Shown: one piece after another, positions 1 through 64,000 of the stretch | Layout: each line of letters begins with the position of its first letter | How positions within the stretch are numbered: the stretch's first letter is position 1 | Source of the DNA: Colwellia sp. M166 | GTDB lineage: Bacteria; Pseudomonadota; Gammaproteobacteria; Enterobacterales; Alteromonadaceae | Direction of reading: 5' to 3' | Assembly: GCF_024585285.1 (NCBI RefSeq) | Contig: NZ_CP040755.1 | Location: 4,030,001-4,094,000 of the forward strand | DNA: 64,000 nucleotides | Notes under the pieces: model-generated | Databases searched by the model: none | The model's input: the letters and a program-made list of their open reading frames with translations, nothing else | Told to the model about the DNA's origin: nothing | Translations under genes and position numbers: made by a program

Positions 1-924
1 ATCCATTAATTTACCGCTAATATTTATCGGGTATGCTGCTTCAATTTCGCGAATACAGGTTGGGCTAGTGACATTGATTTCAGTGACTTTATCGCCGATG
101 ACATCTAAACCAACAAAGTATAAACCACGTTTTTTCAATTCTGGCGCTATCGTTTCAGCAATGAGTTTATCGCTAGCACTTAATGGACGAGCTTCACCGC
201 GACCACCAGCCGCTAAATTACCACGAGTTTCTCCTTGGGCAGGAATACGGGCTAAGCAATATGGCATTGGTTCACCATTGACGATTAAAATACGCTTATC
301 ACCGTCAACAATTTCAGGCATGTACTCTTGAACCATAGCATATTGTGTTGAATGAGCGGTTAAAGTTTCAAGAATAACCCCCACATTAGGATCATTTTCA
401 CCAATACGGAAAATAGACGAACCGCCCATACCATCTAATGGTTTAATAATAATATCTTTGTTTTCTTTATGAAACTCTCTAATTTTCTGATTGTTGCGTG
501 TGACTAACGTTTTTGGCGTTAATTCTGGAAACCAAGCAGTAAATAATTTTTCATTACAATCACGTAAACTTTGTGGTTTGTTAACAATGAGCGTTCCCGC
601 AACTTCTGCTCGTTCTAGCATATATGTGGCATAAATAAACTCAGTATCAAATGGCGGATCTTTACGCATTAATACCGCATCTAAATCAGCGACATTGATA
701 TCTTCACGTGCATCGAGTTCATACCAATGTTGTGGGTCATCAAATACTTTTACTTTCGCGGCAGTTGCTCGACAGACACCTTGTTCTAAATAGAGATCTT
801 GCATCTCCATGTAATAAATTTCATAACCACGCGCTTGCGCTTCAAGCATCATTGCCATTGAAGAGTCTTTTTTTACTTTGACCTCGGAAATAGGGTCCAT
901 TACAACGCCAATTTTTATGCTCAT
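1..924 (-). CDS. gshB: glutathione synthetase (3' end cut by window edge)
   Basis: ATP-grasp ligase that joins gamma-glutamylcysteine and glycine to make glutathione in the cytoplasm. The reverse-strand frame opens at ATG 922-924 with MSIKIGVVMDPI, the usual GshB start, and stays open to base 1. About 308 residues are visible against roughly 316 in E. coli, so only the last few residues are missing. Recognisable family segments include RKDPPFDTEFIYATYMLE, the ATP-grasp stretch IIKPLDGMGGSSIFR, and the C-terminal GLDVIGDKVTEINVTSPTC. It lies 50 bp downstream of rsmE on the same strand, the same rsmE-gshB order as in E. coli, so co-transcription is likely. Confidence 0.96.
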   Translation of the reverse strand, partial: MSIKIGVVMDPISEVKVKKDSSMAMMLEAQARGYEIYYMEMQDLYLEQGVCRATAAKVKVFDDPQHWYELDAREDINVADLDAVLMRKDPPFDTEFIYATYMLERAEVAGTLIVNKPQSLRDCNEKLFTAWFPELTPKTLVTRNNQKIREFHKENKDIIIKPLDGMGGSSIFRIGENDPNVGVILETLTAHSTQYAMVQEYMPEIVDGDKRILIVNGEPMPYCLARIPAQGETRGNLAAGGRGEARPLSASDKLIAETIAPELKKRGLYFVGLDVIGDKVTEINVTSPTCIREIEAAYPINISGKLMD

Positions 925-974
925 ATTTTTTCCTAATTGTCTTAATGTTTTGATAAGTGCTTTATGCCTTGAAG

Positions 975-1721
975 CTAGGTTAAGTCACCGTAGCGACATT
1001 GCAAGGCGGTGATTGCTGTTAAAGCCGCTGTTTCTGTTCTTAGTACACGAGGTCCAAGTAATACATCGTGAAAGCCTGCGCTATTAGCATTGGCAATTTC
1101 ATCGTCACTTAAACCACCCTCAGGACCTATCAGCAAGCGTACACGATTGTTCTCAATCGGCAGACTCATAATTGAATGCTGAGCTCGGGGATGTAAATTT
1201 AACTTTAAAGCTGAACTGTCTTGCTGTAACCAATCATCGAGATAAATCGGTGCTGCTACAATAGGGACCGCACATCGACCACTTTGTTCACAAGCACTGA
1301 TGACTATTTTTTGCCATTGCTCATGCTTTTTCTCTAAACGCTCACCGGTAAGCTTTACACCACAGCGTTCAGTAAAAATAGGGGTGATAGTATTCACACC
1401 CAACTCAACTGATTTTTGTAAGGTAAAGTCCATACGTTCACCGCGTGAAATACCTTGGCCTAAATGAATATTAAGCGGTGATTCATTCTCGACTTTATTT
1501 TTTGCAATAATTTCAATATCAGCACGTTTTTTACCGACATTACAAAGTTTTGCTTGGTATTCGTAATAGCTTTGCTGCTCTGCTATACCATTAAATAAAG
1601 TGATGTCGTCACCATCTTTAAGGCGTAATACTCGTACGGTATGGCCAAAAGCATCATCGTTTAATGCTTGCGTTTGACCGACTTCAAATGCCTGTGCTTG
1701 ATAAATACGAGGATTACGCAT
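975..1721 (-). CDS. rsmE: 16S rRNA m3U1498 methyltransferase RsmE
   Basis: SAM-dependent SPOUT methyltransferase that methylates N3 of U1498 in 16S rRNA. The 248-residue product is the family length. It starts MRNPRIYQ, has the N-terminal PUA-like part, and ends with the SPOUT knot signatures LLIGPEGGLSDDEI (about residues 197-210) and LGPRVLRTETAALTAI (about 222-237), which form the cofactor site. It is directly upstream of gshB on the same strand. No unusual features were seen. Confidence 0.96.
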   Translation of the reverse strand: MRNPRIYQAQAFEVGQTQALNDDAFGHTVRVLRLKDGDDITLFNGIAEQQSYYEYQAKLCNVGKKRADIEIIAKNKVENESPLNIHLGQGISRGERMDFTLQKSVELGVNTITPIFTERCGVKLTGERLEKKHEQWQKIVISACEQSGRCAVPIVAAPIYLDDWLQQDSSALKLNLHPRAQHSIMSLPIENNRVRLLIGPEGGLSDDEIANANSAGFHDVLLGPRVLRTETAALTAITALQCRYGDLT

Positions 1722-2153
1722 AAAAAGTTTCCATAGTGATCATTTGAGGTTGTTGGGTTAGCAATAATACAATTGATAAGGTTAGCCGTAATATTTTTTA
1801 AATTACTTACCGGCTATTGCTCTTAATATAGATTGTAAATAAGGGCAACTCATCGAGAATTCAATTGTTTAAAGAAAAATATTACATTATTTTGTCAACG
1901 GCTTATATTATAACTGTTAGGCGTTATTATTTTCACTGAGATCTGTTGCTATTATTTTTCGCTAGATAAGCTGGTGAGGGGAGGTTATTTTTAGCTTTAA
2001 TGCTGTGAATGTGATGTCAGCAATGACTTATCCTGCTTTATTTACCATCTAATGCTAGCTGTTGAGAGTGTATACGTCGAGTTTTACTAATGAAATAAGG
2101 AGTTAACAGGCCTTTTCAGTGGTATTAAAAGCCCGCTAATCCATTTTTATATA
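1722..2153. other. intergenic region, no gene recognised
   Basis: About 430 AT-rich bases between rsmE and the DoxX-like gene. No ORF of coding character, tRNA or clear intrinsic terminator was seen on either strand. It should contain the rsmE-gshB promoter, but no convincing -35/-10 pair stands out. Confidence 0.5.
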
Positions 2154-2570
2154 TTACTTATCTATAGTGAACTTAGTATCTTGATCACGTAATAAGTATA
2201 GGGCAAAACATGCTGCCCACATTGGCCATGCAGCAAAAAATAACAAATGCTTAAAGCCATCTAAATATTGTGCGTAAGCTGATAATGTTGAACCACCGTG
2301 TATTAAAAAGATAAGACCGTATGAGATACGCTTTTTAAAACCAAAGAGAAATGCGAAAACTAATACCAGTTGTAATGCACCTAATACGTAGATAATGGTT
2401 TCACTTGAACCACCTAAACCATAGAATTTTTCAAAAATGCGTGTGCCGTGACCAGGATTAACAAATTTGTCCAGTGTCCACATGAACATAACAACAAAAA
2501 CACCTAGTCGCAGTGATAGTAATGACCACTGCAAACGATTTTCTACATCCGACGATAATGGTTGAGCCAT
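2154..2570 (-). CDS. DoxX-like small integral membrane protein
   Basis: 138-residue protein with four predicted membrane helices (about residues 17-35, 58-78, 83-100 and 106-126). The arrangement resembles the DoxX/DoxD-like superfamily, with a charged start, a conserved glycine-rich YVLGALQLVLVFAFLFG helix and a GFKKR loop. The biochemical role of such stand-alone members is not settled. It is isolated, with about 430 bp before the rsmE gene and 290 bp to the kinase gene. The family assignment rests on topology and overall style, so it is moderate. Confidence 0.6.
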   Translation of the reverse strand: MAQPLSSDVENRLQWSLLSLRLGVFVVMFMWTLDKFVNPGHGTRIFEKFYGLGGSSETIIYVLGALQLVLVFAFLFGFKKRISYGLIFLIHGGSTLSAYAQYLDGFKHLLFFAAWPMWAACFALYLLRDQDTKFTIDK

Positions 2571-2862
2571 AAAAGTTCCTTGAAATATTAATAATTGATA
2601 AAAACTAATTTAATAGACCACCGAACTCAGTTTTTCTTACAAAATTTAATGATTTGTTTTTTATTACTTAAGATTTTATCTGTATCAGTTTGGTTATTGA
2701 ATAGGGTTTTAGTTGTTATGCTTTGCCCTCAAATGGCGTCATAGCAGGGTATTTAAACAAAGCTTAGCTATTGTTATAGCAATTAGCATTTATTTAATTT
2801 AAGTTATGGTTTGTTTAAAAACAGGCCTTAATATCAATAGCTGATTGTTATCGGAGTTAAGT

Positions 2863-5511
2863 TCAAATTAGATGAATTTGAAAGTCTTGTACTTTTGTCT
2901 CGTTATTCTGGCTTCGATAATATTCAATAAATTTTAAAGCACTCTGCTTGATATCTTGTTGATGCAATTTTGGGTGTTTTTCTGCAATTAAGATCGCTTG
3001 CTTAAACATTTTTTCAGCTGAGGTTATTTTATTATTGTTAATATCAATACTCGCGAGGTTAAGATAAATAGTAATCGAGCTTGGATGGTTTTGGTATTCA
3101 TTGCTATTATCTCTTATTGCCAAAATTTTCAGATATAGCTTTCTTGCCTTATCATGCTGTTGCTGAGAAAGATAAACATTAGCGAGTGTTTGTAAAGAAC
3201 TGAGCGTATCAGGATGCGCTTCACCGAGCTTGTTTGTATTCGTATTAACGGTACTTAATGCTAACGCTAATGCTTCTTCAAGCTTGCTTGCTCCTCCGGT
3301 TTTATTGAGTAATTTAGCCAGTTTTTTTTGTGTTTGCAGTGTTTCAATATGGGTGCTGCCCAAGTGTTCTTGACGCTTTTTCAATACCTTTCTGAATAAA
3401 GTCTCTGCAGGTGTTAATTGACCTAAGCCCTTATAGACATCAGCTAAGTTGTGCATAGAACGTAGTACTTCATGGTGATTTTCGCCTAAAACAACTGTCG
3501 CTATTTCAATATGTTGTTTAATAATAGGTAAGGCTTGTTGGTATTGTCCCATGGTTTGTAATACCGAACCAATAAGACTCAAGATGCTAAAACTTGCCGG
3601 GTGTTTTTCGCCTTTGGTTTTAACCAATAAGTGATAGGCATTGCGATAATATTCATTGGCTTTGTCATACTCTCCTAACCAGTGATAAACAATCCCGATG
3701 TTTTTCAGGGTGGCGATAGTATCAATATGCTCTTCGCCCAGCGTTTTTAAACGTTCTAGGTAAACTTCTTCAAATAAGGTTTTTGCGGCGTGATGATCGC
3801 CTTGCATGTTTAAATACCCAGCGAGGTTACTCATGATACCCAATGTGTGCGGCGCATTATCACCATATAGTTCTTTACTAAGTGCTAGCGACTGATAAAT
3901 AATCGTCAGTGATTTTTTGTGCTCAAACTGTACTGCGTACAAACGAGTAAGCTGTATTAGCAAGTTTAAATAGGCTGGCGAATGCGTTAATGCTTGTTGC
4001 TGAAATAACGACATAGCGCCATGTAAGTGTTGTTCGGCAGGTAAGAGCATGCCTAACTCTAAATAGATATTACCGATCACACTGCGAATAATCGCTTCAG
4101 AGTCTGGATGCTGCTTCAATGAATGTTCCGTATTGTTAAGCGCTGTACTGGTTTTGTCTAACACCTCTCTAACAAGTACGTTTTGGCCCTTTTCTTTGTT
4201 GGGATCTAATTCGTTAAACATATCAGTAAAGAATGATAAGGTAAGTGCTGAGCGATCTCGCTCTTTGGTTAACTGAATCGACTGTAGCCATAAGGTTGTG
4301 CTAAAGCTAACAATAGCGCTAAAAAGTAATAAAGAAGTTAGGCTAATGGTTTTATTGCGCTTAAATAGTTTTACTAACTTTAATGACCGTGGACTAACTC
4401 TTGCGGTAACGAGTTGGCAGTTAAGAAAATTATTAATATCATCAGCAAATTGGCTTGCAGATTGATACCTTAAAGTGGCTGATTTTTCTAAGGCCTTGTT
4501 GATAATCGCATCAATATCCCCGCAGAGTTGGCTTGCTGTTATTTTGTTTGTCGAATCGGCTGTTGATGCCGCTTTTAGGGCCACACTGGCGAGCAAAGGC
4601 TCGACATTCATAAGCAAATTTTTTGACTCGGTAAGATTTTTATTATTTAAATCGAAAGGTCTTTGCTGAGTAAGCATTTCAAAAAGTACAACACCTAAAG
4701 CGTAAATGTCAGCCATGATCGACACTGGCTCACACCTTATTTGTTCAGGGCTTGAATAAGCTAAGCTATAAGCGTGGGTGGGTAAGGGGTTTTCTTCGTT
4801 ATCACCGCTACTTTGTTGAACAATTAATTTCGAAATACCAAAGTCGAGTAACTTCACCTCGCCAGTTGCTGTAATTAATATATTTGAAGGTTTTAAATCA
4901 CAGTGAATGATAAGGTTTTGATGTGCATATTGCACGACGTGGCAAACTTTTTTAAATAGTGTTAGTCGTGCTTTTAATGACAAATTGTTGTTATGGCAAT
5001 AGCTATTGATGGGCTCGCCTTTAACGTATTCCATCACCAAATAAGGCATATTATTATCTAAAGTACCGCCATCTAACAACCGAGAAATGTTTGCATGCTG
5101 TAAATTAGCCAGTATCTGCCGTTCGGTGCGAAAAGCGTTTTGGGTTTGTTTGTCGGCAAGTTGTGTATTAATAAGTTTGATAGCTACTTGTTGTTGATAC
5201 TGTTGGTCGGCACGCTCAGCTAAAAACACGCTGCCCATACCACCTTTAGCTAAAGATTTAATGACGCGATAATTGCCAATGTTTTGGCCAATGAGGCTCT
5301 CTTGTAACGTAAAAAAATTAGCCGCGGTTTTCGAGATCACATCATAAATTTTGGTGGCGTTGTTTTGATTATCTAATAGTGATTTTACTTTATGAAATAG
5401 CTCGGTATCTGTACCACACGCTTGCGTAATATAGGCTGATTGTTGTGCTTTAGGCAGCTTGATAGCTTGATTGAAAATATCCTCTATTAAACGCCATGTT
5501 ATTTTATCCAT
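2863..5511 (-). CDS. membrane-anchored Ser/Thr protein kinase with TPR repeats
   Basis: 882-residue Hanks-type kinase. The kinase domain spans about residues 81-365. The glycine loop is AKGGMGSVFLAER, the ATP-binding lysine is K112 in VAIKLI, the catalytic loop is HCDLKPSN (D205, with HCD in place of HRD), the metal site is DFG 223-225, and SPEQ stands for APE. One membrane helix follows at about 391-409, then a long C-terminal region of tetratricopeptide repeats (about 470-870). This layout places the kinase in the cytoplasm and the TPR sensor outside. It is divergent from an ECF sigma factor gene 123 bp away. Such kinase-sigma pairs are common in this order and suggest a shared signalling unit; substrates are unknown. 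Confidence 0.9.
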   Translation of the reverse strand: MDKITWRLIEDIFNQAIKLPKAQQSAYITQACGTDTELFHKVKSLLDNQNNATKIYDVISKTAANFFTLQESLIGQNIGNYRVIKSLAKGGMGSVFLAERADQQYQQQVAIKLINTQLADKQTQNAFRTERQILANLQHANISRLLDGGTLDNNMPYLVMEYVKGEPINSYCHNNNLSLKARLTLFKKVCHVVQYAHQNLIIHCDLKPSNILITATGEVKLLDFGISKLIVQQSSGDNEENPLPTHAYSLAYSSPEQIRCEPVSIMADIYALGVVLFEMLTQQRPFDLNNKNLTESKNLLMNVEPLLASVALKAASTADSTNKITASQLCGDIDAIINKALEKSATLRYQSASQFADDINNFLNCQLVTARVSPRSLKLVKLFKRNKTISLTSLLLFSAIVSFSTTLWLQSIQLTKERDRSALTLSFFTDMFNELDPNKEKGQNVLVREVLDKTSTALNNTEHSLKQHPDSEAIIRSVIGNIYLELGMLLPAEQHLHGAMSLFQQQALTHSPAYLNLLIQLTRLYAVQFEHKKSLTIIYQSLALSKELYGDNAPHTLGIMSNLAGYLNMQGDHHAAKTLFEEVYLERLKTLGEEHIDTIATLKNIGIVYHWLGEYDKANEYYRNAYHLLVKTKGEKHPASFSILSLIGSVLQTMGQYQQALPIIKQHIEIATVVLGENHHEVLRSMHNLADVYKGLGQLTPAETLFRKVLKKRQEHLGSTHIETLQTQKKLAKLLNKTGGASKLEEALALALSTVNTNTNKLGEAHPDTLSSLQTLANVYLSQQQHDKARKLYLKILAIRDNSNEYQNHPSSITIYLNLASIDINNNKITSAEKMFKQAILIAEKHPKLHQQDIKQSALKFIEYYRSQNNETKVQDFQIHLI

Positions 5512-5578
5512 AACCTTAATTTATCCCTGTATTTTCATTTATCTTTTGCTATGTCTTTTGTTATGCGCCGGCGAAAAA

Positions 5579-5607
5579 TTGAAATTACGGTATACTGGTT
5601 AAATACT
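5579..5607 (+). promoter_or_regulatory. sigma-70 type promoter of the ECF sigma gene
   Basis: TTGAAA (5579-5584), a 17-bp spacer and AATACT (5602-5607) lie 27 bp before the ATG of the sigma factor gene. The hexamers match the sigma-70 consensus well in sequence and spacing. This is inferred from sequence only. Confidence 0.55.
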
Positions 5608-5634
5608 AGACGAAAAACATGATTGTGAAAGTTT

Positions 5635-6198
5635 ATGAATAGAGATAATTCAGCTGAAATCACTCGTTTGCTAAGAGATTGGCAAGCAGGTGAGAAACAT
5701 GCTTTGGATAAAGTAAGTGAGTTTGTCAGTCATGAATTGCATCGTTTAGCAGCAAAGCAAATGAGTAAAGAGGGTAGAGGCCATACATTACAAGCCACAG
5801 CATTAGTAAATGAAGCTTTTCTTGAGCTTATGCATGTGAAAGTGAATTATCATGACCGTATTCATTTCTTCAACTTAGCTAGCCGTATTATGCGTAGAAT
5901 TCTTGTTGATTATGCCAAAATGAAAAAAGCAACCAAACGAGGCGATGGTGCTAAGTTGCTAACCCTCCATGAGCATCAACAACCCAGCTACTTCTCTGAC
6001 GATATGATTGAGTTAGACGAAGCACTTAGTTCTTTGGCCATGTTTGATCAACGCAAGGCTGATATATTACATTTGCAGTTTTTTGCTGGCTTAAAAACTC
6101 AAGAAATAGCTGACCTGTTTGAGATCTCTAAAAAAACAGTTGAAAGAAATGCCCAATTAGCCAAAGCATGGCTAAGCCACACACTAACCCTTCATTAA
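5635..6198 (+). CDS. ECF-family RNA polymerase sigma factor
   Basis: 187-residue sigma factor of the ECF subgroup often found beside Ser/Thr kinases (TIGR02999-like). Region 2 includes HTLQATALVNEAFLEL and HFFNLASRIMRRILVDYA. Region 4 carries the helix-turn-helix LKTQEIADLFEISKKTVERNAQLAKAWL split over about residues 150-177. No anti-sigma gene is visible. The divergent kinase gene (2863-5511) is the likely regulator or partner, an inference from context. The start is the first ATG after the predicted promoter. Confidence 0.9.
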   Translation: MNRDNSAEITRLLRDWQAGEKHALDKVSEFVSHELHRLAAKQMSKEGRGHTLQATALVNEAFLELMHVKVNYHDRIHFFNLASRIMRRILVDYAKMKKATKRGDGAKLLTLHEHQQPSYFSDDMIELDEALSSLAMFDQRKADILHLQFFAGLKTQEIADLFEISKKTVERNAQLAKAWLSHTLTLH

Positions 6199-6254
6199 TA
6201 CTTCGCTATTTCCCACATCCGTCAAGTACGCTAATGTTACGTGAGCAAGTCATA

Positions 6255-6306
6255 ATACCAATTTTACTAAGTTTCTGAGTGGGAACAAACTTAATAAACT
6301 TGGTAT
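6255..6306. repeat. 52-bp imperfect palindromic repeat, copy A
   Basis: Begins ATACCAATTTTACTAAGTTT and ends AAACTTAATAAACTTGGTAT. The two ends form an imperfect inverted repeat. A second near-identical copy lies at 7350-7401, so the universal stress protein gene is bracketed by the pair in the same orientation. The second half resembles the tail of another intergenic repeat near 47645-47682. It is a REP/MITE-like non-coding element, with function unknown. Confidence 0.8.
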
Positions 6307-6404
6307 AACTCCAACGCTAGAAAATTAAATGTCGCATATAGAGCTGGTTTTTCGCTTCTATAGATAGTAACGATAAAATGCAGACACCTTTAAGGAAGAT
6401 AGCG

Positions 6405-7328
6405 ATGAATAGTATTTTTAAGCATATATTGGTGATTGAAAGCTCAAGTGATACTAATAACTTTGTTTTACAACGTGCGGTTGATGTAGCCAAACAGAAC
6501 CATGTTAAAATAACGGTATTTAGGTCTTTTTATAAAGAAGTGCATGACAAAAAATTTGATAGTGGCTTGCCAGATGACTTATCACTATTTGTTTTACAGC
6601 AACAGCAATTGATTTGTGAAAAGTTTAATCGCTTGACTGATGAAGACCTAGATTTAGACATTATCATTTCATGGCAAGCGCCAGCGGTAACATCTATCGC
6701 TGCAATTATTAACGCTAATAAAATATCTTTAGTGATGAGGCTTTTTCATAAAGAAAACCATCTCCTTGATTTGTTCACTTTATCAGTTGAGCGTTACTTA
6801 ACTCGACATTGCGAGTTACCGGTTTGGCTGGTAAAAAATAATGCACAATTACCTGAATATAAAATTCTTGCCTGTTTGGATATTGATGATGACACTGAAA
6901 CCAATAAAGCATTGAATCATACTATTTTGGATGCTAGCGAGCAGTTAATACCGTTGAAGTCAGCCGAATTACATATCTTGGATTGTTATTATGGTGAGTC
7001 AGCTTCTATCGCAATAAACTATGATGCAGACTCTGGTTTTAGGGAAGGGGTTTCGGTGAAGCGTCAACACATGAAAACAATTAATAAGTATGTTGCTGCT
7101 CACGCAAATATCAATGGTACTGTTCACCTAAATGAGTCAATGCCTGATGATGATATACCGCAAACTGCTGATGAGCTTCATGTCGGTTTAACAATTATTG
7201 GTAATTGTAAACATGATCATTTCTTCAATAGAATGCTCGGCGATAGTTCGCAGTTTTTAACTGATAAAATCTCTAGTGATATACTTGTGATCAAACCCGA
7301 TAGTGAAAATATGATGTTGGCTATGTAG
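6405..7328 (+). CDS. tandem universal stress protein (UspE-like)
   Basis: About 307 residues from ATG 6405, made of two consecutive UspA-type domains, as in UspE. The first begins FKHILVIESSSDTNNFVLQR. The second begins near YKILACLDIDDDTETN and ends with SSDILVIKP, the typical last strand. An upstream in-frame ATG at 6378 exists, but 6405 is preceded by an AAGGAAG ribosome-binding site and opens with the family start, so I chose it. Usp proteins bind nucleotides and support survival under stress; the exact role here is unknown. A 52-bp repeat stands on each side. Confidence 0.85.
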   Translation: MNSIFKHILVIESSSDTNNFVLQRAVDVAKQNHVKITVFRSFYKEVHDKKFDSGLPDDLSLFVLQQQQLICEKFNRLTDEDLDLDIIISWQAPAVTSIAAIINANKISLVMRLFHKENHLLDLFTLSVERYLTRHCELPVWLVKNNAQLPEYKILACLDIDDDTETNKALNHTILDASEQLIPLKSAELHILDCYYGESASIAINYDADSGFREGVSVKRQHMKTINKYVAAHANINGTVHLNESMPDDDIPQTADELHVGLTIIGNCKHDHFFNRMLGDSSQFLTDKISSDILVIKPDSENMMLAM

Positions 7329-7349
7329 TGCGAATGTTTATATAGATTA

Positions 7350-7401
7350 ATACCAGTTTTACTAAGTTTCTGAGGGGGAACAAACTTAATAAACTTGGTA
7401 T
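7350..7401. repeat. 52-bp imperfect palindromic repeat, copy B
   Basis: Second copy of the element at 6255-6306, differing at only a few positions (for example CCAG for CCAA and GAGGGGG for GAGTGGG). It lies 21 bp after the universal stress protein stop codon and just before the shared terminator, so it would be transcribed and could fold as a 3' hairpin. Confidence 0.8.
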
Positions 7402-7430
7402 GAGGCTGTTTTATCTCGATTATTTGTTAT

Positions 7431-7460
7431 AAAAAAACCGCTCAATGAGCGGTTTTTTTA
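7431..7460. terminator. bidirectional intrinsic terminator
   Basis: AAAAAAACCGCTCA followed by TGAGCGGTTTTTTTA forms a GC-rich 7-bp stem flanked by A and T runs. It serves both the universal stress protein gene on + and metK on -. Confidence 0.92.
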
Positions 7461-7492
7461 TGCTTAATATTAATGCTATTTGGCGATATTTA

Positions 7493-8680
7493 TTAGATAC
7501 CAGCAGATAAACGTAGCGCTTCTGCTTTATCGGTTTTTTCCCAACTAAATGCTGTGAAAGTATCATCACCGACGGTCATTTCGAAAGGTTCGCGACCAAA
7601 GTGACCGTAAGCTGCCGTTTGTTTATACATTGGGTGCAGCAAATCTAACATTTTAGTGATGCCGTATGGGCGTAAGTCAAAATGCTCACGCACAAGCTCA
7701 ACTAAACGCTGTTCAGAGACTTTGCCAGTGCCAAAGGCATCAACAGAGATTGAAGTAGGCTCAGCAACGCCGATAGCGTATGAAATTTGAATTTCACAAC
7801 GATCAGCTAAACCAGCCGCAACAATATTTTTTGCAACATAACGACCAGCGTATGCCGCACTGCGATCAACTTTTGATGGATCTTTACCTGAGAATGCCCC
7901 ACCACCATGACGAGCCATGCCGCCATAGGTATCAACAATAATCTTACGACCGGTTAAGCCACAATCGCCCACTGGGCCACCGATAACGAAACGACCCGTT
8001 GGATTAATATGGTATTTTGTCTCTTTAGTTAACAACTCTGCAGGCAAAACATGCTTAATAATGTTTTCCATTACCGCATCATGTAAGTCTTCTTGTTTGA
8101 TATCAGGATTATGCTGAGTTGAAAGCACAACAGTATCAATAGCGACAGGCTTGTTATCTTCATAGATAAAGGTTACTTGGCTTTTTGCATCAGGACGTAA
8201 CCAAGGTAAAATACCTGATTTACGTGCTTCAGCTTGACGCTCAACCAAACGATGAGAATAGTATAATGGTGCAGGCATTAAAGTTTCGGTTTCATTGGTG
8301 GCGTAACCAAACATTAAACCTTGGTCACCAGCGCCCTGATCTTCAGGCTTTACGCGATCAACACCTTGAGCTATTTCTGGAGATTGTTGGCCAATTAAAT
8401 TCATGATGCCACATGTTTCACCATCAAAGCCAACATCAGAAGAGGTGTAGCCAATTTCTGAAATAACATCACGGGTAATTCTTTCTAAATCTACCCATGC
8501 AGACGTAGTAACTTCACCTGAAATAATGGCAACACCAGTTTTTACCATGGTTTCACAAGCAACACGTGCATGCTTATCTTTGGCAATAATAGCATCTAAA
8601 ACCGCATCAGAAATTTGATCGGCAATTTTATCCGGATGTCCTTCTGATACTGACTCAGAAGTAAAAAGGTGTGTAGACAT
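7493..8680 (-). CDS. metK: S-adenosylmethionine synthetase
   Basis: Makes S-adenosylmethionine from methionine and ATP as a cytoplasmic homotetramer. 395 residues, family length. Signatures are [19 protein letters not shown] at the start, [16 protein letters not shown] (about residues 117-132), the P-loop-like [19 protein letters not shown], and [11 protein letters not shown] close to the end. It is a single-gene unit ending at the shared hairpin terminator. No SAM riboswitch was recognised in the short leader (8681-8862). Confidence 0.98.
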
Positions 8681-8862
8681 AAACCCTCGTAAAAATTAAT
8701 TGAAAAACAAAAATTGCTTTAATGGCGATATTCTAACTGTTTACCTATCGCTTTTCTAGAGTTTTTTACGCCTAGATGGCTAAACGTCTTTGAGCTATAT
8801 CAAAACTTATTCCTATATCTCAAAAAATATTACTTTTTGTTCATGTTGTGGCGCTAAATTTT

Positions 8863-9717
8863 TTAGGGATAGTGTTTTAATTGTAATGGACGTTGCCAAA
8901 TGTGGCTGAAAAGCGCTTGCTGTGGTGCACTATGTTTAGAGCTATAAAAGCTTGTTGTACCTAAGTCATTACTGTTATTCATTAGCTGGTGTAATGCTAA
9001 TTGTCGTTGCAACTGCTCAGTGACGGGTTGTGCTGTCTCCATAATGAGTACACCGTCACCACATATTTCACTAATTAAGCTTTTGACTAACGGATAATGC
9101 GTGCAACCTAAGACAATAGTATCAACACCTTGGGTTATAAGCGGCAGCAAATAAGCGCTCAACATCAGTTTGCATTCAACAGAGTTTTTTTTATCTTGCT
9201 CAATAAGCTCAACTAAACCTGGACAGGGCTGAATCGTGACTTCACTGTTATTACGATATTGCGCCACTAAGGTGAGAAAACGCTGATTTTCTGCCGTTGC
9301 TTTCGTGACCAGAATAGCGACTTTCTTGTTTTTACTAAAGTTTGCTGCTGGCTTTATCGCGGGCTCTACGCCAATGACCGGAATCGAAATGTGTTTACGT
9401 AACTGATCTATGGCATTAACGGTCGCGGTATTACAAGCAACAACAATAGCTTTAACTTTACGTTCAATAAACCATTGAGCAATCTCGTTAACTCGCTGTT
9501 GAATAAATTGTGTCGACTTTTCACCGTAGGGGGCATTCAAGGTATCCGCCACATAAAGTAAGTTCTCATGAGGGAGTTGCTGTTGAATACATTGCGTAAT
9601 AGATAAACCGCCAACACCCGAATCAAAAATACCGATAGGGTCAGCACGATTAACTTGCTGCAGACTGTCTCGCTTTGAAATCGCTATCTTGGTATGGGTT
9701 TTATTTTGCGGGGGCAT
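8863..9717 (-). CDS. murI: glutamate racemase
   Basis: Converts L- to D-glutamate for peptidoglycan precursors. 284 residues. IGIFDSGVGGLS (D32, S33) precedes the two catalytic cysteines: C95 in VVACNTATVNA and C205 in VLGCTHYPL. An N-terminal extension of about 25 polar residues precedes the family core, and the first ATG is used. Its 5' side faces the 118-bp repeat array and 6S RNA gene. Confidence 0.96.
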   Translation of the reverse strand: MPPQNKTHTKIAISKRDSLQQVNRADPIGIFDSGVGGLSITQCIQQQLPHENLLYVADTLNAPYGEKSTQFIQQRVNEIAQWFIERKVKAIVVACNTATVNAIDQLRKHISIPVIGVEPAIKPAANFSKNKKVAILVTKATAENQRFLTLVAQYRNNSEVTIQPCPGLVELIEQDKKNSVECKLMLSAYLLPLITQGVDTIVLGCTHYPLVKSLISEICGDGVLIMETAQPVTEQLQRQLALHQLMNNSNDLGTTSFYSSKHSAPQQALFSHIWQRPLQLKHYP

Positions 9718-9813
9718 TAAATAACTACGGCTTAGAGTGAACAGAAAACAATATTGTTAAGTATATTATTAACCGGCAAATGAGATCTATATATTTTTCT
9801 AGCAGACACAGGG

Positions 9814-10639
9814 TTAGTAATGTCTTCCAGAATGCCGCAGCTCAGATAATCTTGAACACCGGGTGCTTTTCTAGTGATGTGCGGAAATAGTATTGATATT
9901 TTTAAGCAGAAAGCTTGTTAGCAATAAAAAATTAGTAATGTCTTCCAGAATGCCGCAGCTCAGATAGTCCTGAACACTGGGTGCTTTTCTAGTGATGTGC
10001 GGAAATAGTATTGATATTTTTAAGCAGAAGGCTTGTTAGCAATAAAAAATTAGTAATGTCTTCCAGAATGCCGCAGCTCACATAGTCCTGAACACCGGGT
10101 GCTTTTCTAGTGATGTGCGGAAATAGTATTGATATTTTTAAGCAGAAGGCTTGTTAGCAATAAAAAATTAGTAATGTCTTCCAGAATGCCGCAGCTCAGA
10201 TAGTCCTGAACACTGGGTGCTTTTCTAGTGATGTGCGGAAATAGTATTGATATTTTTAAGCAGAAGGCTTGTTAGCAATAAAAAATTAGTAATGTCTTCC
10301 AGAATGCCGCAGCTCACATAGTCCTGAACACCGGGTGCTTTTCTAGTGATGTGCGGAAATAGTATTGATATTTTTAAGCAGAAGGCTTGTTAGCAATAAA
10401 AAATTAGTAATGTCTTCCAGAATGCCGCAGCTCAGATAGTCCTGAACACCGGGTGCTTTTCTAGTGATGTGCGGAAATAGTATTGATATTTTTAAGCAGA
10501 AGGCTTGTTAGCAATAAAAAATTAGTAATGTCTTCCAGAATGCCGCAGCTCAGATAGTCCTGAACACTGGGTGCTTTTCTAGTGATGTGCGGAAATAGTA
10601 TTGATATTTTTAAGCAGAAGGCTTGTTAGCAATAAAAAA
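9814..10639 (-). repeat. 118-bp tandem array of 6S RNA 3'-tail units (7 copies)
   Basis: Seven consecutive 118-bp units begin at 9814, 9932, 10050, 10168, 10286, 10404 and 10522. The genuine 3' end of ssrS at 10640 acts as an eighth, partial unit. Read on the minus strand, each unit holds about 55 bases identical or nearly so to the 3' part of the 6S RNA gene (loop and 3' arm of its terminal hairpin, GAGCTGCGGCATTCTGG, GAAGACATTACTAA). A spacer of about 63 bases follows, starting TTTTTTATTGCTAACAAGCC. In the units the 5' arm of that hairpin (CCTGAACA) is replaced by other sequence. Units differ at only a few bases. There is no ORF inside, and identical repeats with no unique spacers exclude CRISPR. 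Confidence 0.93.
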
Positions 10640-10644
10640 TTAGT

Positions 10645-10826
10645 AATGTCTTCCAGAATGCCGCAGCTCACATAGTCCTGAACACCGGGTGTTCAGGGCG
10701 GAAATATCATGCTAACCGTAGGCTTCCCGATACGAGCCGGGCTTGCACAATAGTTAATAATCAACTTCCTTAGGTAAAACTTATCGGCTCAGGGACATAG
10801 TTCACAAACAAACATCCCAGAAGACG
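10645..10826 (-). ncRNA. ssrS: 6S RNA
   Basis: About 180-nt RNA that mimics an open promoter and sequesters sigma-70 RNA polymerase. On the minus strand TCCCTGAGCCGATA matches the conserved 5' bulge segment of E. coli 6S RNA, GGGAAGCCTACGG matches the 3' side of the central stem, and CCTGAACAC / GTGTTCAGG forms the terminal hairpin. GTCTTC near the 5' end pairs with GAAGAC near the 3' end to close the molecule. It lies just downstream of zapA on the same strand, the classical location. Ends are estimated from the closing stem and from the promoter. Confidence 0.9.
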
Positions 10827-10831
10827 AAGTT

Positions 10832-10837
10832 ATTATA
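10832..10837 (-). promoter_or_regulatory. -10 box of the 6S RNA promoter
   Basis: A perfect TATAAT on the minus strand ends about 6 bp before the deduced 5' end of 6S RNA. The -35 region at 17-bp spacing (TTAATT) is weak. Confidence 0.65.
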
Positions 10838-10966
10838 GCGAATAATGTCAGCCGAATTAAGTCTTTTATTACTTGTAAGACCTGACTGCTTAATGCTTGA
10901 ACAAATTGAAGTTTCTTTAAACAAAAACCATATTTTTAGAAAATTGAATAATACCGAGAGGGTGAG

Positions 10967-11272
10967 TTATGCGCTTTTAGGGGAATTAACAGCCAGTTCA
11001 ATTGTGGCTTGTAGCAGTTCAATTTTACTTTGCATTTTTTCGCGTTCTTGCTCTAACTCAGCTCGTGCTTTAACCAAGTCATTGGCAAGGTTTAACGACA
11101 TCATCACCAAAGCTTGCTCAGGGGTTTTTGCCGAAGGACTTTTCTTCACATCGAGAGCTAAGCGCTTATTAATTTCATCGGCTGCTTGCAACAAAGCCGA
11201 TTCATGGCCAGCAGGACAAGCGATTTTTAATCGTTTGTTGGCAACATTTATCGTAACTGTGTGTTGGCTCAT
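10967..11272 (-). CDS. zapA: cell division protein ZapA
   Basis: Small cytoplasmic protein that bundles FtsZ filaments at the division ring. 101 residues: an N-terminal globular part MSQHTVTINVANKRLKIACP and a C-terminal coiled coil rich in E, K and Q (about residues 50-92, with ARAELEQEREKMQSKIELLQ). It sits between 6S RNA downstream and the divergent ygfB-pepP-ubi genes, the standard neighbourhood. An overlapping 152-codon frame on + (10845-11303) is its antisense shadow. Confidence 0.95.
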   Translation of the reverse strand: MSQHTVTINVANKRLKIACPAGHESALLQAADEINKRLALDVKKSPSAKTPEQALVMMSLNLANDLVKARAELEQEREKMQSKIELLQATIELAVNSPKSA

Positions 11273-11508
11273 CGCGTTGTTATTCTCAAAAACATTATTT
11301 TAGTATTTTCAAACAATAGCTCGAAATACTAAACTACAGACTGTAATACCAAGAAAAGTAATAATAATCAAAACTTAGTACCCCATAAGGGGGAACTATA
11401 ACGGTGAGTGTTACACTATGCAAGTGATCTCTATGGTTTTTTTCTGGAATCAAGGCTATGCCGATGTTAAGATAGTCAACAATATACCTCGATTGAATTG
11501 ATATTTTT

Positions 11509-12078
11509 ATGGCTGATAGCACCACTTTAGATTTTCCCTCTGTACAAGCAATTTTAACTAGCGAAGGTATTGAGGCGCACGCTGCTGAAATTCATGGTGT
11601 GCTTACTGGCTTAATTGCGGCAGGTTTTGAGTTTGAAAGTAACGATTATGTCGCTATGGTTAATGACATGCTTAATAATGCCGAAGGCTTGCCTGCTAGC
11701 GTTAAAAGCTTAGTTAAAGATATTTACAGTGATATTTGGCAAAAAATTCTTGATGATTCTTATAGCTTTCAATTAATGCTACCTGATGATGACGACTCAA
11801 TTGTTGAACGTGGCCATGCCCTAGGTAAATGGGTACAAGGTTTTAATTTAGGCTTTGGTTTACAACAAAATAAAAATGCCACACTGTCTGAAGATGTCAA
11901 AGAAGTACTGACCGACTTTGGTGAAATTGCCAATTTGTCAGATGAAGTCGAAGAAAATGAAGACACCGAGCAAGCCTATTTTGAAATTGCTGAATACGTC
12001 AGAATTTCTGCCTTACTTTGTTTTACCGAATTAGGTGCCGCACCTGAGCTAAAAGATAACTCGGCAACGCTGCATTAG
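11509..12078 (+). CDS. ygfB: UPF0149 family protein YgfB
   Basis: 189-residue acidic cytoplasmic protein of the YgfB/UPF0149 family: EGIEAHAAEIHGVLTGLIAA near the start, GKWVQGFNLGFGL (about residues 105-117), and FEIAEYVRISALLCFTEL near the end. Its molecular role is poorly understood. First gene of the + strand run ygfB-pepP-ubiH-ubiI, divergent from zapA, as in most gammaproteobacteria. Confidence 0.93.
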   Translation: MADSTTLDFPSVQAILTSEGIEAHAAEIHGVLTGLIAAGFEFESNDYVAMVNDMLNNAEGLPASVKSLVKDIYSDIWQKILDDSYSFQLMLPDDDDSIVERGHALGKWVQGFNLGFGLQQNKNATLSEDVKEVLTDFGEIANLSDEVEENEDTEQAYFEIAEYVRISALLCFTELGAAPELKDNSATLH

Positions 12079-12151
12079 CACTAGCGACTAAAACGTTTAG
12101 TTATTTATCTTTAAGCTACCCACCAACTATAAAAACAGTGAGCTGGTAACT

Positions 12152-13492
12152 ATGATCAAAAACACGCTACTACCTGTTGCTGAATTTTGTCAGCGCAGAA
12201 GCGATTTTATAGCGCAAATGCCAGCCAACAGCATAGCGCTCATTTCGGCGGGTAAAGAAGTTACCCGCAGTAATGATACCGAATACCCCTTTTGCCAAAG
12301 TAAGCATTTTTACTACTTAACGGGTTTTAATGAACCCGATGCTATTTTGGCATTAGTCAAAAACGGGCAATCAAGGTCTGCGCAAAGTATTTTATTTTCT
12401 CGAGAGAAAGATCAACTGCAAGAAATCTGGCATGGCCGACGAGTCGGTCAAAAACAAGCCGTGATTGATTATCAAGTTGATAGCTGTTTTAACTTAGCAG
12501 AAGTCGATGAGCAACTGTTGCCATTAATTGCGGGCAAAAGTGCAGTATTGATTTGCCAACCAGAACTGACTGAATTTCAACAACAAGTGCTAAATTGGTT
12601 GAGCCAAGTTAGAAAGTCTGCTCGCAGCGGTGTTAAAGCACCAAAATCTTTAATTGATTGTAGCGAACTGATTGATGAAATGCGTTTGCACAAATCATCA
12701 GCAGAGCTTGATATTATGCGACAAGTTAACGTGATCAGTGGTGCTGCTCATCAACGCGCAATGTTGCAAACCCAAGCCGGTAAGTTTGAATATCAAATTG
12801 AGGCAGAACTACTACATGAATTTGCCTCCAACGGTGCCCGTTACCCAGCGTATGGCACTATTGTTGCCGGTGGTGATAACGCCAATATTTTGCACTATAC
12901 CGATAATGATGACGCGCTAAATAATGGTGATTTACTGCTTATTGATGCCGGCGGCGAATTGGCGGGCTATGCCGCCGATATTACGCGTACTTTTCCAATC
13001 AGTGGTAAGTTTACTGAGCCACAAGCGTTAATTTATCAACTCGTGCTCGACAGTCAAAATCTTGCTATCGAGGCGATAAAACCACAGCAAACCTTTGCAG
13101 AATTAAACCGTCTTGTTGGTGGTTTTTTAACCCAAGGCTTATATGACTTAGGTATTTTAACCGGTGACCTAAGTGAGTTGTTGGCACAAAAAGCCTGCAA
13201 AAAGTATTTTATTCATGGCTTAGGACACTGGCTAGGACTCGATGTGCATGATGTCGGTGACTATCACTCAAATCAGCAACGTGAACAACATCGACCTTTT
13301 GCTACGGGCATGGTGATGACCATTGAACCGGGTATTTATATCCCATTAACCGATCAAAGTGTTGATGAAAAATGGCGTGGTATTGGCGTACGAATTGAAG
13401 ACAATATTGCAGTAACGCCTACAGGCTTTGAAAACTTAACCGTTAATGCACCGAAAACCATTGCAGAAATTGAAACACTGATGTCGAAGTAA
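12152..13492 (+). CDS. pepP: Xaa-Pro aminopeptidase P
   Basis: Dinuclear metallopeptidase that removes N-terminal residues preceding proline. 446 residues against 441 in E. coli. The N-terminal domain has YLTGFNEPDAILAL. The pita-bread catalytic domain carries the metal ligands in LLIDAGGELAGYAADITRTF (two Asp), HGLGHWLGLDVHD (His), IEPGIYIP (Glu) and GVRIEDN (Glu), all present. It is 73 bp after ygfB and upstream of ubiH. Confidence 0.96.
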   Translation: MIKNTLLPVAEFCQRRSDFIAQMPANSIALISAGKEVTRSNDTEYPFCQSKHFYYLTGFNEPDAILALVKNGQSRSAQSILFSREKDQLQEIWHGRRVGQKQAVIDYQVDSCFNLAEVDEQLLPLIAGKSAVLICQPELTEFQQQVLNWLSQVRKSARSGVKAPKSLIDCSELIDEMRLHKSSAELDIMRQVNVISGAAHQRAMLQTQAGKFEYQIEAELLHEFASNGARYPAYGTIVAGGDNANILHYTDNDDALNNGDLLLIDAGGELAGYAADITRTFPISGKFTEPQALIYQLVLDSQNLAIEAIKPQQTFAELNRLVGGFLTQGLYDLGILTGDLSELLAQKACKKYFIHGLGHWLGLDVHDVGDYHSNQQREQHRPFATGMVMTIEPGIYIPLTDQSVDEKWRGIGVRIEDNIAVTPTGFENLTVNAPKTIAEIETLMSK

Positions 13493-13638
13493 CTGTTTTT
13501 TATTGCAAACAAATCAGTTGATTAAAAACAAAGTGATAAACCTGATCAAAAGATAAGCTTAGGGTTAATTATGCCTGTTGTTAATAAGGCTAAAGTAACA
13601 AAAAAACGCTAAAGCAGTATAAAAATTAAAGGTTAACG

Positions 13639-14889
13639 ATGAACACAAGCGTAAATAAAGACAAGGTTACTGCTAATACGGCTAAGCACTTTGATGTGGT
13701 TATTTCGGGCGGCGGTTTATCGGGCGCACTAATGGCACTGAGTTTATCCACTTTAGTTACTTCGCAGCAAGCCGCACTGAAAATAGCGATTATTGAAGCG
13801 AATCCGATCTTAACTGATCCGTCACGTAGCTTCGATGATCGGGTATTAGCTTTATCACATGGTAGTGCCGCTTATTTAACTGAAGTTGGAGCATGGCAGT
13901 ATTTGTATCAATACGCTGAGCCAATTCAAAATATTCATATTTCAGACCGTGGTCATTATGGCAAAGCTCGATTATATGCAAAACATCAACAAGTTGACGC
14001 GCTAGGTTATGTCGCTGAAATGTCGGTTATTGGTGCGGCTTTATTAAAAGCCTTAGCAACAAAAAAACACATTACTTGGTTTACTCCTGACAGCATTGAA
14101 AATGTGCAATGGCAAAGCGAGCAAGTCAATATTGCGTTAAGTTCGGGAATTAAGTTAACCACAGCGCTATTGTTAGCTTGTGATGGTGTGCAGTCACCTT
14201 GTCGCAAGTTTGCCAATATTGCGACCACCAGCCGTGATTATCAACAATCGGCATTAATTGCCAATGTCGCTACCGCTCATCAACATAATAATATTGCTTA
14301 CGAGCGTTTCACCGAAACTGGCCCAATTGCCATGTTACCGCTATCGCCAAATGCTAATCAACAACATCAAGGACGTTGTTCATTGGTATGGACGTTAACG
14401 CCAGCGTTAGCCCAAAAAATGATAAATTTGTCAGATGATGAATTTGCTGAGCAGCTAGGGCAAGCTTTTGGTCATTGGCTGGGTAAGATAACGCATGTCG
14501 GCAAACGGGTGGTTTATCCGTTAAAATTAGTGCAAGCGAGCGAGCAGGTTTATCATCGCATGGCCTTAATTGGCAACGCTTCACACACCATACACCCGAT
14601 TGCCGGACAAGGTTTTAACTTAGGTTTACGTGATGTCAGTGATATGACTCAAGTGATCAAAAATGCTTTAGAGAGCCAACAAGACATTGGCTCGTTTGCT
14701 AATTTAATGCAATATGCCAAGGCTCGACAGCAAGACCAACAACAAGTGATCAGCTTAACCGACTCATTAGTGACCTTGTTTTCCAACCAATTACCGCTAT
14801 TAGTTGCAGGGCGTAATATTGGCTTGAAAGTATTGAATTATGTGCCGATGTTGAAAAACGCCTTGGTGAAGAAAACCATGGGTTATTAG
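13639..14889 (+). CDS. ubiH: 2-octaprenyl-6-methoxyphenol hydroxylase
   Basis: FAD-dependent aromatic hydroxylase of ubiquinone biosynthesis (C1 hydroxylation), part of the Ubi complex. 416 residues. The Rossmann FAD motif VVISGGGLSGALMAL lies at residues about 20-34, DDRVLALSHGS follows, and the second FAD motif GNASHTIHPIAGQGFNLGLRD is at about 314-334. An N-terminal extension of roughly 20 residues is unusual but harmless. It precedes ubiI by 91 bp in the same direction. Confidence 0.93.
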   Translation: MNTSVNKDKVTANTAKHFDVVISGGGLSGALMALSLSTLVTSQQAALKIAIIEANPILTDPSRSFDDRVLALSHGSAAYLTEVGAWQYLYQYAEPIQNIHISDRGHYGKARLYAKHQQVDALGYVAEMSVIGAALLKALATKKHITWFTPDSIENVQWQSEQVNIALSSGIKLTTALLLACDGVQSPCRKFANIATTSRDYQQSALIANVATAHQHNNIAYERFTETGPIAMLPLSPNANQQHQGRCSLVWTLTPALAQKMINLSDDEFAEQLGQAFGHWLGKITHVGKRVVYPLKLVQASEQVYHRMALIGNASHTIHPIAGQGFNLGLRDVSDMTQVIKNALESQQDIGSFANLMQYAKARQQDQQQVISLTDSLVTLFSNQLPLLVAGRNIGLKVLNYVPMLKNALVKKTMGY

Positions 14890-14980
14890 CAGCCAGCTTT
14901 TAGCCGCCAGTTATAAGCTAAGTGCGACAACTAAAAAGCCCGTCGGGCTATTAGAATTAAACAAATAAATGTGAAATATA

Positions 14981-16291
14981 ATGCAAAAATTTGATCTGTT
15001 AATTGTTGGTGGCGGTATGGTGGGCTTAACGCTTGCCTTAGCGATCCGTCAGCAAAGTGAGCTAAGCGTTGCGATTGTTGACAACTCGCCGATAACTGAA
15101 CTCACTGATGAGCCCGAAGTACGGGTGAGTGCTATTAATGCCGTCAGTGTGCAACTGTTTAACAACCTCAATGTTTGGCAAGATATAATCGCTCAACGCG
15201 CTCAGCCTTATCATGACATGCATATTTGGGATAAAGCCGGTTATGGTCAATTAGACTTTGCTTTAAAAGATGTTAACCACAAAACCGTAGGGCATGGCCC
15301 CGAACAATTAGGCTTTATTGTTGAAAACAAAGCAATTCGCAATGCGCTATGGCACAAAGCAACACAAGACAGTGGCATTGAGTTTTTTACTGAGCATAAA
15401 CTACAGCAATTAAACCTCAGTGATAACGAAGTATTCGCCACCTTTGAAGTTAATCGCGAAACTGGCCAGCAAGCGATGCCGCTAGTGGCAAAATTAGTGG
15501 TTGGTGCTGACGGGGCAAATTCTTGGGTGCGCCAACAAATGAACGTACCGTTAACCTTTCGTGATTATGATCATCATGCCATTGTCGCGACCGTTAAATG
15601 CCAACAAGGCCATCAAAATACCGCTTGGCAAGTATTTCTAGCAACGGGACCCTTAGCATTATTGCCATTATACCAAGACGATTTATGCTCTATTGTTTGG
15701 TCAACAAGCCCTGAAGAAGCGACAAGATTAAGCACGTTATCAGCCGAAGATTTTGCCAAAGAAATAACCGCGGCAAGTGACGGTAAGTTGGGTGCTATAT
15801 CCCTAGTCAGTGAACGTTTTACTTACCCGTTAACTATGCGTTTTGCCCAAGAGTTTGTGAAAAGTCGTATGGTACTGGTTGGCGATGCCGCACATACAAT
15901 ACACCCGTTAGCGGGGCAAGGAGTGAACTTAGGTTTACTTGATGCTGCCGCGTTGGCACAAACCCTTGTTGAACAAGTAAAACTTAAAAGTACGCAAGCC
16001 CAAAGCAATGGCAATGATCACGGTTGGTATAGTGATAAATCGCTGCAGCAGTTTGCCCGTTGGCGTAAAAGCGAAGCGGCAGAAATGATTGCCGCCATGG
16101 AAGCGATTAAACAAGCTTTTGCTCCGCAGCAAAGCGCGGTTAAATTAATTCGTGGTGTTGGTATGTCGTTACTTAATAAAATTAAACCGGCTAAAGCTTT
16201 AATGATAAATCAAGCGTTGGGTTTTAAGGGGCAATTACCTGAATTAGCCAAACCACGGTCACAATACTTAGCCAACAAAAAAACACAATGA
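14981..16291 (+). CDS. ubiI: 2-octaprenylphenol hydroxylase UbiI (VisC)
   Basis: Second FAD-dependent hydroxylase of ubiquinone synthesis (C5 hydroxylation). 436 residues against about 400 in E. coli. The FAD motif LLIVGGGMVGLTLALAIR is at residues 5-22, EVRVSAINAVSVQLF fits the UbiI subgroup, and the GD motif VLVGDAAHTIHPLAGQGVNL is at about 301-320. It is a paralogue of the preceding ubiH. The assignment UbiI rather than UbiF rests on the ubiH-ubiI gene order. Confidence 0.92.
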   Translation: MQKFDLLIVGGGMVGLTLALAIRQQSELSVAIVDNSPITELTDEPEVRVSAINAVSVQLFNNLNVWQDIIAQRAQPYHDMHIWDKAGYGQLDFALKDVNHKTVGHGPEQLGFIVENKAIRNALWHKATQDSGIEFFTEHKLQQLNLSDNEVFATFEVNRETGQQAMPLVAKLVVGADGANSWVRQQMNVPLTFRDYDHHAIVATVKCQQGHQNTAWQVFLATGPLALLPLYQDDLCSIVWSTSPEEATRLSTLSAEDFAKEITAASDGKLGAISLVSERFTYPLTMRFAQEFVKSRMVLVGDAAHTIHPLAGQGVNLGLLDAAALAQTLVEQVKLKSTQAQSNGNDHGWYSDKSLQQFARWRKSEAAEMIAAMEAIKQAFAPQQSAVKLIRGVGMSLLNKIKPAKALMINQALGFKGQLPELAKPRSQYLANKKTQ

Positions 16292-16454
16292 TCGCACTCT
16301 TACCTTGTTTTTATTGACCATTAGGTCAAGAAAGGTCGATATTTTCTCAATCTGTTGATACTAAATTGGCAGCTTGAGAAATTCATTTCTGTCATTATTT
16401 ACCGACAAGATAAAATTTAAATTTGCCAATCGCTGCCTTTATCGACACTTAAGG

Positions 16455-16493
16455 AATTAAATTTTTAAAAGGTAGACTTTTGAAAATTTAATT
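16455..16493. other. 17-bp-arm AT-rich hairpin between ubiI and gcvT
   Basis: Arms at 16455-16471 and 16477-16493 match at 16 of 17 positions around a 5-base loop. It is 164 bp after ubiI and 188 bp before gcvT. It could end ubi transcription or act in the gcv leader. It has no GC-rich stem, so it is not a standard terminator. Confidence 0.5.
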
Positions 16494-16541
16494 TGGAATA
16501 GTTTCTTTAGTCGGGTTTAAATTTTAAAATAGCCATCTTAT

Positions 16542-16556
16542 CTGTTGAATCAACAG
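16542..16556. promoter_or_regulatory. 15-bp palindrome upstream of gcvT
   Basis: CTGTTGAATCAACAG is a perfect 7-bp-arm palindrome 125 bp before the gcvT ATG and may be an operator. No glycine riboswitch signature was recognised in this 390-bp region. Which protein would bind is unknown. Confidence 0.35.
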
Positions 16557-16680
16557 CTGCTGAGGGATATAATCTTGCTCACTTTTTGTAAATCTACCGT
16601 CTTTATCCTAGATTTAGTCTCTGTGCTTGCTTTTAGCGCTGAAAATTTAGATAAAACAACTAACGTGAGTGAAACGTACG

Positions 16681-17769
16681 ATGACAAATAAAACAGTATT
16701 ACACGCTAAGCACATAGAAGCTGGCGCTAAAATGGTTGATTTCCACGGCTGGGAAATGCCAATCAACTACGGTTCTCAAATTGAAGAACATCACGCGGTG
16801 CGTAAAGATGCCGGTATGTTCGATGTTTCACACATGACCATCGTTGATGTTAAAGGTACTGATGCACAAGCATTTTTACGCCGTTTAGTGATCAACGATG
16901 TCGCCAAGTTAGACGTTGCTGGTAAAGCACTCTATACCGGTATGTGTAATCATGAAGGCGGCGTTATCGATGATTTAATCGTTTATTTCTTCACTGATAC
17001 AGATTACCGCTTAGTGGTAAATTCAGCAACACGTGAAAAAGATCTCGCTTGGATCGCTGAGCAATCAGCTGCTTTCGACGTCACCGTAACTGAACGTCCT
17101 GAATTTGCCATGATCGCTGTGCAAGGCCCACAAGCCAAAGCTAAAGTAGCGACGTTATTAACGGCTGAACAAATTGCCGCTGTTGATGGTATGAAGCCAT
17201 TCTTCTCAGCTCAAACTGGCGACTTATTTATTGCTACTACAGGTTATACCGGTGAAAACGGTTATGAAATTGCCTTACCTGCTGACCAAGCCGCTGATTT
17301 ATGGCAAAACTTGCTTGATGCCGGCGTTAAACCTTGTGGTTTAGGTGCTCGTGATACCCTACGTTTAGAAGCGGGCATGAACCTTTATGGTTTAGACATG
17401 GACGAAAGCGTTTCGCCATTAGCCGCTAACATGGCGTGGACCATTAGCTGGGAACCAGAAGATCGTAACTTTAACGGTCGTGAAGTATTAGCAGCACAAC
17501 GTGCAGCGGGCGACCAAGCTAAATTAGTCGGTTTAGTACTGGCAGAAAAAGGCGTATTACGCACCGGTCTTAAAGTGATCACTGAAGACGGTGATGGCAT
17601 TATTACTTCAGGCACTTTCTCTCCAACGCTAGGGCACAGTATTGCCATGGCACGCGTACCACGTAGCGTAAAGTTAGGCACTACAGTAGAAGTTGAAATG
17701 CGTAAAAAATTAGTTAAAGTGCAAGTGATTAAGCCGAGCTTTGTACGTAACGGTGAAAAAGTTTTTTAA
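16681..17769 (+). CDS. gcvT: glycine cleavage system T protein (aminomethyltransferase)
   Basis: Transfers the one-carbon unit from aminomethyl-lipoyl GcvH to tetrahydrofolate and releases ammonia. 362 residues from ATG 16681; a GTG four codons earlier is possible but lacks support. [24 protein letters not shown] is split over residues 18-41. [23 protein letters not shown] and [19 protein letters not shown] are typical, the last holding the conserved RDTLRLE. First gene of gcvT-gcvH-gcvP. Confidence 0.97.
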
Positions 17770-17923
17770 GCAATTTACAACCCATTCGCTACAATAAATT
17801 GGCGATAAAATGTGCTTAAAAATGCTAAAAATTTAAGCTATAGTATGACGTTATTAGCGTAGGCATAGCTTTATACTATAGTAATTTACACAAAATTTAA
17901 AAATAAAGATTAGGAACAAAACT

Positions 17924-18313
17924 ATGAGCAACATTCCTTCAGAACTAAGATATGCAACATCACACGAATGGGTACGTAACGAAGGTAACGGTATCGTTAC
18001 TGTCGGTATTACTGAGCACGCACAAGACCTTTTAGGCGATATGGTATTTGTTGAATTACCTGAAGTTGGTGACAGCGTAAGTACTGGTGACGACGTTGCC
18101 GTAGCAGAATCAGTAAAAGCAGCATCAGACATCTACGCACCGGTAACGGGCGAAGTTGTTGAAGTGAATGAAGACCTAGAAGACTCACCTGAGTTAGTAA
18201 ACTCAGACGCGTTTGGTGACGGTTGGTTATTCAAGTTAAAAATTGAAGATGAAGGCGAGCTAGACAGCTTGCTTGATGCTGAAGGTTATGCAAACTCGAT
18301 CGACGAAGACTAA
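17924..18313 (+). CDS. gcvH: glycine cleavage system H protein
   Basis: 129-residue lipoyl carrier protein that shuttles the aminomethyl intermediate between P, T and L proteins. The lipoylation site is K65 in [13 protein letters not shown]. Full family length, with ATSHEWVR near the start. It is preceded by AAGATTAGGAACAAAACT as ribosome-binding region and placed 154 bp after gcvT. Confidence 0.98.
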
Positions 18314-18688
18314 TTTAGCCTCGTCAATTAAGTTTAGTTTGCATTGTCGGCGTTGCTCACCTTGTCACTTACACCAGTAAGCTCCAACGGTTTGCAACTT
18401 GACCGCTTTGCCTAAAACATAATTGATATCGCTAATTTTTCGGGCACATTTTGTCTTTATACTGCGTTGCTTTTGTTATTCGTCTCAATCACTTAGTTCA
18501 CTAAGCTCATAAGACTGATAACTTTAGCGCCTTGCTTACATGGATGTAAGTACTTAGGTTAAGTCGGGAACAATTAACCTGTGTATAAATAACAAACTGT
18601 TTACGAAAAGAATTTTAAGCCTCGAAGATTCACTTGAATACCGGGGCTTTCTTTTATATTACGTTTAAATACTAAGTGAAGCTGTTTT
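18314..18688. repeat. gcvH-gcvP spacer with dispersed intergenic repeat
   Basis: The 375-bp spacer has no gene. Bases about 18534-18585 (GCCTTGCTTACATGGATGTA, then CTTAGGTTAAGTCGGGAACA) recur in related form at about 47579-47625 after the sugar dehydrogenase gene, so it is a dispersed repeat. A weak hairpin AAGCCTCG...CGGGGCTTTC (about 18617-18650) could attenuate or terminate before gcvP. Confidence 0.6.
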
Positions 18689-21595
18689 ATGACTACTCAA
18701 TATAATGACTCTTTATCTTTAGCTGAATTAGAGCAAAGACAAGATTTTATTCGTCGTCACATTGGTCCAAATGACGAGCAAACTCAAGCTATGTTGCACG
18801 ATATCGGTGCTGAATCTGTTGATGCCTTGATCAATGAAATCGTACCAAGCGATATTCGTTTAGCAGATTTACCGGCGATTGAAGAAAGCAAAACCGAAGT
18901 ACAAGCGTTAACCGACTTAAAAGCGGTGGCTAGCTTAAACAAAGTCAACGAGACTTATATTGGTTTAGGTTACTACGGCACACTTACGCCTAATGTTATT
19001 TTACGTAACGTGTTAGAAAATCCAGGCTGGTACACGGCTTACACGCCATACCAACCAGAAATTGCTCAAGGTCGTTTAGAGTCATTATTAAACTACCAAC
19101 AAATGTGTTTAGACCTGACCGGTTTAGACCTAGCATCAGCGTCATTGCTTGATGAAGGTACAGCAGCTGCTGAAGCCATGGCATTAGCAAAACGGGTATC
19201 TAAAAATAAAAAATCAAATACCTTCTTCGTTGCAAGTGATGTTTACCCACAAACTATCGACGTTGTTAAACAACGTGCCGAGATGTTTGGTTTTGACATT
19301 GTTGTAGCACCTGCGGTTGACGTGGTAGAGCACGACGTATTTGGTGCCTTATTACAATACCCAAGTGCGACGGGTGAAGTTACTGATATCAGTGAGTTAA
19401 TCGCTAAAGTACATGAGAAAAAAGGTATTGTTGCCGTTGCCGCCGATATTATGAGCTTAGTGTTATTAAAAGCACCGGGTGAATTAGGTGCAGATGCGGT
19501 TATTGGTTCAAGCCAACGTTTTGGGGTTCCTATGGGCTATGGCGGACCACACGCCGCATTCTTCACAACGTCTGATAAATACAAGCGTTCATTGCCGGGT
19601 CGTATTATCGGGGTATCAAAAGATACTCGCGGTAACCCAGCATTGCGTATGGCCATGCAAACGCGCGAGCAACATATTCGCCGCGAAAAAGCCAACTCAA
19701 ACATTTGTACCGCACAAGTATTACTCGCGAACATGGCGGCATTTTATGCGGTTTACCATGGTCCGAAAGGCTTAAAAGTGATTGCTGAACGTATTCATCG
19801 TTTTGCTGATATTTTAGCGCATGCCGCTAATCTTAAAGGTTTAACACCTTTACACGGACAATTTTTTGATACTTTAACGTTTAATTTATCAAACGAGAAA
19901 AAAGCTGACATCGTAGCGCGTGCCTTAGCTAAAGGTGTTAACTTTCGTACTGACGTTGAAAATCAAATCAGTATTTCATTTGATGAAACCACTAACCGCG
20001 TTAAGTTTGCCGCAATATTAGCTATTTTATTTGGTGAAGATCACGACTTAGATATCGAATTACTTGACGCTGAGTTGCGTGTATTAGGCAGTGACTCAAT
20101 TCCTGCGGCATTAAAACGTGAAACAGCGATTCTAACCCACCCAGTATTTAACTCGTATCACAGTGAAACTGAGATGCTACGTTACATCAAAAAGTTAGAA
20201 AACAAAGATTTAGCATTGAACCATTCGATGATTTCATTGGGCTCTTGTACCATGAAATTGAATGCGACAGCGCAAATGATCCCAGTATCATGGCCTGAAT
20301 TTGCTAACATGCACCCATTTGCACCTGTTGACCAAGCACAAGGTTACAAGCAAATGATTGACGAGTTAGGCGACGCATTAATTGAGCTAACAGGTTACGA
20401 CAACATTTCAATGCAACCAAACTCGGGTGCACAAGGTGAATATGCCGGTCTTATCGCGATTCACAAATACCACGCTAGCCGTGGTGATGATCATCGTAAC
20501 ATTTGTTTAATCCCTGCTTCAGCACATGGTACTAACCCCGCGTCAGCGCAAATGGTTGGCATGAAAGTGGTTGTTGTTGCCTGTGATAAAGAAGGTAACG
20601 TTGACATGGACGACTTGCGTAGCAAAGCTAGCGAGTTAGCCGAGAATTTGTCATGTATCATGATCACATATCCGTCAACACACGGTGTATACGAAACGAC
20701 TATTGCTGAAATTTGTAATATTATTCATCAGCATGGCGGTCAAGTTTATCTTGATGGCGCTAACATGAACGCGCAAGTTGGCGTGACTTCACCAGGCTTT
20801 ATCGGTGCTGACGTTTCACACTTAAACTTACACAAAACCTTCGCTATTCCACACGGCGGCGGCGGTCCAGGTATGGGTCCTATCGGCGTTAAAGCGCATT
20901 TAGCGCCATTTTTGCCAGACCATGCGTTAATCAACGTGAGCGAAAGCACTCAAGGTAATGGCGCAGTTTCAGCCGCTCCTTACGGTAGTGCCGGTATTTT
21001 ATGTATCTCTTACCTATACATTGCTTTATTAGGCCGTAAAGGTGTAACGGATGCGACTAAGTATGCGATCACTAACGCTAACTACTTAGCAACCAAACTT
21101 AGCCAACATTTCCCGATTTTATATGCGGGGAAAAATGGCCGAGTTGCTCACGAATGTATTATCGACTTACGTCCACTTAAAGCAGAATCAGGTGTGACTG
21201 AAGTTGATATGGCAAAACGTTTAATGGATTACGGTTTCCATGCGCCAACCATGTCGTTTCCAGTAGCGGGTACGTTTATGATTGAGCCGACAGAATCTGA
21301 GTCAAAAGTTGAATTAGACCGTTTCATTGAAGCGATGGTTTGTATTCGTGATGAAGTGCGTAAAGTAGCGTCAGGTGAATGGTCAAGTGAAGACAACCCA
21401 TTACACAATGCACCGCATACCTTAGCAGATATTACCGATACGTGGGATCGTGGTTACACGATTGCTGAAGCGGTATTCCCTGTGCCTGCGGCAGCAGCGA
21501 ATAAATTCTGGCCAACGGTTAACCGTATTGATGATGTATACGGGGATCGTAATTTGATTTGTAGTTGTCCTCCGGTTTCTACTTATCAAGACTAA
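18689..21595 (+). CDS. gcvP: glycine dehydrogenase (decarboxylating), P protein
   Basis: PLP enzyme that decarboxylates glycine and loads the aminomethyl group on GcvH. 968 residues, single-chain type. [19 protein letters not shown] is at the start. The PLP lysine is K716 in [18 protein letters not shown], with the glycine-rich loop after it. [15 protein letters not shown] and [12 protein letters not shown] are conserved active-site segments. It is the last gene of the gcv cluster and is followed 19 bp later by a strong terminator. Confidence 0.98.
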
Positions 21596-21614
21596 CTGGT
21601 TGATATAGAATAAT

Positions 21615-21642
21615 AAAAAGCGAGCTTCGGCTCGCTTTTTTT
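21615..21642 (+). terminator. intrinsic terminator of gcvP
   Basis: AAAAAGCGAGC-TTCG-GCTCGCTTTTTTT: a GC stem with UUCG-type tetraloop and T run. Confidence 0.95.
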
Positions 21643-21715
21643 GTTGTATATAAAATCATTTTAATTAAGCGAACTATTTTTTCATTTTAACCATTAAAAA
21701 TGAGCAGATAATTAA

Positions 21716-22696
21716 TTAACTTGGCATTATTTTCATTAGATCAGATAACGGGCTAGTAACACCATCAGCACCACATTCAATGACATGTGTATATATTTGT
21801 GTTGTTCTAATATCACTATGCCCTAATTGCTCTTGTACCGTACGAATATCGGCACCTCGTTGTAACAAGTGTGTAGCAAAGGAGTGACGCAATGTATGAC
21901 AAGTTACATTTTTTTCGATATGGGCTTTCCTTGCTGCTTGTTTTACTGCTTTTCTTATCGATGTTTCATTTATATGATGCCGTCTAAGCGCATTCACTTC
22001 AGGGTCTATACTTAGTCTTTTTGAAGGAAATAAATAATGCCATCCTAACTCTTTTCGTGCGTTAGGGTACTTCCTACTTAATGCGAAAGGCAAATAAACA
22101 CCCTGATAATTAGTGTTTTTAGAGTCACAGATAAAAAGTAGTTCAACGTAATTTATTTGCATCTTTAATGCATCAACAAGCTCTTTTGCTAAAGTCACGC
22201 AGCGGTTTTTTCCTCCCTTACCTTGCCACACTCTAACAGTATAAAAATCAAAATCTATATCTTGTACTCGTAAACGAACAGCCTCCATTAAGCGCAGGCC
22301 ACTTCCGTACATAAGTTGACAAGTTAATTGAAAGTTAGCGTCAATTTGTCGAAGCAGTGCAGATACTTCTTTTTGCGTTAGTACGACAGGCAATTTTTGC
22401 TGAATATGGCTTTTATTAAAATTCAATTCCAATGTTAATTCATTTTTAAGCACATATTTGTACATAAACGATAAGGCATTCAATGCTAATGCCTGTGTTT
22501 TAGGCGCCACATTGATGACATTAGACAAATGAGAGAGAAAAGACTCAACTTCATGATTATGGCAAGTGCTAGGGTGCCGCTTATTATTAAAAATGATAAA
22601 CGCTTTTATCCAATATAAATAAGACTCGATAGTGCGTTTTGCATATCTTTTTGTCCACATCTGCTCTTTAATATGGGTAAGAAAAAGAGAGCTCAT
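21716..22696 (-). CDS. intI: integron integrase IntI
   Basis: 326-residue tyrosine recombinase that inserts and excises cassettes at attI and attC. Catalytic residues are R135 ([13 protein letters not shown]), H267 and R270 ([13 protein letters not shown]), H293 (LGHSDIRTT) and Y302 (IYTHV). The integron-specific extra domain between patches II and III is clear: [20 protein letters not shown] at about 205-224 and [20 protein letters not shown] at about 239-258. VchIntIA is about the same length. It points away from the cassettes, as usual. A LexA box lies in its upstream region. The gene looks intact. Confidence 0.96.
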
Positions 22697-22733
22697 ATAT
22701 TTATCCTTATTTATTTTGTTACGCCATTAATTG

Positions 22734-22753
22734 TACTGTGTATTTATACAGTT
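22734..22753 (-). promoter_or_regulatory. LexA (SOS) box upstream of intI
   Basis: TACTGTGTATTTATACAGTT matches the LexA consensus CTGT-N8-ACAG exactly, 38 bp upstream of the intI start. SOS control is established for Vibrio and mobile integron integrases, so integrase induction by DNA damage is expected here. Confidence 0.85.
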
Positions 22754-22936
22754 TAGTGAGGTATCCTGCTTTTATCCAATAAAAAGGAAATATTCTCGTT
22801 TATGTCTTTAGCATAACGAAATGTTTTATTAGTAACTTATTGTAGATAATAGATAAATAAGGTATGTTTTGATTATTAAAAATATGAAAAAAGGATCTTT
22901 TCCTTGTTTAAATAAGGATTTTTTCTTCATAATAAG

Positions 22937-22946
22937 CTGTTATTTG
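22937..22946 (+). other. attI insertion point / first cassette boundary
   Basis: The core is GTTATTTG, with crossover expected after G22939. It fits because the R'' end of the first cassette's attC (ACAGATAAC) is complementary to this junction with one mismatch. The full attI extent cannot be set from sequence alone. Confidence 0.65.
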
Positions 22947-22977
22947 TCCGGCATCGAGCCAAAGGAACAAATTATTT

Positions 22978-23667
22978 ATGAGATTGGAAATAATTGAAGA
23001 TGGCGGAGTGCCATTCGATGTTTCAATACATGAGGGCGACAAAAACTGTCCTGTAGTACTTTTTGCTGTTGGCTCTGGAGGTCAACCTGAGCGATACAGT
23101 ACATTTTTGAAAGAATTAGTCGAATCTGATTTCACCGTCATTGCTCCTCATTTCGAGCGATTACTTTCGCCACACCCGAGAGAGGAAGAGTTGGCTTTGC
23201 GAGGAAGGCGTTTGTCTCTCGCACTCTCAGCGTTCAGTCAACCTGGCGCAAAAGTAGTTGGTGTAGGTCACTCAATTGGCGCCACTACTCTTTTCGCTCT
23301 AGCTGGGGCGCAAATGTGGTTGGGTCCTGGCCGGCAGGTCAATATTAGCCGGGAAAAGAGGTTGCTTCGCCTAGCCCTTTTGGCGCCACCTACTGGGTTC
23401 TTCCAAGCTCCGGGCGCACTTGATGCTCTAAAAGTGCCGATTTTAGTTTGGGTGGGCTCTGAAGATAACATTACCCCACCATCACAAAGTGAATGGTTGG
23501 CTCAAGCTATATCTAGTTCGCAAAAAGCAGATCTACGCATCACTAACGGCGCTGGTCATTTTTCGTTCATGGATTTAGCTCCGCCGAATACAGTAGAGCC
23601 ACTAGATAATAAACTTGAATTTATTCAAGAGTATTCAAGTGAAGTTTCTAAATTCCTAGCAGGGTGA
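22978..23667 (+). CDS. cassette 1: alpha/beta hydrolase
   Basis: 229-residue alpha/beta-hydrolase fold protein, probably cytoplasmic. The nucleophile elbow is GVGHSIGATT (Ser at about residue 99). The acid is likely the Asp in WVGSEDNITPP and the His is in GAGHFSFMD. An oxyanion-loop-like GSGGQPERY sits near residue 33. The substrate is unknown. It is the first cassette after attI, the best placed for expression. Base use looks less AT-rich than the neighbouring cassettes, consistent with separate acquisition. Confidence 0.85.
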   Translation: MRLEIIEDGGVPFDVSIHEGDKNCPVVLFAVGSGGQPERYSTFLKELVESDFTVIAPHFERLLSPHPREEELALRGRRLSLALSAFSQPGAKVVGVGHSIGATTLFALAGAQMWLGPGRQVNISREKRLLRLALLAPPTGFFQAPGALDALKVPILVWVGSEDNITPPSQSEWLAQAISSSQKADLRITNGAGHFSFMDLAPPNTVEPLDNKLEFIQEYSSEVSKFLAG

Positions 23668-23706
23668 GCAATGCTATTCATGTTTGTCGTAATAAGGCAG
23701 GTGAAA

Positions 23707-23766
23707 CAGATAACAATCGCGTCAATCAGGACGCTCGCAAGCTCGCGCCTATTACGCGGGCGTTAG
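23707..23766 (+). other. attC1
   Basis: Short 60-bp attC: R'' ATAACAA at 23710-23716, R' GCGTTAG at 23760-23766, and internal arms GATAACAATCGCG and CGCGGGCGTTAG able to fold the bottom strand. It ends cassette 1 and differs in sequence from the longer attC sites that follow. Confidence 0.85.
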
Positions 23767-23795
23767 TTTTTTTCGTACATGGATGATCGATTCAA

Positions 23796-24713
23796 ATGTC
23801 AAAAATATATAAATACTTTTCAAATGATGTAATCGAACTAGTTTTCCAAAAAGAAGGTTTTTGCGGTGTAAAATGCTCTTTACCACAGGATTATAATGAT
23901 CCGTATGAGCTTTTCCTTGGTATGGATTTGAACACTCCTGCGGATCAACTTGCTTTTTATAATGATATTATTTCTGATATTCCACAAAGTCCTACAACCT
24001 GTTTTTCTAAGTCTCCGATTGTTTCCCCTATGTGGGCGCATTATGCGAATAATCATACAGGGTTCGTATTAGAGTTTGATTTAGATAAGTTGCAAGAACA
24101 CTTTAAAGGTAACCCAATCTGGGATGTTACTTATAGAGATGCACCAAGTGAACATCTTCAACCGATCCTCCAAAGAGCCGCTGTTTTAAAAAAACCACGT
24201 TACTCTTATGCCTTACAAGAATATATTTTTGTTGAATCATATTTTGCTAAATACGATGACTGGAAATACGAGCAAGAGTGTCGGTTTGTTGATTTAAAAA
24301 AGGTAACTGAGAAAGTAGCTGGAAACGATATTTTATACATTCCTTGTAGTTTGGTAACGGGCATTATTATAGGTTCAAAATACCCTAAGGAAAAGGTTGG
24401 CTTAGCTCAGGAAATAGCTGATGAAAATGAATTGACTTGGTATGAGTTAGTCATCGGTAAAAGCCACCCGAAACCATATATGAAAAATGAGTCTAAGGAT
24501 ATTTTCACATTCTCTGAAAACAATATTTTAATTGCACCCAATATTTGTGATAGTTGTGCAGAGCCACTAGTAGCAGAGAGCGATTTATGTCCTTGGTGTA
24601 GTATAACCGAAGCCCATGAGGATGACGCTGCTAGAAGTAACCCATTTAGAATGTTAAGTTCTATGGGGCAACTGGATAGTTACATGAAATCTATGGGAAA
24701 AATAGGAAAATAG
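23796..24713 (+). CDS. cassette 2: DUF2971-like protein with C-terminal zinc ribbon
   Basis: 305 residues. The N-terminal two thirds resemble DUF2971 proteins: YKYFSNDVIELVF at the start, CFSKSPIVSPMWAHYANNH (about residues 69-87) followed by GFVLEFD, and ECRFV further on. The C-terminus has CDSCAEPL and CPWCSI (about residues 249-270), a paired-CxxC probable zinc ribbon. No function is established; DUF2971 genes are frequent in accessory DNA. It fills its cassette between attC1 and attC2. Confidence 0.75.
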   Translation: MSKIYKYFSNDVIELVFQKEGFCGVKCSLPQDYNDPYELFLGMDLNTPADQLAFYNDIISDIPQSPTTCFSKSPIVSPMWAHYANNHTGFVLEFDLDKLQEHFKGNPIWDVTYRDAPSEHLQPILQRAAVLKKPRYSYALQEYIFVESYFAKYDDWKYEQECRFVDLKKVTEKVAGNDILYIPCSLVTGIIIGSKYPKEKVGLAQEIADENELTWYELVIGKSHPKPYMKNESKDIFTFSENNILIAPNICDSCAEPLVAESDLCPWCSITEAHEDDAARSNPFRMLSSMGQLDSYMKSMGKIGK

Positions 24714-24727
24714 TGTTGCTAAACAAA

Positions 24728-24824
24728 AACTAACAAGTCGTTTAAAAGGACAAAAAACAGTTGGCTTTTGCTCCTTCGTCGCTAATTTTAGCCAACAATT
24801 TTTTGCCTCTTAACGAGGCGTTAG
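24728..24824 (+). other. attC2
   Basis: 97-bp attC: R'' CTAAC at 24730-24734, inner arms CAGTTGGCT and AGCCAAC, R' GCGTTAG at 24818-24824. It is of the homogeneous type seen at attC3 to attC5, as expected of a sedentary chromosomal integron. Confidence 0.92.
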
Positions 24825-24866
24825 TAGTATCAGCAAATATCCATTATCAATCAAAGGGAAGTGTCA

Positions 24867-25058
24867 ATGAAAAACGATTCATCATCTAAATCTAATAATT
24901 ATTTAATTGCATCTTTTATTATGTTTTTAGGTTTAATCTACAACGTTTTTGAACAAGACTTTATTGGCTCAGGAGTGTTTTTAATTTCTGCTATAGTGTT
25001 TTTATCCTTGAGTATAATCAAAAAACGTACAACAACGAAAGAAAGTTCAGTGGATTAA
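24867..25058 (+). CDS. cassette 3: small two-helix membrane protein
   Basis: 63 residues from ATG 24867, preceded by AAAGGGAA at a good distance; a GTG two codons earlier is less likely. Two hydrophobic helices (about residues 12-29 and 33-50) lie between a Ser/Asn-rich start and a basic KKRTTTKE tail. No family was recognised. It ends just before the R'' of attC3, which is interrupted by mobile element copy 1. Confidence 0.6.
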   Translation: MKNDSSSKSNNYLIASFIMFLGLIYNVFEQDFIGSGVFLISAIVFLSLSIIKKRTTTKESSVD

Positions 25059-26166
25059 AATACTACTAATAAATAAAGGATAGGTTGCGCGCAGCCGCAA
25101 CTTAATCCTGTTGTTGAACAAGCCCGGTGTTGGTGCGTACTCTTTATAAGTAAATAAATAAAACTAAGATGGGTTGTCTGTTGGCGGTGCCTCTAAGCGG
25201 TGATTTTCAGGCCAAGCGCAGCTACTATCACTAAACAGAGTTTGGTAATATAGTAACGCAACAATTTGTTTTTTCTTATATTTATTATCCTCACTTTGTG
25301 ACTGTTTAGGGCGCAACAATTCCTTTTGCTTAGGCACTTCCTTGTTTTATATCGTATGACCCCTAATGACGCGATGACCTCGTCGCATTAGGTATAGCGT
25401 CATTTGAGTGGCACAATTAGGGCAACAAACGCCTTTTTTAGGTAATGTTTCACTGGGCGCTAACACCACGTTAAGCAGTAACTGTAACCGCTTTAACGTA
25501 CGGTTAGCATTGCCATGTAAAAAACCATAATTGCGTGCTCGTCGAAAACCGCTAGGCAGCACATGTTGTAGCACTCGCCATAAAAAGGCCGTAGCGTGCT
25601 CGGTGATGGTTTTAAACTGTTTCGTTTTACTTTCTTTATATTGAAACGTCACTCGGTCATGCTTAATCGAGAGTAGGTTGTTTTCATTCACCACCCCACG
25701 ATAGAGGTATCTAGCAAGGTAGGTTAACGCACTATCGCCTTTCCCTACGTGCTGACAATCAGCTACCCACGAACTAGAGGTTTTAGCCGGGAGATAATAA
25801 CCAGACGCACACAGTAGCGCGATGAATTTTCCTCGAAACACCTTGGCTAAGTTATATCGGCTTTAAAAAGGTATTTCCCTGATTTTGTTTGCCACTGTTT
25901 TCTCGATTTATCTAACCCGCCTGCGGGTACCACAAGATGAATGTGAGGGTGAAACTCAAGTCGTGCATATTCTCATGCATCGCGATCACCTAATACCATC
26001 TAAGCCGATCACTTAATACTATCCATCGCGATCACTCAATACCATCGATGCAGATCACTTTTTGGTCAAAATGGTATTGAGTGATCGGCTTGAATGGTAT
26101 CGTTCAATTTATACTCATTTTTGTCTATCCAGTAGGTGTTTCTAACCGTTATTCTTTTCATTTTTG

Positions 26167-27727
26167 ATGATGAGAATAACCATGCCAACGGCACCTATTT
26201 CAATGCGTAAACTTAAAGAGATTTTAAGACTAAAATACGACTGTAAACTCAGTCATCGAAAGATAGCAAACAGCTTATCTATTTCACCTTCAATTGTTTC
26301 TAAATATGCCTGTAAATCAGCAGAGTTAGGTATCACTTGCTGGCCGCTTGATGAAAAATGGGATGATCATTCTCTGCAACGAGCATTCTTCAAAACAAAG
26401 CCCCGACTAAAAGGCTTTAGTATTCCTGACTGGTTGTTAGTTCAGCAGGAGCTGCGACCCAAAACCATGACGCTATTGCTGCTTTGGCAAGAATACAAAG
26501 AGCGACACGAGGAAGGATTTTACAGTTACACCCACTTCTGCCGACAGTACAAGGCATGGCTTAAATGTCAAAAACCGTCCATGCGACAAAACCATAAAGC
26601 AGGTGAAAAACTGTTTGTTGATTACTGCGGCCCAACTATGAATATTGTTGATGCTAGTACAGGTGAATACCGTACAGCTCAAGTGTTTGTCGCAGTTATG
26701 GGCGCATCTAATTATACGTATGCGGAGGCAACGTATAGCCAAAAGCTAGAAGATTGGGTGATGAGTCATGCTCGCTGTTTTGAGTTTCTTGGTGGTGTGC
26801 CAGAGCTGGTAATCCCTGACAACTTAAAAAGTGCGGTAACTAAACCTTGTCGATATGAGCCTGATTTAAATCCAACCTACCAACAATTGGCGACACATTA
26901 TGATACGGTCATTGTGCCTGCTAGACCTTATAAGCCCAAGGATAAAGCCAAAGCAGAAGTGGGTGTGCAAATTGTCGAACGCTGGATAATGGCACGGCTT
27001 CGCAATGAAAGCTTCTTTAGCTTGCGCCAATTAAACCTAAAGATACAAAAACTGCTTGTCGACTTAAACCAGCGGAAAATGAAGAAGCACCCTGGTTCAA
27101 GGCTCAGTCAGTTTGAATCCATTGATAAACCTGCTCTCAAACCACTACCCACACAGGCTTACAGTTACACCTTAGTCAAACAAGTAAGCGTGCATATTGA
27201 TTATCATGTCGAAGTTGAAAAACACTACTACTCAGTACCTCATACCTTGATCAAACAAAAGCTTGAAGCCCATGCCACAGGTCAACTGGTGACACTTTTA
27301 CCATCAGGGTGTTCAAGTAGCCGTTCACCCAAGATCACACCGAGAAGGTGCACACACCACGCTTGATCTACATATGCCAATAGCTCATCAAAAGCAGCAG
27401 CAATGGTCACCACAACGGTTCGAACGTTGGGCAGCTAAGTTCGGTGGTTCAACGGAGCAGTTTGTTATGCAATTGATGCAAGCTAAAAAGCATCCAGAGC
27501 AAAGCTACCGTGCTTGTATGGGGTTATTAAGCCTAGGTAAGAAGTTTACTGACCAACGTCTTGAAGCAGCCTGTCATCGCGCATTAGCCACAGGTGTTAC
27601 TCGCGTAAAACAAGTAAAAAACATTTTAGAAAAGGGCTTGGATAAGCAACCCTTGCCACAAGCTCAAGGTGATTTACTACAAGATATTGATCATAAAAAT
27701 ATCCGCGGCAACAACTATTACCATTAA
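26167..27727 (+). pseudogene. istA: IS21-family transposase IstA, frameshifted
   Basis: DDE transposase with N-terminal helix-turn-helix (LSHRKIANSLSISPSIVSKY). Catalytic positions appear in FVDYCGP (Asp), VIPDNLKSAV (Asp) and KAKAEVGVQIVERW (Glu). The reading frame breaks near 27297 in a TTTT run; removal of one T restores VTLYHQGVQVAVHPRSHREG, continuous with the downstream frame 27374-27727. It could be a real mutation or a homopolymer sequencing error. Confidence 0.9.
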
Positions 27728-27755
27728 TCAAAACTAACAAACCAAAGGAAATCTT

Positions 27756-28520
27756 ATGCAAAATATCAATCAACAAGTCAATAACCAGTTAAGTAACTTA
27801 AAGCTAAGCGGTATACGTGATGCACTATTGCAGCAATATGAGCAACCCAATCTCTACGTTGAACAAAGCTTCGAAGAGCGACTAAGCTTATTGCTTGACT
27901 ATGAAATAACTCAGCGTGATCAGCGTAAAATTGACCGCCTAACTCGACAAGCAAAGTTCAGAGTTGGCGGTACGCTTGCTCAACTCAACTATGGCGCAGC
28001 ACGACAACTAGATAAAACTCAGATCCGTTCATTAGCACAAGGTGAATGGCTACGCCTTCACCAAAACATTTTGATCACGGGAGCAACGGGGTGTGGCAAA
28101 ACTTACCTCGCTTGTGCTCTTGGTCAAAACCACTGCCAACAAGGGAGTAGCGTTTATTATTTTAGGCTTAAAGAGCTATTAGAAAAGATGTTCTTAGCGC
28201 AAGCCGATGGTAGTTATCGAAAACTGATCAACAAGCTTAGCTCTGCCAATTTACTGATCCTAGATGATTGGGGATTAGAGCCATTAACAGCTCAACAACG
28301 CAGTGATTTACTGGAATTAATTGATGCGAGATATGACACAAAATCGACCTTAATTGCCAGCCAATTACCGATAGAAAATTGGTATGAAATGATCGGAGAA
28401 TCGACACATGCTGATGCGATCCTAGATCGGCTTGTTCACGGAGCAATAAAGTTGGAATTAAAAGGCGAATCGATGCGAAAAAAACTAAATTCCTTGACTG
28501 ATGGCGATCACTCAAGTTAG
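27756..28520 (+). CDS. istB: IS21-family helper ATPase IstB
   Basis: 254-residue AAA+ ATPase that assists IstA in target selection. Walker A is ITGATGCGKTYLA (about residues 108-120), Walker B is NLLILDDWGLEPL (about 169-181), and the N-terminal IstB domain has LKLSGIRDALLQQYEQP. AAAGGAAATCTT precedes the ATG. It appears intact and follows istA by 28 bp. Confidence 0.95.
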   Translation: MQNINQQVNNQLSNLKLSGIRDALLQQYEQPNLYVEQSFEERLSLLLDYEITQRDQRKIDRLTRQAKFRVGGTLAQLNYGAARQLDKTQIRSLAQGEWLRLHQNILITGATGCGKTYLACALGQNHCQQGSSVYYFRLKELLEKMFLAQADGSYRKLINKLSSANLLILDDWGLEPLTAQQRSDLLELIDARYDTKSTLIASQLPIENWYEMIGESTHADAILDRLVHGAIKLELKGESMRKKLNSLTDGDHSS

Positions 28521-29046
28521 ATTTTACTAAGGTCTACTGGCAGACAAAAAAGTGATCGGCTTGAATAGTATTGACCGATCGGCTTCATGATATTACGCAA
28601 GTCGCCTGGAGTGCGTGTGCAACACCGCAATCAGACCATTATTTTCCCCAAGCTGTTTATCTCGTTTAAAAAAAGCGTCTAGGGTTTGTTTAGCGGCAGT
28701 GAACATCGCTTGATAAGCCCACTTTTGGTGAGTCCAAATAAAATGACGACATTGATAAGGTAACGTGAACGTTACTAAATAATAATCTACAGGCAACAAT
28801 TTTTGTTGTTGCAACGTTAACCAATCACTATTGCTCTTATGTTGGCAAGCCGGACAGTGTCGATGGCCACATGAAGGATGAAAGGTGCTGTTGGTTTGAC
28901 AATCATCACAATGATACAACATTGCCCCTGCTTGTGGGGTATGGCACGCCATGATTTTTGTGAGTGCCTGATGGTGTACTCCTTTCATTTGTTTCGCGTA
29001 TTTTTGGGTAAATTCATCTTGATACTGTCTGGCTATCTGGGCGAGT

Positions 29047-29959
29047 TCAATCATCACGCTGCTCCCGCCAAGTAATGTTAAGCGAGTCAACGATATCATT
29101 GAGCATAAGTGTACTGTTTTGCGCGACTTCCTCTGTCATGCGGGTATAAAGCGCGGTTGTTTTGGGGCAAGCGTGACCTAGAAAAACTTGAATAGAGCGC
29201 AAACTCGCGCCACGCTCAAGCATATGGGTGGCAATAGAGTGTCTCAGCGTATGCACGTGAACATTTTTAGTTATGCCACAGGCGTTAGCGACAAGTTTAA
29301 TGGTTTTTTGTATACCGCCTTTGTCCATGACCAGCGTTTTGTCTTGTCGAATATGTGGTGGCTTCCCCCAGGAAACAACAAACTGGGATGACGGTGTGTT
29401 TTCCAATAATGACGTAATGCCAACAAGGTTGCTTGTGGCAAAGGAACGAAACGGTCTTTTTTTGTTTTTGGTATAACGTAAATGCACTTGCATTAAATGA
29501 CGATCAATATCAGCAATCGTTAAATTTAAGGTTTCAGATAAGCGTAACCCTAAACTATAAGTGGTTAAGTAATACACTTGGTATCGTAATTGACGCGTGG
29601 TATTAATAATTGCAGCGACTTCAGATAAGGATAAAACATCCTGAAGTGCTTGAACTTTAGGGGGGCTTAACAATATCAACCCATTGCCAAGGGCGCTGTA
29701 GCACATGTGTGTATAAAAACTGAATAGCACAACGGGTGATTTTAACGTGACTCCATGATTTATTCTCAACGAGGTACAGGAAGTAAGTTTTCAGCGCTTC
29801 AACCGTCAAGTCGTCTGGGCAGGTATCAAAGAAAGTGGCTGTTTGCCTAATGCATCGACTGTAACAGTCAATAGTTTTGTCACTTTTTCCTTGTAAGGTC
29901 AGTTCGTTAAGGTAAGATTGAACCAATAAATTGAAACGAGCTTGCTCGGTGATATTCAT
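29047..29959 (-). pseudogene. element tyrosine recombinase, copy 1, frameshifted
   Basis: SAM-like N-terminal domain (MNITEQARFNLLVQSYLNEL) and catalytic domain with YSLGLRLSETLNL (Arg), HVHTLRHSIATHML (HxxR), GHACPKTTALYTRM (His, Tyr). Three indels versus the deduced intact frame all lie in homopolymers: C6 for C5 at about 29661, A7 for A6 at about 29460, and G5 for G6 at about 29367 (minus-strand bases). The last two compensate. Its stop overlaps the transposase start. Confidence 0.85.
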
Positions 29960-30044
29960 AAGGTACTCCTCAAGACTGCCGACATTGACAGTTAAGGTAA
30001 GTACAGATTACTTTTGTTTTTTCTGCCGCAAAGCGGCTTCGTTC

Positions 30045-30137
30045 AACAAGAAAATAAACAAGGACTTAAAACAGTTTGTTGTTTTTCGTTCCTCAAAATT
30101 TTAACAAACCATTTTAAGCCTGTTATTTGGGCGTTAG
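30045..30137 (+). other. attC3, right part (site split by copy 1)
   Basis: Remainder of attC3: AACAAG, inner arms CAGTTTGTTG and CAAACCA, and R' GCGTTAG at 30131-30137. The left part is ACTACTAA at 25062-25069, complementary to the start of cassette 3 (TTAGTAGTAT), which proves the two pieces were one site. Confidence 0.87.
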
Positions 30138-30155
30138 GGCTCTAGGAGTATTTAA

Positions 30156-30620
30156 TTGAGTATTGCAATATCTGAAATCGAATTAGAAGGAAATGCATTC
30201 GAAAAAAATGCAGTAATGCTAATGCCCGTCAGCTTTAAGGCAGAAGATAATAATAAATATTCATCTACAGCTATTTCATTTTGGAAATATGCAAAAAATG
30301 AACTGGATCTGCAGTTATTTTCTGAACCAGAAGTGCTTGTTGAACAGCGTTCAGGAGAGTGGTTTGGACCAATGATCTTACTTTCTTCTGCAGTAGTCTC
30401 TGGTAATAGTGAATTAATATCAGTATTTTGTGGTGTCGTATCAAACTATTTAACAGACTTCTTTAAAGGAAGTTCTGAAAGTCCACAAATCAAACTTAAA
30501 GTGCTGTATAAGGAAACTAAGTCGACAAAAACAACTGAAATTTCATATGAAGGTGATATTAATGGACTTGATAAGTTGGAATCATCAATACTAGAAGTAG
30601 TAAAAAGAGATAAATCGTGA
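30156..30620 (+). CDS. cassette 4, gene A: unknown protein
   Basis: 154 residues with no recognised family. Mixed alpha/beta composition. A hydrophobic stretch GPMILLSSAVVSGNSELISV (about residues 71-90) could be a buried helix. The product is otherwise soluble-looking and ends with Lys/Glu-rich strands. Its TGA overlaps the GTG start of the next gene (GTGA), so the two are translationally coupled inside one cassette, which points to a shared function. Confidence 0.7.
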   Translation: MSIAISEIELEGNAFEKNAVMLMPVSFKAEDNNKYSSTAISFWKYAKNELDLQLFSEPEVLVEQRSGEWFGPMILLSSAVVSGNSELISVFCGVVSNYLTDFFKGSSESPQIKLKVLYKETKSTKTTEISYEGDINGLDKLESSILEVVKRDKS

Positions 30621-31357
30621 CTGACAAAATGTCCTTTGAAAAAATAAGTCAAAACTTTCGAGATTTCGTTGATTCATGTGGAAAGCTTAATTTTTTTACT
30701 CGTTCTAAAGAGCTACAAAGTCAAAAAGTTCAAGAATGTGAAGAATTTATTCTTCAAATAAAATCTTATAAGTCCCAAGCTGTTCATTTTGACAGTGAGC
30801 CTATGGCAAATGAATTCTTTCATATGCAATGTGTAGTTAATGCACTTAAATCGGTCTTGAATATGTGGTTGGCTTTAAAGGATGAGAGTTATCAAAAATC
30901 TTGGTCATTTTTAATTGATGCGCAAGAATATACATGTATTGGTTTAAAGGTAAAAGAATATGAAGGAATCCTCAATTTTCAACAACAATTAATTGATATT
31001 GAGAGTGCGGTTTTCCCTAGTTGGGCACTTTATAACAGCTCAGGAGCTACTGAATCTATTGGTAAGTGCTCAATTTGCACTGAAGATTTTTTAAATTGTG
31101 AACATATTGAGAATGAAATTTATTTTGGTTCTCTTTGCCAGAGGTTTGATCGAAAAATATTAGAAGTTGATCATGTAGCAGTAGTCGAAACTCCAAGAGA
31201 CAAAAGATGCATTATTACTAAAACATCTGATGATGACGGGAATATGATCGATTATTTCACTCTACTAAAAACAGGTGAAAATAAAAGTAAAGAAGAAGGT
31301 GTGATCGGGCATATGGAAGGTGTTGTATTCGCAATACCTTCGCTTGACGTAAGCTAG
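30617..31357 (+). CDS. cassette 4, gene B: unknown protein with Cys/His cluster
   Basis: 246 residues starting at GTG 30617 (or ATG 30629). The N-terminal half is helical (about residues 1-135). The second half has GKCSICTEDFLNCEHIENEI (about residues 149-168) and SLCQRFDRK, a Cys-x2-Cys-x7-Cys-x-His arrangement followed by another Cys, suggesting a metal site. No family was recognised with confidence. It is coupled to the preceding gene by a 4-base overlap, in a two-gene cassette closed by attC4. Confidence 0.7.
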   Translation: MTDKMSFEKISQNFRDFVDSCGKLNFFTRSKELQSQKVQECEEFILQIKSYKSQAVHFDSEPMANEFFHMQCVVNALKSVLNMWLALKDESYQKSWSFLIDAQEYTCIGLKVKEYEGILNFQQQLIDIESAVFPSWALYNSSGATESIGKCSICTEDFLNCEHIENEIYFGSLCQRFDRKILEVDHVAVVETPRDKRCIITKTSDDDGNMIDYFTLLKTGENKSKEEGVIGHMEGVVFAIPSLDVS

Positions 31358-31452
31358 CCCTAACAAGTTGCTCAAAAGGACAAAAAACAGTTTGCTGTTT
31401 TCGTTCCTCAACATTTTAGCAAACTATTTTTTGCCTCTTAGCAAGGCGTTAG
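31356..31452 (+). other. attC4
   Basis: 97-bp intact attC: R'' CCCTAAC 31358-31364 (complementary to cassette 4 start TTAGGGCT), inner arms CAGTTTGCTG and AGCAAACT, R' GCGTTAG 31446-31452. Confidence 0.93.
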
Positions 31453-31496
31453 AGAGCTAAAAGTGTTTAATCATATTTTGGGTGCAAAATAGCGCA

Positions 31497-31745
31497 ATGA
31501 AATTACCTAAACTAAAAAGTAAGTTTTCTATAATAGAAGGTATTTGCGTTTTCGCTGTTTTAATTGGAGTCAATTATCTTTGGGAAGTTATTTCCAGCAG
31601 AGAGTTTACTTATAAAAATATATTCATAAGTGAAACCGCAAACCCTTTTGCATTTTGGCTAATGGTTGCCTTTATGTCATTCGTTACAATTTTTGCCTTG
31701 TACGGAGCTTTATTCATGGAATTTGATAAGCGTAATTATAAATAG
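31497..31745 (+). CDS. cassette 5: small two-helix membrane protein
   Basis: 82 residues from ATG 31497 (GTG 31482 is an alternative; neither has a strong ribosome-binding site). Helices are at about residues 13-33 and 48-70, with a charged C-terminus EFDKRNYK. No family was recognised. The cassette's attC5 is interrupted four bases after the gene's flank by element copy 2. Confidence 0.6.
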   Translation: MKLPKLKSKFSIIEGICVFAVLIGVNYLWEVISSREFTYKNIFISETANPFAFWLMVAFMSFVTIFALYGALFMEFDKRNYK

Positions 31746-32030
31746 CTCTCTAATAAATAAAGGATAGGTTGCGCGCAGCCGCAACTTAATCCTGTTGTTG
31801 AACAAGCCCGGTGTTGGTGCGTACTCTTTATAAGTAAATAAATAAAACTAAGATGGGTTGTCTGTTGGCGGTGCCTTTAAGCGGTGATTTTCAGGCCAAG
31901 CGCAGCTACTATCACTAAACAGAGTTTGGTAATATAGTAACGCAACAATTTGTTTTTTCTTATATTTATTATCCTCACTTTGTGACTGTTTAGGGCGCAA
32001 CAATTCCTTTTGCTTAGGCACTTCCTTGTT

Positions 32031-33204
32031 TTATATCGTATGACCCCTAATGACGCGATGACCTCGTCGCATTCGGTATAGCGTCATTTGAGTGGCACAA
32101 TTAGGGCAACAAACGCCTTTTTTAGGTAATGTTTCACTGGGCGCTAACACCACGTTAAGCAGTAACTGTAACCGCTTTAACGTACGGTTAGCATTGCCAT
32201 GTAAAAAACCATAATTGCGTGCTCGTCGAAAACCGCTAGGCAGCACATGTTGTAGTACTCGCCATAAAAAGGCCGTAGCGTGCTCGGTGATGGTTTTAAA
32301 CTGTTTCGTTTTACTTTCTTTATATTGAAACGTCACTCGGTCATGCTTAATCGAGAGTAGGTTGTTTTCATTCACCACCCCACGATAGAGGTATCTAGCA
32401 AGGTAGGTTAACGCACTATCGCCTTTCCCTACGTGCTGACAATCAGCTACCCACGAACTAGAGATTTTAGCCGGGAGATAATAACCAGACGCACACAGTA
32501 GCGCGATGAATTTTCCTCGAAACACCTTGGCTAAGTTATCGGCTTTAAAAAGGTATTTCCCTGATTTTGTTTGCCACTGTTTTCTCGATTTATCTAACCC
32601 GCCAGAAGGCGCAACAATATGAATATGAGGGTGAAACTCAAGTCGTCGAGAGTGAGTGTGCAACACCGCAATGAGGCCATTATTTTCCCCAAGCTGTTTA
32701 TCTCGTTTAAAAAGAAGGCGCAACAATATGAATATGAGGGTGAAACTCAAGTCGTCGAGAGTGAGTGTGCAACACCGCAATGAGGCCATTATTTTCCCCA
32801 AGCTGTTTATCTCGTTTAAAAAAAGCGTCTAGGGTTTGTTTAGCGGCAGTGAACATCGCTTGATAAGCCCACTTTTGGTGAGTCCAAATAAAATGACGAC
32901 ATTGATAAGGTAACGTGAACGTTACTAAATAATAATCTACAGGCAACAATTTTTGTTGTTGCAACGTTAACCAATCACTATTGCTCTTATGTTGGCAAGC
33001 CGGACAGTGTCGATGGCCACATGAAGGATGAAAGGTGCTGTTGGTTTGACAATCATCACAATGATACAACATTGCCCCTGCTTGTGGGGTATGGCACGCC
33101 ATGATTTTTGTGAGTGCCTGATGGTGTACTCCTTTCATTTGTTTCGCGTATTTTTGGGTAAATTCATCTTGATACTGTCTGGCTATCTGGGCGAGTTCAA
33201 TCAT
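32031..33204 (-). pseudogene. IS91-like HUH transposase, copy 2
   Basis: The same enzyme as copy 1 with the HUH motif FHPHIHIVAPSGG and zinc ligands intact. A 109-bp duplication (32605-32713 repeated at 32714-32822) breaks the frame. The patch holding the HUH motif (about 32600-32660) is clearly more diverged from copies 1 and 3 than the rest of the gene. Confidence 0.87.
32605..32822. repeat. 109-bp tandem duplication in copy 2 transposase
   Basis: Units at 32605-32713 and 32714-32822 are almost identical, beginning GAAGGCGCAACAATATGAAT. Copies 1 and 3 have a single unit. Confidence 0.92.
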
Positions 33205-34106
33205 CACGCTGCTCCCGCCAAGTAATGTTAAGCGAGTCAACGATATCATTGAGCATAAGTGTACTGTTTTGCGCGACTTCCTCTGTCATGCGGGTATAAA
33301 GCGCGGTTGTTTTGGGGCAAGCGTGACCTAGAAAAACTTGAATAGAGCGCAAACTCGCGCCACGCTCAAGCATATGGGTGGCAATAGAGTGTCTCAGCGT
33401 ATGCACGTGAACATTTTTAGTTATGCCACAGGCGTTAGCGACAAGTTTAATGGTTTTTTGTATACCGCCTTTGTCCATGACCAGCGTTTTGTCTTGTCGA
33501 CTATGTGGTGGCTTCCCCCAGGAAACAACAAACTGGGATGACGGTGTGTTTTCCAATAATGACGTAATGCCAACAAGGTTGCTTGTGGAAAAGGAACGAA
33601 ACAGTCTTTTTGTTTTTGGTATAACGTAAATGCACTTGCATTAAATGACGATCAATATCAGCAATCGTTAAATTTAAGGTTTCAGATAAGCGCAAGCCTA
33701 AACTATAAGTGGTTAAGTAATACACTTGGTATCGTAATTGACGCGTGGTATTAATAATTGCAGCGACTTCAGATAAGGATAAAACATCCTGAAGTGCTTG
33801 AACTTTAGGGGGCTTAACAATATCAACCCATTGCCAAGGGCGCTGTAGCACATGTGTGTATAAAAACTGAATAGCACAACGGGTGATTTTAACGTGACTC
33901 CATGATTTATTCTCAACGAGGTACAGGAAGTAAGTTTTCAGCGCTTCAACCGTCAAGTCGTCTGGGCAGGTATCAAAGAAAGTGGCTGTTTGCCTAATGC
34001 ATCGACTGTAACAGTCAATAGTTTTGTCACTTTTTCCTTGTAAGGTCAGTTCGTTAAGGTAAGATTGAACCAATAAATTGAAACGAGCTTGCTCGATGAT
34101 ATTCAT
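33197..34106 (-). pseudogene. element tyrosine recombinase, copy 2, frameshifted
   Basis: The N-terminal and first catalytic part are in frame here (C5 tract gives WVDIVKPPKVQALQDV), unlike in copies 1 and 3. The frame is lost in the AAAAA tract at about 33608 (A5 for A6), so the C-terminal catalytic part lies in another frame (33197-33556). Confidence 0.87.
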
Positions 34107-34191
34107 AAGGTACTCCTCAAGACTGCCGATATTGACAGTTAAGGTAAGTACAGATTACTTTTGTTTTTTCTGCCGCAAAGCGGCTTCGTTC

Positions 34192-34283
34192 AATAAATTA
34201 AACAAGGACAAAAAACAGTTGGTTTTTGCTCCTTCGTCGCATATTTTAACCAACTATTTCTTGCCTGTTAATTGGGCTATGTG
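34192..34283 (+). other. attC5, right part, R' core altered
   Basis: The remainder of attC5 keeps arms CAGTTGGTT and AACCAACT, but the R' junction reads GGGCTATGTGCC. Cassette 6 ends with GGCACATAA, which predicts GGGCGTTATGTGCC, so the GT at the crossover point seems lost. This boundary may no longer recombine. Confidence 0.75.
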
Positions 34284-34537
34284 CCGTAGTGGTAGCGCAG
34301 TTGAGCAATTAGAATTGTATCATCTTGCTGTTTGTATACGATGCGATGCTCATCATTAATTCGACGAGACCAATAGCCTGATAACCCGTGCTTTAATGGC
34401 TCAGGTTTTCCAATGCCCTCATTTGGCGTTCTTTGGATATCTTTAATGAGCAAATTGACGCGTTTAAGTATTTTTTTGTCAGTAGTTTGCCAGTATAGAT
34501 ATTGTTCCCAGGCCTTAGTTGAAAAAGTGAGTTTCAC
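34277..34537 (-). CDS. yoeB: cassette 6: YoeB-family toxin
   Basis: 86-residue ribosome-dependent mRNA interferase of the RelE superfamily. Typical YoeB features are KAWEQYLYWQ at the start, GIGKPEPLKHGLSGYWSRRI in the middle, and the C-terminal active-site strand HRIVYKQQDD and RYHYGT. Its start overlaps the antitoxin stop by 4 bases. It is on the strand opposite to cassette orientation, so it depends on its own promoter. Confidence 0.92.
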   Translation of the reverse strand: MKLTFSTKAWEQYLYWQTTDKKILKRVNLLIKDIQRTPNEGIGKPEPLKHGLSGYWSRRINDEHRIVYKQQDDTILIAQLRYHYGT

Positions 34538-34785
34538 TCGATAAGCTCTCTTTGAGTGCCATTGCCAGCTTCAAGTTCGGCAATAGAATCAAGTAAGCTT
34601 CTAGCGTTAGCTGGAGATCTGAGTAAATATGTAGTTTCTTGCATTGAGTTATAGTCTTCTAGAGACATCATCACAACAGGAGCTTCACTTTTACGAGTTA
34701 TAATAACTGGCGCATGATCATTACAAACATTCGCCATTGTGTTTGCTAAATTTGCTCTAGCTGCTGTGTAGCTTATTGCATCCAT
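34534..34785 (-). CDS. yefM: cassette 6: YefM-family antitoxin
   Basis: 83 residues from ATG 34785 (MDAISYTAARANLANTM), the usual YefM start, with GGAG eight bases upstream; an ATG seven codons earlier is possible. The Phd/YefM DNA-binding domain has PVIITRKSEAPVVMMSLEDY, and the C-terminal tail binds the toxin. Two TGTAC motifs lie upstream at 34806-34823. Confidence 0.92.
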   Translation of the reverse strand: MDAISYTAARANLANTMANVCNDHAPVIITRKSEAPVVMMSLEDYNSMQETTYLLRSPANARSLLDSIAELEAGNGTQRELIE

Positions 34786-34805
34786 ATTGGACTCCAAATT
34801 GTTCA

Positions 34806-34823
34806 TGTACGTTTATTTGTACA
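34806..34823 (-). promoter_or_regulatory. putative YefM operator
   Basis: TGTACG (34806-34811) and TGTACA (34818-34823) lie 21-38 bp before the yefM start. TGTACA is the known YefM operator core, so autoregulation is likely. Confidence 0.6.
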
Positions 34824-35121
34824 GTATAACGTGGTGGCACATAATAAATAAAGGATAGGTTGCGCGCAGCCGCAACTTAATCCTGTTGTTGAACAAGCCC
34901 GGTGTTGGTGCGTACTCTTTATAAGTAAATAAATAAAACTAAGATGGGTTGTCTGTTGGCGGTGCCTCTAAGCGGTGATTTTCAGGCCAAGCGCAGCTAC
35001 TATCACTAAACAGAGTTTGGTAATATAGTAACGCAACAATTTGTTTTTTCTTATATTTATTATCCTCACTTTGTGACTGTTTAGGGCGCAACAATTCCTT
35101 TTGCTTAGGCACTTCCTTGTT

Positions 35122-36187
35122 TTATATCGTATGACCCATAATGACGCGATGACCTCGTCGCATTAGGTATAGCGTCATTTGAGTGGCACAATTAGGGCAA
35201 CAAACGCCTTTGTAGGTAATGTTTCACTGGGCGCTAACACCACGTTAAGCAGTAACTGTAACCGCTTTAACGTACGGTTAGCATTGCCATGTAAAAAACC
35301 ATAATTGCGTGCTCGTCGAAAACCGCTAGGCAGTACATGTTGTAGTACTCGCCATAAAAAGGCCGTAGCGTGCTCGGTGATGGTTTTAAACTGTTTCGTT
35401 TTACTTTCTTTATATTGAAACGTCACTCGGTCATGCTTAATCGAGAGTAGGTTGTTTTCATTCACCACCCCACGATAGAGGTATCTAGCAAGGTAGGTTA
35501 ACGCACTATCGCCTTTCCCTACGTGCTGACAATCAGCTACCCACGAACTAGAGGTTTTAGCCGGGAGATAATAACCAGACGCACACAGTAGCGCGATGAA
35601 TTTTCCTCGAAACACCTTGGCTAAGTTATCGGCTTTAAAAAGGTATTTCCCTGATTTTGTTTGCCACTGTTTTCTCGATTTATCTAACCCGCCTGCGGGT
35701 ACCACAAGATGAATGTGAGGGTGAAACTCAAGTCGCCTGGAGTGCGTGTGCAACACCGCAATGAGGCCATTATTTTCCCCAAGCTGTTTATCTCGTTTAA
35801 AAAAAAAGCGTCTAGGGTTTGTTTAGCGGCAGTGAACATCGCTTGATAAGCCCACTTTTGGTGAGTCCAAATAAAATGACGACATTGATAGGGTAACGTG
35901 AACGTTACTAAATAATAATCTACAGGCAACAATTTTTGTTGTTGCAACGTTAACCAATCACTATTGCTCTTATGTTGGCAAGCCGGACAGTGTCGATGGC
36001 CACATGAAGGATGAAAGGTGCTGTTGGTTTGACAATCATCACAATGATACAACATTGCCCCTGCTTGTGGGGTATGGCACGCCATGATTTTTGTGAGTGC
36101 CTGATGGTGTACTCCTTTCATTTGTTTCGCGTATTTTTGGGTAAATTCATCTTGATACTGTCTGGCTATCTGGGCGAGTTCAATCAT
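35122..36187 (-). pseudogene. IS91-like HUH transposase, copy 3, frameshifted
   Basis: Carries FHPHIHLVVPAGGLDKSRKQ (HUH), the zinc motif and LARYLYRG. The frame shifts in an A9 run at about 35802 (A7 in copies 1 and 2), and a second indel near 35212 alters the C-terminal CPNCATQMTLY segment. Confidence 0.88.
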
Positions 36188-37092
36188 CACGCTGCTCCCG
36201 CCAAGTAATGTTAAGCGAGTCAACGATATCATTGAGCATAAGTGTACTGTTTTGCGCGACTTCCTCTGTCATGCGGGTATAAAGCGCGGTTGTTTTGGGG
36301 CAAGCGTGACCTAGAAAAACTTGAATAGAGCGCAAACTCGCGCCACGCTCAAGCATATGGGTGGCAATAGAGTGTCTCAGCGTATGCACGTGAACATTTT
36401 TAGTTATGCCACAGGCGTTAGCGACAAGTTTAATGGTTTTTTGTATACCGCCTTTGTCCATGACCAGCGTTTTGTCTTGTCGAATATGTGGTGGCTTCCC
36501 CCCAGGAAACAACAAACTGGGATGACGGTGTGTTTTCCAATAATGACGTAATGCCAACAAGGTTGCTTGTGGCAAAGGAACGAAACGGTCTTTTTTGTTT
36601 TTGGTATAACGTAAATGCACTTGCATTAAATGACGATCAATATCAGCAATCGTTAAATTTAAGGTTTCAGATAAGCGCAACCCTAAACTATAAGTGGTTA
36701 AGTAATACACTTGGTATCGTAATTGACGCGTGGTATTAATAATTGCAGCGACTTCAGATAAGGATAAAACATCCTGAAGTGCTTGAACTTTAGGGGGGCT
36801 TAACAATATCAACCCATTGCCAAGGGCGCTGTAGCACGTGTGTGTATAAAAACTGAATAGCACAACGGGTGATTTTAACGTGACTCCATGATTTATTCTC
36901 AACGAGGTACAGGAAGTAAGTTTTCAGCGCTTCAACCGTCAAGTCGTCTGGGCAGGTATCAAAGAAAGTGGCTGTTTGCCTAATACATCGACTGTAACAG
37001 TCAATAGTTTTGTCACTTTTTCCTTGTAAGGTCAGTTCGTTAAGGTAAGATTGAACCAATAAATTGAAACGAGCTTGCTCGGTGATATTCAT
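36180..37092 (-). pseudogene. element tyrosine recombinase, copy 3, one frameshift
   Basis: Intact catalytic domain (36180 to about 36790) including TKNKKDRFVPLPQATLLALR and LLFPGGKPPHIRQDK. The N-terminal domain (36790-37092) is in another frame because of a C6 tract at about 36794. A single base would restore it, so this copy shows the true C-terminal sequence. Confidence 0.88.
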
Positions 37093-37177
37093 AAGGTACT
37101 CCTCAAGACTGCCGACATTGACAGTTAAGGTAAGTACAGATTACTTTTGTTTTTTCTGCCGCAAAGCGGCTTCGTTC

Positions 37178-37240
37178 AACAATCCAATTAATCCGACCTC
37201 AACTCGCTTCGCTCTTTTCGCCGGTTTATTGGGGTATGAC
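37178..37240 (+). other. attC6, right part, degenerate R'
   Basis: AACAATCCAATTAATCCGAC starts the remnant, and the junction reads GGGGTATGAC instead of a GTTATGAC core. It differs in sequence from attC2-attC5. It is followed by about 1 kb of decayed mobile DNA (to 38224) with no intact gene. Confidence 0.6.
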
Positions 37241-37552
37241 TCCCCACGTCAAGTTAAATACACTGATCCGTGTTCATTAATTTCAGAACCTTTTCTATTC
37301 ACTTTTAAATTAAGTGAGTTAACGCATAGAATGAAGCAAGTAATTTCGTCGGTTATCATGCTGATATTCGTGGATTACCAACCTATTGGTTAACAGCGCC
37401 TACCTTACTCATTTCGTCGTGACACCTGTCTTCAGTCTATGTTCGTGGTTCAATAGCCGTTAGGCTATTGCCATCCTAACGCCGTCGGTGGTTGTGCCAC
37501 ACCCGATGCTTGATCCCATGCGCTAACTCAAAACTTGTGTTTAAAAAAATAT

Positions 37553-37693
37553 TCATGCTGGCATTCTCAACATACGCAGTTTCACATCAACTTTAGGTAG
37601 TACCACCTCGCGATGTTTGCCTTTGTGCATGAGTCGGTTGTATCGTCGGCATAATCTCAACTGTGCCTGCCATGCCATATCGACGATTTCCTT
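37553..37693 (-). pseudogene. IS110-family transposase remnant
   Basis: The minus frame gives EIVDMAWQAQLRLCRRYNRL followed by MHKGKHREVV, similar to the C-terminal AWKAQxRLCxRYRxL segment of IS110-group transposases. The rest of the gene is absent. The surrounding bases 37241-37730 hold no other recognisable gene. Confidence 0.5.
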
Positions 37694-37743
37694 ACTTAAT
37701 TTTATTTAAAATGTCCTAGTTAAGACTCCTGCAAAATGAATGC

Positions 37744-38224
37744 ATGAGAAAATCGCCTAAATCGACGGGCCGACAAGTACAGTTCTTAACAGAGAAAGTG
37801 CAAAACATCAGTCACAGCGACAAAATGAAGATAAAAATAGACAGTTCGATTGGTCGACGGCAATACAGTAAAGGTTAGGTGCAATAGAACCAGTATTTGG
37901 CAATATTACCGTCAATAAAGGCATGAATAAATTCACCTTGCGCGGAAAAGATAACGTGAACACCCAATGGCAAATGTATTGCCTTGTTCATAACATTGAA
38001 AAGTTAAGAAGTCGCCTGCATTAGGGCCTAAAACTCTAACATCACACCACTAAAATGACCTCAAAACTACATTATCGCTCCAATACTCGCCAGTGTTGAA
38101 TGCTCAACGATAGAAAAATTAAAATCGGCAAAAACGTAAACGTTTTTGATTGTTAAAAGAAAATAATCCAGTTAGAGCATTTTCATTATTTAATTTTAAT
38201 AAAAACGAGTAATTCTACAGGCTC
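37744..38224 (+). pseudogene. IS1182-like remnant: transposase C-terminus and right end
   Basis: After CMRKSPKSTGRQVQF the frame breaks near 37876 and resumes as LGAIEPVFGNITVNKGMNKF and NTQWQMYCLVHNIEKLRSRL to the stop at 38024, the C-terminal end of IS1182-type transposases. The element's right inverted repeat CGAGTAATTCTACAGGCTC ends at 38224 and abuts GTTATAACTC, the start of the next cassette. Confidence 0.75.
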
Positions 38225-38275
38225 GTTATAACTCAAGTTCAAAGTCTTGTACTTGCATTTAGTTTTATCTATACT

Positions 38276-38295
38276 TTGTACCATAGGACGTACAA
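38276..38295 (+). promoter_or_regulatory. putative antitoxin operator
   Basis: TTGTAC-N8-GTACAA is a perfect inverted repeat 16 bp before the antitoxin ATG, of the GTAC-containing type bound by Phd/YefM antitoxins. Confidence 0.6.
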
Positions 38296-38310
38296 CTAAA
38301 GGTATTATTC

Positions 38311-38592
38311 ATGACTAGACTTCATTTTGATCAAGATATTCAACCACTTTCTGATTTTAGAGCTGGTGCAGCGTCATTTATTCGTCAAATTAACGAAACA
38401 AGAAGACCAATTGTGATAACACAAAGAGGAAAAGGTGTGGCTGTAGTTGTCGATGTGGCAGAATATGAGTCAATGCAGGAAAAAATTGAATTACTTGAAG
38501 AAGTACAAAAAGCTGAAGCTCAACTTTCTGCTGGATTAGGTATTTCTAATTCTGATGCTCGCGCACAAATTTTAAAGAGTATTAATCCTTGA
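38311..38592 (+). CDS. cassette: Phd/YefM-family antitoxin
   Basis: 93 residues: FDQDIQPLSDFRAGAASFIR then RPIVITQRGKGVAVVVDVAE, the Phd/YefM DNA-binding domain, with a helical C-terminal toxin-binding tail (about residues 55-93). Its stop overlaps the toxin start by 4 bases (ATGA type), and a palindromic operator lies just upstream. Second of three toxin-antitoxin cassettes in this integron. Confidence 0.9.
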   Translation: MTRLHFDQDIQPLSDFRAGAASFIRQINETRRPIVITQRGKGVAVVVDVAEYESMQEKIELLEEVQKAEAQLSAGLGISNSDARAQILKSINP

Positions 38593-38882
38593 AAGTAGTT
38601 TGGTCACCTTTAGCGTTAGAAAAACTAGAAGTGTCTGCTAAGTTTATTGCGCTTGATAAACCATCGGCTGCAGACAAATGGGTTAATGATGTTTTTGATC
38701 GCACTGACTTACTCGGTTCTCAACCTGAATTAGGCCGAGAAGTGCCAGAGTTGTCAGGTTCAAATTATCGTGAAGTGATATTTGGTAGTTATCGTATTAT
38801 CTATAAAGTTGAAAATGAAGTTAAAATACTAACTTTACGTAATAGTCGTCAGTTGCTTAGTTTGGATGATATTGAGTTATAA
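38589..38882 (+). CDS. cassette: RelE/ParE-superfamily toxin
   Basis: 97 residues with the ParE/RelE fold: WSPLALEKLEVSAKFIALDK, ELGREVPELSGSNYREVIFG and YRIIYKVENEVKILTLRNSR. It is more ParE-like than RelE-like, so the target (gyrase or ribosome) is uncertain. The stop codon TAA is part of the attC R'' (GAGTTATAAG), showing how tightly the cassette ends. Confidence 0.88.
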   Translation: MKVVWSPLALEKLEVSAKFIALDKPSAADKWVNDVFDRTDLLGSQPELGREVPELSGSNYREVIFGSYRIIYKVENEVKILTLRNSRQLLSLDDIEL

Positions 38883-38970
38883 GAACTTCAAACGGAAAAA
38901 ATACAGTTGGCTATTTTCACTCTGTTCAATATTTTAGCCAACTTTATTTTTCCACTTAAGTTGGCGTTGA
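38874..38970 (+). other. attC8
   Basis: 97 bp: R'' AGTTATAAG, inner arms CAGTTGGCT and AGCCAACT, R' GCGTTGA 38964-38970. R'' is complementary to the cassette start TTATAACTC at 38226. The IS1182-like derivative begins within its last bases (GAGGCTG). Confidence 0.85.
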
Positions 38971-39870
38971 GGCTGTAGAATTTCTCCAAAAATGACGTTT
39001 TCACATCTTTTTTATATTTGACGGAATTGCTTGTTTTTTAACCTTGAACTGAGTTTTAGTCTGTGATCTAATAGATATTATTCACCGACAGCAAAATATC
39101 ATGGCGAACTATAAACCTGATTTATCTTGTCAAAGTAAGTTCATTCCCATCGATTTTTCACAACAAATAATGCCCGGCACCTTTGAGTATGCGCTTGCGC
39201 ATATTGTTGATAACCATCTTGATTTATCAGGCTTTGAACAGTGGTATCAAAACGATAAAGGCGGCGCAGCCGCCTATTCTCCGTCCGTGATGCTAAAAAC
39301 AATTCTCTTTGGTTATTCTCGTGGGTTTATCAATAGTCGCCGCATTGCCAACGCTTGTGAAACCAACATTACCTTTATGAGTTTATCGGGAGATATTCAG
39401 CCACATTACACCTGTATTGCTGCATTCGTTGCGCGGATGAAAGAGCAAATTGAGCCACTATTTACCCAAGTATTACTGATATGTGATAAAGAAGGCCTCA
39501 TTGGTCGCCATATGTTTGCTATCGATGGTTGCAAAATAAAATCAAATGCCAGTAAGGAATACAGCGGCACGTTTGAAGAGCTAAAGCGTAAGGAAACGAA
39601 ATTACGTAAGGCCAGCCAACGTATATTGGCGAGGCATCAAGTACAAGATGGCTTAAGTGATGATGAAGTCAGTCATGACTTAAAGCAAAAAGCGAAACTT
39701 GATAATAGCGCCAGTAAAATCAGCGAGTTCTTAGCCACTCACCAAGAAAAAACAGGCAGCACAGGCAAGCCTGTTAAAAGTAACGTTACCGATAATGACA
39801 GTGCCAAAATGACCACCAGTAAAGGCACTATTCATTTAATTTTAATAAAAACGAGTAATTCTACAGGCTC
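38969..39870 (+). mobile_element. internally deleted IS1182-like element
   Basis: Ends GAGGCTGTAGAATTTCTC (38969) and its inverted counterpart GAGTAATTCTACAGGCTC (to 39870) match at most positions. Inside, only the N-terminal part of the transposase remains, fused at about 39833 to the last 38 bp of the element. The same right-end sequence terminates the remnant at 38187-38224. About 0.9 kb. Confidence 0.82.
39101..39833 (+). pseudogene. IS1182-family transposase, C-terminus deleted
   Basis: Start YKPDLSCQSKFIPIDFSQQI, then YSPSVMLKTILFGYSRGFIN and FAIDGCKIKSNASKE (first catalytic Asp), typical of IS1182 (DUF772-type N-terminus). Only about 244 of roughly 450-500 residues remain; the frame then runs through the right terminal repeat. 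Confidence 0.87.
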
Positions 39871-39881
39871 GGTAGTTGCCT

Positions 39882-40160
39882 TTATTCTGGTGGGAAATTC
39901 TGCTTTTGGTGTAAAACTCGCATTATTTTAATCGTATCACCATCGACCCAATAAGAAACAATCATTGATATTTCTGGAATGATTAGCACTCTTCCACGAA
40001 AAATATCTCTTTTAACACCCATTAGTGGGTGTTCTAGTAAGTTTTCAACTTTAGCTTCAATAGTTTGATCAGTTTTGTCTGCTGCATTTGGGTTAAAATC
40101 AAAAAGAAATTCAAATATTTTTTCACGATCATTTAGTGATTCTTCTTCCCAAAAGATCAT
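39882..40160 (-). CDS. cassette: RelE/ParE-family toxin
   Basis: 92 residues: NDREKIFEFLFDFNPNAADK, HPLMGVKRDIFRGRVLIIPE, SMIVSYWVDGDTIKIMRVLH, a RelE/ParE-type fold. It overlaps its antitoxin by 4 bases. It is on the strand opposite to cassette orientation, like yoeB-yefM in cassette 6. Target unknown. Confidence 0.85.
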   Translation of the reverse strand: MIFWEEESLNDREKIFEFLFDFNPNAADKTDQTIEAKVENLLEHPLMGVKRDIFRGRVLIIPEISMIVSYWVDGDTIKIMRVLHQKQNFPPE

Positions 40161-40441
40161 GATTTGTCTCTATTACGGATTTTCTGTTTTCTTGCTTCCA
40201 TTAATGTTTTTGCTTCATCATGTACAATAAAATCAGCTTTTCCATTATCAAACTTGTCAAATGCTGCATTTATTTGTTCCGATAACCATGCATCATGGCT
40301 CATCGTTTTTCTCTGTTCTTCTGCTAAACCTTCTGCGAGTTCTCGGCATGCGTCGCTAAGAGTGCGACCTTGGCTTTCGGCCATTAGTTGCGCCAAACGT
40401 TTTGTTTCTTCATCAACTCTAAATTGAATGCGAGTGTCCAT
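40157..40441 (-). CDS. cassette: RelB/DinJ-type antitoxin
   Basis: 94 residues. The N-terminal MDTRIQFRVDEETKRLAQLM is a ribbon-helix-helix DNA-binding segment, and the C-terminal FIVHDEAKTLMEARKQKIRN is a RelB-like toxin-binding tail. It has its own upstream region before attC9. Confidence 0.85.
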   Translation of the reverse strand: MDTRIQFRVDEETKRLAQLMAESQGRTLSDACRELAEGLAEEQRKTMSHDAWLSEQINAAFDKFDNGKADFIVHDEAKTLMEARKQKIRNRDKS

Positions 40442-40502
40442 TATAAGTTACCTTAAACTAGTGTTGTACTCACAAATGTTAGCACTACGATTAATCCAAG
40501 GC

Positions 40503-40597
40503 AACTATAAGGTGCTTAAACGGAAAAATTACAGTTGGCTGCGCTCGTACCTCGCACATTATAGCCAACTGCATTTTTCCGCTTAGCTAAGCGTTGG
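40503..40597 (+). other. attC9
   Basis: 95 bp: R'' CTATAAG, inner arms CAGTTGGCT and AGCCAACTG, R' GCGTTGG 40591-40597. R'' GGCAACTA pairs with TAGTTGCC at 39872-39879, just right of the IS1182-like derivative. It is the last clear attC. Confidence 0.87.
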
Positions 40598-40606
40598 TAT
40601 ACGCAT

Positions 40607-40711
40607 ATGAGAATAACGGAAATAGAGGAAATAGCGGACATATATGGACGCTTCCTTGATGTCAACCCAAGTGAATACGAAAACATAACAAAACGGGCTT
40701 ATGTTTTTGAT
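40607..40711 (+). CDS. last cassette: small or truncated ORF
   Basis: A 34-codon ORF (MRITEIEEIADIYGRFL start) begins 10 bp after attC9, the place where cassette genes start. No family was recognised and no closing attC was found downstream. It may be the 5' remnant of a cassette gene cut by later rearrangement. Confidence 0.35.
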
Positions 40712-40973
40712 TACTGAGCATTACTCTTTTCATACTTTTGTTCATGATGACAGGCGCTTTCGCTTGCTTAAAGCAAACTGTACTGACATATATTCGAGCT
40801 ATGGTTTGTTATCCATGCTCCAGATAAGTTGCGAACTAGAAATACCTTAAAACATTGTTCACCCAAACGTGATAGATACACTTGTCCTCTCACAGGCTTT
40901 GTTCTAGTTGGCTAGTGCCTTTTTTTCATCTTATCAACAACAGTCTTGAAAAGTTTTCTGGATAAATTAAGTC

Positions 40974-41038
40974 CCCTCTAGCAGCCTAAACACCCACACA
41001 GACTCATGGCCTTTGTCCTGCACAGGCTTACTAGAGGG
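40974..41038 (-). ncRNA. stem-loop 3' of IS1111-type transposase (bridge-RNA candidate)
   Basis: Arms CCCTCTAGCAGCCT (40974-40987) and AGGCTTACTAGAGGG (41024-41038) form a long stem 17 bp past the transposase stop. IS110-family elements encode a bridge RNA in a non-coding end, downstream of the gene in the IS1111 group as I recall. Assignment is inference. Confidence 0.35.
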
Positions 41039-41054
41039 TAAAACGGGTCGTCAA

Positions 41055-42080
41055 TCATGTGATTACCTTAACCGGTTGAGGCGTGTAATGGCATTGCTTT
41101 TGTAACAATGTCCACATGATGCGTGCTAACTTGTGCGCAGTGGCAACCGCGGTACAATTGAACGGTTTTCGTGCACTTAACTGGGTTATCCACACACTCA
41201 ATGCATCGTGTTTCTTTCTGGCATGAACGATGATGGCACGCGCACCATGGATAAGCTGTTTACGCAGGTATTGGTCTCCACGTTTACTGATGCCGCCCAT
41301 CACGCTTTTATTGCCTGAGGCAAATTGTTTGGGTGTAATGCCTAGCCAAACAGCAAAGTCGCGTGCACTGGTGAAGGCTTGTCCACTGCCTATAGAGGCA
41401 ATAAAGGCAGAAGCATTGAGGTAACCAATGCCAGGGATACTCAATAGTATTTGCCCTAATGAATTGGCTTCAATGTCAGTTTTTAATTGTTTTTCAATCG
41501 CTTTAATACGTAGGTTTAAGGTTTTGAATTCTTGATAAACATCGTTAACTAGCCACTGAACTGATACCGATAACGTGGTATCAAGTGATAATGCTTGCAT
41601 ACTTTCATTAAAAGCAGGTATGCCTAACGGGAAAACAAGGCCAATGTCAGCTAATAAACCACGTAGTTGATTAGTGACCGCTGTACGTGTTTTAAGTAAC
41701 CTTTCTCGCAAGCGATGTAGCATTAACGTTTCTTGCTGAGTTTGGGTTTTGATGGGGACAAACCGAATGAAAGGTCGCCTACTTGCTTCGAATATGGCCA
41801 GTGTATCGTTACTGTCATTCTTGTTTCCTCGCACAAAAGGTGTCACGTGTTGCGCAGGAATTAAGTGCACAGTGTGACCGATGGATTCAAACAACCGGCC
41901 CCAATAATGAGAAGAATAACAGGCCTCCATCACAACACGACATGGGGGTTGCATTTGCATAAAATGCTTCAGTTGAGCGCGGTTCAAGCGCTTATTAAAA
42001 ACGCCTTTATTAGCCTCAGTAAACCCCATGAGTTGAAAAACGTTTTTTGCTAAATCAATTGATATTGTGCTAACTTTCAT
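41055..42080 (-). CDS. IS110-family (IS1111 group) transposase
   Basis: 341-residue DEDD/serine recombinase. The N-terminal RuvC-like part has TISIDLAKNVFQLMGF (Asp) and VVMEACYSSHYWGRLF (Glu), with FVRGNKNDSNDTLAIFEA (Asp pair). The C-terminal Tnp20 domain has LLSIPGIGYLNASAFIASIG and SVMGGISKRGDQYLRKQLIH, containing the conserved Ser segment. It appears intact. Element ends were not resolved. It lies just past the last attC. Confidence 0.92.
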   Translation of the reverse strand: MKVSTISIDLAKNVFQLMGFTEANKGVFNKRLNRAQLKHFMQMQPPCRVVMEACYSSHYWGRLFESIGHTVHLIPAQHVTPFVRGNKNDSNDTLAIFEASRRPFIRFVPIKTQTQQETLMLHRLRERLLKTRTAVTNQLRGLLADIGLVFPLGIPAFNESMQALSLDTTLSVSVQWLVNDVYQEFKTLNLRIKAIEKQLKTDIEANSLGQILLSIPGIGYLNASAFIASIGSGQAFTSARDFAVWLGITPKQFASGNKSVMGGISKRGDQYLRKQLIHGARAIIVHARKKHDALSVWITQLSARKPFNCTAVATAHKLARIMWTLLQKQCHYTPQPVKVIT

Positions 42081-42918
42081 GACGGACGTTCCTTAAATTA
42101 ACTGATTGTTTTTAACCAGTTTGGCGCATTGACGCCGTAATTGGGAGCGTCCATCACATCACCCACTCAAAAATATCAATAACAAATAAATAATATTTGG
42201 TGCATTTTTACGCTACTTGCTTTGGTTTATCATTGTCGCAGTGGCGACGACACCCAAAGGGAGGCTGACGCCGACCTCGCTCTGGACTCCCTCGGCGCTG
42301 CTGAAAAATGTACTCTTCACAAAATAATAATGTATCGAGCTAACGCTCAGAACGCACATCCATGTGCTACTTCGCTTTGATGGCATCCTGCCAACAATAG
42401 CTGAACATTAATATTTTATTCAGCATTTTTCCAAAGCAGATTGGGGTGATCGCTAATCTTTCGTAATTCTATTATTAGCTTTACTTGCTGTACCATTTTA
42501 ACGATCGCTAAATTCCCACCTCAGCGTTGAAATATTAATTTTTAACAGCAGTTAATCGATGACAGCCATGGCCGTTCTCAGGCATCCATGCCTTCACGGC
42601 ATTAGTGCATCCCTGCACGTCGATGGCTGGAACTGACGTCGCGCAGGGACGAGCATTCGTCAGGTATCGATAACTGCAAAAATTACTATTTCAGTTTTAG
42701 CTGAGCAGTGCACAGTGAGGGATGCAAGGGGGGAGATCTGTGCCCGTACCCTAAACATAAGCCCCCTTGCGTGTAGTCGACCCCGACGCCAAGCAAATAA
42801 TCAAACTCTAAGCGACGGTTAAGGCCAAACTAAAAAATTGTGATGGGTGGGAGAAACCATAAGTCTGTTAATCGTTAGAAAACTTGGTACAATGCTATTT
42901 TTTGATTTTAGGTAGCCA
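42081..42918. other. 840-bp non-coding region with dispersed repeat
   Basis: No credible gene was found. Bases about 42320-42460 (AATAATAATGTATCGAGCTA ... AAAGCAGATTGGGGTGATC) recur at about 43246-43395 after the next gene. Bases 42507-42534 (AACGATCGCTAAATTCCCAC) have a relative at about 47766-47790. The segment 42585-42640 has clustered short palindromic repeats around GCATCCATGCC and GCATCCCTGCAC. Confidence 0.6.
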
Positions 42919-43236
42919 ATGAATAAAGGTAATGAGCCGCTACACGGCGTGAAACTTGAACAAATTCTAACTGAACTTGAGAAGGAAGTTGGTTGGGATA
43001 AGATGGGTGAGTTACTGAATATTCGTTGTTTCCTCAATAAACCGCGCCTTAAATCAAGTTTGAAATTTCTTCGTACAACCCCTTGGGCACGCAGTAGAGT
43101 TGAAATTTTGTACCTGAAAACCTTTTGTAGTAAAGATAAAGGCACAGGGAGTGCAATCAGAGGGATACTTGCTCAAAAAACAGCAGTAGCAGAAAAGACC
43201 TCCAGCAAGCCTGCTCCCTTTGTTTGGCCAACGTAG
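42919..43236 (+). CDS. VF530-like (DUF2132) protein
   Basis: 105 residues. The core LHGVKLEQILTELEKEVGWD, MGELLNIRCFLNKPRLKSSL and KFLRTTPWARSRVEILYL matches the VF530/DUF2132 family, small proteins with a DNA-binding-like fold and unknown role. The C-terminal tail of about 35 residues is low in conservation. It lies between two copies of a dispersed repeat, outside the recognisable cassette array. Confidence 0.82.
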   Translation: MNKGNEPLHGVKLEQILTELEKEVGWDKMGELLNIRCFLNKPRLKSSLKFLRTTPWARSRVEILYLKTFCSKDKGTGSAIRGILAQKTAVAEKTSSKPAPFVWPT

Positions 43237-43245
43237 CAAGATAAA

Positions 43246-43395
43246 TAAACGTGATAAAATAATAATGTATCGAGCTAACGCTCGGGTAGCACTGCGCTCC
43301 TTGCCATCCATGGCATTCATAGCATTGCGCTTTACCGTTCATCCATGAACCTTAATATTTTAATCAGTATTCTCCCAAAGCAGATTAGAGTGATC
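43246..43395. repeat. dispersed intergenic repeat, second copy
   Basis: Related to 42320-42460. It starts AAAATAATAATGTATCGAGC and ends CAAAGCAGATTAGAGTGATC, with a variable middle. The two copies bracket the VF530-like gene. Confidence 0.72.
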
Positions 43396-43501
43396 ATGGT
43401 TGCTTTCGAACAAATAACAAGATACCACTTTATTGGTAAGACACGGATGAATAATTTTTTTATTGTTATTTATGGTTAATGATTTATATGTTGTTTAACG
43501 T

Positions 43502-43531
43502 AAAAAACGCAGTATTAAACTGCGTTTTTCT
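43502..43531. terminator. intrinsic terminator of the decarboxylase gene
   Basis: AAAAAACGCAGT-ATTAA-ACTGCGTTTTT: an 8-bp-plus stem with A/T flanks, 50 bp after the decarboxylase stop on the minus strand. Confidence 0.88.
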
Positions 43532-43580
43532 GTATGGATACAAGCCTGATTTTACCGTGCAGGAAACTTTAACTAAGCGC

Positions 43581-44810
43581 TTAGCCGGTTAATTCTTGGT
43601 GGTGTATTTGCTCATTTAATACCACGACTTCTGCGCGTTTGAAAAAGTTAAAGTCGGTAGCTGTCGCTAGCGTATAAGCACCCATCATACGGCTAATAAT
43701 TAAATCGCCATTGTTAAGTTTAGGTAGCATGATCGATTCGCTAATTACATCAATACTGTCGCATGTTGGGCCTGCAAGTACGGATTCAAAACGCGTAAAA
43801 TCTTGTTTTGCACTGTCGATTGGGTATGCCGCTTCATCAAACATTAAACCGCTGAACGAGCCGTAAATACCGTCATCTAAGTAGTACCATGTTTTACCTT
43901 CACGCACAGCTTGACCCATAATAGACGCCACACTGGTTACACAACTTGCCACAATAAATCGACCCGGCTCAGCAAGTATTTGCATGGTTTCTGGTAATTG
44001 AGCAAGGGCGAGGTTAATTGGCGTGCAAAACACATCAATTGGTAATACGTCAGTGCTGTAAGGCACCGGAAAACCACCACCGATATCTAATGTGCTCAAT
44101 GCAGGTAAACCGAGTTCATTTACTTGTAAAATTATTTTTGCACAGGCATTTATTGCCTCTACGTATTTAGTTGGGTTTGGCGATTGCGAGCCAACATGAA
44201 ACGATAAGCCTTTGATTCTAATACCTAGCTGTTGTGCGTAGGTCATGATTTCAATGGCCATTTCAGGGCTACAACCAAACTTTTTAGATAAATCAGCAAA
44301 TGCATCTTTATTGCGGAAACTTAAACGTACTAAAATTTCAGCTTGATCTTTGTAAGCAATAAATTTTTCTAGTTCGTTGATGTTATCCACCACAAATACA
44401 GTACAACCATAAGCTAGTGCATCACGGATATCGCTATCGCGTTTAATAGGGTGCGTGTGAATGGTACGCTCACTTGGTACGCCTTCACGGGCAACTAAAT
44501 CAATTTCGCCGCTGGTGGCAAGATCAAAGCTTGCGCCTTCTGCTAATAATGTGCGAACAACCGCGGCTAATGGCAGAGGTTTTAAGGCAAAGTGTAGGGT
44601 TACGTTTGGTAGTGCATTTTTAAGTGCGTGGTATTGGCGACGAATAGCTTCGCAGTCAAGCACCATTAAAGGCGCACCGTATTGTGCTGCTAGTTGTTCA
44701 ATTTCTTGATTGCTTGGTTGCGTATAAGCAAAGCATTCGCTTTGGTTAGCTGCAGCCGCAACTGCAGGTACTTTGATGTGGAAATCTTTTAATTGCGTAG
44801 ATAAAGCCAT
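43581..44810 (-). CDS. ornithine/lysine decarboxylase (type III, alanine-racemase fold)
   Basis: PLP-dependent decarboxylase for putrescine or cadaverine synthesis, 409 residues. The PLP lysine is K77 in HFALKPLPLAAVV, the phosphate loop is DIGGGFPVPY, and EPGRFIVA is near the C-terminal barrel strand. GPTCDSIDVI carries the catalytic Cys from the partner subunit and ends with the Asp typical of ornithine and lysine decarboxylases. The eukaryotic-like type is frequent in Alteromonadales. It has a structured leader (44819-44862). Confidence 0.92.
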   Translation of the reverse strand: MALSTQLKDFHIKVPAVAAAANQSECFAYTQPSNQEIEQLAAQYGAPLMVLDCEAIRRQYHALKNALPNVTLHFALKPLPLAAVVRTLLAEGASFDLATSGEIDLVAREGVPSERTIHTHPIKRDSDIRDALAYGCTVFVVDNINELEKFIAYKDQAEILVRLSFRNKDAFADLSKKFGCSPEMAIEIMTYAQQLGIRIKGLSFHVGSQSPNPTKYVEAINACAKIILQVNELGLPALSTLDIGGGFPVPYSTDVLPIDVFCTPINLALAQLPETMQILAEPGRFIVASCVTSVASIMGQAVREGKTWYYLDDGIYGSFSGLMFDEAAYPIDSAKQDFTRFESVLAGPTCDSIDVISESIMLPKLNNGDLIISRMMGAYTLATATDFNFFKRAEVVVLNEQIHHQELTG

Positions 44811-44818
44811 GGTATTCT

Positions 44819-44862
44819 CCGAGTAAAAGAACGTCGTTATTACGTTCTCAGTAACCGCTCGG
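44819..44862 (-). promoter_or_regulatory. nested hairpin covering the decarboxylase ribosome-binding region
   Basis: On the minus strand CCGAG ... CTCGG encloses GAACGT-aataacg-ACGTTC. The 3' arm CTCGG directly continues into GGAGAA, the ribosome-binding site 9 bp before the ATG. Such a structure could control translation. A 15-codon ORF (44895-44942, MSNYPRVNLTVHKHY) lies just upstream. Confidence 0.45.
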
Positions 44863-45020
44863 ATAAGGGGTATCTACGAGTCAGTTAAGTGATATCAATA
44901 GTGCTTATGCACAGTCAAATTCACTCTTGGATAGTTGCTCATTGCCTTGCTACAAACTAAATTTGTAATGTACTCGGATTGGCTATCATCAAGAAGCGGC
45001 GAGATAATAATGTGAGTTTT

Positions 45021-45067
45021 AAATTTGTGCAACATTTATTTTAAAAAAGTTAATGTTGCACAAATTT
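45021..45067. other. 16-bp perfect inverted repeat
   Basis: AAATTTGTGCAACATT (45021-45036) is repeated inverted at 45052-45067 with a 15-base spacer, in the 445-bp gap between the decarboxylase and MBL-fold genes. It may be an operator or RNA hairpin. The rest of the gap shows no gene beyond the 15-codon ORF at 44895-44942. Confidence 0.7.
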
Positions 45068-45255
45068 AGGCTGTAGCATTAAGCGTCGGCTTATTCTCTA
45101 CTCATATAACCCTTTGCTTTTATTGCTTAAAGTTTTGTGGGTTTATTTTTTTATGTCGTGTTAGCGCTCGAAGGTTTAAAGCGTAATGGGTTGATATGAT
45201 GAAATAACGTATTGTGATTTCATCTTTATCTGTATATCTAGCATCTAAACGAGCA

Positions 45256-46113
45256 TTATAAATCACTGCGCCATCCCATGCCTGACTCTTCCATTAACCG
45301 TTCGTATACGCCTTCAATATTGAGCGGTAACCAAGCTTCATATTGTCTGAAGTCTTTAAATTCATCTAGCTGAATGTTTTGTTTTATTTCATCAAGTGTT
45401 TTACCGGCTAAAGCACCTGCAGTTACTTGGCTGTATAATTGCTCTATGTAACTTAAATAATGTTTTACATCGGCTTTATTTCCTATATCAGCGTGACCAC
45501 CAACAAAGGTATCAAAGTCATAATTGAGCACCGCTTTTGTTGAGTTGATCATGCCTTGAATATCGTAACTCCATAGCTTTTGCCATGGCATTCTACCGAT
45601 TAATATCCAATCAACGACAAATAAGGTTTTTTGCTTTTCAAACAACATACTGACTGAGCCACGACCGTCATTGGGGCCATGGTAATTAAGTTTAACGCTT
45701 GAGTCTCCTAGGGTTAGCACTAACTCGTCATCGAAAGTGAGGTCAGGTGTTACAGTTTTCATTTGCGTGTTTTTAATATCTTGCGCACTGAGTGTGTGGG
45801 CAACAAAAGTGGTATGCGGGCTTTTAAATGCTTCTGCGCCATAAATATGGTCACTGTGATTATGACTATAGATGACATACTTAACGGGAACGTTAAAACG
45901 GGTTTTAATTTGTTCGTTCAGCCAAGTGGCAGCTTTTTTATTCAGTGGGTCGGTAACAATGGCGCCTTGTGGGGTGATCAAAAATACTGAGCGATGTCTG
46001 TCGTCAATAAAACGGTACAAACCATCACCTAAATCTTCAATTTCAAGTGCTTGTGCGCTGAAACCTATTATCAGTAAGGCTGCAGTTAATAGTTTTATCA
46101 ATGATTTTGGCAT
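45256..46113 (-). CDS. periplasmic metallo-beta-lactamase-fold hydrolase
   Basis: 285 residues. The signal peptide is MPKSLIKLLTAALLIIGFSA-QA. The zinc motif HNHSDH is at 84-89. FVVDWILIGRMP and GGHADIG (later His) follow. Length and style fit the quinoprotein-relay or glyoxylase-II-like MBL proteins. The substrate is unknown. The neighbouring divergent gene is a PQQ-type sugar dehydrogenase, and MBL proteins of this group often accompany quinoprotein systems, so a link is possible but not shown. Confidence 0.85.
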   Translation of the reverse strand: MPKSLIKLLTAALLIIGFSAQALEIEDLGDGLYRFIDDRHRSVFLITPQGAIVTDPLNKKAATWLNEQIKTRFNVPVKYVIYSHNHSDHIYGAEAFKSPHTTFVAHTLSAQDIKNTQMKTVTPDLTFDDELVLTLGDSSVKLNYHGPNDGRGSVSMLFEKQKTLFVVDWILIGRMPWQKLWSYDIQGMINSTKAVLNYDFDTFVGGHADIGNKADVKHYLSYIEQLYSQVTAGALAGKTLDEIKQNIQLDEFKDFRQYEAWLPLNIEGVYERLMEESGMGWRSDL

Positions 46114-46426
46114 ATAGCATTCCTTTACATTTATTCAAGCTTAATAACTCTGTTGAAGTAGATAGTCACAATAGACAAAAAATTTCAGTTTATGCGTAAA
46201 AAATAACAAGCTTTGTTAGTGTTAAGTTGTTTTTATAACTATTGTTTTCACTATACGTTAAGCAATAAAATAAACTTAAGCTTGAACTAAAATTAAAGCT
46301 AGTGGCCGCTGGAGTTAAAAGCTACGACCGGCATCTCAATTATATTCGCCATTTTGCTGAACTATTTTGTGGATGTTTATATACTAAACATACAGATATT
46401 TAGTTCTTAATTACCTTGAGAAAATT
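46114..46426. other. divergent intergenic region
   Basis: 313 bp between the MBL-fold gene (minus) and the sugar dehydrogenase gene (plus). It must hold both promoters. I see no repeat, RNA or clear operator. Confidence 0.5.
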
Positions 46427-47569
46427 ATGTCGTCACTCGCTTTTAAATATTGTCAGTACCTGTTGTTATTCTTGTTCTCGTTTAATCTTTGTGCTGAATC
46501 TGGCGGTCAGCAGAGTTATAGCGGTACTGCTGGGGCTACCTTGTTTGCTGAAGAATTTGCTACTTTCGATTCTCCTTGGGCGATGTCTTTTTTGCCTGAT
46601 GGCAAACTTATTGTTACTGAAAAAGCAGGGAAGTTGTTTTTAGTTGATTTGAAAAAACGCTCTAAGCAAACAATACAAGGCGTACCTGAAGTTGTATACG
46701 GTGGGCAAGGTGGCTTAGGCGATGTTATTGTGCATCCGCAATTTAAGATAAATAATTGGCTTTATTTATCTTATGTAGAAGCAGGTAGGTCAGGAAAAAG
46801 AGGCGCCGTTGTGATCCGCGCAAAGTTAAAAATAAACGCTTCAACGCCGACGCTTGAAAATATTGAATTTATTTGGCGTCAATTTCCCAAAGTATCAGGT
46901 TATGGGCATTACTCACACCGCATGGCATTTAGTCCTAACGGGCAACTATTTATAACTTCTGGCGATAGACAAAAGCAAATACCGGCGCAAGACTGGCAGC
47001 AAAACTTAGGAAAGGTAATTCGAGTAAATGCCGATGGCTCTGTACCTAAAGATAATCCCTTTCAACTTAAAGGGGAGCTGGCAAAAACGTTCTGGTCGTT
47101 AGGGCACCGAAATATGCTGGGTATGGCTTTTGATCAGCAAGGGCGTTTGTGGACCCATGAAATGGGTCCTAGAGATGGCGATGAATTAAACTTGACTATC
47201 GCTGGCCATAACTATGGTTGGCCAATTGTTTCTGAGGGCGAACACTACTCAGGTGTTGCTATTCCGGCGCATAACACCCGTGCAGAATTTCATGCACCAG
47301 CCGCTTTTTGGCTACCAACAATTGCCCCGTCCGGTTTGATTATTTATCACGGCGCTATGTTTGCCCAATGGCAGGGTAATGCTTTTATCGGAGGCCTTAA
47401 GTCTCAGGCACTTTTACGCATAAACATAATCGGTGATAGCGCAGCAGAAGCGGAAAGGTTTGCTATGGATAAACGTATACGAGAAGTTGAACAAGGCCCT
47501 GATGGGGCGTTATGGATTTTAGAAGACGGCTCAGGTGCCAGGCTTTTAAAGCTAACTCCAGATAAGTAA
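46427..47569 (+). CDS. PQQ-dependent aldose sugar dehydrogenase (YliI-like)
   Basis: 380-residue periplasmic six-bladed beta-propeller of the soluble glucose/aldose dehydrogenase family. The signal peptide is at about residues 1-24 ([18 protein letters not shown]). Family segments are [66 protein letters not shown] and [20 protein letters not shown] with [11 protein letters not shown] after it, which hold cofactor and calcium residues in relatives. Genuine activity depends on external or made PQQ; no pqq genes are in this window. Confidence 0.9.
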
Positions 47570-48006
47570 ACATCAATGCCTTGCCTATATGGATGTACTT
47601 AGGTTCAGTCTGGAACGGTGAACCAGTGCCGCTAAAGCTTTTAAATTTCACTGAGTGGGAAGAAACTTAGTCGCATTGGTATAAGTGAGTCGATTGCCGT
47701 TTCATAAAAGCAACAAGTATATAGCGATAATCGAATCATCGTTGGAGTTAAGCCCTTAACTTCAACGATCGCAAAATTCCCATCTCAGCAAGGTAATTAG
47801 TCATTAGCCTAGGTCGGTCTCGACGTCAGTACTATATGAAAATCAAAAATAACTTTGAGAATAATTATGATTTTTATTCTATATTCATAAGGTGAAATTT
47901 AACTTAGGTTAGAAGCTCAAGTTAAGTTTCACCAAAATAAATAAAAAAATTAAATAGAGCAAAAAAGTCAGCCTTTTAAACTCGACAAATAAATCAGGGA
48001 AAAAAT
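47570..48006. repeat. intergenic region with dispersed repeats
   Basis: Bases about 47579-47625 (GCCTTGCCTATATGGATGTA) are related to 18534-18585. Bases 47645-47682 (CACTGAGTGGGAAGAAACTT) resemble the second half of the 52-bp repeats near the universal stress gene. Bases 47766-47790 resemble 42507-42534. No gene was seen in these 437 bp. Confidence 0.6.
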
Positions 48007-48822
48007 ATGAATACAGAAGAAGTTGTTGATCAAGTTATCAGTATGGCATTACTTTATGGACCGAAATTGATTGGTGCTATTTTGGTATGGATCATTGGTG
48101 GCTGGGTAATAAATGTCATCGGTCGAGTGGTAAAAAGTACTTTAGACAAAAGCGGCACTGATCCATCGTTAAAGCCTTTCTTAACAGGCATTGTCAACGG
48201 TCTGTTAAAAGTTATGTTGGTTATCACAGTACTAGGCATGTTAGGCATCGAAATGACCTCATTTATTGCCATTGTTGGTGCCGTTGGTTTAGCCATTGGT
48301 ATGGCAATGTCAGGCACATTACAGAATTTTGCTGGCGGTGTGATGATCTTGGTTTTTAAACCGTTCAAAGTCGGTGACGTTATAGAAGCGCAGGGGTATG
48401 TTGGTAGTGTTTCTCAAATACAAATTTTCAATACCATTATGAAAACGCCTGATAATAAAACCATTATTATTCCAAATGGCGGATTATCAACATCATCAAT
48501 GATCAATTATTCAACTGAGCCAAAAAGACGTGTTGATTGGACCATTGGTGTTGCTTACGGTGATGACTTAGACAAAGCACGCGAAGTTATTAAACGTTTA
48601 TGTGATGCAGATAGCCGTATTTTAAAAGAGCCTGAAGTATTTATTGCTGTTTCTGCTTTAGCTGACAGTTCAGTGAACTTTGCTGTCAGAGCATGGGTAA
48701 GTGCGCCGGATTATTGGGGTGTTTACTTCGACATGAATGAGAACGTATATAAAACCTTCGCCAGAGAAGGCTTAAACATTCCTTTCCCACAAATGGATGT
48801 TCATTTACATAAAGACGCATAA
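48007..48822 (+). CDS. mscS: small-conductance mechanosensitive channel MscS
   Basis: 271 residues (E. coli MscS 286), inner-membrane heptameric osmotic safety valve. TM1 is at about 16-38 (LIGAILVWIIGGWVINVIG), TM2 at about 63-85, and the pore helix TM3 GAVGLAIGMAMSGTLQNFAG is at about 91-110. The beta domain has FKVGDVIEAQGYVGSVSQIQ and the end shows FPQMDVHL. It is followed by a strong terminator. Confidence 0.96.
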   Translation: MNTEEVVDQVISMALLYGPKLIGAILVWIIGGWVINVIGRVVKSTLDKSGTDPSLKPFLTGIVNGLLKVMLVITVLGMLGIEMTSFIAIVGAVGLAIGMAMSGTLQNFAGGVMILVFKPFKVGDVIEAQGYVGSVSQIQIFNTIMKTPDNKTIIIPNGGLSTSSMINYSTEPKRRVDWTIGVAYGDDLDKAREVIKRLCDADSRILKEPEVFIAVSALADSSVNFAVRAWVSAPDYWGVYFDMNENVYKTFAREGLNIPFPQMDVHLHKDA

Positions 48823-48870
48823 ATCGCTTTAAAGCAAAGCGCTGCGTTAACGTGATGCATTTAAGCAACT

Positions 48871-48908
48871 AAAAAGAGCTAAGCAAGTTATTGTTTAGCT
48901 CTTTTTTT
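48871..48908 (+). terminator. intrinsic terminator of mscS
   Basis: AAAAAGAGCTAA, an 11-base loop, then TTTAGCTCTTTTTTT, 48 bp after the mscS stop. Confidence 0.9.
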
Positions 48909-48936
48909 ATTTACAGGCTAGCGTTAATTAAGGGAA

Positions 48937-48992
48937 ATGCTGACGGCTATGCAATGACCACTAAGTTATGGTCATTGCATAGCAGTCAGCAT
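48937..48992. other. long hairpin (23-bp arms) between convergent genes
   Basis: Arms 48937-48959 and 48970-48992 match at 22 of 23 positions around a 10-base loop, inner part GCTATGCAATGACC. It starts 17 bp after the acyltransferase stop on the minus strand. There is no T run, so it may be a processing or stability element or a factor-dependent end. Confidence 0.7.
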
Positions 48993-49009
48993 CATTAAAA
49001 AACAACTTG

Positions 49010-49882
49010 TTAAACACTCGGTGATAAATGTAGGAAGCAACCTTTACCGGCAAAAGTTAACTGATAACTAGGCTCGTTAGGGTTAGCGCTAGACGAAACT
49101 TTTTCAAGCATGCCTTTCTCAATTAAAAAGTCCAACATGGTTGTTGATAGCTCATCCAGCTTAGCTTTTGCGGTGATTTCCATTTTAGTGGCAACACCTT
49201 TGCAAGAGTACATGGTCTTGATTATTTTAGCTTCTACTTCAGATAATTTAGGGATGCTACCTGCGTATGGCGGGTATTGATGCAGCGGAAACTTACCACG
49301 AATAGTTTTATAAGACGCTTGTATTGCTTTGATATCGTCTGCTTTATTGTCGGTTAATTTGAAAGTATGAAAAACACCAGATTCTTTGCTCAGGTAATCT
49401 ACTTTAGCTAAAAATATTGGTAAACCACAGCCTTGAGCCACATGGTAAAAACCTGTTTTCCATTTAGATACTGGACCACGGGTGCCTTCTGGGGTAAATA
49501 AGAAAAACACCCGCTTTAATTTTTGGCTATCAATAAAGTCTTTTATTTGTTGAACTTGGCCAACACCTTGCTCTGAACGATCAATTGGAATCGCGCCAAG
49601 ATACATTAGCCATGTACCTAATATCGGTACTCGGCAGATACTGTCTTTAATAGAAAAGTATATTTTAACATCTTGTTGTATGGCAGCACCCAGGGCATAA
49701 AAGAAATCCCAATTTGAAGTATGCGGTGCGGCAATCGCTACTCCAGCACCTTCAGGGGCATTTTTGCACAGCTTCCAGCCGGCAACCTTGAACCAAAGGC
49801 TAAAAAGAAATTTTAAAATATATTTAGTGAAAATACCGTCAAAGATGGTTTTCTCACGGATGGTGAGTGATGTTTTTGCCAT
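49010..49882 (-). CDS. lysophospholipid acyltransferase family protein
   Basis: 290 residues from ATG 49882 (MAKTSLTIREKTIFDG). A longer TTG-initiated frame to 49993 adds residues without family character. The PlsC-type domain has the H-x4-D motif in APHTSNWDFFYA, and FTPEGTRGPVSKWKTGFYHV carries the second conserved block. A C-terminal extension of about 90 residues (from roughly residue 200) resembles a small winged helix (TKMEITAKAKLDELSTTMLD), unusual for the family. It probably acts at the inner membrane in lipid acylation. Confidence 0.87.
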   Translation of the reverse strand: MAKTSLTIREKTIFDGIFTKYILKFLFSLWFKVAGWKLCKNAPEGAGVAIAAPHTSNWDFFYALGAAIQQDVKIYFSIKDSICRVPILGTWLMYLGAIPIDRSEQGVGQVQQIKDFIDSQKLKRVFFLFTPEGTRGPVSKWKTGFYHVAQGCGLPIFLAKVDYLSKESGVFHTFKLTDNKADDIKAIQASYKTIRGKFPLHQYPPYAGSIPKLSEVEAKIIKTMYSCKGVATKMEITAKAKLDELSTTMLDFLIEKGMLEKVSSSANPNEPSYQLTFAGKGCFLHLSPSV

Positions 49883-50017
49883 GATAGTAGGGGGTGTTGT
49901 TACGATGAATATAGCCAGTATTGTAGCATGATAGCAACAGAAAACCTTGATATAGCATAAAATTTTGCCATAGTTCAATTTCTTCCTAAGCAAGGTGTTA
50001 ATGAAATACCTTGCCTT

Positions 50018-50065
50018 GTTATCTATCTCAACAACACTACTTGAAGTGTTGTTGTGATAGATAAC
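50018..50065. other. long hairpin (21-bp arms)
   Basis: Arms 50018-50038 and 50045-50065 match at 20 of 21 positions, core CAACAACACT / AGTGTTGTTG, with a 6-base loop. It begins 37 bp after the TrmK-like gene's stop on the minus strand, similar in size and placement to the hairpin at 48937-48992 but unrelated in sequence. Confidence 0.7.
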
Positions 50066-50101
50066 TAATAGCTACAGCAGTGGTGATATTGCGCTATGGT
50101 A

Positions 50102-50920
50102 TTAGCGTGCAATAGCATTATAAGCATCAATTATGTGCTGTACATCGTTTACCTTATTTTGTTGAGCTCCTTGTTGAATACGTTGGTAATGGCTAAGGGT
50201 TTTATGCAAATATCTATCGATTATTTCACGTTGCTTACTTGATGTTGTTTGCCAAATTTTATCGCCAACAGGGTTAATTTTGCTTTTGGTTTCGCTTAGT
50301 TCTTCAGCTGGGTTTTCACTTTTGTCTTCGTTCAAGAATGAAACTAAGAGTATCTCATAGAAACGTTGATTTTCTTCGATTAGCACTTCGTCTTTCAAAC
50401 TAAAATCTAGCGCGATTAATTGCTGACGTAAGGCGAATTGGTGATGGACAGGGCAAAGTAAAAAATCAATATTGAGCTGCTTATGCTGCTCAACAATGGC
50501 GCTAATAAACTGCAGCATTAAGTCGCCGCCGACACCGGCAATGATCACCAGATGTTTACCTTGTTGCCTTAAGGGCAGTTTTGCCACATCTAAGCAATAA
50601 GTTTTCCAACTTGAGTTTGGATAAAAACGCTCCAGCTTGTGCTGAACTTTAGCCATAAGTTCGGGAACAATATCAACAAAATGCACTGTGCTGCTGGCCT
50701 GAAATGACCCTTGCTGCGAGGTTTGGCCGGATATCTTACCTGATAAAAGCGCAAAGCCAAGTAGGCCATGATCACAGCAACAATCCCATATATGATCGTA
50801 TTGAGGTGTTATCATAGCTTCAATTTGTTGTAAGCGCTTACTGAGTTTAAAGCCGAGCTTGTTGGCTGGCTTATTGTTTTGGATAATGTTCTGCATAGTG
50901 TTTGGCATAACCTTAAACAT
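50102..50920 (-). CDS. TrmK-like tRNA (adenine-N1) methyltransferase family protein
   Basis: 272 residues. The SAM-binding motif I is HIWDCCCDHGLLGFALLSG (about residues 43-61), later HFVDIVPELMAKVQ and VIIAGVGGDLMLQFI, as in the TrmK/YqfN group that methylates A22 in tRNA of Gram-positives. In gammaproteobacteria the substrate of this branch is not well established. It contains an internal Gln/Ser-rich insertion (about residues 62-75). ATG 50908 is an alternative start. Confidence 0.8.
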   Translation of the reverse strand: MFKVMPNTMQNIIQNNKPANKLGFKLSKRLQQIEAMITPQYDHIWDCCCDHGLLGFALLSGKISGQTSQQGSFQASSTVHFVDIVPELMAKVQHKLERFYPNSSWKTYCLDVAKLPLRQQGKHLVIIAGVGGDLMLQFISAIVEQHKQLNIDFLLCPVHHQFALRQQLIALDFSLKDEVLIEENQRFYEILLVSFLNEDKSENPAEELSETKSKINPVGDKIWQTTSSKQREIIDRYLHKTLSHYQRIQQGAQQNKVNDVQHIIDAYNAIAR

Positions 50921-51125
50921 AGAGGGTATTGAGCTGCAAGCAAAGTACTTTATTGATGAAAAACGTGGCTATTGTATAGCTAACTAAGTTAACCATTCAA
51001 GTGGTTCTCAGTGTCAGGCCGTAGCTTAAGCCATCAGTAAGATATATTAAAAAATAGCCATTGTTTAAAGTGACTTGCTTGTTTATATTAAGAAGAGGTT
51101 TCATCAACATAGTTGCAAGGAAGTA

Positions 51126-51812
51126 ATGACTGTATTAACTCAACAAGTACCCGCAGTATCATATGGTTTTGACCTTCAACCCGGTAAAGTGCTTGATATA
51201 GAAATTAATCATCCTGTTAAAGTTCGTATTAAAGTGCCGCTGATCGGTTATGAAATCGGTAAGTATATTATTTTAAAATATCCCGTCTCATCGCGAATAA
51301 GTGATTATCAAGATGTATTGGTTGAAGGTAACGTTGTTATTGCTCGCTATATTTTAGAAGGCGAGCGCGGCGAGTGTTATGCTTTTCGTTCGACCATAAA
51401 GCATATAACAAAATACCCTGAAAACTTTATTATATTGCATTACCCTGAAAAAATTGAAAGTCGACAATTGCGATTACAGCAACGAATCACGACACATTTA
51501 CCAGCCAGCATTATGGTAGACATAGAAGTTGGTGATGGAAAAGGTGTTCGTTTAAATGGTATTATTGCTGACATATCAATACAAGGTTGTGGTTTTGCTT
51601 TTAAAGCTGATAACACCAAAATAATGGTTAACAAGCGTGATGTTTTTGTTTGTATTCACCACCCAAGTACCGGTGATGTGAAAATACCTGCTCAAGTTTG
51701 TAATAGCCGTAATGAACAAGGAAAAGTAAGTGTTGGCATTAAGTTTTTTGATGATGATGAACAAGTGAAAAATTTACTTGAACATTTATTTATTGATCAG
51801 AATATGCTGTAA
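51126..51812 (+). CDS. PilZ-domain protein (YcgR-like)
   Basis: 228 residues from ATG 51126, which follows AAGGAAG. An N-terminal YcgR-like domain (about residues 1-105) precedes a C-terminal PilZ domain with the c-di-GMP motif RLQQR (about residues 117-121) and DISIQGCGF (D/NxSxxG motif, about 154-162). It probably senses c-di-GMP to adjust flagellar motility or surface behaviour; no flagellar genes are close. Confidence 0.88.
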   Translation: MTVLTQQVPAVSYGFDLQPGKVLDIEINHPVKVRIKVPLIGYEIGKYIILKYPVSSRISDYQDVLVEGNVVIARYILEGERGECYAFRSTIKHITKYPENFIILHYPEKIESRQLRLQQRITTHLPASIMVDIEVGDGKGVRLNGIIADISIQGCGFAFKADNTKIMVNKRDVFVCIHHPSTGDVKIPAQVCNSRNEQGKVSVGIKFFDDDEQVKNLLEHLFIDQNML

Positions 51813-51932
51813 ATAATAGTTGAATAGCTTGTTATTGGCGCACTGCGCTTGAAGTCAGTCTAGTTTATTGTTTTATTATTTTTTTACCCGCAATGCTTTA
51901 CGCTAATAGGTAAAAGTCAGTAACGGCAAAGC

Positions 51933-52706
51933 TTAAGCCATATAACTGTCAAAAAAGAAATAGAGCGTAGTCGCAATACTGGCAAATATAACAAAGCGTC
52001 TCACTTGTTTTTGTGGCAAGTTGCGCGATACATTTGCCGCAACATAACCTCCGGCTAGTGTGCCGCATAGTACAATCGAACCTTCGTACCAAGCAATAAC
52101 GTCATTATAAATAAACAATACGATAGCAATGAGTGATACAGTTGTTGATATTAATAGCTTTAAGCCATTCATGGTGTTGATATTAGTGTGGCCAGCTAAT
52201 GCTAAATAGCTCAGTACTATAATGCCTAAGCCGGCATTGAAAAATCCACCATAAGCCGATACGGCTAACAGTAATACCATTAATAAAATAACACCAATGG
52301 CAGAGGCATGTTGATGACTTTTCGCCATGGTTTTTAGCTTGCTATTAATTTGAGCTCCAAAAATAAATAACACGGTAGCAAACAGTAATAACCAAGGAAT
52401 AGCCTCTTTAAACAGCTCTTCGGGGGTTTTAAGCAAGAGCCAGGCTCCAGAAATACCGCCGAGTAAGCTGATAATAATGATCCGTAGCAATTCATCTTTA
52501 TGTTCCGCAAGTTCCTTTCGAAAAGCATAAGTACCACTGATATAACCCGCGCATGAAGCGAAAGTATTGGTTGCACTGGCCATGATATGAGGAATACCAA
52601 CAAAGATAAGTGCCGGAAAGGTAATAAAGCTACCACCGCCGGCAATCGAGTTAAGTACACCACCAAAAAAACCAGCAAAAAACAGAAATGCTATTTCAAA
52701 GATCAT
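51933..52706 (-). CDS. TauE/SafE (TSUP) family membrane permease
   Basis: 257 residues with about eight membrane helices in two related halves. Family signatures are FFGGVLNSIAGGGSFITFPA near the N-terminus and GGFFNAGLGIIVLSYLALAG in the second half. TSUP proteins export sulfite or other small organosulfur anions; the substrate here is unknown. Seven bp after the lytic transglycosylase gene on the same strand, so co-transcribed. Confidence 0.92.
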   Translation of the reverse strand: MIFEIAFLFFAGFFGGVLNSIAGGGSFITFPALIFVGIPHIMASATNTFASCAGYISGTYAFRKELAEHKDELLRIIIISLLGGISGAWLLLKTPEELFKEAIPWLLLFATVLFIFGAQINSKLKTMAKSHQHASAIGVILLMVLLLAVSAYGGFFNAGLGIIVLSYLALAGHTNINTMNGLKLLISTTVSLIAIVLFIYNDVIAWYEGSIVLCGTLAGGYVAANVSRNLPQKQVRRFVIFASIATTLYFFFDSYMA

Positions 52707-52713
52707 GGTGCCG

Positions 52714-53997
52714 TTAACTCTCTTGGTTGTTATTAGTTGTGTGAGTTTTACGGGCGTTTATCACTGAATCAACCGCTAAAATCAGCGCTTTATTTGGATA
52801 GCCATCAGCAATCAGTTGGTGTTGTAATTGGAATGAGCGAATGGCTTTTCGGCTTTTTGGTCCCCAAATGCCATCAGGTTCGCCGGTGTCAAAGCCTAAC
52901 GTATTCAGTTGGCTTTGTAGGTTTTTCATTTCGGTAATACTGTAAGGCTTCGCTTGATTTTGAGCTTTTGCTATAAATTCTACACCTTTAGCGCCAACGA
53001 GTTTATTGGCTAATATGCCAACCGAGAGGGCATAACTTTTCGACAAGTTCCATTTCATGATGACATTGAAATTGGGGTAGAGTAAAAATGCCGGTCCTTG
53101 ATAACCAGAAGGAAGGTAAAGCTCAGCCTGAATGTCATAAGCAGGCAATGCTTGATTATTTGTTTGCTGTACGCCTAATTGTTGAAAGTGTGTGAGTGAA
53201 TAATATTGGTCAAAAGCGACTTTTTCAAAGGCAAAATTATCAGGAAGTTTAACTTCTCTGCCCCAACGCTCTTTACTTTGCCAACCGATATTATGTAAGT
53301 AATTTGCTGCTGTGGTTAGCGCATCTACTTCACTTTGCCAAATATCGACTTTACCGTCGTTGTCGCCGTCAACGGCATATGTTAAAAAAGCGGTTGGCAT
53401 AAACTGCATATGTCCCATTGCCCCAGCCCAAGAGCCTTGTAGTTGTTCGACAGAAACTTTTTTGCTTTCAATTAAGGTAAATAGATTTAATAATTCTAAA
53501 GTGAAGAACTCACTACGACGCTGATCACAAGCCAGTGTTGCTAGTGCATTTAATACTGACATTTTGCCTTTATGTTTGCCAAAAACAGTTTCTAAGCCCC
53601 AAAAAGACACTAAGTATTGACGCGGAACGGCGTATTTTTCTTCTAAACGATCAAATAGCGCTTTATGACTTTTAAGTTTTTCTTTGCCTACGCGGACATG
53701 ATACGCGGTTACTCTGGCTTTAATATATTGCGCAAAGGTTTGGGTAAACTCAGGTTGTTTTTTATCTAATGCGATCACCCGTTTAAGTGGTGCAATATCA
53801 TCAATAACGGTTTTGGTGATGTAAGTAGAAAAACCCGAGCTACCAGCACGTTTAGCTAAATTAGCTTTACACTGAAGAAAATTTTCATCTGCAATGCTGG
53901 CATGTGAAAACATAGGGATAAACGCTACTATAGCGATGACTTTTCGAACAAGGGAAAAATTAACTATTTTTTGGAGCAGGTACTTCGATGAGTTCAT
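52714..53997 (-). CDS. lytic murein transglycosylase (MltB type) with peptidoglycan-binding domain
   Basis: 427-residue periplasmic enzyme that cleaves glycan strands to 1,6-anhydro ends. The signal peptide ends near SHA (residue 33), and there is no lipobox cysteine, so it is soluble rather than a lipoprotein. The catalytic Glu is E136 in FWGLETVFGKHKG, later SWAGAMGHMQFMPTAFLTYA. The C-terminal PG_binding_1 domain has LNTLGFDTGEPDGIWGPKSR. Its upstream region holds a TTTTAG microsatellite. Confidence 0.93.
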   Translation of the reverse strand: MNSSKYLLQKIVNFSLVRKVIAIVAFIPMFSHASIADENFLQCKANLAKRAGSSGFSTYITKTVIDDIAPLKRVIALDKKQPEFTQTFAQYIKARVTAYHVRVGKEKLKSHKALFDRLEEKYAVPRQYLVSFWGLETVFGKHKGKMSVLNALATLACDQRRSEFFTLELLNLFTLIESKKVSVEQLQGSWAGAMGHMQFMPTAFLTYAVDGDNDGKVDIWQSEVDALTTAANYLHNIGWQSKERWGREVKLPDNFAFEKVAFDQYYSLTHFQQLGVQQTNNQALPAYDIQAELYLPSGYQGPAFLLYPNFNVIMKWNLSKSYALSVGILANKLVGAKGVEFIAKAQNQAKPYSITEMKNLQSQLNTLGFDTGEPDGIWGPKSRKAIRSFQLQHQLIADGYPNKALILAVDSVINARKTHTTNNNQES

Positions 53998-54013
53998 TAA
54001 TGAAAATTCCTTG

Positions 54014-54046
54014 AAAACTAAAACTAAAACTAAAACTAAAACTAAA
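54014..54046 (-). repeat. hexanucleotide microsatellite (TTTTAG, five copies)
   Basis: Five TTTTAG units on the minus strand end 17 bp before the transglycosylase ATG, next to its ribosome-binding region (CAAGGAATTTTC). The rest of the 450-bp divergent gap (53998-54447) shows no gene. Confidence 0.85.
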
Positions 54047-54447
54047 ATGCACTCGATTTAATATCATGGTGAAATTTTACCGCGCTAGCAAGCCTTAATC
54101 ACTATTGAATGAAAATAGCTGCACTACTTAGGTTGTAAATTGAGCGCTTTTAGGTGGTTATTTGCAATAGTATTGCTGTTTCTACAGCAAGTAAGTGCAG
54201 AATCCTGCATCTTGTCGTTGATTGAGGGTATAATACTTTTTCGCCTTCAATAAGGGCTATGATTTTGAGCGGTAAATTGTTCGCTATTGTGCAATAAGGC
54301 TGTGCAATGTAATCATAAAATATAACCATAAGATTGATTATCTAGAGCTAGTTCAAGAACCAGCTTAAGCAATAATTTAGCTGATAATAAAATGAGTTTT
54401 AAAAAACTTATTTAGAATAAGCAAGGAAAAAAACTGAGTAGTATGGC

Positions 54448-55983
54448 ATGCGGATATTAGAAAAAGATTATCAAGTTAACAGTGTCCGTAAGGCTATCGC
54501 AGCAGGGGCTAACTCCATTATCGCATTACCTACGGGGGGCGGTAAGAGCATTTGTATACTTAAATTATGTCAAGCAATGCCCGACAAGAAAGTTGTGGTG
54601 AGCCTGCGTAATGCTGCCTTAGTACCTCAATTATTACATACGCTTACGGTAAACGGCTTATCAGTAAGTGTGGTTAAATCGGGCTATAACTATGTTGCTG
54701 GTGGTGATGTCACTTTAGTGATGGAACAATCATTTAACCGACGAAGACACCTCAACATCGTTTGTGATGTACTGCTACGTGATGAGTATCATGTCGGTTG
54801 TATGGGCGGTGTTTATATTAATATGCGTGAAGAGCTATCGCCTGATTTAATTATCGGTCTGACTGCCACACCGATTGATCGATTAGGCGTTTATATTGAT
54901 CCGTCCATGCAGTTGATTGAAGAAACAACAACTCGGCAGTTAATTGAAATCGGAGAATTAGCCAAACCGGTTTACAAAGTACCAAGCTTATCGCAAGAAA
55001 TAGACTACAGCGCTGTGAAAATGTACCGCGGTGATTTTAGTGTTTCTGGCTTAGACCTAATATTGCTTGAGCATTGTTCTCTTGTTGCCCAACAAACACT
55101 TAATGATGCGCTGTCCCAAGGGCGAAAAGTTATGTTGTTTGCTAACTCTATCAAGCATGTTGAAGCACTTTCTGACGCTTTTGATTCGCTCGGTGTTAAG
55201 CATGAGCGGGTACATTCTAAACGTTCTATTAGTGATAACGATGAAAGTATTCGCCGTTATAAATCGAATGAGGTGCGCTTGATCATTAATATGTCTATGT
55301 TGACCATAGGCTTTGATGATCCGACAACTGACTGCGTAGTGTTAGCTCGACCAACAAAAATATTAAGGTTATATTTACAAATTATTGGTCGGTGTTTACG
55401 AGCTTCAAAAGGTAAAACTGATGCTTTAATACTCGATTTAGCACAATGTATTTCTACTCATGGTTTTGCTGAAGATCATCGTGACTTTACGCGTAAAACA
55501 GCTAAATCTGCAGCCATAATGTCTGAACGTTTAAGTGTAACTAATATCGCTCAGTTTGTTGATGGCGAATTCACCTTTGATGATTCGATAGAGCGTAAGG
55601 TTATCAAAAGAAAACCAGCGCGTAAGCGTAATAAATCTCGGCCTAAATTAGCCTTCAGTAAAGCACTTATTGATAAAGCACCCAGTAAAAGGGCTGAAGC
55701 GCTACTTAGACTTAACCCTAAAATGGAAAAGCTGGTCAGTACTATTGAGTTAGTTAACAGCGTTTATGATCAACAAAATGAAAGTTATAAGATGCTTGAT
55801 GAAGAAGGTATGGTTAAGTTAGTTGCTTTGATCGGCTTTGCTTACAGTGATGCTTTAGTTGATAGTAGTACCAACTTAGTTGAGGCACTACATGATAAAA
55901 ATCAATCCATCAAAGGCTTACTACCTAAAATTAGCACTTTGATCACGACTCTGACAAAGCAAGACTTACTCAGTAAGGTTTAG
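54448..55983 (+). CDS. superfamily II DNA/RNA helicase
   Basis: 511 residues. Walker A is LPTGGGKS (28-34), motif II is DEYH (112-115) instead of DEAD/DEAH, motif III-like is GLTATP (137-142), and motif VI is QIIGRCLRASKGK (311-323), all in the layout of SSL2/RAD25-type DEAD helicases. A basic stretch KRKPARKRNKSRPK near 390-403 precedes a helical C-terminus of unknown family. It stands alone, with no nuclease or methylase beside it. Confidence 0.9.
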   Translation: MRILEKDYQVNSVRKAIAAGANSIIALPTGGGKSICILKLCQAMPDKKVVVSLRNAALVPQLLHTLTVNGLSVSVVKSGYNYVAGGDVTLVMEQSFNRRRHLNIVCDVLLRDEYHVGCMGGVYINMREELSPDLIIGLTATPIDRLGVYIDPSMQLIEETTTRQLIEIGELAKPVYKVPSLSQEIDYSAVKMYRGDFSVSGLDLILLEHCSLVAQQTLNDALSQGRKVMLFANSIKHVEALSDAFDSLGVKHERVHSKRSISDNDESIRRYKSNEVRLIINMSMLTIGFDDPTTDCVVLARPTKILRLYLQIIGRCLRASKGKTDALILDLAQCISTHGFAEDHRDFTRKTAKSAAIMSERLSVTNIAQFVDGEFTFDDSIERKVIKRKPARKRNKSRPKLAFSKALIDKAPSKRAEALLRLNPKMEKLVSTIELVNSVYDQQNESYKMLDEEGMVKLVALIGFAYSDALVDSSTNLVEALHDKNQSIKGLLPKISTLITTLTKQDLLSKV

Positions 55984-56041
55984 CATAAGTGTGCTAAGGC
56001 TGATAAGTCATTGACCTTACTTGTTCAAACACGGTAGTAGA

Positions 56042-56815
56042 TTATAAAACCTTATAAATTTGTAATACATTCCAACCGATGAATAAGGCGATAGCGTAGC
56101 TTAATAGCGTACCTAGCATCATATATTCGGTTAGTTTCATATCCTTATTTTTTGTCAAATCCCCAAATCTAAAAATAGTTTTAGTCGCGACCAGAAACCC
56201 AATGCCGGCAAACTGCCCCATAAAGATAAATGAAATAGCTAAACAACGTTCAATATAACCAATCCAAGCACCAGCCGACACTAAACCAATATTTTCATTT
56301 TCTTCTATCGTAGTGTTTTCTGTTGACCCATTAGAATGTTGAGTTAGGCTATCGGTGTGTTTCTTTAAAGCCAATGAAATAATGACAGAAGCAGGCTTAC
56401 AAACTAGCAAATATGAAATAGCAATGATCAGGTTTTTGGCACTTAAAAAACTGCTAATAAAGCTAGTTACTTGCTCGATGGTGAAGTTGGCAAGATATGC
56501 CCAAATAATGCAGATAAGCAATAAATGGAAACTTTGTGTGGTTAATAAAAAGCTAAGCTTATTGCTTCGATACGACAACCAGTGATTGGTCAGAACATGT
56601 GCTAGTGATATCAGTACAATAGCAATAATTGCGGGCAGCAATGCTATATCAGAGATAAGAAAAACTACGATATTAAGCAGGGTGTGAACGGCAACATGCT
56701 GCCAAAACCCCAGCGATTTTATATGGTGGCTGTTTCTATAAGTAAGCCAATGAGCGGGCTGGAGATAAAAATCACTAATAAAATGTGCAGTTAACAATAG
56801 CAGTAACAGTTCCAT
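56042..56815 (-). CDS. DUF3307 membrane protein
   Basis: 257 residues. The start LLLLTAHFISDFYLQPAHWL is the DUF3307 hallmark, followed by about six more helices. The stretch DSLTQHSNGSTENTTIEENE (about residues 152-171) is a polar loop. Role unknown. It lies 47 bp after the SatD-like gene on the same strand; the DUF3307-SatD pairing is common, so the two probably work together. Confidence 0.88.
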   Translation of the reverse strand: MELLLLLLTAHFISDFYLQPAHWLTYRNSHHIKSLGFWQHVAVHTLLNIVVFLISDIALLPAIIAIVLISLAHVLTNHWLSYRSNKLSFLLTTQSFHLLLICIIWAYLANFTIEQVTSFISSFLSAKNLIIAISYLLVCKPASVIISLALKKHTDSLTQHSNGSTENTTIEENENIGLVSAGAWIGYIERCLAISFIFMGQFAGIGFLVATKTIFRFGDLTKNKDMKLTEYMMLGTLLSYAIALFIGWNVLQIYKVL

Positions 56816-56862
56816 TCGTTGTTGCCTCTGAGTCTTTTAATTCTTGCTAAGTGGTCAAGTCA

Positions 56863-57498
56863 TTAATCTGTTTGGTATAGCATAATTTTTTGATTTATAT
56901 TTTTCGTGTAATCTCTCACAAGAAAAGCGCCAATATTACTTAATCTATTACTGATATTTTGCCGTGTTGTTCCGGTAATTTCTGCAATTTTTTTATGTTC
57001 AGCAAAGTCGCTATCTATATATTGATATAGTAATTCAGCTTGGGTTTTCGTCAGCCGATTCAATAAATGACTTAAAAACTGCGTTAACAGCTGAAGTTCA
57101 CGATCGCTATCGTTTTGCGTAAAGCATAGTGACAACTCGCCTCGCTGAGACTTTTCTAAACCTCTTCCCGACGCTATAAATACCGGTCCTGATGAAGTGT
57201 TTGGCTTGTTATCATAAATATTATGGCGACCGTAAGCTAACGATAATGTGCATTGTATAGGTTTTGTTGAAAAACTTGCTAAGTGCAGGGCAAGCTTAAT
57301 GAGTAATGTGCTTTTTAAAGCCTGAATAGGGTCTGGATACTGGATTTGAAATTCGTCACCTCGATACACTTCACCAATGGCATGATATTTTTCATTTGCT
57401 GTTTTAAGGTGACTTTTAATGCTATCAATAGCATTGGTATATGTTTCATTAGTCATCTTCGTCGAGCTGACGAGATCCCCTGTTAATACCGCAATCAT
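56863..57498 (-). CDS. SatD-family protein
   Basis: 211 residues. MIAVLTGDLVSSTKM at the start and GEVYRGDEFQIQYPDPIQAL are SatD-family segments. The C-terminus carries a helix-turn-helix (KKIAEITGTTRQNISNRLSN), so it may regulate its own operon. Palindromic repeats lie upstream at 57532-57604. First gene of satD-DUF3307. Confidence 0.88.
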   Translation of the reverse strand: MIAVLTGDLVSSTKMTNETYTNAIDSIKSHLKTANEKYHAIGEVYRGDEFQIQYPDPIQALKSTLLIKLALHLASFSTKPIQCTLSLAYGRHNIYDNKPNTSSGPVFIASGRGLEKSQRGELSLCFTQNDSDRELQLLTQFLSHLLNRLTKTQAELLYQYIDSDFAEHKKIAEITGTTRQNISNRLSNIGAFLVRDYTKNINQKIMLYQTD

Positions 57499-57531
57499 AT
57501 TAATTAACCTAATTCAGTGTATATACCTAAT

Positions 57532-57604
57532 GCAACTATATTTGATTGCTTTTACAAAGGCAATTAAATTTAGTTGCATCAGCTGGGTAGTTATATTTAG
57601 TTGC
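57532..57604 (-). promoter_or_regulatory. palindromic operator-like repeats before satD
   Basis: GCAACTATATTTGATTGC (57532-57549) and its inverted near-copy GCAATTAAATTTAGTTGC (57560-57577) match at 16 of 18 positions. A third half-site ATATTTAGTTGC follows at 57593-57604. They sit 34-106 bp before the satD ATG. Confidence 0.6.
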
Positions 57605-57633
57605 TTTTATCAGGTTAATTAACCGGTTTACTA

Positions 57634-58749
57634 TTAAGATCTCAAGGTTAAGGTAACTAACACTATGCCATGATCGGTACTTTCGCCATCACGATCAAAA
57701 ATAGGGTTAATTAAATGTCGATCATAGGTGTGATAATCGCTGACTTGATACAAACTGTCGTGGTCGCTAGCGTCAAATTCAGATGACAGTAAAATATAAT
57801 CGAGCACTGAACTGCTCGCGCCAAAATAATGCGTTGGTGTACGTGCTATTGGTTTTGTTTGCACTTTTTCTTGACTAACTGCTTGACTAACTGCTTGACT
57901 AACTTGCTGATGAGTTTCTATATGTGTTTCGCCTTGTACATCACCGTCATTACTTTGTGCCACTTGAAATAAATCCCAAGCATCGTTTAAACAATATTTA
58001 GCCAGATATGCATCGCGATCAATAGCAGAAACAAAGCGCAGAGTATTGGTAAGTAAATGGCTGAGCACGCCGTCGGCTAAGCTGTTGTTAAAGTCGCCCA
58101 TTAATACCATCGGATTATTACTAGTTTCGCGCCGCGCAATCATTTCAATCATTAATAATGCTGCCTCACTGCCACGCTGTATGGTTGAACCCCAGCCACC
58201 GGCTACTTGTACTTTTAAGCTCTCAATAATGGTTTTTTCAGCGCTATGAGTTTTATCTTGTTCATCAAGTTCGATCATCGAGCGTTTAGATTTAAAGTGC
58301 ACGACATAGCAGTCGCAATGGCCAAGATGAGGAACATCTACGGTGGCTCTTAGTACTTTACGGCTAAATGAAAAGTCACTAGCTAGCCCTAAACTTTCTG
58401 CTAGCTCAGTGTTTGGCTTAACCGCGGCTAGTGCAACAATGGGGTAGCGAGAGGCAATGGCTACAACCGGGCTACGATAAATAAAGTCATCAATAACTTG
58501 TGCTTGGTCAACTACAGCAAAATGCTGATAACCTTGTGCAGCAACTAGTTGTTTTAATGACTCAGGACTGAAAACCTCCTGAAAGCCAATAATGTTTGGC
58601 TGATGTTCTAGTAAATAGTCAGCGATCCATTTTTGCTTTTTTTGCCATTGCTCAGCGCTATAAATACGTTCGAAATCATAAAAAGCATTTGGCGGTTCAA
58701 GGTAATTAAATAAGTTGAAAGTGGCAATTTTAAGTTGTGTATTTGTCAC
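57634..58749 (-). CDS. endonuclease/exonuclease/phosphatase (EEP) family protein
   Basis: 371 residues. KIATFNLFNYLEPP (Asn), IGFQEVFSPESLKQL (catalytic Glu), VLMGDFNNSLADGV (Asp-x-Asn) and STDHGIVLVTL (Asp-His) are the EEP metal-site motifs in order. No signal peptide. A Ser-Gln-Ala-Val repeat (SQAVSQAVSQE), encoded by a 12-bp tandem repeat near 57875-57910, lies in a polar insertion before the last motif. The substrate could be nucleic acid or a phosphoester. Confidence 0.9.
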   Translation of the reverse strand: MTNTQLKIATFNLFNYLEPPNAFYDFERIYSAEQWQKKQKWIADYLLEHQPNIIGFQEVFSPESLKQLVAAQGYQHFAVVDQAQVIDDFIYRSPVVAIASRYPIVALAAVKPNTELAESLGLASDFSFSRKVLRATVDVPHLGHCDCYVVHFKSKRSMIELDEQDKTHSAEKTIIESLKVQVAGGWGSTIQRGSEAALLMIEMIARRETSNNPMVLMGDFNNSLADGVLSHLLTNTLRFVSAIDRDAYLAKYCLNDAWDLFQVAQSNDGDVQGETHIETHQQVSQAVSQAVSQEKVQTKPIARTPTHYFGASSSVLDYILLSSEFDASDHDSLYQVSDYHTYDRHLINPIFDRDGESTDHGIVLVTLTLRS

Positions 58750-58936
58750 TGATACGGATAATGCTGCAGACGGGAATTGCTGATTAATTTTTTTACTATT
58801 TTGTTGGTCGATAATGTTAACTCTTAAAAATGATGTCGATTAATTATACCCCAATGTTATTAGCAATAAAGATAAAACAATAAACGATTTTCAGCACAAC
58901 ATCACACATACATCGGTCGTAACAAGAGTAAACAGC

Positions 58937-59485
58937 ATGCATTCAGCAATACAACTTAGCAAAGAAGAGCTTAGAACCACCAAGCCTACTCGAGATGAAT
59001 ACGTAAATAAGCCTAAAATTCCACTGGTATTGGTATTAGACAATGTCACCAATAGCTACAATATTGGCTCGTTTATTCGCTTGGCTGACGCTTTTGCTAT
59101 CGAGAAAATAATTGTGTGTGGTGCGCTGACTATTTCAGATAAAAAATTGCGTAAAGCCTCAAGAAATGAAGCGAAATGGGTTTGTGTTGAATATAGCGAT
59201 AGTACCACCGCAAGCATACAGGGCTTAATTGATAAAGGTTACGCTATTTACGGCGTTGAACTTTGTCAGCAATCGGTTGACTACAAAGAGCTTAATTACT
59301 CGTCACCTTGTGTGTTAGTGTTAGGTAATGAGCGCAAGGGCGTTAGTGAGGCGGCACTGAAATTAACCAATCAACAGATACATATTTCCATGCACGGCAT
59401 GGGAAATTCGTTAAATGTTTCAACCGCCGGCGCTATTGTACTGGCTGAATGTGCTAGCCAAATGCGTAAAAGCATCAAAGGTTAA
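58937..59485 (+). CDS. TrmH-family (SpoU) RNA methyltransferase
   Basis: 182-residue stand-alone SPOUT enzyme. Motif 1 is NSYNIGSFIR (39-48), motif 2 LVLGNERKGVSEAAL, motif 3 MGNSLNVSTAGAIVLAECA. The first motif has Ser-Tyr where most TrmH have Pro-x-Asn, so the substrate may differ. No N-terminal L30e-like domain. It probably methylates 2'-O of tRNA or rRNA. Confidence 0.9.
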   Translation: MHSAIQLSKEELRTTKPTRDEYVNKPKIPLVLVLDNVTNSYNIGSFIRLADAFAIEKIIVCGALTISDKKLRKASRNEAKWVCVEYSDSTTASIQGLIDKGYAIYGVELCQQSVDYKELNYSSPCVLVLGNERKGVSEAALKLTNQQIHISMHGMGNSLNVSTAGAIVLAECASQMRKSIKG

Positions 59486-59796
59486 ATGGCATTGCTTTTA
59501 ATGATGATTTGCTTAATCGAGTAAAGTTAGGTGTAATGGCAACAGCATAAAACATGATATTTGCTAGGATGATGCGAAGAATTATATGGTGCAATAACAT
59601 TAACTTTACAGCGCTTTAGTTTAAAAAGTAAATCATCAAACATGAAAAATATTAATACTGACACGAATAGATATATCAGCGCTGAGAGATAACAGCTCAG
59701 TGCAACATTCGAATATGCCATATAAACAATATGTGCCTAAATAGGACGTAGTTATATTTTTAATGGAGACCGGCTCATGGATAGAGTAAAATTACT

Positions 59797-60198
59797 GTGT
59801 TAGCTGCTTTACTCGGTATTTTATATGCGTACTTATCGGTATACATCATCAGTATTGGTGCTGCTATTGCCGTACCTGCTAACATTTTGGCTCCGATAGC
59901 TAAAGTACCGCCAACTTTTGCCTTTGCCTTAGTCGACATGATTACAACGGCTTTACCGTTAATAATGGTTTATTTTCTTTTTGCTTTTATAGTCAAATAC
60001 TTCAACTCCAATAAACATTACTTACCATTTTTAGTGTTATTGGCGCCTTTTTGTTTTCAGCATATTTTCTTTTTTATCAACATAGGACAGTCACAAAATT
60101 GGTTATTTACCATAGGTACAATAATGCCAAGGTACATTGTGATTGTATTTTTTGCATTATATGTTGCTAAAAAGGCAGCGAATCAAGCTAAGGCTTGA
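59797..60198 (+). CDS. small multi-helix membrane protein, start uncertain
   Basis: 133 residues, four hydrophobic helices (about 3-22, 40-67, 75-94, 104-123). No family was recognised. The GTG 59797 start lacks a good ribosome-binding site, whereas ATG 59778 has GGAG at the right distance but reads MDRVKLLC and stops at TAG 59802-59804. One added base would join the frames as MDRVKLLVLAALLG, so this may be a frameshifted gene or a case of coupled translation. Confidence 0.55.
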   Translation: MLAALLGILYAYLSVYIISIGAAIAVPANILAPIAKVPPTFAFALVDMITTALPLIMVYFLFAFIVKYFNSNKHYLPFLVLLAPFCFQHIFFFINIGQSQNWLFTIGTIMPRYIVIVFFALYVAKKAANQAKA

Positions 60199-60363
60199 TA
60201 ATAAAAGACGTAAAGTGCACTACTCACATATTTAAATAACCGAGCAAGGGGAGAAAGCTCTGTTTAATCTATTGTTTGATTGGCTATTATTCTGAGTGGC
60301 TATATAGTCGTCAGTATTCTCGTATTATCAGCTATAAACCATCGAGCGGTTAAGGAAGACCAA

Positions 60364-61143
60364 ATGAAAAACGTTGCTGTGTTATCGTGTTGGTTTGGTT
60401 ATAAATTTAATAAGCCACTTAGAGTCAATTCATTCGCTGCCTGTAAACAATGGTGTTACGCGACGATAAAAAATATCCTACCTTTTCGCGTTTTAGATGC
60501 CCTAGGTTTAGTGTCCATTATACCTCCAGCACCTAATAATATCGAAAACTGCTACTTTTATTCGAACAATAAAAGGTTAAAAAAAGAAGTTTTGTTTAAA
60601 GGTTGGCATTTCTGCTTTATTGAAAGTGACATTGATAACGGAGAAAGTATTACTTCCTCATTATTGGCTAAAAAAGTTAAATTTCTGCAAATTGATGACA
60701 CTAATTTCAAGCATGCTGAACACATCGTATATATGGACAGTCGACGAATTTCTGATGACATTGCTGATATCATTAAGCTTAATAAAAAAGGGATCTTACT
60801 CAGGTATGAAGCAAGGTTTAAGCCCACTATATGGCACGAGGTAGAAGACGCAAAAGGGCAAGAAAGATATGTGAAGCATATGGATAAAACCATCGATTTT
60901 ATTAATACTAAGCTCGAAAATGGCTATTGTGCTAACAACCGAGTGATGAATACCGGCATTATTGCCTACTCAATGCCGAGCAAAGACAGGCAAATAAAAT
61001 CGCTTTGTGATGAAGTTTACAATGCCTGCATAATGTTAGAACAGCCAGAATGCCAAATTTTTTGGTGTTTGTTATCTCAGCCTTATCAACATATTCTACA
61101 TGCGGTTGAAGCTACTGAAATAAAAACTCGTTCAGGGCTTTAA
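60364..61143 (+). CDS. uncharacterised protein, possibly glycosyltransferase-like
   Basis: 259 residues from ATG 60364, with AAGGAAG five bases before; the longer TTG-started frame is unlikely. MKNVAVLSCWFGYKFN opens like a nucleotide-sugar-binding strand. HIVYMDSRRISDD could hold a metal or acid residue, and NRVMNTGIIAYSMPSKDRQI and QPECQIFWCLL resemble acceptor-side segments of DUF616-type glycosyltransferases. This is weak similarity by eye; no clear family. Confidence 0.5.
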   Translation: MKNVAVLSCWFGYKFNKPLRVNSFAACKQWCYATIKNILPFRVLDALGLVSIIPPAPNNIENCYFYSNNKRLKKEVLFKGWHFCFIESDIDNGESITSSLLAKKVKFLQIDDTNFKHAEHIVYMDSRRISDDIADIIKLNKKGILLRYEARFKPTIWHEVEDAKGQERYVKHMDKTIDFINTKLENGYCANNRVMNTGIIAYSMPSKDRQIKSLCDEVYNACIMLEQPECQIFWCLLSQPYQHILHAVEATEIKTRSGL

Positions 61144-61701
61144 TCACACTCAGGGTTTTAAGCAATAGTTTATCGCAATATTTCAATTCAAGATGCTTCA
61201 CTCTACAAGTTTAAATACCTTACTAAGAAGTCAGTCATTAGAGGCATTATTTTGTTACTGCCTTTGTAGCGCTGAGCTTTAAAATATTTTTTTCTCAGTG
61301 CTGTTTTTGCTAACGACAGGGCATAAACAGTTAAATATCAAGCGCTAACGCAACATGCTTTGACACAATATCGTTTTTTGAGCTTAGTTTGACTGCCTTG
61401 ATTTTGAAACTTACTGGATAAAACCATGTTTTTCTAGGTTGTGTATATTTGGGCATTGTAGTCTCATCAATATGATGAGGTGTCTATTAAATTGAGGGAA
61501 GAACAGTTAATAAAAAATCAAGCTTTAGGGGGACAGAGGCTTCCACTAATATTCAGTTGATAAAAATGTAGATATTTTATCAACTGTGCCGTAGGTATAA
61601 TTGATTTGTTGGGCGAAGCTTCACTTATCGCTTTCGATAGGTAAAAAATGTATTTTTTAACACTAAATTATGCCACTTTACTACTGAGTGCGCTTTGGTC
61701 T
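61144..61701. other. 558-bp intergenic region
   Basis: No gene recognised. A 12-bp-arm hairpin CAGTTGATAAAA / TTTTATCAACTG lies at 61554-61586, about 120 bp after the HflX stop on the minus strand, and may help end its transcript. Confidence 0.5.
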
Positions 61702-63069
61702 TTATAAATTCTTCATACGTTTTTTTAATCTTTCTAATTCAATTGCGTTCGAACGTACAGTAAGTTTAATATGCTCATATTGATAGTCTTCTTTAGTGAC
61801 GCTCATGCTGGCACGAATTTCACCTATGATACCTTTGGCGGTATAAGGCACAATGATCTCATCTTCAATCATCTCTTCTTGTGCCGCATTAACGACATAC
61901 TGATGTAGTTTACTGATATCATCAGGGTTGCGAGTTGAGGTCATCATGGCATCAGGAAATTCTACCATTAAGGCCTGTTGTTGCTCAGCTGTTAGCTGAT
62001 CTGATTTATTCAGTACTAATAATTTTTTACTATCTTCAACGCCAACTTCTGCTAATACTTCATGAACAACATCAAGTTGTGTACGAAAAGAGGGGTCAGC
62101 AGCATCAACCACATATAGCAATAATGAAGCGTCATGGGCTTCTGCTAAGGTTGAATGAAATGAGGCAACGAGGTCGTGCGGTAATTTTTTAATAAAACCG
62201 ACGGTATCAGAGACTAATATTCTCGGCTGGGTGGTTGGATACAAAGCACGGACGGTAGTATCAAGGGTGGCAAACAATTTGTTTTCACCTTCAACATCAC
62301 TACCAGTAATTGCTCGCATCATTGACGATTTTCCAGCATTGGTATAGCCAACTAAAGCAACACAAAATAGCTCTGAGCGCTGTGTGCGACGTCCTTGCAT
62401 TTCGTCTTGCACGCTCACTAACTCGCGTTTTAATTCGGCTAATTGGTCGCGTACTTTCCGACGGTTTAATTCCAGTGTAGTTTCACCTGCGCCTTTACCC
62501 ATTTGACGTTCTTTATCACCACAAGAGGACTCACGAAGTCGTGGCGCGACATAATTAAGTCGGGCAATTTCAACTTGTAATTTCGCTGTTTTAGTACGAG
62601 CATGGCGACTAAAAATTTCGATGATGATACCGGTACGGTCAAATACCTCTACGCCTAGTTGATTTTCAACATTACGTAATTGAGACGGACTCAGGTCACA
62701 ATCAAATACCACCACATCGGCACAACCAAAGGGAAGGTTTTCAGACGGTATATCTGACGATGTCATGGCCATTGCCGCTTCATCCGCTAGCGCTTTAGCT
62801 GCAGAGTATTCAACTTCTTCAATGTCTTCAACATCACCTTTGTTACCCGTAAGATGAGCTATTTCAGCTAGTTTTCCTAAACCCAGTACATTCACTCTTT
62901 TTGTTGAACTTAGTTTTTGCGATTGAGTACCAACCACTTTAAAGCCTAAGGTTGTGACTAAGCGAGCGAGCTCTGCTAGAGATTCAGTAGCTTCATCACC
63001 TTTAAATTCAGGTGTGGCAATAGAAATAAGTAGGGCATGATTAAGGGCTGCTTTTGCGGTTAGTTGCAT
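61702..63069 (-). CDS. hflX: ribosome-associated GTPase HflX
   Basis: 455 residues from ATG 63069; a TTG-started frame to 63114 adds 15 residues of doubtful character. The N-terminal domain has NVLGLGKLAEIAH and FDCDLSPSQLRNVENQLGVE with VFDRTGIIIEIFSRHARTKT after it. G motifs are VGYTNAGKSSMM (G1), DTVGFIKKLPHDL (G3) and VLNKSD (G4). HflX splits stalled ribosomes under stress. The GTPase is not next to hfq here, so it may be a second paralogue. Confidence 0.93.
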   Translation of the reverse strand: MQLTAKAALNHALLISIATPEFKGDEATESLAELARLVTTLGFKVVGTQSQKLSSTKRVNVLGLGKLAEIAHLTGNKGDVEDIEEVEYSAAKALADEAAMAMTSSDIPSENLPFGCADVVVFDCDLSPSQLRNVENQLGVEVFDRTGIIIEIFSRHARTKTAKLQVEIARLNYVAPRLRESSCGDKERQMGKGAGETTLELNRRKVRDQLAELKRELVSVQDEMQGRRTQRSELFCVALVGYTNAGKSSMMRAITGSDVEGENKLFATLDTTVRALYPTTQPRILVSDTVGFIKKLPHDLVASFHSTLAEAHDASLLLYVVDAADPSFRTQLDVVHEVLAEVGVEDSKKLLVLNKSDQLTAEQQQALMVEFPDAMMTSTRNPDDISKLHQYVVNAAQEEMIEDEIIVPYTAKGIIGEIRASMSVTKEDYQYEHIKLTVRSNAIELERLKKRMKNL

Positions 63070-63325
63070 AATGGTTTGATATTGTGCACCTGAGTGCAAA
63101 CCTAGTGTTAACAAAGTAGCTTGATCCTACGCTGTTATCGACCAGCTTTATAGGTTTAGTGTCGTGGATTTGAATTTATTGCCTACTCAACTGTTGTTAT
63201 TGTTGGTATTCGTATAGAATTCGGCCTTAATTTTTCCTATTTAGCACTTTATTAAATTGGAAACTCATTATATGACTGCTTCATATTTCTGTCTAACCTG
63301 ACACAAGCTAATTAAAAGAATATAA

Positions 63326-64000
63326 ATGACTGATAAAACAATAGTAACGCATGACGGTAATTTTCATGCAGACGATGTATTTAGTATCGCTGCCCTTAAA
63401 AGTATTTTTCCTGGTTTTAACTTGATACGCACACGCGATCTAGACGTTATTGCCAAGGCTGACATTGTGATTGATGTTGGCGGTGAATATGACGCAGATG
63501 CTGGTCGTTTTGATCATCATCAACGTGGTGGGGCAGGCGCACGCGAAAATGGTATTCCTTATTCGTCATTTGGTTTAATTTGGCAAAAATATGGTTTAGC
63601 GCTATGTCAAAATAATCAAGAAGTCGCTAATGCGGTTGATGACGGTTTAGTGTCGACTATTGATGCCATTGATTGCGGCCATGTGGAAGGTGTTGCTCAA
63701 GGGATTAGTTTGAGCCAAACCATTTCAATGTTTAACCCTACATGGCAAGAAGATGGCGACTTTGATGGTTGTTTTAATGAAGCGGTTGATTTTGCTGCAC
63801 GTATTTTAGCGCGTTTTATTGCCTCTGCAAGCGGCGGTATTAGCGCGAAAACGATTGTTGCTCAGGCAATTGAAAACGCTGAAGATCCGCGGGTTATTGT
63901 CTTAGAAAAATATACACCGTGGAAAAGAACGGTACATGCTTTGTCGACAGAAGCGTTATATATGGTTTATCCATCGCAATCAGGTCAATGGCGAATTCAA
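63326..64000 (+). CDS. MYG1-family protein (3' end cut by window edge)
   Basis: 225 codons visible from ATG 63326. THDGNFHADDVFSIAALKSI, DVGGEYD and RFDHHQRGGAGARENGIPYS are the conserved metal-binding segments of the MYG1/UPF0160 family (DHH-related hydrolase; eukaryotic MYG1 is a 3'-5' RNA exonuclease). Bacterial members are uncharacterised. The gene runs off the window; about 60-70 residues should be missing. Confidence 0.93.
   Translation, partial: MTDKTIVTHDGNFHADDVFSIAALKSIFPGFNLIRTRDLDVIAKADIVIDVGGEYDADAGRFDHHQRGGAGARENGIPYSSFGLIWQKYGLALCQNNQEVANAVDDGLVSTIDAIDCGHVEGVAQGISLSQTISMFNPTWQEDGDFDGCFNEAVDFAARILARFIASASGGISAKTIVAQAIENAEDPRVIVLEKYTPWKRTVHALSTEALYMVYPSQSGQWRIQ

Follow-up and report, generated by a model that had tools for sequence, protein, structure and literature searches.

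A clade of IS91-type transposons that is probably specialised on integron attC sites

The genome of Colwellia sp. M166 contains a transposon that interrupts integron recombination sites at one fixed position. We consider it probable (roughly 60%) that this element belongs to a clade of IS91-type transposons, carrying a Y2 HUH transposase and a compact tyrosine recombinase, that is specialised on such sites. Judged from the sequence, the insertion point is the AA of the attC R'' box (RYYYAA^C on the top strand), and the transposase is antisense to the host cassette. The initial annotation of this DNA had already proposed that the element, IS91-like and equipped with a tyrosine recombinase, is an attC specialist, and copies in several phyla now back that proposal.

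Results

Three copies in one cassette array

The window is the whole stretch of 64,000 nucleotides that was analysed (contig NZ_CP040755.1, positions 4,030,001 to 4,094,000 of the forward strand), and all positions in Table 1 refer to it. Three near-identical copies of the element share both ends (TAAATAAAGGATAGGTTGCGCGCAGCCGCAAC... and ...CTGCCGCAAAGCGGCTTCGTTCAA) and a single orientation, as the end and flank comparison shows and as had been noticed initially. The left ends reported then are unchanged, and the right ends were 2 bases short, which is within the junction ambiguity. The left flanks of copies 1 to 3 are CTACTAA, CTCTCTAA and GGCACATAA, and the right flanks are unlike one another. 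As first claimed, every copy splits an attC behind the TAA of its R'' box; the attC is clear for copies 1 and 2 and damaged for copy 3. Copy 1 owes its extra length to an IS21-like istA/istB pair inserted within it, where its repeat with copy 3 is broken. At least one of the two genes is disrupted in each of the three copies; the genome holds one intact copy outside the window (L010:4496-6828).

Table 1. Coordinates of the element copies, attC sites and integrase gene in the window
Feature	Position	Strand	Basis and remarks
Integron integrase gene intI of the array, 326 aa	21716..22696	-	Two ORFs passing TIGR02249 align with it at 60 and 56%
Intact attC preceding the cassette of copy 1	24730..24826	+	R1 match from 24734, E 2.4e-17; in training set
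Left half of R'' box (CTACTAA), attC interrupted by copy 1	25063..25069	+	Complements cassette start GTTAGTAG at 24820
Copy 1, interrupted by IS21-like insertion	25070..30046	-	Ends, flanks, repeats
IS21-like istA/istB insertion in copy 1	25964..28600 (approximate limits)	+	Family by eye; ORFs 26164-27366, 27374-27727, 27756-28520
Right half of attC interrupted by copy 1	30047..30139	+	R1 match from 30047, E 7.6e-13
Intact attC preceding the cassette of copy 2	31360..31456	+	R1 match from 31364, E 3.2e-16; in training set
Copy 2, with 109-bp tandem duplication within the transposase gene	31754..34193	-	Ends, flanks, repeats
Right half of attC interrupted by copy 2	34194..34282	+	R1 match from 34191, E 9.4e-11
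Copy 3, full length, frameshifted ORFs	34845..37179	-	ORFs, ends, flanks
Left end of copy 3	34845..34897	+	In a circle with the right end forms an attC-like site, R'' GTTCAAC / R' ATTGAAC (transposase sense)
IS91-type Y2 HUH transposase gene of copy 3, frameshift-split	35175..36232	-	ORFs 35684-36232 and 35175-35756; family from intact copy
Tyrosine recombinase gene of copy 3, frameshift-split	36180..37092	-	ORFs 36790-37092 and 36180-36902; family from intact copy
Right end of copy 3	37155..37179	+	GC-rich hairpin GCCGC-AAA-GCGGC, then TTCGTTCAA; resembles an IS91-type ter (GAAC, transposase sense); compared with IS801/IS91 left ends in the part of PMC3189936 consulted
Right half of attC interrupted by copy 3, R' core damaged (by eye)	37180..37239	+	R1 match starts exactly at 37180, E only 0.61

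Copies across the genome

Nine left ends of the element are spread over five chromosomal regions, and the left flank ends in TAA in every one of them (CTAA in five, CATAA in three, TATAA in one). Six copies have kept the right end, and in five of these an attC-like match to our model R1 starts within 3 bases of the junction (one of the five is in the R1 training set). R1 has 5 base pairs and is therefore mostly a sequence profile. Flanks of element copies make up 26 of the 28 sequences on which it was trained, so a match at another junction means similarity to those flanks; 14 of the 39 junction matches come from loci outside the training set. With R1 we found at least 20 attC right halves in the genome at E ≤ 0.01 (150 scored of 2704 first-look candidates). 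Short motifs are far more common: YTAACAAG occurs 431 times and TAACAAN5TNAA 251 times. Insertion at attC is thus more than chance and is not the choice of a short motif.

The six complete copies differ from one another in every left flank and every right-hand attC. IntI would have carried the right-hand attCs along, so the copies did not arise from a single insertion by IntI shuffling. They are separate events and not one duplication, as the unrelated flanks had initially suggested. The junction bases are also informative. Predicted circles of the own-genome copies have T where the targets have C; left junctions keep the T in 9/9 cases and right junctions have C in 5/6, with heterology on both sides. 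This pattern is inconsistent with a homologous overlap of 6–8 bp and favours exchange of one strand.

Target sites of relatives

The same attC targeting is found among relatives in Gammaproteobacteria, in desulfobacterial and Bacteroidota metagenome-assembled genomes and in one E. coli class 1 integron. The relatives tabulated are the best 80 of 392, and counts from the genome search are lower bounds, as about 5 or 6 candidates were scored per genome. By eye, two relatives with four copies each sit in attC in 4/4 and 4/4 cases. The search gave 143 transposase places, duplicates included; 60 of these lacked one end, had a short flank or were duplicates, which leaves 83 sites, or 81 without two that belong to a sister clade.

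Of the 81 distinct two-flank sites, a strict attC test accepts 51 and a lax one 58; copies outside attC-like sequence are thus not the majority. The other 23 pass neither test, and by eye about ten of them look plainly unlike attC (L065, L083, L131, L097, L148, L121, L122, L147, L081 and L169). The preference is therefore not absolute, or some arrays have decayed. Three stem scorers were tried. The first, which insisted on an almost perfect GTTRRRY, overlooked obvious sites; the null of the second was too lenient; and the third was retained and combined with R1, with only hits near the junction entering the final tally. On its own, the stem test is passed by 45/83 sites at p ≤ 0.05.

Junction and end counts used only places that share 38% identity or more with a query, and among these the junction bases are nearly fixed. 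Positions +1 to +3 of the right flank are C in 88/90, A in 83/90 and A in 86/90, and positions -3 to -1 of the left flank are T in 87/97, A in 96/97 and A in 96/97; the end patterns do not force these bases. The right end is adjoined by CAAG in 50/90 sites and by other sequence in 40/90. One relative resides in an E. coli IncC resistance plasmid, and plasmid R100 holds the uninterrupted aadA1 attC of that site. At this one site, comparison with the empty state reveals neither duplication nor loss of target sequence.

Enzymes and family membership

The transposase of the intact copy matches Pfam Y2_Tnp (1.4e-43) and Zn_Tnp_IS91 (9e-27) and scores 355.7 bits on the NCBIfam IS91 model, where the cut-off is 125. 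The residues that we take to be catalytic are invariant: H170-x-H172-x-H174, Y246 and Y250 in 14 chosen transposases, and the putative catalytic residues of the recombinase in 13 recombinases. The 5' end starts with TTGAAC or TTGGAC in 85/90 distinct ends, upstream of GAAGCCGCn(1-6)GCGG, and so shows the GAAC and GC-rich stem-loop given for the IS91 ter in the part of PMC3189936 consulted. A Y2 HUH transposase with the IS91 zinc domain and the lack of target duplication at the one site with an empty counterpart likewise agree with the IS91 family. In a transposase tree made with a quick method (attC-clade rows thinned to every second, 47 kept), the attC clade is one branch with SH-aLRT 100.

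IntI grips the folded attC with a specific insertion. This insertion is absent from the five element recombinases examined, and hence the recombinase is, from its sequence, not IntI. The element recombinases score 123–168 bits on the IntI model TIGR02249, where the cut-off is 265; a joint tree with IntI drew a program warning of long branches meeting. A recombinase ORF, whole or in part, adjoins the transposase in 16/17 listed loci by eye; for the remaining locus, L022, no recombinase ORF of at least 140 aa is listed.

Element ends as an attC-like site

Joined as a circle, the ends form an attC-like site, with R'' GTTCAAC, R' GTTGAAC and a hairpin that often has a one-base bulge. In 74/78 elements, compared with 1/78 shuffled ones, an internal RYYYAAC box is complementary to the core of the circle junction at 6 or 7 of 7 positions. 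Among 60 distinct circle junctions the median fold z is -4.49, with 53 below -2; 44 have a one-base bulge and 16 none, and in only 38 are five or more R-box bases paired. This sample required a left flank ending in AA, and the pattern used to locate its 3' ends includes the internal box. As judged from sequence and predicted folding, the circular form would carry an attC, like that of an integron cassette. The circle junction of copy 3 folds with z -2.69, and the circle core of the window element is ATTGAAC, which is missing the G of GTT and should be a poor attC for IntI.

Since the joined ends resemble attC, insertion leaves an attC-like site at both junctions. The left junction consists of the host R'', the element hairpin and GTTGAAC; the right junction consists of GTTCAAC and the remainder of the host attC.

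A sister clade in cassette positions

The sister clade has a fuller attC than the attC clade and a position like that of a gene cassette. The pattern used for it caught 31 loci, but eight of them belong to the attC clade when judged by eye. Gene cassettes are inserted in cassette orientation, either at attI or at R'; by proximity to intI this holds for 8/23 sister loci, and one further case lies behind another attC. The attC clade is instead inverted and in R'', and intI was found near none of its 94 5' ends (9 of the 94 with less than 350 bp of host sequence).

Discussion

How could such an element insert? In the mechanism that we favour, the HUH protein would peel away the + strand as a single-stranded copy that begins at the left end, the position of ori in IS91. 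The copy would end after the GC-rich hairpin at GTTCAA, which corresponds to the IS91 ter (GAAC in the transposase sense). A single-stranded circle with an attC-like hairpin at its junction could then be joined to R'' by exchange of one strand, carried out by the HUH protein or the recombinase, and replication would make the second strand of the inserted element. The rebuilt attC sites would keep the array usable by host IntI, which could also move the element as a cassette. IntI cuts at R' on the attC bottom strand. The initial annotation suggested that the element may read the folded bottom strand; the exchange takes place at R'' on the top strand, with the element inverted, and not at the position that IntI uses.

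A possible alternative, to which we give well below even odds, is that the element's own tyrosine recombinase performs an IntI-like one-strand exchange between the attC-like circle and R'', and that the HUH protein only supplies the single-stranded circle. The crossover at the integron core AA^C, the attC-like circle junction and the sister clade in cassette positions are all consistent with this route, as are the presence of the recombinase beside nearly every transposase and its invariant residues. However, the recombinase is without the insertion specific to IntI and scores below the IntI cut-off, and L022 has no listed recombinase ORF. Furthermore, the IS91 transposase itself is described as catalysing insertion of single-stranded intermediates, in the part of PMC5714925 consulted.

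It is unlikely that host IntI inserts the element as a large gene cassette, at least in the attC clade. Both junctions and the circle are attC-like, and the sister clade, for which this route may well apply, occupies normal cassette positions. But the attC-clade element is inverted in R'' and not at the R' used by IntI, intI is not found near its 5' ends, the differing right-hand attCs of the own-genome copies would have moved along, and the window element does not have the G of GTT in its core.

Ordinary IS91 target choice, in which the tetramers CAAG or GAAC happen to fall in the TAACAAG of attC, is quite improbable. CAAG and GAAC are described as targets of IS801 in the source excerpts consulted, CAAG follows the right end in just over half of the sites, and the 5' end has the IS91-type GAAC and hairpin. 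As a full explanation this is largely refuted: CAAG is absent from 40/90 sites, and five of six testable copies lie at one of at least 20 attC matches in a genome with 431 YTAACAAG. As an evolutionary starting point it is plausible. Finally, several copies lie close together in arrays, yet IntI shuffling or simple duplication of one ancestral insertion is very improbable and is refuted for the examined copies by their differing flanks, as well as disfavoured by nine places in five regions and by the natural empty site of a relative.

To our preferred reading, attC specialisation by an IS91-type clade, we would add an idea with about an even chance of being right. The lineage may have turned its own ends into an integron site: a rolling-circle copy made by the HUH protein would land in R'' and split one attC into two working ones. 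The array would stay usable and the element would also become mobile as a cassette through the host integrase. The sister lineage would have taken a further step and sit at attI as a first cassette of ordinary appearance.

Several known systems share features with the element. ISShvi3 is an IS91-family element in which a tyrosine recombinase gene adjoins that of the transposase. ISMno24 of the IS91 family, the family to which NCBIfam also assigns the element's transposase, has the same two-gene layout according to its record annotation; its transposase falls outside both integron-linked clades in our tree, and attC-forming ends are not described for such elements in the literature excerpts compared. 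The IS91-like ISCR28, next to sul4, is discussed as possibly shuffled passively in cassettes; the excerpted description, with which we compared the element by text and not by sequence, mentions neither R'' insertion nor attC-forming ends. IS1111-attC insertion sequences use a DEDD transposase of the IS110/IS1111 type; their enzymes and ends are unrelated to those of the element, which has HUH and tyrosine recombinase genes. They resemble the element in target, as they reportedly also insert into attC (work of Post and Hall, cited in PMC9229058). Group IIC-attC introns are retrohoming introns with a reverse transcriptase; no reverse transcriptase ORF was seen in the element, and both of its genes belong to other families. 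These introns are likewise inserted at attC, according to the part of PMC9229058 consulted. Integron gene cassettes, like the element circle, would carry a single attC-like site, and the sister clade shares their positions, but the element brings its own transposase and recombinase and in the attC clade is inverted in R''. In the open-licence PubMed Central literature, as far as its texts were available, we found no description of an IS91-type element that targets the R'' box of attC.

attC sites are central to integrons, including the class 1 integrons with clinical resistance genes. An element that targets attC and itself has an attC-like site would connect HUH rolling-circle transposition with integron recombination. 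It may explain reports of IS91-like elements next to attC that came without a mechanism, and it is a natural test of whether enzymes besides IntI make use of the way in which single-stranded attC folds. With ends that resemble attC, such an element could persist in the arrays in which integrons collect genes, resistance arrays among them, and leave these arrays unbroken.

Results

The window carries an integron, with intI followed by cassettes. The initial annotation had reported three copies of one element of about 2.33 kb in it, and we confirm this observation. In each of the three, at least one of the two genes is disrupted. Elsewhere in the genome an intact copy (L010:4496-6828) encodes a 303-aa tyrosine recombinase and a 369-aa IS91-type transposase with the domains Y2_Tnp and Zn_Tnp_IS91 (NCBIfam IS91, 355.7 bits at a cut-off of 125).

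Integron and element features of the window
Feature	Position	Strand	Remarks
Integron integrase gene	21716-22696	minus	alignments of 60 and 56% to two ORFs accepted by the integron integrase model
Copy 1	25070-30046		element; lengthened by an IS21-like insertion (family by eye)
IS21-like istA/istB pair	25964-28600		inside copy 1, limits approximate; named by eye; same pair at L011:6234-9593, directly adjoining a second intI gene of the genome
Copy 2	31754-34193		element; internal 109-bp duplication
Perfect 109-bp tandem duplication	32604-32821		within the copy 2 transposase gene
Copy 3	34845-37179		element
Toxin-antitoxin-like pairs	34277-34806, 38311-38882		in cassettes adjoining copies 2 and 3; by eye they resemble YoeB/YefM and ParDE

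Nine places in five regions of the 4.84-Mb chromosome contain the element's first 501 bases, whole or in part. At all nine the left flank ends in TAA (CTAA five times, CATAA three times, TATAA once). Six copies keep the right end, followed by CAAG (4), CAAT (1) or TAAA (1). The other three are truncated, two of them adjoining one common gene that is IS110/IS1111-like by eye. These two, L011 and L012, run into one and the same sequence beside that gene, and the truncation point lies about 180 bases in for L011 and just inside the attC-like left end for L012.

Short motifs are abundant in the genome (YTAACAAG 431 times, TAACAAN5TNAA 251 times), hence a linear motif alone is insufficient as a target. 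We trained a model, R1, which is mostly a sequence profile, on 28 attC right halves (26 flanks of element copies and two intact attCs of the window). In the source genome, with 150 of 2704 first-look candidates scored, at least 20 R1 matches reach E ≤ 0.01. The right junction starts one of these 20 matches within 3 bases in five of the six own copies that keep a right end, four of the five lying outside the training set. At the sixth, copy 3, the match reaches only E 0.61 and the R' core is broken.

That the element specializes in attC, as the initial annotation had proposed, is supported by a search of relatives and a table of their insertion points. Transposase relatives, a related branch (the sister clade) counted in, occur within the family in at least 31 of 295 genomes (E ≤ 1e-40), within the order in at least 36 of 394 (E ≤ 1e-80) and at 392 places in a collection of 84,980 species genomes. 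Record titles of the best 80 of these 392, which were retained, include desulfobacterial and Bacteroidota ones and one Chloroflexota MAG. In two genomes with four copies each, all copies lie in attC by eye (4/4 and 4/4). Among 143 transposase places we located the 5' end in 111 and the 3' end in 123. Distinct sites with both flanks number 83, or 81 once two sister-clade sites are removed. An R1 match (E ≤ 0.01) starts at 39 of the 81, 14 of them from loci outside the training set, and 45 sites pass a test of the attC stem (p ≤ 0.05). Either test is passed by 51 of 81 sites, a lax version by 58, and 23 fail even the lax one. By eye, some of these 23 (L077, L060, L064, L082, L140) are attC and about ten are non-attC. 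Within arrays, R1 finds additional matches at a distance from the element (11 further ones in L070, for example), as expected of attC.

Junction bases, counted with end patterns that leave them free, are nearly fixed: C, A and A at +1 to +3 of the right flank (88, 83 and 86 of 90), and T, A and A at −3 to −1 of the left flank (87, 96 and 96 of 97). The AA behind the first C is what comes after R'', whereas the bottom strand of R' would give CGCC or similar; hence the insertions lie in R''. In a cassette array from a genome of the same genus (L058 / L019), a relative is inserted in the attC belonging to a cassette that is dihydrofolate-reductase-like by eye.

An empty-site comparison, also proposed initially, was made for a site in E. 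coli. On the IncC plasmid RCS41_p (NZ_LT985243) a member lies in a class 1 integron, inside the attC that belongs to aadA1, reading TGTCTAA, then the element, then CAATTCGTTCAAGCC. Plasmid R100 holds the identical stretch uninterrupted, with neither duplication nor loss at this one natural empty site. By megablast, the RCS41_p element is present in one of 72,556 plasmid records and absent from the 20,395 records of an E. coli collection. The class 1 integron at this locus (L063, NZ_LT985243.1:6382-17293) carries several resistance cassettes, and the record annotates the element merely as an IS91 family transposase and a site-specific integrase.

In the sense of the transposase, the element starts with TTGAAC or TTGGAC in 85 of 90 cases and typically ends in ...ATCCTTATTTG. 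At the predicted circle junction the usual core is GTTGAAC, in line with GTTRRRY. A RYYYAAC box some 50 bases inward of the 3' end is complementary to this core; at least 6 of the 7 positions match in 74 of 78 elements, compared with 1 of 78 when the ends are shuffled. The whole junction site spans 54-68 bases, and its fold as single-stranded DNA far exceeds that of shuffles (median z −4.49 for 60 distinct junctions, 53 of them below −2). A one-base bulge, present in 44 of the 60, resembles the extrahelical base of attC. Only 38 of the 60 pair five or more bases in the R box, which counts against the likeness to attC.

Sister-clade transposases are about 30-38% identical to that of the window element. 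In a tree made with a quick method they form a separate branch of 16 rows (SH-aLRT 99), the attC clade one of 47 (SH-aLRT 100). Their elements have the 5' end TTGAACTAAGCCGCnnnGCGGAG and, in the loci inspected, a 3' end that is a fuller attC, GTTCAAC...CTAAAGCG|TT. In 8 of 23 sister-clade cases, against 0 of 94 5' ends of the attC clade, the N-terminal part of intI is located 900 bp or less from the 5' end and faces away; one such intI scored 494.5 bits at a cut-off of 265. This adjacency, together with a sister-clade element directly behind an attC R' by eye (L204), places these elements in the position of a first gene cassette. In the other 15 cases no intI was detected; seven of them come with over 1.2 kb of host sequence, and there the absence is real for that stretch. 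On a Vibrio campbellii plasmid (L066, match H10) a sister-clade element stands at an attI-like sequence followed by an arr gene, with no intI detectable in the 3 kb upstream. The same transposase match occurs in eleven more Vibrio plasmid records (H11-H21).

Discussion

Which enzyme joins the element to its target? The predicted circles of the own copies carry T where the targets carry C. T is retained at nine of nine left junctions and C at five of six right junctions, and the sequences on both sides of the exchange are heterologous; hence the exchange is placed at the AA. Judged from the junctions, this pattern fits the joining of one strand, made by the HUH protein or in an IntI-like manner. 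The former is the model described for IS91 (PMC5714925). We lean slightly towards the HUH protein as the inserting enzyme, in which case the recombinase would work on either the circle or the junctions. The 5' end of the element, with its GAAC and GC-rich hairpin, is of the IS91/IS801 type (PMC3189936), which speaks for the HUH protein. One could also argue that the tyrosine recombinase itself makes the join by an IntI-like exchange of one strand, which fits the cassette-like core and the predicted attC-like circle. The recombinase is present beside the transposase in 16 of the 17 loci listed, and the likely catalytic residues are conserved in 13 recombinases. It lacks the IntI insertion, however, which speaks against this role and for the HUH protein. 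A classical recombinase with a homologous overlap of 6-8 bp does not fit the exchange placed at the AA.

IS1111-attC elements and group IIC introns share the attC target with the window element, but their machinery is unrelated to that of an IS91-type element. Targeting of attC by both has been described (PMC9229058; PMC7923331), and ISCR28 genes have been reported to have attC sites at or behind them, with data not shown (PMC12772301). Searches of open-licence PubMed Central papers yielded no description of IS91 elements targeted to R'' or of attC-forming ends in them.

Our results extend the earlier reading: attC is the target, one base is fixed, and the element's ends rebuild sites that resemble attC. 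An inserted element would be bordered on the left by host RYYTAA + C... hairpin ...GTTGAAC, and on the right by GTTCAA + host CAAG...R'. The subclade of the window copies has T as its first base, which would make the rebuilt left R'' imperfect. Because the element's ends, joined as a circle, are attC-like, insertion would yield an attC-like site on either side of the element.
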